The notes under the pieces are model-generated. The model searched no databases. It was not told where the DNA came from and saw only the letters and a list, made by a program, of their open reading frames with translations. DNA of 29,778 bases from a virus, in IMG/VR virus record IMGVR_UViG_3300042289_000085, positions 1 through 29,778 of that record, one strand, 5' to 3'. Position 1 is the first letter of the stretch; every line of letters begins with the position of its first letter. Positions 1 to 29,778 of the stretch are shown here, piece by piece. The translations under genes and the position numbers were made by a program.

Positions 1-81
1 CTTCAGTTCGTCCTCACTTTGACGACCAGGGGCGTTAGAAATGGAACCGAAAGCGGAACCACCAGCAGGAAGAGTAGCCAT
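1..81 (-). CDS. Partial CDS, N-terminus only (runs off the left edge)
   Basis: An ATG at base 81 opens 27 in-frame codons that leave the window. They encode a Gly/Ala/Ser-rich start (MATLPAGGSAFGS) followed by a charged stretch ending SEDELK. The gene follows the HNH endonuclease stop by 21 bases of AT-rich sequence with no clear Shine-Dalgarno. In T7-type order (fibre, holin, small terminase, small genes, large terminase) the large terminase is expected at or just beyond this point, so it is one candidate. The 27 residues contain no Walker motif or other diagnostic feature, so no function is assigned. The composition would also fit a small structural protein. Confidence 0.6.
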   Translation of the reverse strand, partial: MATLPAGGSAFGSISNAPGRQSEDELK

Positions 82-102
82 TTTTTTAAAGAATAAATGT
101 TC

Positions 103-420
103 TTAGGTAGTAGTCCAGGACAGGACTTTTGAAAAGTTGTCAAGAGAAAATGTTTCCTGACATACCCACCAGCTAAGCCAATGGGACGAGCCTTTGCTTT
201 GATTGCAAGAAAGACACGCACATACTACGTTGTTGGTAGTATCGTGGCCTCCGCGTGCTTTTGGATGAACGTGATCCAAGGTCAGATTGTCAGACGAGCC
301 ACAATAAACACACTGGTTATTCCAGTAATCTTTAATTGCAGCTCGCCACATCCGCTTTGCATCAGAGGAGGTCATGGCCCTTAAAAGAAATAAGTACTCA
401 GAAGGATCTTTGAGAGGCAT
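103..420 (-). CDS. HNH endonuclease
   Basis: A 105-aa protein with a compact HNH nuclease fold. Zinc-binding pairs are visible at C37/C40 (CVYC) and C69/C72 (CLSC). The first catalytic His is H50 in LTLDHVHP, a central Asn is N63 or N64 after GGHDTTNN, and N73 in SCNQSKG takes the last position. Such proteins nick or cleave double-stranded DNA using one metal ion. Its place beside the terminase genes fits HNH proteins that assist packaging cleavage, but free-standing homing HNH genes are also common in T7-like phages, and the sequence does not separate the two. It starts 18 bases after the preceding small gene. The domain fills almost the whole protein, with about 30 residues of leader. Confidence 0.9.
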   Translation of the reverse strand: MPLKDPSEYLFLLRAMTSSDAKRMWRAAIKDYWNNQCVYCGSSDNLTLDHVHPKARGGHDTTNNVVCACLSCNQSKGSSHWLSWWVCQETFSLDNFSKVLSWTTT

Positions 421-438
421 TGTGCCTACTGCGGTGGT

Positions 439-594
439 TTACTTCGTCTTCTTCTTTTTAGGAAAGCCTGCCTTCATGTTGGCGTAGGCTTTTGGGGTAA
501 TTGTAGAGTTCTTTTTGGAACGGGAAGTACCCGCTGCCTTGCGCTTATTCATGTTGGCGTAAAGCCCAGGAGCTTTAGAATTGCCCTTGTTCAT
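439..594 (-). CDS. 51-aa basic protein with a repeated YANM motif
   Basis: This short reading frame begins MNKGNSKAPGLYANM and ends in a Lys-rich tail (PKKKKTK). It has two copies of a similar segment, PGLYANMNKRKAAG near residues 9-22 and PKAYANMKAGFPKK near 34-47, so it looks like an internal duplication. Its ATG overlaps the stop of the 88-aa gene upstream (ATGA), which indicates translational coupling. Small basic proteins with a GLYANI-type start recur in cyanobacterial and pelagic T7-like phages in this neighbourhood, from memory and not from a search. The function is unknown; the charge suggests nucleic acid binding. Confidence 0.8.
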   Translation of the reverse strand: MNKGNSKAPGLYANMNKRKAAGTSRSKKNSTITPKAYANMKAGFPKKKKTK

Positions 595-857
595 TTCTTA
601 GTGCTCTTGTTGTTGTGGCCATTTCGTGCGCGGTTCCGACTAGCACTTTCGAGAACCATTGTCCCCTTTTTGGTATGGGAAAGATCGGGGCCTCCCTTTC
701 CCGCTAGGCCGCGCCTTCTGCGCTCAGTCCACCGTTCTTCGGAAGCGTTTTTAACGGCTGGCTTTTTATTCAATTTGCGTTGATAGGCCGCCTTCTTGGC
801 AGCAGCCTTTGGGTTGGCTGCGTAGTATTTAGCGGACTTGCTCTTTGCCTGGGCCAT
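591..857 (-). CDS. 88-aa highly basic protein, function unknown
   Basis: The start chosen is the ATG giving MAQAKSKSAKYYAANP. Upstream in-frame starts would run back into the neighbouring gene and read as unlikely sequence. The protein is dominated by Lys, Arg and Ala, with a motif near the middle (ERRRRGLAGKGGPD) and a C-terminal SHTKKG...NRARNG stretch. This pattern (YYAxNP, then Lys-rich, then SHxxxG and NRARN) resembles a family of small proteins found near the terminase genes of cyanobacterial T7-like phages. The role is unknown; nucleic acid binding is likely from composition alone. It overlaps the membrane protein upstream by 29 bases and the 51-aa gene downstream by 4 bases. Confidence 0.8.
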   Translation of the reverse strand: MAQAKSKSAKYYAANPKAAAKKAAYQRKLNKKPAVKNASEERWTERRRRGLAGKGGPDLSHTKKGTMVLESASRNRARNGHNNKSTKK

Positions 858-1002
858 CTTTAAAATAAACGAAGTTCTCCAAGCGTTCGATGCGTTGATT
901 GCTGAGTCCAACCTGATGAACGAGTACATCAACAGACTTAGCAATGTTATGAAGGGTCAATAAGTGCCAACCAAACAGTCCCAATACTGCTGCGGCAATC
1001 AT
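829..1002 (-). CDS. 57-aa single-TM protein (spanin-like or second holin candidate)
   Basis: The start is an ATG at 1002 preceded by GGTGAG a few bases upstream, 16 bases after the small terminase stop. The protein opens directly with a hydrophobic helix (MIAAAVLGLFGWHLLTL) and continues into an amphipathic segment suited to a coiled coil (VLVHQVGLSNQRIERLENF), ending in a charged tail. That layout matches small inner-membrane lysis accessory proteins; T7 encodes its Rz-like spanin (gp18.5) at the equivalent position just after the small terminase. The protein is much shorter than gp18.5 and no outer-membrane partner was seen, so the spanin call is tentative. Confidence 0.65.
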   Translation of the reverse strand: MIAAAVLGLFGWHLLTLHNIAKSVDVLVHQVGLSNQRIERLENFVYFKDGPGKEQVR

Positions 1003-1018
1003 GTTTCTCACCGAATCA

Positions 1019-1252
1019 TTATCGGATGACACGTTCGACATCCTCCAACTCAAGGTCGGGAAGGGTTGCAAATAGCTCAGCCAAAGGCGAACCAGAGATT
1101 GGAAGACCGGTAACGTTGTTTTTAGCAAGCCAATCGCACGCTGCACGAATGTCTTGTGTGGTGGCAGTTCCGCTTTGAATGCGGAGGATCAGTTCTTTTG
1201 TAACAAGGCCGTGAAGCTCGTTAAACTGATCTTCAGTGGCTCTCGTACTCAC
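1019..1252 (-). CDS. Small terminase subunit (DNA maturase A, T7 gp18-like)
   Basis: A 77-aa protein starting at a GTG one base past the preceding stop. The order of motifs (FNELHGLVTKELILRI, then SGTATTQDIRAA, a Gly-Ser-Pro-Leu turn, then a final acidic segment) matches the DNA maturase A family of T7-like phages, which has an N-terminal helical pair, a xxATAAxLNxAxxxL-type helix and a GSPL...LP tail. The small terminase recognises concatemeric phage DNA and hands it to the large ATPase-nuclease subunit at the portal. Length and position between the lysis genes and the HNH gene agree with T7 gene 18. I recognise the family by motif pattern only. Confidence 0.8.
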   Translation of the reverse strand: MSTRATEDQFNELHGLVTKELILRIQSGTATTQDIRAACDWLAKNNVTGLPISGSPLAELFATLPDLELEDVERVIR

Positions 1253-1253
1253 C

Positions 1254-1595
1254 TTAGTTTACCAACTCTGTAATAAACAAAGTCGTGCTGCTACCAGTGC
1301 CTTGAATAGCAGCAATGTTTGCACCAATAGGCACAGCAAGGCTAATACGCTCGCCAGTCTTTAGATAATGAGTGGTGGCAGAGGCAGTTTGAGCACCCAC
1401 ACCAATTTGATAATGGCAGTGATTACCACCAGTACAAATCAGCGACACAAACCGGCAGGTAGAAGTCAGAGCCAGGTTAACGCTGGTAGCACCAAGGGCA
1501 ATGGTACGAGCAGTTCCAACCTCAAAAGCGGTGGTGGTATCGCCAGTCAGAAAGGTTCCAGCGGTAGTAGTGCCGCCAGTAGTAAGAGAAGCCAT
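1254..1595 (-). CDS. 113-aa Ser/Thr-rich beta protein, probably virion-associated
   Basis: The start ATG shares a base with the endolysin stop (TGATG). The protein is low in charge and dominated by Thr, Ala, Gly and Ser, with alternating hydrophobic/polar stretches that suggest an all-beta fold (for example ARTIALGATSVNLAL). Three Cys lie in the middle (TCRFVSLICTGGNHC). The C-terminal half includes short segments such as ERISLAVPIGANIAAI. It has no catalytic motif, signal peptide or TM segment. Its composition resembles small tail or capsid accessory proteins, but its place between the endolysin and the small terminase does not decide between these. The function is not recognised. Confidence 0.75.
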   Translation of the reverse strand: MASLTTGGTTTAGTFLTGDTTTAFEVGTARTIALGATSVNLALTSTCRFVSLICTGGNHCHYQIGVGAQTASATTHYLKTGERISLAVPIGANIAAIQGTGSSTTLFITELVN

Positions 1596-2167
1596 CAGTC
1601 GTGGTCCTTCATAAGTTTAATAAGTTTTTGGGCGTAGATTGGATCAGTAGCATACCCCTCACGCTTAAGAAGGTAGGCGCAATCTTCCCGGTTGGCAGCA
1701 CGATTAACACCTTTATAACCTTTATAATCCTTATACCACTGGGTAACAAGGTGATTAACACAGTCATAAGGCGTGGCAAAGTCCTTAAAGGTGGCTTTAA
1801 TAGTCACAGGACCATTACCATAGTCCTCCCAGGTGGTTTTAACCGTACCAGGAGTCCCTTTAATGCCAAAGAAATTGTTTTTTCCAGAAATAGCAGTACC
1901 ATAAGCGGACTCAAGGGCCCACTGAGCAGCTACTACTTCGGGAAATTTAGCTCCAGCCGCTGCCGCTGCCGCTTCAATACCATCCCAGGTATTATCAAAG
2001 GCTTTATTTGGCACAGACGGAGGAGAAGTGCGCCATAGTTGGACCCAAGACGCGCTATTGTCAGCCAGTTTATTAGAATCTAGCAGTTTTTGCAGTTCAG
2101 CAAGCGCCTTATCCTGGTTGGGCAGGCCTTTGTAGTATTTAATTACGTCTCGGATCTGGATATTCAT
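1595..2167 (-). CDS. Endolysin: GH73 N-acetylglucosaminidase
   Basis: A 190-aa protein whose residues about 65-190 match the GH73 (FlgJ/Bax-type) glucosaminidase fold. The catalytic Glu is E86 in AQWALESAYG, followed by the family's characteristic SGKNNFFGIKG at 94-104 and an aromatic, Asp-containing region (FKDFATPYDC) near 127-137. These enzymes cleave the glycosidic bond after GlcNAc in peptidoglycan. The N-terminal 60 residues (RDVIKYYKGLPNQDKALAELQ) look helical and could be a small binding or linker domain. No signal peptide is seen, so export depends on a holin. The start overlaps the stop of the holin candidate by 4 bases (ATGA). T7 itself uses an amidase (gp3.5), so this is a different lysin chemistry. 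Confidence 0.9.
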   Translation of the reverse strand: MNIQIRDVIKYYKGLPNQDKALAELQKLLDSNKLADNSASWVQLWRTSPPSVPNKAFDNTWDGIEAAAAAAGAKFPEVVAAQWALESAYGTAISGKNNFFGIKGTPGTVKTTWEDYGNGPVTIKATFKDFATPYDCVNHLVTQWYKDYKGYKGVNRAANREDCAYLLKREGYATDPIYAQKLIKLMKDHD

Positions 2168-2361
2168 TTGATAGAATCTTTGATGCGCTTAATTTTATCA
2201 TCCTCAGTACGAAGAGGACGAAGCAGATCTACTACCTTTAAAAAGATCTGAACAAGACTATTGGATTTGAATTTGCTAATACCGATCAGCTCGGAAGCAA
2301 TGAAGAGTGCAAAGAAAACAGCCGCCTCATAGGTCAGCTTAAGTCCAAAGATGGTAATCAT
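2164..2361 (-). CDS. Holin candidate, one transmembrane segment
   Basis: A 65-aa protein with a hydrophobic helix at about residues 10-28 (YEAAVFFALFIASELIGI) and a basic, amphipathic C-terminal half ending KRIKDSIK. Size and one-TM layout match class II/III phage holins such as T7 gp17.5 (67 aa), and it occupies the same place, after the tail fibre genes and directly before the cell wall hydrolase. The ATGA overlap with the endolysin supports a two-gene lysis cassette. Holins are defined by function and are hard to recognise by sequence, so the call rests on context, size and hydrophobicity. Confidence 0.75.
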   Translation of the reverse strand: MITIFGLKLTYEAAVFFALFIASELIGISKFKSNSLVQIFLKVVDLLRPLRTEDDKIKRIKDSIK

Positions 2362-2383
2362 AACGGTAAGTTAATGAATGAGA

Positions 2384-2515
2384 TCAGCGGCCTTGACCGC
2401 GTGTTTTTTTCCTGCCATGGTTAGGAAGGGACCTTGTTCCCTGCCCCTGCTTAGTTTTCTTCGGGGGACCGGGAACGAAGCTCACCTTATTCAAGGCACC
2501 TTTCGGTTTTGCCAC
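2384..2515 (-). CDS. 43-aa basic protein, GTG start
   Basis: This short frame lies in the gap between the 157-aa gene and the holin. A GTG at 2515, two bases after the upstream stop, begins MAKPKGALNKVSFVPG. The rest is Lys/Arg/Gly/Pro-rich (PPKKTKQGQG, then GRKKTRGQGR) and ends at a TGA at 2384. Three things favour a real gene: it fills the otherwise empty gap almost exactly, it shows a strong basic protein-like composition, and the VSFVPGPPKK motif resembles small proteins I associate with cyanobacterial T7-like phages. No Shine-Dalgarno is evident; coupling to the upstream stop is plausible. The function is unknown. Confidence 0.65.
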   Translation of the reverse strand: MAKPKGALNKVSFVPGPPKKTKQGQGTRSLPNHGRKKTRGQGR

Positions 2516-2517
2516 AG

Positions 2518-2991
2518 TTATTCAGTAATTTCAGGCTCAGGTTCAGGAGCAACTACTTCCCACACGTTGAACTCAGGTCCGGTGACATAAGCAGCAAGCT
2601 CATCAGTGGACGCTGTAGCGTTCAGGAAGGCCTCCTTTTCGTTGCTCATGACCCTGATTAAGGAACGCCGCTCAAGGACGCTCTGGGGGGCTTCACGGCC
2701 CGTCTCAGCAAAGCGGGTGATATACCAATCAGACTGGCTAAGGAGAGTGCCAGCGGTTTGTTTGACCTGACCTACCCACTGCTCCACCAACTGAGCGTGA
2801 TCTTTCGGTAGATCAGGACCCCAATAGAACCTCTGGTCGTATGCCTGAACGGGGTCCGGGACTTCTACGATGCCAATCGCTTCACGCTCTTCAGGAGTGG
2901 ACAAGCGGAGCCAGTTTGCAGGGTACTGTGTACCGTCTTCAGTTTTGAAGGCACTATCTGGTGCCAAGGGTTTTTCATTTAAGATAAACAT
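2518..2991 (-). CDS. 157-aa tail-module accessory protein, unknown function
   Basis: The start is an ATG with GGAG five bases upstream. The N-terminus (MFILNEKPLAPDSAFKTEDG) begins like small phage proteins that carry a short beta domain, followed by a region with a YDQRFYWGPDLP motif near residues 51-62. A helical, charged second half ends in a Glu/Pro repeat (EPEPEITE). The YDQRFYWG segment is common in a family of proteins encoded beside tail fibre genes of cyanophages, as far as I recall. This suggests a fibre assembly or attachment role, but it is inferred from position. It follows the large LamG-SPRY adhesin gene by 28 bases. No enzymatic motif is seen. Confidence 0.7.
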   Translation of the reverse strand: MFILNEKPLAPDSAFKTEDGTQYPANWLRLSTPEEREAIGIVEVPDPVQAYDQRFYWGPDLPKDHAQLVEQWVGQVKQTAGTLLSQSDWYITRFAETGREAPQSVLERRSLIRVMSNEKEAFLNATASTDELAAYVTGPEFNVWEVVAPEPEPEITE

Positions 2992-3019
2992 AGTTCTCCG
3001 TATTAGTCTTGTTCACTAC

Positions 3020-5458
3020 TCACCTGGCGCGGGCGTAATTGAAGGGCGATTCGGCCAGTGCCATGTAGACGTATGTCTGCCCTGATCCATTCACAGAGTT
3101 ATCTGTGTTTTTAAGCTTGAACCCATTGCTCAGGACATCCACAAACCCGTAGTCAACTTCTGCGTCCGAAAGGTTTGGCCGCAAGACGTTTTCTGAAATG
3201 TTGTAAGTGTCTCTGCTCGTATCAACGATAATCCAGTTTTGTCCTGAACCGCCCAAACTACTGCACTTGATTAACAAGAACCGACTTCTGTGTCCGGTAT
3301 ACACAAACGGACCATCGCTCGATCCATTTCCGGTGTAGCTGCCAAAAGAAGAGTACCCGGATACTGGGGCGAAACAGTACGCCACATGCTTTTCATTTAA
3401 GTAGTTGATGCCAGAAGCATTATTCGCTTGAACGCCGAACACTGTTGAAGTGACGCCGCTACCCCAGTAGGAGCTTTCATTGGCTTTTGCGTCGGTAGTG
3501 TTCAGAAAAAGGTAAGAACCGGCGCCCAGTGCTGAGTGATAACAAACCCAAACAATAGAGCGATCACGGTTTTTAACGATAATCAAACCCGGCGCCACCC
3601 CGAGTCCATGCCCAACAGACCCGCCGGTTGCACCCGTGCCTGTGTACGTGACAATCGAAAATCCCGCTGTGGCGTTAGCTCGCACACTAGAAGTGATGGA
3701 GCCTGCTGTGTTCGTGACGGTGGAGCTTCCGGCGTCAAACGCCCACCCAACGTAGGTTGAACTAGAACCGTTCACGCCAGAACTGCTGCCGACCGTAAAA
3801 CCGCCGGAATCAAAGGAAGATAGATCTGTGCTGGAAGTATCTTCACTAGAGGTAGAGTTGGAGTAAAGCTGCTTATTAGCTCCCCTGACAACATCAAATA
3901 ATCGGTGAAACTCAGTTGAATTTCGCTGTTTGATCCATACGAAATCAGGGCTGAAACTTGTTGTTATTGATTGGCTGCTACCGTTCCCAGTCCATAGTTT
4001 CGCGTCAAAAACCGTGGAAGGCTTTGTGACTGATGGGGTGGGCAGGTTTGCTGTGCAGAGTGCTTTGTACGTCGAGGCTGGGCGATTGGTGCCAGCAGTT
4101 TGGTACGTAAAAGGTCGTTGGCCAAAATTGGCAGATGCAGAAAATGTTGAGGTGCTACCACCATCGCCAATGCCGGGGAAATAAGTACCGGCTGCCAGTC
4201 CCGAGTATGCAGTGCCTTGCGATGTTCCGTTTTTGTAAAAAACTAGAGTTCCGGCATCTGCATCAAATGCAACTCCGATAACATCATTGGCTCCGTAGGT
4301 AGCACCTGAGCCAGTATCAACTCCATTGTTGTAGTTTTTGCCATCGCCGCCGTAATACCCCCAGCCGTTTGCGCTAAAGCCGGGATAGTTGCTGATTTCA
4401 CTGGCTGACGATTTGTTGGAAATACCAATAACCGCATTGGTATTTGTGGTACTAGAGGCAGTGATTGTGACCTCCCAGTACCATTTTCCGCTTGACATCC
4501 CAAACGTTCCCATCGTTCCGTTTCGAGTGCCAGAACTGCCGTAAGAGATGTCTAGATTTCCATTGCTGAGAGTTGCATCCGCACCAATAGATGCACCATT
4601 CCAAACACAGTAATTACCAGTAACAACACCACCGGATGCTGTGTCTGTGCCGGAATTGGTTGGTGTATCAACAAGTGAATCGTTGCCTGCACCAGCGGTG
4701 ACGGAAAGGTTGTTCGGCGTCCAGTTATTGCCGTTGCCAGAAGTGTCCTTCCCTAATGTGGTCGCGGTTGCTGCACTGTTGTCCGCGAATTCAAGGTGGA
4801 AGCCGTTGGTGCCGTAGCTGCCGGTGTATGCCTTGGGGTTCCACACGCCGGTGGTGGCGTCGAACTCGCCGAAGTTGGTGGGGTCTAAGGCTTGGCCGTC
4901 GATGAAGTAGATGTCGGCTAGGTAGCCGTCTGCATAGCCATTGCCCGCGCCTATTCTGTGCTCAGACGTATTGTTAATGTCGCGGCCAACAGAGGATGTG
5001 CTTATCGTATTAGTATTAGTGGAAAAATTTGTTTCGCGAACTCCGTTGATGTAGATTTGCGCTCGATCGGCTTGCGTAGAATTTGCAAGATCAAAATAAA
5101 ATAGAAGATGGAACCATGCTCCATAGTCTCTAAATACTCTGGTTGTGATTAAATCAAGAGGAACAGTTGCGCCGGACTGAGTAGCAAATTCAATCTGATA
5201 AGGACTTCCTCCTGAGCCACTGCGAATTATGAGACCGGTATTTCCACTATTGGCTGTAAAAACAGAAAAAGTGTTATTAGCAAGACCTGCTCCAAGCTTT
5301 ACCCAACACGAAAAGGTCCACTTGTTTCGGTCGCCAGCAGATCCGGGAGTGCGGCTTAAGTAAGCAGAATCGGCGGAGTTGAAGCGTAGTGATCTACTCA
5401 CCCCGCCAGAGGCTGCAGCAGGGGCGCCAAGCAGGAGGCTGTTGTTAAGTACGCTCAT
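3020..5458 (-). CDS. Large tail adhesin with LamG-like and SPRY-like domains
   Basis: An 812-aa protein likely displayed on the tail to bind the host surface. Residues about 20-205 form a LamG/concanavalin-A-like domain (SLRFNSADSAYLSR, then WTFSCWVKLG, RAQIYINGV and YLADIYFIDGQ). Residues about 285-455 resemble SPRY (MSSGKWYWEVTI, then AVIGISN, VIGVAFDADAGTLVFYKNG). The remainder to the end is a Ser/Gly/Thr-rich beta region with the pattern DFVWIKQRN and LIIVKNRDRS, which occurs twice or more and looks like a repeated module. There is no signal peptide and no catalytic motif. Its ATG overlaps the stop of the T7-type fibre gene by 4 bases, so the two are probably made together. The base composition is richer in C and G than the fibre's central region. 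Confidence 0.85.
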   Translation of the reverse strand: MSVLNNSLLLGAPAAASGGVSRSLRFNSADSAYLSRTPGSAGDRNKWTFSCWVKLGAGLANNTFSVFTANSGNTGLIIRSGSGGSPYQIEFATQSGATVPLDLITTRVFRDYGAWFHLLFYFDLANSTQADRAQIYINGVRETNFSTNTNTISTSSVGRDINNTSEHRIGAGNGYADGYLADIYFIDGQALDPTNFGEFDATTGVWNPKAYTGSYGTNGFHLEFADNSAATATTLGKDTSGNGNNWTPNNLSVTAGAGNDSLVDTPTNSGTDTASGGVVTGNYCVWNGASIGADATLSNGNLDISYGSSGTRNGTMGTFGMSSGKWYWEVTITASSTTNTNAVIGISNKSSASEISNYPGFSANGWGYYGGDGKNYNNGVDTGSGATYGANDVIGVAFDADAGTLVFYKNGTSQGTAYSGLAAGTYFPGIGDGGSTSTFSASANFGQRPFTYQTAGTNRPASTYKALCTANLPTPSVTKPSTVFDAKLWTGNGSSQSITTSFSPDFVWIKQRNSTEFHRLFDVVRGANKQLYSNSTSSEDTSSTDLSSFDSGGFTVGSSSGVNGSSSTYVGWAFDAGSSTVTNTAGSITSSVRANATAGFSIVTYTGTGATGGSVGHGLGVAPGLIIVKNRDRSIVWVCYHSALGAGSYLFLNTTDAKANESSYWGSGVTSTVFGVQANNASGINYLNEKHVAYCFAPVSGYSSFGSYTGNGSSDGPFVYTGHRSRFLLIKCSSLGGSGQNWIIVDTSRDTYNISENVLRPNLSDAEVDYGFVDVLSNGFKLKNTDNSVNGSGQTYVYMALAESPFNYARAR

Positions 5459-8364
5459 TTGACGTCAGCGATCAGGCGGACAGCGATGCGGCTGGTGGAC
5501 TCGACGTGGTAGGCCAAAAGATCCACCGAGTTGGCCCCAGTCGTAAGCGTGGGTGCAGTCCCCCCTGGGAACTTGAAGACCGAGTTGTAGGCAAGCGTCC
5601 TGGACCCCGTGCCGTCCTGGACAACACGGATCACACCGCTCTGACCAGCCACAACATTTGTTGGAGCACCAAGTGTTCTGTTGCCGCCCAATGTGACCTG
5701 GAACTGGTTGCCAAGGCTAAGGTCCGTGGCGATAGTTGCTGCATCGGTGAGGGTGACGTAGGCGCCGCGTTGGGCTTTGGTGAAGCTTTGAGCAACATCA
5801 GTCTTTGCGGTGTCAGCATCGTAGCCTTGAACAGACGTACCAATGTCCGAAGCAACTAGAACATTAGAACCACCCTTTTGAAGTGTTCCTGTAAAGTTTG
5901 CAGTAGCGTCATCATACTTGGCAGTATCCGCGTCATAGCCTTGAACAGTGACGCCAATGTCTCCCGACACAAGGGCTGAATACCAAGCAAGAGTACCTGT
6001 ACCATTGGTTCCAAGTAATTGGCCGTTGGTACCGTCAGCATTGGGGAGGGTCCAAGTGATATTACTAGCTACTGTTCCAGGTGCTCTAAAGGCTACCCAG
6101 TTATTACCGTGACCAGTGGCTTCACCAAACTTTAACAGTAGTTGGTTATCCAGTATGGTATTGCTGCTCAGCGAAACATCACCAGTGCTGCTACCAATAG
6201 TCCGATTAAGAACATCAAGGTTAGCACCCAGTTGTGGAGTCAGGTCAGATGCCAAATCAAACGCAATAGAACCAGACGGAATAGTAACGTAACCAATCTG
6301 TTGATCAACGGTCAGCGTATCACCAAGCTTAAACTTACCATTATGATCAGTAATAGCAGCCCAGATTTTACCATTGTTAAGCTCAACAACTTGGTTGGCT
6401 TCAATAGGTACACCACCATTCTCGGGAAGGGCGGTATAGTTGGTACCAGAACCCACATACTCCATCGTATGACCGCTAGAAGCAATCATCGAACGAAGAT
6501 AGAAGGAGACAGCAGAGCCACCTGCAACTGAACCGTTAAGACCAAGGTTGTTTGATTTATTAGCAGGATCAGGACGGCTAATAGTTACAGTCCATCCAGC
6601 ACCGGCTGCCGTAGCAGACAGAATCGGATAGGTATTACCACCAATGTCCACCAGCATATTGCTCTGGGGACGGGTAGCAGTACCGTGCCAAGGAGAGCCA
6701 GGAGTTGGAGCACCAATGGTAAAGGTAATAGAACCACTATTGGCAAGAGCAGTTGTGGTTGCTGTAAAGATAGCATTTGTAGAACGACCATCAGCAATCA
6801 ACGAATACCGACCAAAGTCAGTGGTGCTTGCTGCCAAATTAGCTTGACCACCATTACGACATTTGATGTGATAATGGGTAAAGAAGGAGTAGCTAGAGGT
6901 AGCTTGACAGTAACCGTTATTGGTAACTAGGATACCAGGGCCATCAAGACCAACGTGGGTATAGCTATCACATACCATAGACCGAAGTGGTGAAGATGCG
7001 TTAACCGTACTTCCATCAATAAGGATACCACCACCCGTCATTGCCGAATCAGTATCACCACCAGCACCACCAGCAGGGGTATGAGGATTCAAGCTGCTGT
7101 TATTAATCTCCGAATCAGAGAAGTTAGTACAATTCTGAATATAAGGAGACTTATAAATCATTGCCCCAGGATAGAACGAGAAGTTCCAACCTTGGTTCTC
7201 AGGTAGACCGTAGGTAGCACCACTATCAATAGTACTGTTACCACGTGTACCACTTGCCTTCACACCTGTAAGGGTAAGGCCAGCAATATAAGTACCACTA
7301 TTTACACGGAACAGGCTGTTTGTTTCAGTAGCAGCAGTGGGGTGAACAATACAACTACGAAGAGCTTGGCCAATAATCGACACATCCTTTTTGGTAATGT
7401 CAATTGGAGCAACCTCTTGGTACACACCAGGAGCTACAATAACTACACTACCATCACCGTAGGTAGCATCTGCATTAATCTGGTTAATAGCAGCTTTAAT
7501 GGTTTGCTTTGGAGAACTAATGCGGTGACCGTCGTTGGCATTGTTACCATTAACAGAGTCAACATAGACAACCTTGGGCAGGTTGGTAAAGGTACCACCA
7601 GAAGCAATACCTAACCATGAAGCACCATTCCAAATAGAAAGGGTCAGGTTTGGATCATTTTGAAGCCACGTCTTACCGACTTGCCAGTTTGAACCAACAG
7701 GGGTGGTAGTTTGAACAATGGTATCAAAACGCTTAGAGGCAGCCAGAGCAGTAAATAGATTGTTATCAGCAGCAGCAGGAGAACCAGCGTTCTGTTCTGT
7801 TTCAGTGATAATATCTACATCTTTAATTCGATCAAAGTCAATGGAGTTGGCTCCAATACCAATAACAATTTGTCCAGATGCTGGAGAGTTATCGGTAATT
7901 GTAATACCATCAGTAGCAGTAATATCCGTGGTAAGAGCAGTATCAATTTTAGCATCAATCCGCCCATCAGTTGCAGCAGTGGTGGCTACTTGGTTATTAT
8001 TGGATGCCCAAGCCTCAGAGCTATTAATGGTATCAGTAATTTTATCCCAGGTATTGTTACCAATTTCCTGAACCGCATAAAGGGTTTGGTCAAAGTTATC
8101 ATTCAGGTTTTGTGCCCGAATAGATGACCCAGGATAAAATTCTGCTTTGTTAGCATCAATATCGGTTTCCCGATAAATACGAATAAGGACCCCCACACCG
8201 GGGGCCGCATCAAATTCGATAGTAGTTGCGTTGGCAAAAGAATATGCAGTTGTTACAACCTCATTAAGAGTTACCTTAACGTCGGTTTCTTCAAGATATG
8301 GAAATGAAAAGGAATAGAGCTTAGTCGATCCATTCCCCGTGTATGTGTTTTGAGTGATTGCCAT
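5455..8364 (-). CDS. Tail fibre protein with a T7 gp17-type N-terminus
   Basis: A 969-aa protein. Residues 1 to about 110 match the T7 tail fibre N-terminal domain that attaches the fibre to the tail (TYTGNGSTKLYSFSFPYL, IRIYRETDID, IRAQNLNDNFDQ). A short coiled or linker stretch follows. From about residue 265 comes a beta-helix module of pectate-lyase type (VVYVDSVNGNNANDG, then SSPKQTIKAAINQI and VVIVAPGVYQEV). The C-terminal quarter holds a repeated QGYDADTAK motif (twice, near residues 808-855) and a beta-rich end. This fits a receptor-binding fibre that may also act on surface polysaccharide, though no catalytic residues were identified. The start ATG shares a base with the upstream stop (TAATG). 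Confidence 0.92.
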   Translation of the reverse strand: MAITQNTYTGNGSTKLYSFSFPYLEETDVKVTLNEVVTTAYSFANATTIEFDAAPGVGVLIRIYRETDIDANKAEFYPGSSIRAQNLNDNFDQTLYAVQEIGNNTWDKITDTINSSEAWASNNNQVATTAATDGRIDAKIDTALTTDITATDGITITDNSPASGQIVIGIGANSIDFDRIKDVDIITETEQNAGSPAAADNNLFTALAASKRFDTIVQTTTPVGSNWQVGKTWLQNDPNLTLSIWNGASWLGIASGGTFTNLPKVVYVDSVNGNNANDGHRISSPKQTIKAAINQINADATYGDGSVVIVAPGVYQEVAPIDITKKDVSIIGQALRSCIVHPTAATETNSLFRVNSGTYIAGLTLTGVKASGTRGNSTIDSGATYGLPENQGWNFSFYPGAMIYKSPYIQNCTNFSDSEINNSSLNPHTPAGGAGGDTDSAMTGGGILIDGSTVNASSPLRSMVCDSYTHVGLDGPGILVTNNGYCQATSSYSFFTHYHIKCRNGGQANLAASTTDFGRYSLIADGRSTNAIFTATTTALANSGSITFTIGAPTPGSPWHGTATRPQSNMLVDIGGNTYPILSATAAGAGWTVTISRPDPANKSNNLGLNGSVAGGSAVSFYLRSMIASSGHTMEYVGSGTNYTALPENGGVPIEANQVVELNNGKIWAAITDHNGKFKLGDTLTVDQQIGYVTIPSGSIAFDLASDLTPQLGANLDVLNRTIGSSTGDVSLSSNTILDNQLLLKFGEATGHGNNWVAFRAPGTVASNITWTLPNADGTNGQLLGTNGTGTLAWYSALVSGDIGVTVQGYDADTAKYDDATANFTGTLQKGGSNVLVASDIGTSVQGYDADTAKTDVAQSFTKAQRGAYVTLTDAATIATDLSLGNQFQVTLGGNRTLGAPTNVVAGQSGVIRVVQDGTGSRTLAYNSVFKFPGGTAPTLTTGANSVDLLAYHVESTSRIAVRLIADVK

Positions 8365-11300
8365 TAGAACTCAAGAAGCGATTCTAGATCAGGATTTGGA
8401 CCAAAGTCTCCTTGAAGAGCACGAATACCACGATCACGGCTCTTCATAACAAGAGCACGGTATTCACCATCTTCTTCGTAGAGTCTGCGGAGTGCGGCTT
8501 TTTTGAAGCTACTGACAATACGGTTGATCTGTTTGATGTGCGGCGGTGCGGGACCTTCCTCACCAGTAACAACCATATCAGCGGTAACGGGACGACCTTT
8601 ATACGCATCTGCCATAGCTTTCCAGGCAGGGTTATCAAAGGCCTTCTTTAGTTCATTACGAAGACCAGACGAGGCAAGAATTTGTGCAAGGCGTTCCCGT
8701 TGATTAGGAAGCAGCTCTACATTGTCTGTGCCGCGCTTAAGAATGGTGTTGGTGGGGTAACCAATCTCCGTAAGCTTCTTAACAACTGGATCCTTTTCAA
8801 CATCATAAATGCGAATAGGACTAATGGCATTATAAATACCACCACCAGTGCTTTGGATCTTCTTACCAGTAATCGGGCTGGTAACCGTAGCCAGATCTCT
8901 GCCAAACCCAGGGGCAGCAGAAACAAGCATACGATCTAATTCACCACGAGTTTCTTTGAGGTATGGATCAAGGGAATTTGCAAAGGCACGCCTAACACCA
9001 GAATACGGAAGAACCGTATTAACGGAGTTAAGCAGAAAGTTCATGCCACTTGGATCAGTAAGTGCCTTTGGATTCAGCATCTCACCAAGCGTAGCAATAC
9101 CAGCAAGGAAGCTCTTATCGGTATAGCTAGCCATGATGGAATATTGAAGCTGCCGCATAACATTAGACGCAGCATCAGCACCACCAATCTTCACAAGCCT
9201 CATCGCATCCGCAACAATGCTAAGCATCGAGTTAACGGGTTCAAACGAAGCATAAGACACCCACTTATCTCCAACCTTAATGGACATAGGCGGACGCCCT
9301 TCTTCTCTCCATGCCTTACGTTCTTCTGGATCGTGGGGAAGGTTTCCAGTAACATCAGTGGTAATACCAAGCATCAACATGGTACCAACCAACAACGTAC
9401 CGGTTGCTTCACGACCCTCCATCTCAGCAATCAGCAGTTGATCGCCACTCTTAACAGCCGCTTGATAGGTTTCGCTGAATTGACGAATACCACGGCTAAC
9501 AATTGGCATGTGCTCAAGGCCATAACCAAGCAGGTTAGCGGGGGTTCTAACAAACGGAATGAACAGCCTACCAAGACCCATGGGCATTTGATCCACAGCA
9601 TTGGCAATGCTATTCATAAAGGAACCTGGATCATTCTGGAAGGTAACCCGTTCCGCATAATCAAGTAGATCCTTATCAAGAATACGACCAGTCTGTGCAT
9701 CAATACCCTTAGAGAACCCTTCGATGTACTTATTAAACAACATATCCACATCTGCATCATCTGCGGAGTGGGCCATTGCTTCATACATCGCCTTGCTGTG
9801 CATCCGATAACGGGCAGACAGGCTCTTAAAGAAGTCATCGCCAGCCATCAATGCCCTACTGGGCCACGACAACCATGGGTTATTCAATGCCTTATAAGTA
9901 TTATAAAGCATACCTGCGGCTACCTTTTCCCCATCAGTGCGAGCAGCCAGGTTCATCTGTTCCAGGATAGCTCGTGTTTCAAAATCATCAACAACGAACT
10001 TCTGGTTAAAGTTTACGGAGTCACCAGTACGAAGGGTGGTAAGGGCCGTTTGCCACGCATCATTGATGCCAGTAAACATACCATGGACACCAGACACCGA
10101 GGAAGCCCGCAGTGACTTATCGTTCTTAATAACACCCCTAAGGTACGTTGAGAAGGGCCTCTCAACAAGCGAATAGGTGTTACCAAAGGTGTTCCTAAGG
10201 TGAGTAATAGGACCAGACAGCATTGATTGGTACATGCTCGTGGTAAGGGCGTTGGTCCCTTGACGAATAGCAACAGCACCAAAGCGCACAGTCTTAGACG
10301 GATCACCGCCCGCCAAAACCATTGCACTGATCAACCGGTCTAGTTCTTCTGCTGCGGTTGGATCGCTGCTTCTTTGAAGTTGCTTAACCTTAAGAGCCCA
10401 TTCACGGATCTGTCCACGAGTGAGTTCTTGGTCAGCAGCTTGAGCAACATCATCATAAACCTCTGCATTAAACTTAAAAATGTTCAACGTAGAGCCCGTC
10501 TTTTGGGCGGTGTATTTATGAAGATCAAGCAGGGTAACAAGACGATCAACCACCCGATCAAATGAGTTACCATCAAGTTCTCCTGCCTCACGAAGGGCAG
10601 CAGCGTTTGTGGCAAGTTCGTTGATTTGAAGGGCTGTGTCTCGAATCAAGGCCTTGGTAACAAGGATACCCTTCTTTGACAGAACCTTACCGGTGGTGTT
10701 TTCTGGGTCAATCAACTCCGACTGCTTCATCAAATCAATGAGCTGTTCGTTGCTGGTTTCCCCATCAATAGCAGCCCTGAAGTTTTGAAGTTCTTCAGCA
10801 GCGGATTTAACAATACCATTAACAGACGTGCGAGCAGCGGCTGCAGCCTGTTGAAGGTCAGCACGCTTAGACACGTTACGAATCAGCTCTTCTGCATCCC
10901 CCGTAATGGAAGAAATACGGAACTGAGCATCGGTAAGCATGTGGGTAGCACCACGAACCGTGCCAAGCGGCAGATCAACGCCTGCGGCCTTAGCACCGGA
11001 CCCCGCATAGGCAGTATGCTGTTGGGCTATGGCGCGTGTTGGACTGCCCTCTACGGCCCTAGCAGCAGCCTCCTGTGGCAGAAGCTCCTTTGCATCATCA
11101 GGGGCATACCCACGACTGATGGATTCATCTAGTTCTTCAATGTTCTTAGTAACTAGATTCTTGGTATCAGTAAGAGCAACAAACCGTGGATCGGTTTCAT
11201 CAACACCAGACGCCCGCATAGCATCCAGTTGCTGACCATACTTAAGTTCAAGGTCAGTAAGCTCTTCAAGTTCAAGCTGATGAGCAGTTCCCCAACGGGT

Positions 11301-12326
11301 AGCTTCTGTTTCAACTGCTTTTTTATGAACAGTATCAACCTCTTTTGCTTTGGTTTCAACTGCCTTCAGTCCCTGTTGAAGTGCTTCTTCCTTTGTGGCT
11401 CCAGCTTTAAGTGCTGCCTGAGCGGCCTTACGACCAAAGAGTAGAAAAGATGTACCATCAGCAATGGCACCAAACACCGAACCTTCCAGGGTACCCTTGA
11501 ACTTTGCGGTAAAGATGTTGTCATCATCATCAGAAGCTAATGCAAGTAGGAACGAATCCTTAATTGCACTGTCCTGAGGAATCATATCCTTTACCATTCG
11601 GGAAAAGTTTCCATCTTCCTTTGTGGTAAGAAGGAAATCAGCCACCGCACCAGGCACAATACCAGATGCAATAGCTCCTTTCAATCCAACGCCTTTGGTT
11701 CCGAGATTAACAGCCGCCTTAGGAAGGGCCTTGGCTGCTTGACGGGTAATGACAATCAGATTAGCAAGCTTTGCAGCAGTTTGACCAATCTGTGTTTTGG
11801 GTTTTTGAAGACCGAATGAATATGCCGCAGCAGTGTATCTATCGCTGAATGGATCTTCGGTGGGCTTAACTTTGCCACCTGTCAGCTTAACAGCTCCTGC
11901 TTTTAATATATCACCGGTGAGATCAAGAGTATCAAGCGTACTTTCAACTGCACCAACCCCAACATTTGCCATGACCCTGACGGCTTCTGCCCCAGGACCA
12001 ACATCCTTTTCTATGGCTTGATTAGCCTGTTGAAGGAGAGTCTTGTCTTGTTCCTTCTTTTGGCGATACCGGTCTTGAGTTTGGGTACCAAAGACAGCAT
12101 CATATGCCCCAGTAACAGCTTCGCCTGCATCAAACTGGCCAATGGCTTGTTGGATACCAGCCAGCGGATTAACCGTAGCAGGACCAACTTGTCCAGTTCG
12201 AACTTGTTCTTTTTTAACTTCTTGTTCTTCAGCCTCTCGGAACTTTTCTTGTTCCTTTTCGTACTGATTGCTAGTGTAATAAGGATCAGTGGGACCAGGC
12301 CCAACGGGGCCAAGCAATTGAGACAT
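8364..12326 (-). CDS. Internal virion protein D (T7 gp16-like, no transglycosylase domain)
   Basis: A 1320-aa protein, almost exactly the length of T7 gp16 (1318 aa), at the gp16 position directly before the tail fibre. It is mainly helical, with a long charged coiled-coil region near residues 300-400 (KAKEVDTVHKKAVETEATRW), Ala-rich helices, and a hydrophobic segment near residue 1000 (TGTLLVGTMLMLGITTDV). In T7 this protein is ejected first and helps form the channel that carries DNA into the cell. The N-terminal transglycosylase of T7 gp16 is not seen here: the first 150 residues lack the Glu and GLxQI-type motifs, and that activity appears to sit in the neighbouring gp15-like protein. A GGGGA sequence lies about 10 bases before the ATG. 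Confidence 0.85.
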   Translation of the reverse strand: MSQLLGPVGPGPTDPYYTSNQYEKEQEKFREAEEQEVKKEQVRTGQVGPATVNPLAGIQQAIGQFDAGEAVTGAYDAVFGTQTQDRYRQKKEQDKTLLQQANQAIEKDVGPGAEAVRVMANVGVGAVESTLDTLDLTGDILKAGAVKLTGGKVKPTEDPFSDRYTAAAYSFGLQKPKTQIGQTAAKLANLIVITRQAAKALPKAAVNLGTKGVGLKGAIASGIVPGAVADFLLTTKEDGNFSRMVKDMIPQDSAIKDSFLLALASDDDDNIFTAKFKGTLEGSVFGAIADGTSFLLFGRKAAQAALKAGATKEEALQQGLKAVETKAKEVDTVHKKAVETEATRWGTAHQLELEELTDLELKYGQQLDAMRASGVDETDPRFVALTDTKNLVTKNIEELDESISRGYAPDDAKELLPQEAAARAVEGSPTRAIAQQHTAYAGSGAKAAGVDLPLGTVRGATHMLTDAQFRISSITGDAEELIRNVSKRADLQQAAAAARTSVNGIVKSAAEELQNFRAAIDGETSNEQLIDLMKQSELIDPENTTGKVLSKKGILVTKALIRDTALQINELATNAAALREAGELDGNSFDRVVDRLVTLLDLHKYTAQKTGSTLNIFKFNAEVYDDVAQAADQELTRGQIREWALKVKQLQRSSDPTAAEELDRLISAMVLAGGDPSKTVRFGAVAIRQGTNALTTSMYQSMLSGPITHLRNTFGNTYSLVERPFSTYLRGVIKNDKSLRASSVSGVHGMFTGINDAWQTALTTLRTGDSVNFNQKFVVDDFETRAILEQMNLAARTDGEKVAAGMLYNTYKALNNPWLSWPSRALMAGDDFFKSLSARYRMHSKAMYEAMAHSADDADVDMLFNKYIEGFSKGIDAQTGRILDKDLLDYAERVTFQNDPGSFMNSIANAVDQMPMGLGRLFIPFVRTPANLLGYGLEHMPIVSRGIRQFSETYQAAVKSGDQLLIAEMEGREATGTLLVGTMLMLGITTDVTGNLPHDPEERKAWREEGRPPMSIKVGDKWVSYASFEPVNSMLSIVADAMRLVKIGGADAASNVMRQLQYSIMASYTDKSFLAGIATLGEMLNPKALTDPSGMNFLLNSVNTVLPYSGVRRAFANSLDPYLKETRGELDRMLVSAAPGFGRDLATVTSPITGKKIQSTGGGIYNAISPIRIYDVEKDPVVKKLTEIGYPTNTILKRGTDNVELLPNQRERLAQILASSGLRNELKKAFDNPAWKAMADAYKGRPVTADMVVTGEEGPAPPHIKQINRIVSSFKKAALRRLYEEDGEYRALVMKSRDRGIRALQGDFGPNPDLESLLEF

Positions 12327-12400
12327 AGATAGGATTCCCCGCAGGGATAAGGTTTACCAACGGGAAACAGGGGTAAGCGCACCTACCCCCATCTGTCTAC
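12327..12400 (-). promoter_or_regulatory. 74-base intergenic gap with two hairpins before the gp16-like gene
   Basis: This gap separates the gp15-like stop and gp16-like start and contains two inverted repeats. GGGGTA and TACCCC pair across 12370-12389 (8 bp including a G:U pair, with a tight loop), and TCCC pairs with GGGA across 12336-12347 around a TGCG loop. The second hairpin covers the GGGGA that would serve as ribosome binding site. Neither is followed by a U-run, so they are not classical terminators. They could be an RNA processing or translation control point. Confidence 0.45.
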
Positions 12401-15121
12401 TTAAAGACCACCCGACTTTTTCAGTTGAGCATACGCACGGCGGGCTTCACTCATGTATTGAAGATACCGACCATCAGTATATGCCCCCCAGGCTTTGATT
12501 CCGCTTGTCTTCAGAATGTCAGCCATAACTTTTGCATTAACATTAGGATCTTTAAGGTCTTCATTGCTACGCAAGCCATAACGCTTAAGGCGAGCAGGAC
12601 CAAGATTATCAATCATGTTAATTTGCCACAATCCATAAGAGTTATCTCCTGAGGATCGGTTGTTGTTGTGAGCACCAGAATTACCACTGGATTCAGCCAA
12701 TCCAACAGCAGCCATTAGAATAGCCTTTTCCGGATCAAGTCCTTGTTGAAGGCCAAGCTTCAGGTAATCAACAACATTTAATTGAACACCAGGACGCATT
12801 TCACCCGTAGGTGTTACGCCTTTATTAACCTCTTGAATACGTTGGTTGCGTTGCTGAGCTTCTGCAATCCGACGCAGTTGAAGCATTTGTTCCAGATAGT
12901 TGCTGCTTGAAACAAGACGCTGAGCAGCTCGTGGGGCAACAGACTGAAACTCAGCCAGCTTTTGGGCTTGCGGGCTGTTTTTAATCGGAGCTGGATCAAT
13001 ACCAAAGTGTTGAGCCTGATGACTAAGAAGCTGCACCAATCCACCATTAGAGGCAGCAAGAGTAGCAGCCCGTTCGGTAGGAGGTTGTCCGCTTTGGAAG
13101 CGTTGAATGTTGTCTTCAACCTCAGCCTTTTCCATCAGCTTGGTATTACCAGAGGACTGACGACGGAGCTGAATGGTACGAGGATTGAAACCACCAGCAT
13201 CAGGCACATAACCCCGAAGCATACTCTTGACTTTATCAGGAGTAACAGCAGGGTTCTTACTGATGGGTTTAACCTTCCATTCCTTTGTGGTTGGGCTCTG
13301 TTGGAAGTAGCGACCAATCACCCGTGGAAGTTGGGTTTCAATAAGCTGGTTAATATCGTTGTCTTCAACAGCAGCACCAGACCGTTGTTGAGTATCGTAA
13401 AACTTATAAGCAATATCAGCCAAGTCATTGATAACTTGATTGACGTGTTGGGTATGCTTAAGGGGTTGGCCAAATGGATTAAGGCTAATAGCCCCAGCCT
13501 CACGAAGCTTTGCAGTAACGGCTTCCTTAATGGAGCTGCCAAACTGTTTCATAAAGCCAGAACGGTTTTCCCCATCAGCATACTGACCAAGTTCTTCACG
13601 CATTTGAGCAGTAATCCTGCCACTACGGAAGTCCTGTTCAAGCTGTTGTTGAGAGGGACGACGCCCTTGAGCAATGCCTTTACGATACTGACGGTAAAGG
13701 GTATAGTCAACATTCTCGGGTTCTGCCAACAGTTCAGCCCGCTTTTCAAGAGCAAGCCTACTGCCAGAATCAGCCAGAATACCAAGGGTACGGGCGGTTT
13801 CATCCCGAAGAGCCTTGAGTTGTCCAGAAGGAAGGTTAGCATCCTGCCGAGCCTTTTCAAGCGTCATTACTGCTTGTTCGGCTTGACGATCCAATGCCCG
13901 CTCTTGCCGTTGTTGTGAGGCTACGGCACGATTGTCAATAGCATCCAATGTTGCGGAGAACTGGTTTGCATAAGCCGATCCAAGCGTAATGCTCTTTGGC
14001 TCATTGGCAATCTTAGGAACACTTGACAGCTCCAACAACAAAGCCTCGGCTGCTTCCTTTGGCATCGTGCTAATCGCCGCCAAAGCTTGCTCTACGGCCC
14101 TATCAGACGCCTTACCTTTGCTTAGGCCCCCATATACCTCATAATCCGAAGTAAGCCTTTGAAACGATTCTGAGAGGTCCTGGGCCTTGAGTTGTGGGTT
14201 ACTAAATTCTTTCTGCGCCTGACCATCCAGATCAGAGATTGCTGTTTCCCTGTTCTTCCTTCCTGTTTCTTCTAGCCGATTCGCAGACAGTTGTCCACGA
14301 ACAGCCATCATGGTAGGAGCCAGGTGCTCCGAAAGGATAATCGGATTGATTGCATTGATACCAGAAGACTTAATAAAATCTTGCTGGGCAACCTCAAGAG
14401 CAGCTTCAATTTCCTGCGGGGTGGCTGCTTTAACAGGGGCAATAATCCGACCATCAGGAAGAGGAACAATAGCATCCGTCCGGTCCATAAAACCAGAGAA
14501 GAATGCCTGTGCCTTAGCAGCAGAAGTCTTTGTTAGGCCAACAGCCTGACCATAAGATCTCCATCCAGAGATGGCGCGGCTGTTGTTTCTGAAATCTGCA
14601 GCAGCACCAAGATTGCCTGTTGCTTGAATGTTATCAGCAACCTGACTATCAACCTCAGCAGCCTGCTTAAGGATACCAGTCTCTTGACGAAACTGTTCTG
14701 CCTTTTGAGGGTCTGGTTTGATCTTTCCAGTTAGAACATCAGAAAGACCAAGCTGGTATTGTTCTTCGTTCTTTTTCTTTACAAAATCCTGGACAAGTTT
14801 AGACAGGGTACCGCTAAACTCAACAAGATTTTCTACCTGGGTTTGTTGTGTCTGAAGGTTATACTCGGACGCCGTGCGATATGACTCAGCAAGAAAAACA
14901 GTACTTGCCTTGAAGCGTTCTGCGGAGGCTCGGTTGTTTTCAAACACTGCCCGCATCACATCTTCATCTTGCTTCATCTTCTGTTCAATGACAGACTGAG
15001 ACATCGCAAGAGAACGTTGACCCGCAGCAACAATTGCTTGAGACGGATCAAACGCTTGTTGTGGACGGAATCCACTATCGAGGCGTTCGTAACCTCGGAA
15101 TCCAACTCTTTGTTCTGCCAT
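12401..15121 (-). CDS. Internal virion protein (T7 gp15-like) with a C-terminal lytic transglycosylase domain
   Basis: A 906-aa protein in the gp15 position. Residues 1 to about 780 are mostly charged and helical, with many Gln, Ala and Glu (for example near 395-430), as expected for an internal core protein. The last 125 residues are an SLT-type lytic transglycosylase domain. The catalytic Glu is E810 in GLAESSGNSG, followed by SYGLWQIN (residues 828-835) and a downstream helical region with ADILKTSG and WGAYTDG. That enzyme opens peptidoglycan during DNA ejection. In T7 the equivalent domain is at the N-terminus of gp16. A perfect GGAGGT lies 9 bases before the ATG and overlaps the end of the upstream gp14-like gene. 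Confidence 0.88.
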   Translation of the reverse strand: MAEQRVGFRGYERLDSGFRPQQAFDPSQAIVAAGQRSLAMSQSVIEQKMKQDEDVMRAVFENNRASAERFKASTVFLAESYRTASEYNLQTQQTQVENLVEFSGTLSKLVQDFVKKKNEEQYQLGLSDVLTGKIKPDPQKAEQFRQETGILKQAAEVDSQVADNIQATGNLGAAADFRNNSRAISGWRSYGQAVGLTKTSAAKAQAFFSGFMDRTDAIVPLPDGRIIAPVKAATPQEIEAALEVAQQDFIKSSGINAINPIILSEHLAPTMMAVRGQLSANRLEETGRKNRETAISDLDGQAQKEFSNPQLKAQDLSESFQRLTSDYEVYGGLSKGKASDRAVEQALAAISTMPKEAAEALLLELSSVPKIANEPKSITLGSAYANQFSATLDAIDNRAVASQQRQERALDRQAEQAVMTLEKARQDANLPSGQLKALRDETARTLGILADSGSRLALEKRAELLAEPENVDYTLYRQYRKGIAQGRRPSQQQLEQDFRSGRITAQMREELGQYADGENRSGFMKQFGSSIKEAVTAKLREAGAISLNPFGQPLKHTQHVNQVINDLADIAYKFYDTQQRSGAAVEDNDINQLIETQLPRVIGRYFQQSPTTKEWKVKPISKNPAVTPDKVKSMLRGYVPDAGGFNPRTIQLRRQSSGNTKLMEKAEVEDNIQRFQSGQPPTERAATLAASNGGLVQLLSHQAQHFGIDPAPIKNSPQAQKLAEFQSVAPRAAQRLVSSSNYLEQMLQLRRIAEAQQRNQRIQEVNKGVTPTGEMRPGVQLNVVDYLKLGLQQGLDPEKAILMAAVGLAESSGNSGAHNNNRSSGDNSYGLWQINMIDNLGPARLKRYGLRSNEDLKDPNVNAKVMADILKTSGIKAWGAYTDGRYLQYMSEARRAYAQLKKSGGL

Positions 15122-15126
15122 GATTA

Positions 15127-15945
15127 CTAACCTCCAATCTTAGCGCCGGGGGCTTTACCGCCAGCATATACGCCAACGCCACCAATAACGCTTTGACCGA
15201 TACCAGCAACCAAGGAACCAGCACCAGGCTTTGTAGGTTGAATTGGTTGAGGAATTGCTGCGTAGGAACTCATGGGCATCTTCACTGGTTCAGGACCCTT
15301 GAGGGGCTTCATGGGTTCAAGCATCCGTTGGCTAGCAGCTCGTAGGTCTGCGGTTCGTTGATCAAGGAAGATGTTCTCAAGACCCATCAGTGTTTCTTCT
15401 GTGGCATATCCAAGGTTAGTACCAAGCATTGCAAGGTCTCGACCATAGACACGCTCAGCATCAGACACCAGAAGACCAATACCTTGACCGGATCTACCAG
15501 CAGCCAATACTTGTCCCTGTGCTTGCATCTTTTGAATAAACAATGTTTGAGCATCCTGTGCTGCCTTCTTACGCTCACTAGAAAGCTTCAGTTGCTCAGA
15601 CTCGTAGGCGCGGTTGGCTGCCTGTTGATTCAAAGAAATCTGATCACGGTATGTCTGCTGAGAAGCCTCATAGGCCCTCATTTGGTTTTGGTAATCTTGT
15701 TCCAGCAGTTGGTTTTGATATTCATAAGCCTGCCGATCAACTTGATACTTATAGTTGATTTGGGCTTCTTCATTACGCCGCTGAATTTCTTGAGCTTGAA
15801 CTTCAGCTTGATAGGCGTAATTACGGGCTTGAACTTGATATTGGTATTCAGCTTGCTGTTGCTGGTATTGAGCAACGGAACCAATGGCAGAACTAGCAGC
15901 GGATGCTACTGCTCCGACAAGGGCCCATTCGACGCCGGTACACAT
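15127..15945 (-). CDS. Internal virion protein B (T7 gp14-like)
   Basis: A 272-aa protein beginning MCTGVEWALVGAVASAASS, the Met-Cys plus hydrophobic helix start shared with T7 gp14 (MCW...). Residues about 25-110 are an unusually Gln/Tyr/Ala-rich coiled coil (YQQQQAEYQYQVQARNYAYQ). The middle contains LAAGRSGQGIGLLVSDAERVYG, the Gly/Ser-containing hinge found in gp14 relatives, followed by an Ala/Leu helix and a Pro-rich linker. The C-terminus is Gly-rich. In T7, gp14 sits at the head-tail junction, is ejected, and forms the outer-membrane part of the ejection channel. It overlaps the gp13-like gene by 40 bases. Confidence 0.88.
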   Translation of the reverse strand: MCTGVEWALVGAVASAASSAIGSVAQYQQQQAEYQYQVQARNYAYQAEVQAQEIQRRNEEAQINYKYQVDRQAYEYQNQLLEQDYQNQMRAYEASQQTYRDQISLNQQAANRAYESEQLKLSSERKKAAQDAQTLFIQKMQAQGQVLAAGRSGQGIGLLVSDAERVYGRDLAMLGTNLGYATEETLMGLENIFLDQRTADLRAASQRMLEPMKPLKGPEPVKMPMSSYAAIPQPIQPTKPGAGSLVAGIGQSVIGGVGVYAGGKAPGAKIGG

Positions 15946-16400
15946 GATGTTAGCTTAGCAAATTCAACATAGGTAAGAGATTGAGGACCAACAGACACAT
16001 ACGCTAACTTCTTAAATCCAAGCATGTGGAGAAGTTTCATGTGCATCTGGTTCCTTGGATCAGCAATGTTGTGTAACAAGGAAAAGGAGGTTTGTTGATC
16101 GACCCATTTTTTAGCCTCCTTAAAAAATAGTTTTGGGTAGGGGCGGACGTGTGGTGTGGTTAACATCCAGATTTTTCCGCTCAGGGCATCTGTTCTGGAT
16201 ACCCCCGCTACTCCGCAGATCATTCCATCTGGGTTCCAGAAGGTAACAGGGTTTTCCGAAAATAATACTGATTCGGGAACGGCCTTAAGCGGATCAAGCC
16301 CAAGGCCGTTGCATTCCCTTAAATCATCTGGTTGTAGGTTTGCAGCCACATAGAGGGCATCTGCGTGGCTGGCTTTGTGGATCAGCGTTTTACAAATCAT
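15906..16400 (-). CDS. Internal virion protein A (T7 gp13-like, DUF2833/GNAT-like)
   Basis: A 164-aa protein at the gp13 position between tail tubular protein B and the gp14-like gene. It has a GNAT-like layout: N-terminal helices (HADALYVAANL), a beta segment with a hydrophobic Gly-rich turn (MICGVAGVSR), a strand ending WMLTTPHVR, and a C-terminal NQMHMKLLHMLGFKK pattern that resembles the AsnxxxxxxLxxLGF feature of this family. T7 gp13 and its relatives show the fold without a proven acetyltransferase activity and act in virion assembly. I infer the same here. The start overlaps the previous stop by 4 bases (ATGA). Confidence 0.8.
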   Translation of the reverse strand: MICKTLIHKASHADALYVAANLQPDDLRECNGLGLDPLKAVPESVLFSENPVTFWNPDGMICGVAGVSRTDALSGKIWMLTTPHVRPYPKLFFKEAKKWVDQQTSFSLLHNIADPRNQMHMKLLHMLGFKKLAYVSVGPQSLTYVEFAKLTSCVPASNGPLSEQ

Positions 16401-19093
16401 ACGGATTTGATGCCTTTATTATTATAGGTGCCTTCCCAGTTCATGGTAACAAGGGAAAGCGGGAATGGAGCATCACAGTTAATTTGAAGTTCAACGTACT
16501 TACCAGAAGCCATAATCGGAATTATGTTTTCGGCACTTCTAAGCATTGGAACTTCGTTGGCTTCCGACACGTCAGAAGTAATCTGTGGTAGGTCCATTGT
16601 AAAGGTTTGCCTGCCAAGCACATCCAGAACGGCGGTAAACGGTCCGGAATTATTGCTATAGAGATAAACCCTATGAACAACAGGAATGTTTAACGTATCC
16701 TTCCTACCACCACTACGTTCCCCAGATGAAGAGACATAGAAGTTTGGAAGAAGGGCATGTGAATTGATCTGATAACCAAGACAGAAGTCATCTCCTGTGC
16801 GATCACCGTCTGCCTCGACATAATACTTTTCACCAACCGGGGCTCCAGCATTATACTCCAGATCTAGGTATTCAACACTTCCTGGGTTGTTTGATGTAAT
16901 GGTTACCAAACAAGGTTGGGCATCAGCAATGTCACAGTTTTCTTTAAAGAAGATCTTTGTAACATCATTACCAGCATCATAAGTCTTGGATGGATTATAG
17001 TCAAATAGATCCAACCTTAAATCATAATACTGGTCATCAAATTGAATGGCACCACCAGGCTGTTCGGTAAGTAGGTGAATGCTACCAAGCACATACCCAG
17101 TATCTCCTTTCAAGACAACGGTGATTTCATCTTGATAGAAGTCAAACAAGGTAACTGGTGCGGGAAATTCCCACTTAAACCAAGAGGCCATCAAACGTTC
17201 GGTTGCCCGTGTGTGGTGGCGGAAAAGGTAAAGGTTCTTTTCGTCTTGTTTTGATTTAAGAGCAAAGACAGAAGCACTGGTAGTTCCTTTAAATTCCGTA
17301 ATATAAGAAGGAATATAAGAAGGAATAATCTTTGTGATCGTTTCCGTGAATGGAGTTTGATCACCATTCAATTGCATCTCAGTAACCGTGGAGGCTTTAT
17401 TGCCTTCTTCCACAAACACAATCGAAACTCCAGTATCAACAGGAGGAATGTAACCAGACTGACTAAAGCTAGACAGCAGGTTCAATTCAGCACTCTTAAT
17501 GCTAAAGGCTTCGGTTTTTGTTTGAAGAATATACTGAGAGTTATCAGCAAACATAATCAAACCAGAGGGCTGCTGAATGGCATACCGTAGTTCGATAGGA
17601 ATCAAAGAACCAGCAGAGATGTCAATTGGATCATTATCAACTGTGGTAACGACCGTGGATGCAAAGAAATCAAAGAAACTTCCAGCCTGCGAACAAATAA
17701 CATTTTCACCACTCATCAAAACCAGACGGTTCTTAAAGAATGAAATGCCAGTAATTCGTTTACCAACAAAGGTAGGGTCTTTATTGGTTTCTTCATCTCC
17801 AACAATACGACTATTCCAAAACTGATCAGCCCAGGTATCTCCAGAAATGGTATCCGTAACAACTGTATCAATCTCAAAGACATCGCCCTCTCTGCTGGTT
17901 ACTTCATCAGCAGCAACGTAGTCTTGACCAGCTCTTACAATACTAACACTGGTGATCTGCCCTTGGTTATCAATGGATTCCACCTTAAGGCGAAGATCAA
18001 ATCCACTACCACCATAGGCAGCAAACGTTTGACCAACGGCCCATTTAATATGGCTGTTACTTACCACACTAACGGAAGTAGGAATACCAGACACGCTGGT
18101 AGACAGCACATAAGACCCCGCAGCAGCCTCGCTAAGTTCACGGAAGGTATAAGTACCATCAGCTTCCTTAATGATGGCATGGGGCATTGTGGTGGCATTT
18201 AAGCCAAGTTTAACACCGGGACCTACTGTTTCTTTCCAAACACCAGCACCTGCATTTCCACCATCGCTGGTTTCAAACTTAACGTAATAGTCATCGCCTG
18301 TGCTGTTCTTTTCAGCAGCAATACGAATGATCTTGCCGTTTACAAACTGGGCAGGAAGTTGATCAACACCATCAATAGTACCTTTGTACGCCTTAAGGCC
18401 AGTACCTGCAAGACCACCGGATGCTTCCATGGAAAAGTCTGTTCCGTTTGAGCGTGCTACATAAATAGCATTGCCAACACCGGTAGCAGTAAATCCACTT
18501 AATCCATTGATCTGTGCCGTGATACCAGAGATAATGGTTTCAGCACTTAGGTTACTGCCAGAAGAAGTCGGAGTGGTATAGGTAAGGGTACTACCAGCCA
18601 GCTTTACTTTATAGGTAGTGTCGTAGGCAACTGTTTCAAGCAAGAGGTAACCAAACGCATTCTGAGAAGCTGTTGTGGTTGCGCTAGCTTCTACAGTAAT
18701 TTGCCTATTTAAAAAGAAAATATAATCGTTGATTTGAAAGATTTCAAGCTCTGTCTTATCGGTGTGCGTGGCGTAATCTTCCGCCGAATTAGACAAAGAG
18801 TTTACTTCGTATTCATAACCACTTTGGGCATCAAACAGGCGTACTTCCCCAGTGTAAGTAACCTGAAGAATAAGCTTTTCGTTCTTTGACTTTGCAATAA
18901 AGAACCAGGACGAATCCTCAACAGGCGCTTCAAGGTGTTCAATTAGCTTAATGCCTGGACGCTTAAGAAGACCAAAGGTAGGATCAGGATAATAGTTGAT
19001 GCATTCTCTAAAGAAACCATCAAGCTTCAAAGAGTCAGGCTGCTGTGATACCCCACCAATCAGGCCAACAACCTTTTGAGAAATCGAGGCCAT
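16397..19093 (-). CDS. Tail tubular protein B (T7 gp12-like nozzle)
   Basis: An 898-aa protein directly after tail tubular protein A, as in T7 order; T7 gp12 has about 794 aa. The start MASISQKVVGLIGGVSQQPDSLKLDGFFRE... matches the family's characteristic opening (GGVSQQPD, then an LxxxGRxxxxxN-type region: ECINYYPDPTFGLLKRPG). The rest is beta-rich with a strongly polar middle (near 140-270 Ser/Thr/Gly-rich). The family forms the tail nozzle that closes the tail and attaches the fibres. The TAA of the upstream gene lies 2 bases before the ATG. Confidence 0.92.
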   Translation of the reverse strand: MASISQKVVGLIGGVSQQPDSLKLDGFFRECINYYPDPTFGLLKRPGIKLIEHLEAPVEDSSWFFIAKSKNEKLILQVTYTGEVRLFDAQSGYEYEVNSLSNSAEDYATHTDKTELEIFQINDYIFFLNRQITVEASATTTASQNAFGYLLLETVAYDTTYKVKLAGSTLTYTTPTSSGSNLSAETIISGITAQINGLSGFTATGVGNAIYVARSNGTDFSMEASGGLAGTGLKAYKGTIDGVDQLPAQFVNGKIIRIAAEKNSTGDDYYVKFETSDGGNAGAGVWKETVGPGVKLGLNATTMPHAIIKEADGTYTFRELSEAAAGSYVLSTSVSGIPTSVSVVSNSHIKWAVGQTFAAYGGSGFDLRLKVESIDNQGQITSVSIVRAGQDYVAADEVTSREGDVFEIDTVVTDTISGDTWADQFWNSRIVGDEETNKDPTFVGKRITGISFFKNRLVLMSGENVICSQAGSFFDFFASTVVTTVDNDPIDISAGSLIPIELRYAIQQPSGLIMFADNSQYILQTKTEAFSIKSAELNLLSSFSQSGYIPPVDTGVSIVFVEEGNKASTVTEMQLNGDQTPFTETITKIIPSYIPSYITEFKGTTSASVFALKSKQDEKNLYLFRHHTRATERLMASWFKWEFPAPVTLFDFYQDEITVVLKGDTGYVLGSIHLLTEQPGGAIQFDDQYYDLRLDLFDYNPSKTYDAGNDVTKIFFKENCDIADAQPCLVTITSNNPGSVEYLDLEYNAGAPVGEKYYVEADGDRTGDDFCLGYQINSHALLPNFYVSSSGERSGGRKDTLNIPVVHRVYLYSNNSGPFTAVLDVLGRQTFTMDLPQITSDVSEANEVPMLRSAENIIPIMASGKYVELQINCDAPFPLSLVTMNWEGTYNNKGIKSV

Positions 19094-19095
19094 AG

Positions 19096-19695
19096 TTATC
19101 GAGCAATAGCGCGGAACGGAGTATAACTAATATAGAAATTCTGACCAGTTTCCAATCCAAAGATGTTTACATCAGAAGAGTTGGTATCATAAGCAATACA
19201 ATTGGCTCGAAGGACACCCTCATCATTACTATTAAATGACACCATTTCTTGAGAGCCTAGCACCCTACCAGCAAACACACGGGCAGCTCGTTGGGTGATG
19301 TAATCTTTAAAGACCTGGGGAAGATCTACAAAATCAAACAACCAAACTACATCACATTTGATTGTTGCCCCGCTAGTAAATTCATAAGTGTGGTTTACCT
19401 TGTCGTAGAGTTTACCATCACGCAATACGGTCTGGTATTTCTGATTGTTGGCAAACTTATTATCCGAAAGCTGGAGGATATTAGCAGGAACAGAAATGTT
19501 TCCGTTATTATCTGCGGTAAAGGGGTAGGCCACTTCGGTATTAAAATGCCACCCTTCTCCTTGAACCTCCCTATTAACTGAATCTAATACATTCAGAGCA
19601 ATAGCGATTTCGGGGTTAGCGACATCAAGGCTTACCACCGGGGCCTGCCCGATGCCACTCAGCATCTGGTTGATCGCTTGTAGTTGAGTCGTCAT
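19096..19695 (-). CDS. Tail tubular protein A (T7 gp11-like adaptor)
   Basis: A 199-aa protein; T7 gp11 has 196 aa. The start MTTQLQAINQMLSGIGQAPV is typical of this family, whose members begin with a helix followed by ALN-type repeats (IAIALNVLDSVNREVQGEGW), then the tract RAARVFAGRVLGSQE near residue 140. The protein forms the ring connecting portal and tail nozzle. It is the first gene after the strong terminator behind the capsid gene, so it is likely transcribed through partial read-through. Confidence 0.93.
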   Translation of the reverse strand: MTTQLQAINQMLSGIGQAPVVSLDVANPEIAIALNVLDSVNREVQGEGWHFNTEVAYPFTADNNGNISVPANILQLSDNKFANNQKYQTVLRDGKLYDKVNHTYEFTSGATIKCDVVWLFDFVDLPQVFKDYITQRAARVFAGRVLGSQEMVSFNSNDEGVLRANCIAYDTNSSDVNIFGLETGQNFYISYTPFRAIAR

Positions 19696-19713
19696 CTGAA
19701 TCGGACAGGAACA

Positions 19714-19750
19714 TTAAAAAAGAGGGGCTAACCTTTAATAGGCTAACCCC
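19714..19750 (-). terminator. Rho-independent terminator after the capsid gene
   Basis: On the minus strand GGGGTTAGCC and GGTTAGCCCC form a 10-bp stem with two G:U pairs around a TATTAAA loop, followed by TCTTTTTTAA. Read from the plus strand the two wobble positions become A:C mismatches, so the structure is directional and fits transcription from right to left. It sits between the capsid and tail tubular A genes, where T7 places its Tphi terminator after gene 10. It probably lets the polymerase stop partially, giving more capsid message than tail message. Confidence 0.85.
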
Positions 19751-19775
19751 TTATTAAACCTAATTTTGGCTAGGA

Positions 19776-20777
19776 TCAGGCCACGTTGCGGAAAGCACCG
19801 GCACAGGAGACGCGCACAGCACCAGCACCATAGGCCAGACGGCCCACGATCACATCACCCTGATAGATCACCTTGGTGTCAGCACCGGTGGTCTGGACAG
19901 AAGGACCGATAGCTTCCACAACGCCAGCAGCGTCACGGTGGAAGATCAGGCCACAGCTATTGGTAAAGTCGGAAGCAACACCGTAGTTGTTGTTCTCACC
20001 AGTCACAGCAGCCGCATCAATAGCGGTACCGGCAGCCGAACCATACTTGCCCAGGAAGGGGATGTTGTTCGACTTGTAGATCTTGATACCAGCGATCTCA
20101 TAGAGACCTTCGCCGCTGTTCAGGTTGCCCTGGCTGTTGCCGTATTCGCGGTTCAGGATGTTGGTATCCACTTGGCTGATCAGGGCATAATACTGACGAG
20201 GAGCCAGCACAGCCACACGACCTTCCTTAGGAGCAGCGATCTCATCCAGGCGGGCAGCAGCTTCGAAGAAACCGTCCACCAGGGCTTGAGCATCATACTC
20301 CTTGTTGGCGCCAAGGTTCACGCGGAAACCACCAGGCTCGCCGGTCACAGCAGCAGTTAGGCCAGAGGCACGATCCAGCACGCGGAAGACGCGGCGGTCA
20401 TAAAATTCAGCCAGGCTTTGACCGATCTGACGGGCAATCGGGCCACGAATGTCATACTGGGACAGGGTTTCATCCAGGTCATAGATGAACGCAGAGGCCA
20501 CCAGCAGATCGTCCATCGCAATGGTGGTCTCAGCAACCGGGGGGTTGCCGCTACCAAGGATGGCGTTACCAGGGGTGTGATAACCAGCCGTCACACGACC
20601 GGTGTGAATGAATTGAGCTTCTTTGCCGTTACGCAGGGTGCGGTTCATCACCAGACCCTTAGCAATAGTAGCATTACGGAAGGCCTCGTAGACCTCACCG
20701 GTGAAGAGCTTCAGAAACAGAGCCTTCTTATCGCCAGCTTTATTGGCCTGGCCAAGCTGAGTAAGAGTTGCAGTCAT
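19776..20777 (-). CDS. Major capsid protein (T7 gp10-like)
   Basis: A 333-aa protein with the start MTATLTQLGQANKAGDKKALFLKLF and the family's LFTGEVYEAFRNATI region near residue 28-42. The body includes GKEAQFIHTGRVTAGYH and the turn DETLSQYDIRGPIA. This arrangement matches the T7-like HK97-fold capsid family. It assembles on the scaffold encoded just upstream. A 202-base structured leader lies upstream, and a terminator lies directly downstream, so its message is probably an abundant, separately bounded transcript. No slippery site or extended form (like T7 gp10B) was evident. Confidence 0.95.
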   Translation of the reverse strand: MTATLTQLGQANKAGDKKALFLKLFTGEVYEAFRNATIAKGLVMNRTLRNGKEAQFIHTGRVTAGYHTPGNAILGSGNPPVAETTIAMDDLLVASAFIYDLDETLSQYDIRGPIARQIGQSLAEFYDRRVFRVLDRASGLTAAVTGEPGGFRVNLGANKEYDAQALVDGFFEAAARLDEIAAPKEGRVAVLAPRQYYALISQVDTNILNREYGNSQGNLNSGEGLYEIAGIKIYKSNNIPFLGKYGSAAGTAIDAAAVTGENNNYGVASDFTNSCGLIFHRDAAGVVEAIGPSVQTTGADTKVIYQGDVIVGRLAYGAGAVRVSCAGAFRNVA

Positions 20778-20802
20778 TGTCTTTAGAAAAAATAAAAATT
20801 TA

Positions 20803-20822
20803 TTGGCTTTCCAAGTACTTGG
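20803..20822 (-). repeat. Two overlapping inverted repeats just before the capsid start
   Basis: TTGGCTTTCCAA (20803-20814) and CCAAGTACTTGG (20811-20822) share the CCAA of 20811-20814, so only one of the two stems can form at a time. An AT-rich run follows on the minus strand, which would suit an attenuator or an mRNA-stability switch before the capsid ATG. Both stems are short (4 and up to 6 bp), so the effect is uncertain. Confidence 0.4.
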
Positions 20823-20868
20823 GTTTTATCAGGATCCTTGATATTTAGTTTTTGAGGAATACGTCCGT

Positions 20869-20901
20869 AGTATTGGGTGTCCACCGCAGTGGGCCAATAC
20901 T
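20869..20901 (-). repeat. Inverted repeat with an 8-bp outer stem and a 4-bp inner stem
   Basis: AGTATTGG pairs with CCAATACT over eight bases, and an inner CCAC/GTGG pair encloses a TGCG loop, with a small internal loop between them. The complete structure spans 33 bases. It is adjacent to a 14-base palindrome. It resembles an RNA processing or stabilising hairpin in the capsid leader; no experimental basis is available. Confidence 0.55.
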
Positions 20902-20915
20902 CCAGTCATGACTGG
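20902..20915. repeat. Perfect 14-base palindrome CCAGTCATGACTGG
   Basis: All 14 bases form a perfect palindrome, which can be a dimeric protein binding site or, in RNA, a short hairpin. On the plus strand it is followed by a run of T (GTTTTTAAC), which would act as a weak terminator for any transcript moving left to right. Confidence 0.5.
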
Positions 20916-20979
20916 GTTTTTAACGAGGTTATCCCATCCTCAATAGGCAGGGGAACATTGCAGTCCCCACAATCTGTGT

Positions 20980-21819
20980 TTAAATCAGATCGCCGCTTGC
21001 AGCCAAACGTTGTTCGATGTCAATACGATAAGCAGGGTCATCACGATAACGAGGATCAGAGATAGCCCGTGCCAGTTCGGCTTGACTACGGAATGCTTTG
21101 ACGGTATTCTTAACAGACTTACCTGAAACTTGCTTGCCTTCAAATCCAACAGTATCTTTATAACGCTGGGTAAGGGCTTGAACAGCAAAGAAGATTGCAT
21201 CCTTGTTGCCACTGTTAATGACATTATCATAGGCTGCTACTTCCTGGGGCTTTAGATTTTCTGCGGCCCAAGCAAGAGTTTCATTATAAGCTTCATTACC
21301 CCCAGCAGCAGCGATAATGGAGTCAGCATCAGCATCAGTCAAGGTTTGCTGAACTGGTGCTGCTGTTTTTTGAAGCTCAAGATAAGCCTCAATAAGCTGG
21401 TCTGAGGGAAGTTCCTTTAGCTTTTGAACCGTCTCAGGCTTAAGTTGATTAGCATTGCTAAACCATTCTTCAGAAGCCTGTTGGAGGAACTTGGCCGTGT
21501 CTGAAACGTCTGTCTCTTCAGTAGAAGGTTCATCAGTTGATTCTGATTCTGCTTCCTCTTCAGAAGTGGGGGTTTCTTCTTTCTGGCCTAGTTTCTTCTC
21601 TAGTTCTTTATAAGCCTTTTCAAGATCTTCAGCAGATTTGAACTTACCAGCATACCGCAATTCAGACTCAGCATCAGCTCGCGCTTTGTCATATTTAGCT
21701 TGAGCAAGTTCTTGTTCTTCGTCAATCAGCTTTTGACCAAGCTCCACAAGCCTCGCTTCTTCTGCTTCACGGGCTTCAGTTACTGCCGGATCGGTTGCGT
21801 CAAAGGTAATTTCAGACAT
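20980..21819 (-). CDS. Capsid assembly scaffolding protein (T7 gp9-like)
   Basis: A 279-aa acidic, helical protein. The N-terminal region is highly charged (AREAEEARLVELGQKL, then EEQELAQAKYDKA near 30-45), with an AGKFKSAEDLEKAYKELEKK segment at about 57-76 typical of T7-like scaffolds. A long acidic Glu/Ser/Thr-rich middle (about 80-105) and a basic C-terminal region (KQVSGKSVKNTVKAFRSQ, residue about 228-245) follow, consistent with the capsid-binding helix at the C-terminus. It guides capsid shell assembly and then leaves the head. It begins 5 bases after the upstream stop. Confidence 0.9.
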   Translation of the reverse strand: MSEITFDATDPAVTEAREAEEARLVELGQKLIDEEQELAQAKYDKARADAESELRYAGKFKSAEDLEKAYKELEKKLGQKEETPTSEEEAESESTDEPSTEETDVSDTAKFLQQASEEWFSNANQLKPETVQKLKELPSDQLIEAYLELQKTAAPVQQTLTDADADSIIAAAGGNEAYNETLAWAAENLKPQEVAAYDNVINSGNKDAIFFAVQALTQRYKDTVGFEGKQVSGKSVKNTVKAFRSQAELARAISDPRYRDDPAYRIDIEQRLAASGDLI

Positions 21820-21824
21820 GTGGT

Positions 21825-22040
21825 TTAGTGAATAACAAGGGTAACTTTACCAGGATCAGGAGCCACTACACGTTTACGAGCAGCGATACTTTTCTTGGTT
21901 TTAACGGTGGGTTTGCCAGCAGGCTTCCGACGCGGCTCCAACGAGGTGGGCTCAGCAGAAGGAAGTTCAAAATCCTCAGGATTAAGATTACTGGACGGCA
22001 GGAGTTCGTCCGGCTTGCTGGATGAGGTTTCTTGCGGCAT
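21825..22040 (-). CDS. 71-aa small protein between portal and scaffold
   Basis: The start chosen is the ATG at 22040, which gives MPQETSSSKPDELLPSSN; an upstream TTG would extend it by 10 residues. It overlaps the portal end by 53 bases and continues 163 bases past it. The first half is Ser/Pro/Glu-rich; the second half is basic (EPRRKPAGKPTVKTKK and IAARKRVVAPD). No domain is recognised. A short protein between portal and scaffold is not present in T7 and would be phage-group specific, so the gene might be a small head or scaffold accessory. The open frame fills the gap, which is the main support. Confidence 0.6.
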   Translation of the reverse strand: MPQETSSSKPDELLPSSNLNPEDFELPSAEPTSLEPRRKPAGKPTVKTKKSIAARKRVVAPDPGKVTLVIH

Positions 22041-23616
22041 CGATAGCTTCAGGGTTCTTCGAAGGATCAAGTAGTGGAGACTTAGCGAAGTCGCTAGCCT
22101 GGTTAATCATGCTCTGGTTTGTGGCCATTTGCATGGCTTGCTTCTGATCATTCGCCTGTTCTTCTGCTGTCTTAACAAGGTTGATCGGATCAATACCTTG
22201 AGCAGCAGCCAGACGCTTAATCGCTTCATCAGGGTTGATGAACTTAGCAAGCATCTCAGGACCAAGAGCCTGTGAGATGGTTTGAATAAAGATAATCAAA
22301 GACTCACGATCTTGACCTCTACCAATACCTTCAATACCCGCCACTACTGTCGGGAACACCACACCCTTCGGAAGCTTAGGAAGTTCCTTTGCTCGTTGAA
22401 GAATGAATAGTTTACGTTGAAGATAAGGTTTAAGAAGTTCCGTAGTAAGGTTTCCATAGATACCACCAAGCTGCTCATTGAGTTCTTGTTGGGTAGCACG
22501 GATCTCTTCTGCGGTTGTGCGTTCGCTTTGACGAACAGTAAGGATCAGGAAGGCCTCACTCAACCGTTGATTCAGTTGGGTGATCATTTGATAGGCAGTG
22601 GCAAAGTCAGCCTGTTTGGCAACTTGAACCACAGACACGTCGTCTTGCCTGCCTTGAATAATAGCACCATTACCAGCCCTGGCAAGCGTTGACGGCTTGA
22701 CCGTAGCAGATGGTGCAACAAGGAACACTACCTTGGCAGCAGCAGCAGAACCCTCTACCATTGCTTGCATCAGCCCCTCAAGGGACTTCAGATCGCCAAG
22801 ATACTCTTCTATACGACCACGCCCATAGTCTTCACCATCCACCACATTAAAACGGAGGGGAAGCCAGGGACTCGTAGTCTTTGGAGATTTGCCATAGCTG
22901 TCTTCAATGATTTCACCGTCAACTTCTTGACGCCATCTCCACATTCCATCCTTGAGTTGTGCCCAGGTATAGACGGCAGCTTCATCCTCACCAACAGTTA
23001 CATCAACAGAAGGCGTGGACGTGTTATCATCCACACGATTGGCAGCACTCTTAGGAGTTTGAAATCTTTCGGGAAGGAATTGTCGGTTGATTGATTCAAC
23101 AGTAACGATCTCGGTGGGGTTACCCTCTCCATCACGGACGACCACAAAACGGTCAAGAGGATAAAGTTTAACACCACTCGAACCCATGTAGACCAGGACA
23201 TTCCCGGTTACAATCAGATGCTTCATTGCCTGGTGAAGGATAACACGATCCTGTGATTCGGCAATGTGTTGCATAATAACCCGCTCCATTTTGGAGAGGC
23301 TTAAGTCAATCTCTGATTTGATCTTAGCATCAAGAGTCGGGTCCGAGGCGAGCTTACCGTCGTTGATCTGAAGCTTAAAAAACGTAGCCGTCACAGGGAA
23401 CAAGCTAAGCATAAGCTTCGAGGCCATGACGTTCACACCTTTAGCCCCAATGGATTGCCAAGGAGTGGGCAGCTTCTGACCATTTACAACACCGGTGGGT
23501 GTCAGTAGGTAGGGCAGACTAAGGCGAGCACACTCCCTAGCAGTATCAAGGAAGATCGTTCTGTCGCTTGCCAAACGAGCATACCGGCTAGCAGCAGATT
23601 GATTATCCATGATCAT
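21988..23616 (-). CDS. Portal protein (T7 gp8-like head-tail connector)
   Basis: A 542-aa protein; T7 gp8 has 536 aa. The N-terminal YARLASDRTIFLDTARECARLSLPYLL pattern and the middle region IRATQQELNEQLGGIYGNL and ELLKPYLQRKLFIL are characteristic of T7-type portals, which make the 12-subunit ring where DNA enters and leaves the head. Two starts are possible: ATG at 23616 (overlapping the upstream stop, ATGA) or ATG at 23610 (MDNQSAASRY), which has an AAGGA about 7 bases before it and may be the true start. The C-terminus ends with QQAGRTPAVQ. Confidence 0.94.
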   Translation of the reverse strand: MIMDNQSAASRYARLASDRTIFLDTARECARLSLPYLLTPTGVVNGQKLPTPWQSIGAKGVNVMASKLMLSLFPVTATFFKLQINDGKLASDPTLDAKIKSEIDLSLSKMERVIMQHIAESQDRVILHQAMKHLIVTGNVLVYMGSSGVKLYPLDRFVVVRDGEGNPTEIVTVESINRQFLPERFQTPKSAANRVDDNTSTPSVDVTVGEDEAAVYTWAQLKDGMWRWRQEVDGEIIEDSYGKSPKTTSPWLPLRFNVVDGEDYGRGRIEEYLGDLKSLEGLMQAMVEGSAAAAKVVFLVAPSATVKPSTLARAGNGAIIQGRQDDVSVVQVAKQADFATAYQMITQLNQRLSEAFLILTVRQSERTTAEEIRATQQELNEQLGGIYGNLTTELLKPYLQRKLFILQRAKELPKLPKGVVFPTVVAGIEGIGRGQDRESLIIFIQTISQALGPEMLAKFINPDEAIKRLAAAQGIDPINLVKTAEEQANDQKQAMQMATNQSMINQASDFAKSPLLDPSKNPEAIDAARNLIQQAGRTPAVQ

Positions 23617-23966
23617 CCTTGAGAGGAGGGAACGTTAAGAGGTGAACCAGCACCAATGCCACTCGTAGGAACACGAAGACGCTGGGCAGGGGTTTGACGC
23701 ATAGGGGCTTTCAGTTGTTCAGCACCTTTGCCTGCTTGGCCTTTGACCCGAGCAGAAGCAGCAGATTGAATCTTTGCAACCTTTTCACCAGCAGAAACCG
23801 GCGGCGGGGGTGGAGGAGGCGGCGGAGCAGGAGCCTCAGGGGCAGGCATATAACGCACCTCAGGGGCCGGAGGAGGCGGGGGAGGCGCAGGTGCAGGCGG
23901 GGGAGGCGGAGGAGGGGGAAGAGCTGGCATCGGCGGAGGGGCCGGAGGTGCCGAAGCAAAACACAT
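23613..23966 (-). CDS. Polyproline gp7.3-like protein upstream of the portal
   Basis: A 117-aa protein with extreme proline content in its first half: eight Pro in a row at 17-24, six at 28-33 and nine at 48-56, separated by Ala/Met/Glu. The second half is basic and helical (EKVAKIQSAASARVKGQAGK) and ends with RLRVPTSGIGAG..LNVP. That C-terminal pattern (basic, then RLRxP, then GlyxGxGxxLNxP) recalls the gp7.3 tail or adsorption protein placed just before the portal in T7, which ends SSGGGINI. The gene therefore probably encodes a virion or tail assembly protein. It begins MetCysPheAla like some small virion proteins. The polyproline would stall ribosomes without EF-P. Confidence 0.8.
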   Translation of the reverse strand: MCFASAPPAPPPMPALPPPPPPPPAPAPPPPPPAPEVRYMPAPEAPAPPPPPPPPPVSAGEKVAKIQSAASARVKGQAGKGAEQLKAPMRQTPAQRLRVPTSGIGAGSPLNVPSSQG

Positions 23967-23970
23967 GGTT

Positions 23971-24171
23971 CTAAGATGGTTCGGTTTTTTGTTTAAGGTA
24001 TCGAATCACAGCAATAGCACCAGCCTGAAAGGCCATTTCTTTTTCAGAAATTGTATGATTCGGAAAACGATCAGGATACATCTCTTCAAGCTCTTCAATA
24101 AGCCGAAGTAGATCAACCCTACCCCCTACTATATGTGTAAGGGGCAGAGTATCCTCATCAAGGTAAGCCAT
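23971..24171 (-). CDS. 66-aa protein, unknown function
   Basis: A small acidic protein (MAYLDEDTLPLTHIVGGRVDLLRLI, then EELEEMYPDRFPNH) with helices in its second half (EKEMAFQAGAIAVIRYLKQ). It lies 3 bases after the nrdB stop and 4 bases before the polyproline gene start, so it is part of the same transcription unit. No Shine-Dalgarno or domain was recognised. The stretch MAFQAGAIAVIRYL could pack as a small helical dimer. I have no functional hypothesis. Confidence 0.7.
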   Translation of the reverse strand: MAYLDEDTLPLTHIVGGRVDLLRLIEELEEMYPDRFPNHTISEKEMAFQAGAIAVIRYLKQKTEPS

Positions 24172-24174
24172 GGA

Positions 24175-24906
24175 TTAACCATATTGTGGAAGATCGGTGT
24201 TTGCTGCCTCAAAAAAGGCAGGCATTCGGGCTCGTTGGGTATCCTTAAGGCCAGGAGCTTTTCCCTTTTCATAGAGGGAATCAGACTGACTCATCCAGAA
24301 GTCCTTATTCAAGTACTTGTTTTCGGACATACCAAGGCTATCCATCACCCATCCCACAGTCGCTCGGCGTAAGCGATTAAGGCTTGGTGTAGATTTGAGG
24401 CCGAGTTCGGAACAGACCATCGAGTGTATGGCAACGTGCGTTTGCTCGTCACGACTGATGTCTGCTGCTGTGGTGCGGATTCCGACGTCTCCGTTGAATC
24501 GGAAGAAGGGGAGGATAACGAAGAAGACACTGCGCTCCAGGATAGCTGCTTTAAGTATCGGATGCTCAGGTGCATCAAGCCAAGCCTTTAAAATATGCTT
24601 AGCTTCTTCCTCATACTTGGGGTTAGCACCGTGGGCATCAATTACATAATTCAATGCCTGGTCATGGTTCTCTTCATCACGTTGGTTGGAGAGTAATGCC
24701 TCCCGTACACCAGGTGTTTTGGGGAGTTCTTTCTCCAGTCCTTGTTGAAGAAACTCACGCACAGGCAATTCCAGGTGGCGAAGACCAAGGGCGCGTTTGA
24801 GTGCGTCCTCGGCCCCCTCTACCACCTTTCCCTTTTGAACCGCCACTGGGGTCCACTTGCGTTTGCGGCTGATAACTTGATCGTAGGGCGAAAGGGTTGG
24901 GCTCAT
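24175..24906 (-). CDS. nrdB: Ribonucleotide reductase class I beta subunit (short NrdB, ferritin-like)
   Basis: A 243-aa ferritin-like protein. Two EXXH-type metal motifs are visible, E78-x-x-H81 (DEENH) and E154-x-x-H157 (DEQTH), with a further carboxylate at E124 (AILERSVFF) and one from the E51-E60 helix. These match the di-metal ligands of class I beta subunits (E. coli E115/H118, E204, E238/H241). The residue four after the first His, where E. coli carries the radical Tyr122, is Leu85; the nearest Tyr is Y87. The protein is about two-thirds of the usual length (about 375 aa). The start overlaps the NrdA stop by 4 bases (ATGA). Compact NrdB genes next to the cyanophage NrdA, with a changed radical site, are known in T7-like cyanophages as far as I recall. 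Confidence 0.88.
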   Translation of the reverse strand: MSPTLSPYDQVISRKRKWTPVAVQKGKVVEGAEDALKRALGLRHLELPVREFLQQGLEKELPKTPGVREALLSNQRDEENHDQALNYVIDAHGANPKYEEEAKHILKAWLDAPEHPILKAAILERSVFFVILPFFRFNGDVGIRTTAADISRDEQTHVAIHSMVCSELGLKSTPSLNRLRRATVGWVMDSLGMSENKYLNKDFWMSQSDSLYEKGKAPGLKDTQRARMPAFFEAANTDLPQYG

Positions 24907-26342
24907 TCTCCGCAGGGGATACAGGGTTCGTTTTCGGGTTTAACAGTGGGACAGCCGCAATCAGGGTCAACATCCTGCTCAAAACCAAAGAGATCACGAA
25001 AGTCTTCATCAAGAGCAGCAAGTGCATCATCTTTAGCTTGAGTGTCAGGCATCACCTGAAGAGAATAATAGAGACTCGTCTGAGGGGAATACATCCACTC
25101 ATAAATAAACTCTCTATCATAAGTAACAACATCAGACCAGGAGTTAAACGAATACCCATGGAAGAGAAGTGTGCTTTGGAAGAGGCGGACAATACCATCT
25201 GCTACTTCTTTATAAGCATCCCAACCTACTTCAGAAGCAATCTCGATGTCCGGCGGGTAGTCATAAGATTGGACTCCAAAAGTCCCACTATCCCTATCGA
25301 TGTGACGAGAGATAGGAGGGGCCAACTCTGGGGCAGTAGTATAGCCACGCAGATCGACGTTGTTATAAGAGCAGGAAGCCGTAGGCGCAATAGCAAAGGC
25401 GCGATCCATCTTATTGGACCGAGCAATCTGTGCTGCAATCTCAATGGCTTTTGCAAGTTCAGATACAAGGACGTAGGCCGGAGTGTGCTCCGGTTGATGA
25501 GTATGGAATTTGGTAAGGGCGTCTCCAAACTCTTTATACGTTACGCCGTTCTGGCAAAGAAAGTTAGCCAGACCAAGAATACCAAGGCCAACCTGACGGT
25601 CAGTCTCGGGGGGTAGATATTCTCCTGTGTCACCCACACCTGTCTTGGCGTGGAGATCAACAAGAGTACTCATACCTTCAGTAAACGCCGGAACCAAGTC
25701 AGTAATACTGCAAGCTCCGAGATTGATATGCTGAAGAAGGCAGGTACCGCGACTAGGAAGATAGACCTCCAAACAAACGTTACCGTAGATGCGCTTGCCC
25801 TCAGCATCGTATCGAATCTTGTTAAGCCAAATGTCTCCCTTTTTGATTCCATCAAGGGTTGCATCAATCAACTCATCAGAGGCATACTTAAGAAAGTTTT
25901 CATCTATGTTGAGACAACGCTTGACCCAAGCAAGATCAGATCGAGAGGCCTGAAGAAACTCAAGAGCATCCGGGTGGGTATAATCGAGGTGACAGACTAC
26001 TGCCCCATTTTTATACACACCACCACGCCTCAGGGTTTCGTTGAGTGCGGAGTAGATGCGGGCAAAGGAGACGGGACCAGATGCCGTAAGGCCCTTTCCA
26101 TTCTCTGCCCCACGAGCACGGAGCTTAGAGAGATGAACAGCAACGCCAGCTCCATTACGCAAAGCGTGCGAAACAAAGCGCCATGAGGCTTCAATGCCTT
26201 CAGGCCCTTCCATACTATCTTCAACAACGAAGACCGTACAACTGACGGGTAGGCGAGATTCAGGGTTGTCAATCCAGTTTTGGACACGTCCAGTACGGGC
26301 GATAGTGTTTGGGGTGTCGCCAAAATCAGCGTAAGCGGTCAT
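24903..26342 (-). CDS. nrdA: Ribonucleotide reductase class I alpha subunit (short NrdA)
   Basis: A 479-aa protein that reduces ribonucleotides to deoxyribonucleotides. The active-site pattern is complete: C35 (PVSC) and C211 (NLGAC) as the redox pair, N188-C190-E192 (NVCLE) as the Asn/Cys/Glu set, a phosphate-binding PTASCS at 320-325, and the Tyr-Tyr pair Y425-Y426 (TSLYYSL) that relays the radical in class I enzymes. Four Cys near the end (462, 464, 474, 477) would act as the reducible tail. There is no N-terminal ATP cone, and the protein is far shorter than the 761 aa of E. coli NrdA. The Tyr pair and the neighbouring NrdB argue against the class II label often given to such cyanophage enzymes. 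Confidence 0.92.
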   Translation of the reverse strand: MTAYADFGDTPNTIARTGRVQNWIDNPESRLPVSCTVFVVEDSMEGPEGIEASWRFVSHALRNGAGVAVHLSKLRARGAENGKGLTASGPVSFARIYSALNETLRRGGVYKNGAVVCHLDYTHPDALEFLQASRSDLAWVKRCLNIDENFLKYASDELIDATLDGIKKGDIWLNKIRYDAEGKRIYGNVCLEVYLPSRGTCLLQHINLGACSITDLVPAFTEGMSTLVDLHAKTGVGDTGEYLPPETDRQVGLGILGLANFLCQNGVTYKEFGDALTKFHTHQPEHTPAYVLVSELAKAIEIAAQIARSNKMDRAFAIAPTASCSYNNVDLRGYTTAPELAPPISRHIDRDSGTFGVQSYDYPPDIEIASEVGWDAYKEVADGIVRLFQSTLLFHGYSFNSWSDVVTYDREFIYEWMYSPQTSLYYSLQVMPDTQAKDDALAALDEDFRDLFGFEQDVDPDCGCPTVKPENEPCIPCGE

Positions 26343-26347
26343 CGGTA

Positions 26348-26716
26348 TTAAAGAAGATCTTCGAGGATAGGAGGTTGGTAGTTTGGCCCCTTCAGAACTT
26401 TACCATCTTCGCGGCGGAGGGGCTTGCCGTCCACGAGTTTGCTCATGTTTGATTCAAAAACACGGCGCATGGCCACATCTAAATTCCAGCCACGAGCAGC
26501 AGCATACTGGTAGCAAACAAACACAAGGTCGGCCAGCTCTTTGAGTTGGTCTTCCTTGGTAACGCCATACAGTTCTTGTACAAAGGCTTCCCCCAGTTCA
26601 CGAAACTCTTCTTCAATAAGACTAAATTGAAGTTCGTAAACGTTTTCGTCGGGGGTGTTGATTGGTTGTTCCATTGCCTCACGAAAGGTAATGGCCTGTT
26701 GGAGCAGCGATGACAT
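26348..26716 (-). CDS. mazG: MazG-type nucleotide pyrophosphohydrolase
   Basis: A 122-aa all-helical protein with the metal-binding motifs of the MazG/PRA-PH superfamily: E35-E36-E37 in LIEEEFREL and E60-x-x-D63 in LKELADLVFVCY. These enzymes hydrolyse nucleoside triphosphates to monophosphate and pyrophosphate. Cyanophages carry related genes and it is proposed that they shift nucleotide pools or host stress signals. The gene sits next to the ribonucleotide reductase genes in a nucleotide metabolism cluster. It begins 2 bases after the DUF3310 stop. Confidence 0.85.
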   Translation of the reverse strand: MSSLLQQAITFREAMEQPINTPDENVYELQFSLIEEEFRELGEAFVQELYGVTKEDQLKELADLVFVCYQYAAARGWNLDVAMRRVFESNMSKLVDGKPLRREDGKVLKGPNYQPPILEDLL

Positions 26717-26718
26717 GG

Positions 26719-26934
26719 TTAGCGGTTGCGCTCTTGAGAAATTTGTTTGATCTTACGTTCAACGTAAGCTTTGACTTTGAGCCAATCATCCAGTTCGGAC
26801 TCGTAACTCTTGTGGCCTGCGCGGCAAACATACTTAACTACGTTGCCAGCAAGGTAATCAAGGTTTTGGTCAAGGATAAAATCCCAAACCTCAATCGTCC
26901 CTCTCTTGTAATGATTCGGACTGTACTTGCTCAC
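26719..26934 (-). CDS. DUF3310 protein (T7 gp1.7 domain family), GTG start
   Basis: The core is SPNHYKRGTIEVWDFI near residues 5-20, then LDYLAGNVVKYVCRAGHKS and a Lys/Arg-rich end. This HYxxGxIEVxDFI...GNVxKYxxRAG pattern is typical of DUF3310, the domain also found in T7 gp1.7 (a nucleotide kinase-related protein). A GTG at 26934 is taken as start because it lies just before the conserved part and keeps the overlap with the upstream membrane protein to 44 bases; a much longer frame upstream (to 27153) is open but is shadow sequence of the neighbouring gene. The context is nucleotide metabolism, but the molecular role is unclear. Confidence 0.75.
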   Translation of the reverse strand: MSKYSPNHYKRGTIEVWDFILDQNLDYLAGNVVKYVCRAGHKSYESELDDWLKVKAYVERKIKQISQERNR

Positions 26935-27199
26935 GGAAGAACTCTTGGTAGTCGGGGTTGTTGATAATGCTTTGGAGTCTACGATTTGCCAGAAATCGTC
27001 CCAAGGCATCATTTCGGAGTGATCGTCTATCGAGCCACAGTTGCACTCCAAGGACGATTTGATTTCGTCGTAACTCGATCCAGACGGGAATGGCGGTGAG
27101 GATAAGGTCAATGGCGTGGAAAACGTTGCGATCAAGGACATAGACAATAGCAAGAACTAAGCCGATGTCAAGCCCAATAAGGACTGGGGTGGGTTCCAT
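26891..27199 (-). CDS. 102-aa membrane protein, function unknown
   Basis: An AAAGGAG lies 7-8 bases upstream of the ATG, the clearest ribosome binding site in this part of the window. The N-terminal half is strongly hydrophobic (LIGLDIGLVLAIVYVLDR, then AIDLILTAIPVWIEL), probably one or two TM helices. The C-terminal half is basic and polar (RRNQIVLGVQLWLDRRSLRN...) with a long helix and ends in QSESLQERDD. The start overlaps the exonuclease stop by 43 bases, and the end overlaps the DUF3310 gene by 44 bases. No family is recognised. Confidence 0.75.
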   Translation of the reverse strand: MEPTPVLIGLDIGLVLAIVYVLDRNVFHAIDLILTAIPVWIELRRNQIVLGVQLWLDRRSLRNDALGRFLANRRLQSIINNPDYQEFFREQVQSESLQERDD

Positions 27200-28017
27200 A
27201 GGATAGGCTCCTTTGTGGTGGAGTTGTACTCACCAGGCCGGAGAATCCGTGCGAGACGAGCGTTGCGGATGGCATCGGCTTCAGTCATACCTGCCTTTTC
27301 ATAGCAGGCAAGAACAGCTTGCCACGGATCCTCAGCTTTGGCAAGGATCTTTTGAGCACCTTTGGCACCAATACCAGGCACTCCTTTGTAGCCATCCACC
27401 GGGTCGCCCGTAAGACATTGCGTCCAGAACCAGTAGTCAGCTTCTTCGGGTGTTACTTGGACCAGCTCATCCCCATTGAAGAGGTTACAGCTGATCTGTT
27501 TCATGTCCTTGTCAGGAGAAACAAGAATAAAATCGCTTGGGTCTAGGTGACATTCCAAGCCAAGGGCGTCGTCTGCTTCTATGTTCTTGTAACGAACAAC
27601 TTTGTAGTGCTTGGCACACCAATCCAACAACCGTTTGTAACCAACAGGCTTTCGTTTGGTTCGCTTCCCCTTATAATCATGACAGACGAGTTTACGGAAA
27701 TTGTTACTGTCGGAGAAGTAAAGAGTAATGTAATTGGTGTCAAATCGTTTTCGCAGGTTAGTAAGTTCTTGCTCGAAAATATCGAGAACAACTCTGAAGT
27801 TACTTGCGATAGTGATGAGGTCATCGCCCCAGTCAAGTTCTGTTTCAGCCGATTGGCAAGCACGGTAAGCATAGAAATCAGCATCGACTCGAAGGTGAAG
27901 ATCAGTGACAGTCTGCCCACGTTGCCCCTTCTTTTGCCTCTGAGGCGAGGGGGACTTTGAGGTCGTAGTATTCGCCCGCTTGGACGATGGACCATTCGAG
28001 TTGGAACTTGGCGTCAT
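27157..28017 (-). CDS. 5'-3' exonuclease (T7 gp6-like, FEN family)
   Basis: The conserved body begins with LRVDADFYAYRAC, then YFSDSNNFRKLV, a nucleotide-interacting Lys/Arg-rich stretch (YKGKRTKRKPVGYK), ILVSPDKDMKQIS and GDPVDGYKGVPGIGAKGA, the acidic and helix-hairpin motifs of flap nucleases. The C-terminus (GMTEADAIRNARLARILRPGEYN, then PILW) matches T7 gp6 closely. The enzyme degrades DNA from the 5' end and supports recycling of host DNA and removal of RNA primers. The frame has no ATG, GTG or TTG near the conserved part; the first ATG is at 28017, giving 286 aa and overlapping the end of the polymerase by about 116 bases. A TTG at 28101 is further upstream. Confidence 0.85.
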   Translation of the reverse strand: MTPSSNSNGPSSKRANTTTSKSPSPQRQKKGQRGQTVTDLHLRVDADFYAYRACQSAETELDWGDDLITIASNFRVVLDIFEQELTNLRKRFDTNYITLYFSDSNNFRKLVCHDYKGKRTKRKPVGYKRLLDWCAKHYKVVRYKNIEADDALGLECHLDPSDFILVSPDKDMKQISCNLFNGDELVQVTPEEADYWFWTQCLTGDPVDGYKGVPGIGAKGAQKILAKAEDPWQAVLACYEKAGMTEADAIRNARLARILRPGEYNSTTKEPILWNPPQSLLGLTSA

Positions 28018-29686
28018 TGACAAGGTGTGGTTGAACAGCGAGTTGAATTTCATCATGGATCCAACCGAGCCACTGGTAATCAATGCCCCACTGGTATCCA
28101 AGACTATTTATTTGATTGAAGGCAATAACATTCCACCGCTTACAAACTATTGCCCCTGCTGATTGCAAGAGATAGTTAAGGGCAGCATGTTTCTTTCCTT
28201 GGAGACGTATTGGACGCCCATCAAGCCCCCGCAATACATCAGAAGCAGATTCATTGGCAACAGACTTAAGAAGATCGTCAAGGCCCGGAATCGCTTTGAG
28301 GAACTTCTTACGGATACTTGCTCCAAGTTTCTTAGCAGCTTCCTCTGATAATGCCTTATCAAGTGAGGTGCCGATCTTCTTGTCTGAGGCTCCATAGATA
28401 AATGCATAGGTTAGGGTTTTGACTTCTTTGCGAGTACACCCAACTCGATCTGCATTCTGTTGGTGAATGTCTCCGTTGACTACAACGTCAGCGAAAGCAC
28501 CGCCATCAAACTCAGCGAGATAGTGGCCAAGCATACGAAGCTCCAAGCCGGAAGCATCGGCACCAACCTGACGCATACCATTGCCAGGACCAAATAATTC
28601 ACGACAACGAGGATCCGAACTCGTCTGCCCAAGATTTGGTCTGCTGTGCGCGTTACGCCCGGTGTTGGTAGCAAGTTGGCAAACATGGTGGATACGCCCT
28701 TGAGGGGTGACCATCTTGAGCCAGGCGTTTGCTCCATCACTGAGCTGCCCGAGGGCTTTTTGTAGTTCGAGGATTCGGGCAAAGGTTTTAGCTTCTGTGG
28801 TATCAATGGCTTGAAGAACGCCTTCATCAATCTTCGGGCGTCCAGTGTCGGTAAAGACTTCGGGCTTCCAATTACGCCAGGTCATGAAGGCCCAGCCAAT
28901 GTGGTCCCGACTTGTTGGGTTAAACTCTTTGAGCTTTGTAAACCCTGCCCCCTCAAAATAACCTTTAGTGCTGTTGTTCCTCTTGGGAATCATGGTTCCG
29001 CCATCAACATACGGGAACGTTTCTCGCATGTGATCAGCAAGTTTGTCCATCTCTGTTCGGAGAGTGGATTCAAGCTTCTGGGCTTTTACAACATCAAAAG
29101 GCCATCCTGCTGTTTCTTGAAGTGCCATGATCTTAGCCAAATCATGTTCAAGCCAAACAGCATCTTTGTATTTAGCTAAGTGTTTACGGAAAATGTCATT
29201 GAACAAGGTTTCAACAACGTGAACATCCTGCTCGCAATAATCCTCCATTTCTTGGGACCACTCAGACCAGTCACTTGTCTTTCCAAACTCACCCTTGTAA
29301 TCACCAAGACGATACCCCCAGGCTTCCAACGAGTGGCGACCATAGAGTTTACCTGGCATTCCAATGGGCTTCTTTCGAAAGTCCAATGACAGGATGTGTG
29401 GTTGAAACAATCGGCTAAGAATTAACGTATCATAACACCGTCCTTTTGGTTTAAAGAATGGGTAGATCTGTTGAATAGCTGGAATGTCAAACCCAACAAT
29501 GTTGTGGCCAATCAAGACCTCTGCTTCTGCCAGGATGTTGACCCCAGTAGTAACAGACTCGTGTGTACCTACATCATTGTAACGAAGAACTTCACCAGTA
29601 TCAAGATTTTTAGTCACGATACAGTGAACACAATCCATCCCCTGTCGGGGTAGACCGTTGGTTTCAATGTCAAAGAGAAGTCTCAT
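27902..29686 (-). CDS. Family A DNA polymerase with 3'-5' exonuclease domain (T7 gp5-like)
   Basis: A 594-aa replicative polymerase. The proofreading domain shows D6-x-E8 (FDIETNGL), IGHNIVGFD (59-67) and Y150-x-x-x-D154 (DYCEQDV). The polymerase domain shows motif A with D377 (GADASGLELR), motif B with K423 and Y427 (KTLTYAFIYGA) and motif C with D545-E546 (WIHDEIQ). The C-terminus WADCH matches the T7 family end, so the protein is complete. T7 gp5 is 704 aa, and the region between GGTMIPKR and FTDTGRPKID is much shorter here, the place of the thioredoxin-binding insert. The ATG overlaps the stop of the gene upstream (ATGA). Confidence 0.96.
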   Translation of the reverse strand: MRLLFDIETNGLPRQGMDCVHCIVTKNLDTGEVLRYNDVGTHESVTTGVNILAEAEVLIGHNIVGFDIPAIQQIYPFFKPKGRCYDTLILSRLFQPHILSLDFRKKPIGMPGKLYGRHSLEAWGYRLGDYKGEFGKTSDWSEWSQEMEDYCEQDVHVVETLFNDIFRKHLAKYKDAVWLEHDLAKIMALQETAGWPFDVVKAQKLESTLRTEMDKLADHMRETFPYVDGGTMIPKRNNSTKGYFEGAGFTKLKEFNPTSRDHIGWAFMTWRNWKPEVFTDTGRPKIDEGVLQAIDTTEAKTFARILELQKALGQLSDGANAWLKMVTPQGRIHHVCQLATNTGRNAHSRPNLGQTSSDPRCRELFGPGNGMRQVGADASGLELRMLGHYLAEFDGGAFADVVVNGDIHQQNADRVGCTRKEVKTLTYAFIYGASDKKIGTSLDKALSEEAAKKLGASIRKKFLKAIPGLDDLLKSVANESASDVLRGLDGRPIRLQGKKHAALNYLLQSAGAIVCKRWNVIAFNQINSLGYQWGIDYQWLGWIHDEIQLAVQPHLVNDAKFQLEWSIVQAGEYYDLKVPLASEAKEGATWADCH

Positions 29687-29778
29687 AGTCCCCAGTATCC
29701 TGGTTCCTCCGTGTCAAGGGTACGTTGCGTAATAGGATCTGGTCGCCCACATTCTTCACAGAAGTAACCACTCGGGTC
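29683..29778 (-). CDS. Partial CDS, C-terminal 31 residues (runs off the right edge)
   Basis: Thirty-one codons and a TGA precede the polymerase and overlap its ATG by 4 bases. They read FCEECGRPDPIT near the start, with two Cys in a CxxC arrangement like a small zinc ribbon or the tail of a Zn-binding protein, and end TEEPGYWGL. Upstream of the polymerase T7-type phages carry primase-helicase and small proteins, so the residual sequence could belong to such a gene. There is too little to assign a function. Confidence 0.7.
   Translation of the reverse strand, partial: DPSGYFCEECGRPDPITQRTLDTEEPGYWGL

What the first reader, a model, noticed from the sequence alone, without database searches (positions are those of the whole stretch)
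24175..26342. Compact class I ribonucleotide reductase whose beta subunit has Leu at the radical tyrosine position
NrdA has the Tyr-Tyr relay (Y425-Y426) and the NrdB motifs E78-x-x-H81, E124 and E154-x-x-H157 of class I, yet Leu85 sits where E. coli Tyr122 would be. Both proteins are much shorter than usual, and NrdA lacks an ATP cone. The beta subunit may use another radical, a Mn/Fe or other cofactor, or Y87. I recall T7-like cyanophage RNRs being reassigned from class II to class I with such small beta subunits, so the pair may be known, but its chemistry remains worth testing.
Basis: partly seen in the sequence, partly recalled or inferred. Interest (0 to 1): 0.7.

Follow-up and report, generated by a model that had tools for sequence, protein, structure and literature searches.

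The report
Cyanophage class Ø ribonucleotide reductase pair
This is a small phage enzyme pair that makes DNA building blocks; its odd feature, a leucine where most such enzymes keep a radical-carrying tyrosine, is real but is already the published hallmark of a known group of cyanobacterial-phage enzymes whose chemistry has not yet been measured.

Summary
The minus strand carries overlapping genes for a 479-aa RNR alpha (24903-26342) and a 243-aa beta (24175-24906). Its predicted fold matches class I R2 proteins (VIA Z about 20), and an unconstrained alignment puts Leu85 on E. coli Tyr122. In 183 sequences that site is Leu (178) or Phe (5), never Tyr. W18, D153 and Y242 of beta, with Y425-Y426 and C190 of alpha, keep the class I radical-transfer chain. 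This is not new: it is the Cyano SP group (Harrison 2019, proposed subclass If), later named class Ø (Burnim 2022). Those papers already report the short beta, Phe/Leu at the Tyr site, the missing ATP cone, the Tyr dyad and an alpha structure (7URG). The window's alpha matches 7URG at E = 3e-211, and gene order follows cyanophage Syn5. Most likely beta keeps its oxidant on a Mn-containing dimetal cluster, as in class Ic or Id; the metal is unmeasured. A small extra: the alpha tail has both CXC and CXXC.

The parts
24903..26342 (-). Class Ø RNR alpha (NrdA-like), 479 aa: C190 (thiyl), C35/C201 redox pair, Y425-Y426 dyad, C-terminal C462-G-C464 and C474-x-x-C477; no ATP cone
   Evidence: 7URG, E 3.3e-211, aligned residues; no ATP cone
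24175..24906 (-). Class Ø RNR beta (R2/ferritin-like), 243 aa: ligands E46 E78 H81 E124 E154 H157; D77, D153, W18, Y242; L85 at the Tyr122 site
   Evidence: (phrog_6799)
24652..24654 (-). Codon of Leu85, at the site of E. coli Tyr122
   Evidence: position arithmetic from the ORF start at 24906; register
26348..26716 (-). MazG-type/PRA-PH nucleotide pyrophosphohydrolase directly upstream; same neighbour in Syn5
26719..27153 (-). DUF3310 protein (annotated nucleotide kinase in phages), same neighbour in Syn5
23971..24171 (-). Small ORF downstream of beta, at the position of Syn5 gp35

Best explanation
A class Ø (Cyano SP) ribonucleotide reductase of a T7-like cyanophage. Beta is a minimal R2 that binds two metals through E46/E78/H81/E124/E154/H157 and reacts with O2 or a reduced oxygen species. 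Having no Tyr beside the cluster, it keeps the oxidising equivalent on the metal cluster itself. The hole moves by D153-W18 and C-terminal Tyr242 to alpha Y426-Y425 and makes the C190 thiyl radical that reduces the nucleotide; C35/C201 are re-reduced by the Cys-rich tail. Shown here: residues, register, predicted fold, conservation, operon. Inferred: metal-centred oxidant, most likely Mn/Fe (Ic-like) or Mn2 (Id-like), and the transfer path.
For: Alpha matches the S-CBP4 class Ø structure 7URG at E 3.3e-211. Beta is 67% identical to Syn5 gp34 and 53% to P-SSP7, and all P-SSP7 ligands of Harrison's Table 3 are matched, E/E/H/E/E/H with D/D in the second sphere. The predicted fold matches R2 proteins at Z about 20, tied between subclasses. 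Site 85 is Leu 178, Phe 5, Tyr 0; ligands, W18, D153 and Y242 are invariant where present. An unconstrained alignment keeps all of them in register with E. coli. Gene order follows Syn5. Burnim reports Phe/Leu at this site in class Ø. Classes Ic and Id use the metal cluster as oxidant (PMC11883743), and both have Glu at the first ligand position, as here.
Against: No metal, EPR or activity data for any class Ø beta were found in the papers searched. Sequence similarity of beta to class I R2 is below significance (Pfam 12.4 bits against cut-off 33.6; hhalign probability 0.45%). The second-sphere Asp77 differs from Ic (Glu) and Id (Cys/Ser). The short C-terminus lacks the usual alpha-binding tail, and residues 226-243 are modelled with low confidence, so the position of Y242 is not shown.
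Confidence: 0.8

Rival explanations
1. Beta forms a stable radical on Tyr87 (H81+6) instead of the missing Tyr122.
For: Y87 is Tyr in 175 of 183 sequences and lies two residues from the usual site.
Against: Phe in 8 sequences that sit on scattered branches of the beta tree. C. trachomatis class Ic R2 has the same F/Y spacing (HTHTFLY) and uses a Mn/Fe cluster as its oxidant (PMC11883743).
Confidence: 0.06
2. It is an ordinary class Ic enzyme (Mn(IV)/Fe(III)) and not a distinct class.
For: Leu/Phe at the Tyr site, Glu as first ligand; the best, though non-significant, PDB profile matches include C. trachomatis R2 (E 0.045); Z 20.3 to 4m1i.
Against: Second-sphere Asp in place of Glu; fold scores tie with other subclasses; Harrison's beta trees separate Cyano SP from Ic; alpha is closest to class Ø 7URG.
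Confidence: 0.1
3. Alpha is really a class II (B12-dependent) enzyme and the ferritin-like protein does something else.
For: Weak alpha matches favour class II models (NrdJ_Z 72 bits against NrdE_NrdA 59 bits), and older annotations say class II.
Against: Invariant Tyr dyad, which in the S-CBP4 structure is stacked next to the catalytic Cys, in the space that holds the adenosyl group in class II; alpha lies directly upstream of beta in 155 of the loci, 157 of which have at least 600 bases there; beta has invariant ligands and C-terminal Tyr.
Confidence: 0.04

Closest known systems
Class/clade Ø RNR (Burnim et al. 2022, PMC9531940; S-CBP4 alpha 7URG) = Cyano SP, proposed subclass If (Harrison et al. 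2019, PMC6370689; P-SSP7)
   Same: Short alpha without ATP cone, Tyr dyad, short adjacent beta, E/E/H/E/E/H ligands with D/D second sphere, Leu/Phe at the Tyr site, beta ending one residue after its C-terminal Tyr, gene order of T7-like cyanophages
   Different: Window lineage carries both a CXC and a CXXC motif in the alpha tail, where the paper sorts complete sequences into CXXC or CXC
Class Ic RNR (Chlamydia trachomatis R2)
   Same: No Tyr at the radical site, Glu first ligand, R2 fold
   Different: Asp instead of Glu before the first ExxH, about 100 residues shorter, no significant sequence similarity, different clade
Class Id RNR (Flavobacterium johnsoniae)
   Same: Glu first ligand, alpha without ATP cone, oxidant expected on the metals
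   Different: Id keeps the Tyr (not used as radical); second sphere Cys/Ser
Class Ia RNR (E. coli NrdAB)
   Same: Ligand register, W48/D237/Y356 equivalents, Tyr dyad
   Different: Tyr122 replaced by Leu85, D84 by E46, no ATP cone, much shorter

Membership tests
Class Ø / Cyano SP RNR | Alpha closely related to characterised class Ø alpha | tested here: met
   7URG E 3.3e-211 over residues 13-469; about 71% identity to S-CBP4 over residues 14-431
Class Ø / Cyano SP RNR | No ATP cone, Tyr-Tyr dyad, double-Cys tail | tested here: met
   No ATP-cone match; Y425-Y426; CXC and CXXC both present
Class Ø / Cyano SP RNR | Short ferritin-like beta directly downstream | tested here: met
   243 aa, 4-base overlap
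Class Ø / Cyano SP RNR | Ligand pattern E,E,H,E,E,H with D,D second sphere; Phe/Leu at Tyr site; C-terminal Tyr plus one residue | tested here: met
   searches compared
Class Ic RNR | No Tyr at the radical site | tested here: met
   L85
Class Ic RNR | Second-sphere Glu before first ExxH (E119 in C. trachomatis) | tested here: not met
   D77, invariant
Class Ic RNR | Mn/Fe cofactor | not testable with these tools
   needs metal analysis and EPR
Class I R2 (Pfam PF00268) | Score above the curated cut-off | tested here: not met
   12.4 bits against 33.6
Class I R2 (Pfam PF00268) | R2 fold with ligands on four helices | tested here: met
   Model pLDDT 89; Z 18.8-20.5 over about 220 residues to R2 chains; register. 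Ligand geometry not measured
Class II RNR | Adenosylcobalamin dependence | not testable with these tools
   needs an activity assay

The most novel reading that the evidence does not exclude
The beta uses a dimetal cofactor or activation route distinct from Ia-Ie (a true new subclass), and in the window's lineage the four-Cys tail of alpha forms a two-step disulfide relay.
Probability: 0.2. Interest if true: 0.6.

Novelty: already known. Interest (0 to 1): 0.22.

Why it matters
Class Ø is proposed to sit near the split of class I and II RNRs, and its radical chemistry is unmeasured; a solved cofactor would bear on how oxygen-using RNRs arose and on how phages avoid B12 dependence in cyanobacterial hosts. 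This window adds one more sequence and a conservation census, not a new phenomenon.

Tried and rejected
Single-sequence phmmer of beta against PDB found nothing, and hhalign of the beta profile against E. coli NrdB or nine R2s was not significant; the register rests on MAFFT merging, motif spacing and fold. The profile search of PDB put C. trachomatis R2 among its top rows, but at E 0.045 that is not evidence for Ic. Fold Z-scores tie across Ia-Ie, so they cannot assign a subclass. Literature searches for a later biochemical study of class Ø beta found none in the open library; subscription papers are not covered. NCBIfam gave nothing for beta.

Full report
What is there. The minus strand of the window carries, in transcription order, a family A DNA polymerase, an exonuclease, a DUF3310 protein, a MazG-like pyrophosphohydrolase, RNR alpha (24903-26342, 479 aa), RNR beta (24175-24906, 243 aa), a small ORF, a proline-rich ORF and the head-tail adaptor. 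From the exonuclease to the head-tail adaptor, cyanophage Syn5 has the same order: exonuclease, kinase, pyrophosphohydrolase, alpha, beta, gp35, proline-rich protein, portal (Syn5 has one more small gene, gp30, after the exonuclease). The window is therefore part of a T7-like cyanophage genome; it is a 29.8-kb virus record.

Residues. Alpha has C190 (catalytic), C35 and C201 (redox pair), Y425-Y426 and Cys at 462, 464, 474 and 477, matching C185, C30/C196 and Y420-Y421 of S-CBP4 alpha. Beta has E46, E78, H81, E124, E154 and H157, with D77 and D153 just before the two ExxH motifs. This is the pattern published for P-SSP7, and P-SSP7 itself also has Leu at the site. An alignment merge of 54 class Ø betas with nine class I R2 proteins, made without constraints, puts W18 on W48, E46 on D84, E78 on E115, H81 on H118, L85 on Y122, E124 on E204, D153 on D237, E154 on E238, H157 on H241 and Y242 on Y356 of E. 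coli (E. coli numbers without the start Met).

Conservation. In 184 betas from phages, viral contigs and genome contigs (window included), 183 cover site 85: Leu in 178, Phe in 5, Tyr in none. Y87 is Tyr in 175 and Phe in 8. The Phe87 rows fall on several separate branches of the beta tree (L008, L046, L057, L072, L082, L084), so Tyr87 is dispensable in evolution and unlikely to be an obligatory radical site; many inner branches of that tree are weakly supported, so the number of separate changes is not exact. Ligands, W18 and D153 are invariant wherever present, and Y242 is present in all 179 sequences complete there.

Fold. AlphaFold2 on the 54-sequence alignment gave mean pLDDT 89.4 with helices carrying E46 (33-57), E78/H81/L85 (67-92), E124 (116-138) and E154/H157 (141-168); residues 226-243 are poorly defined. 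All listed VIA-align matches are class I R2 proteins at Z 18.8-20.5 over about 220 residues, with subclasses tied. Sequence methods do not detect this kinship significantly.

Mechanism. Shown: class I-like ligand set, relay residues, predicted R2 fold, operon partner, absence of Tyr at the site. Inferred: an O2-derived oxidant kept on the metal cluster, as in Ic (Mn/Fe) or Id (Mn2), and hole transfer D153-W18-Y242 to Y426-Y425-C190. The first ligand Glu is shared with Ic and Id, whereas Ia and Ib have Asp. My split, as judgement only: Mn/Fe 0.45, Mn2 0.3, Fe2 or other 0.25.

Known status. Harrison et al. 2019 (PMC6370689) found this beta in P-SSP7, noted the missing Tyr and the unique ligand pattern, and proposed a new subclass. 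Burnim et al. 2022 (PMC9531940) placed the group as class Ø, solved an alpha, and stated that its ferritin-like proteins have Phe or Leu at the radical site and end just after a C-terminal Tyr. A 2026 preprint still calls the group biochemically uncharacterised (PMC12918982). The finding is therefore correct but known.

Small additions. In 46 close relatives (beta at least 85% identical) 37 alphas have both CXC and CXXC in the tail (DCGC...CIPCGE) and 9 have CXXC only; relatives with 62-75% identical beta have CXXC only, and nearly all those below 62% have CXC. This mixed state in one lineage is not described in the passage read, which sorts sequences into CXXC or CXC. In Microcystis phage Mic1 the alpha lies about 12 kb from beta, unlike the adjacent layout described for complete operons.

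Noticed in passing
24903-26342 (alpha residues 455-479): Alpha C-terminus holds two Cys pairs, C462-G-C464 and C474-x-x-C477; 37 of 46 close relatives share this, more distant ones have only CXXC or only CXC.
   Followed up: partly
L090 (Microcystis phage Mic1) and L194; L102 and L197: A divergent branch (beta about 36%, alpha about 46% identical to the window) has its class Ø-like alpha and beta genes roughly 12 kb apart instead of adjacent.
   Followed up: partly
L082, L083, L084, L085, L086, L088: Contigs filed under Planctomycetota, Verrucomicrobia, Bacteroidota and Euryarchaeota genomes encode this beta; phage contigs mis-binned into the genomes are the likely cause.
   Followed up: no
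23613-23966: 117-aa ORF extremely rich in Ala/Pro, at the place of the Syn5 proline-rich protein gp36; no PHROG match.
   Followed up: no
24903-24906: Alpha stop and beta start overlap by 4 bases, suggesting translational coupling.
   Followed up: no
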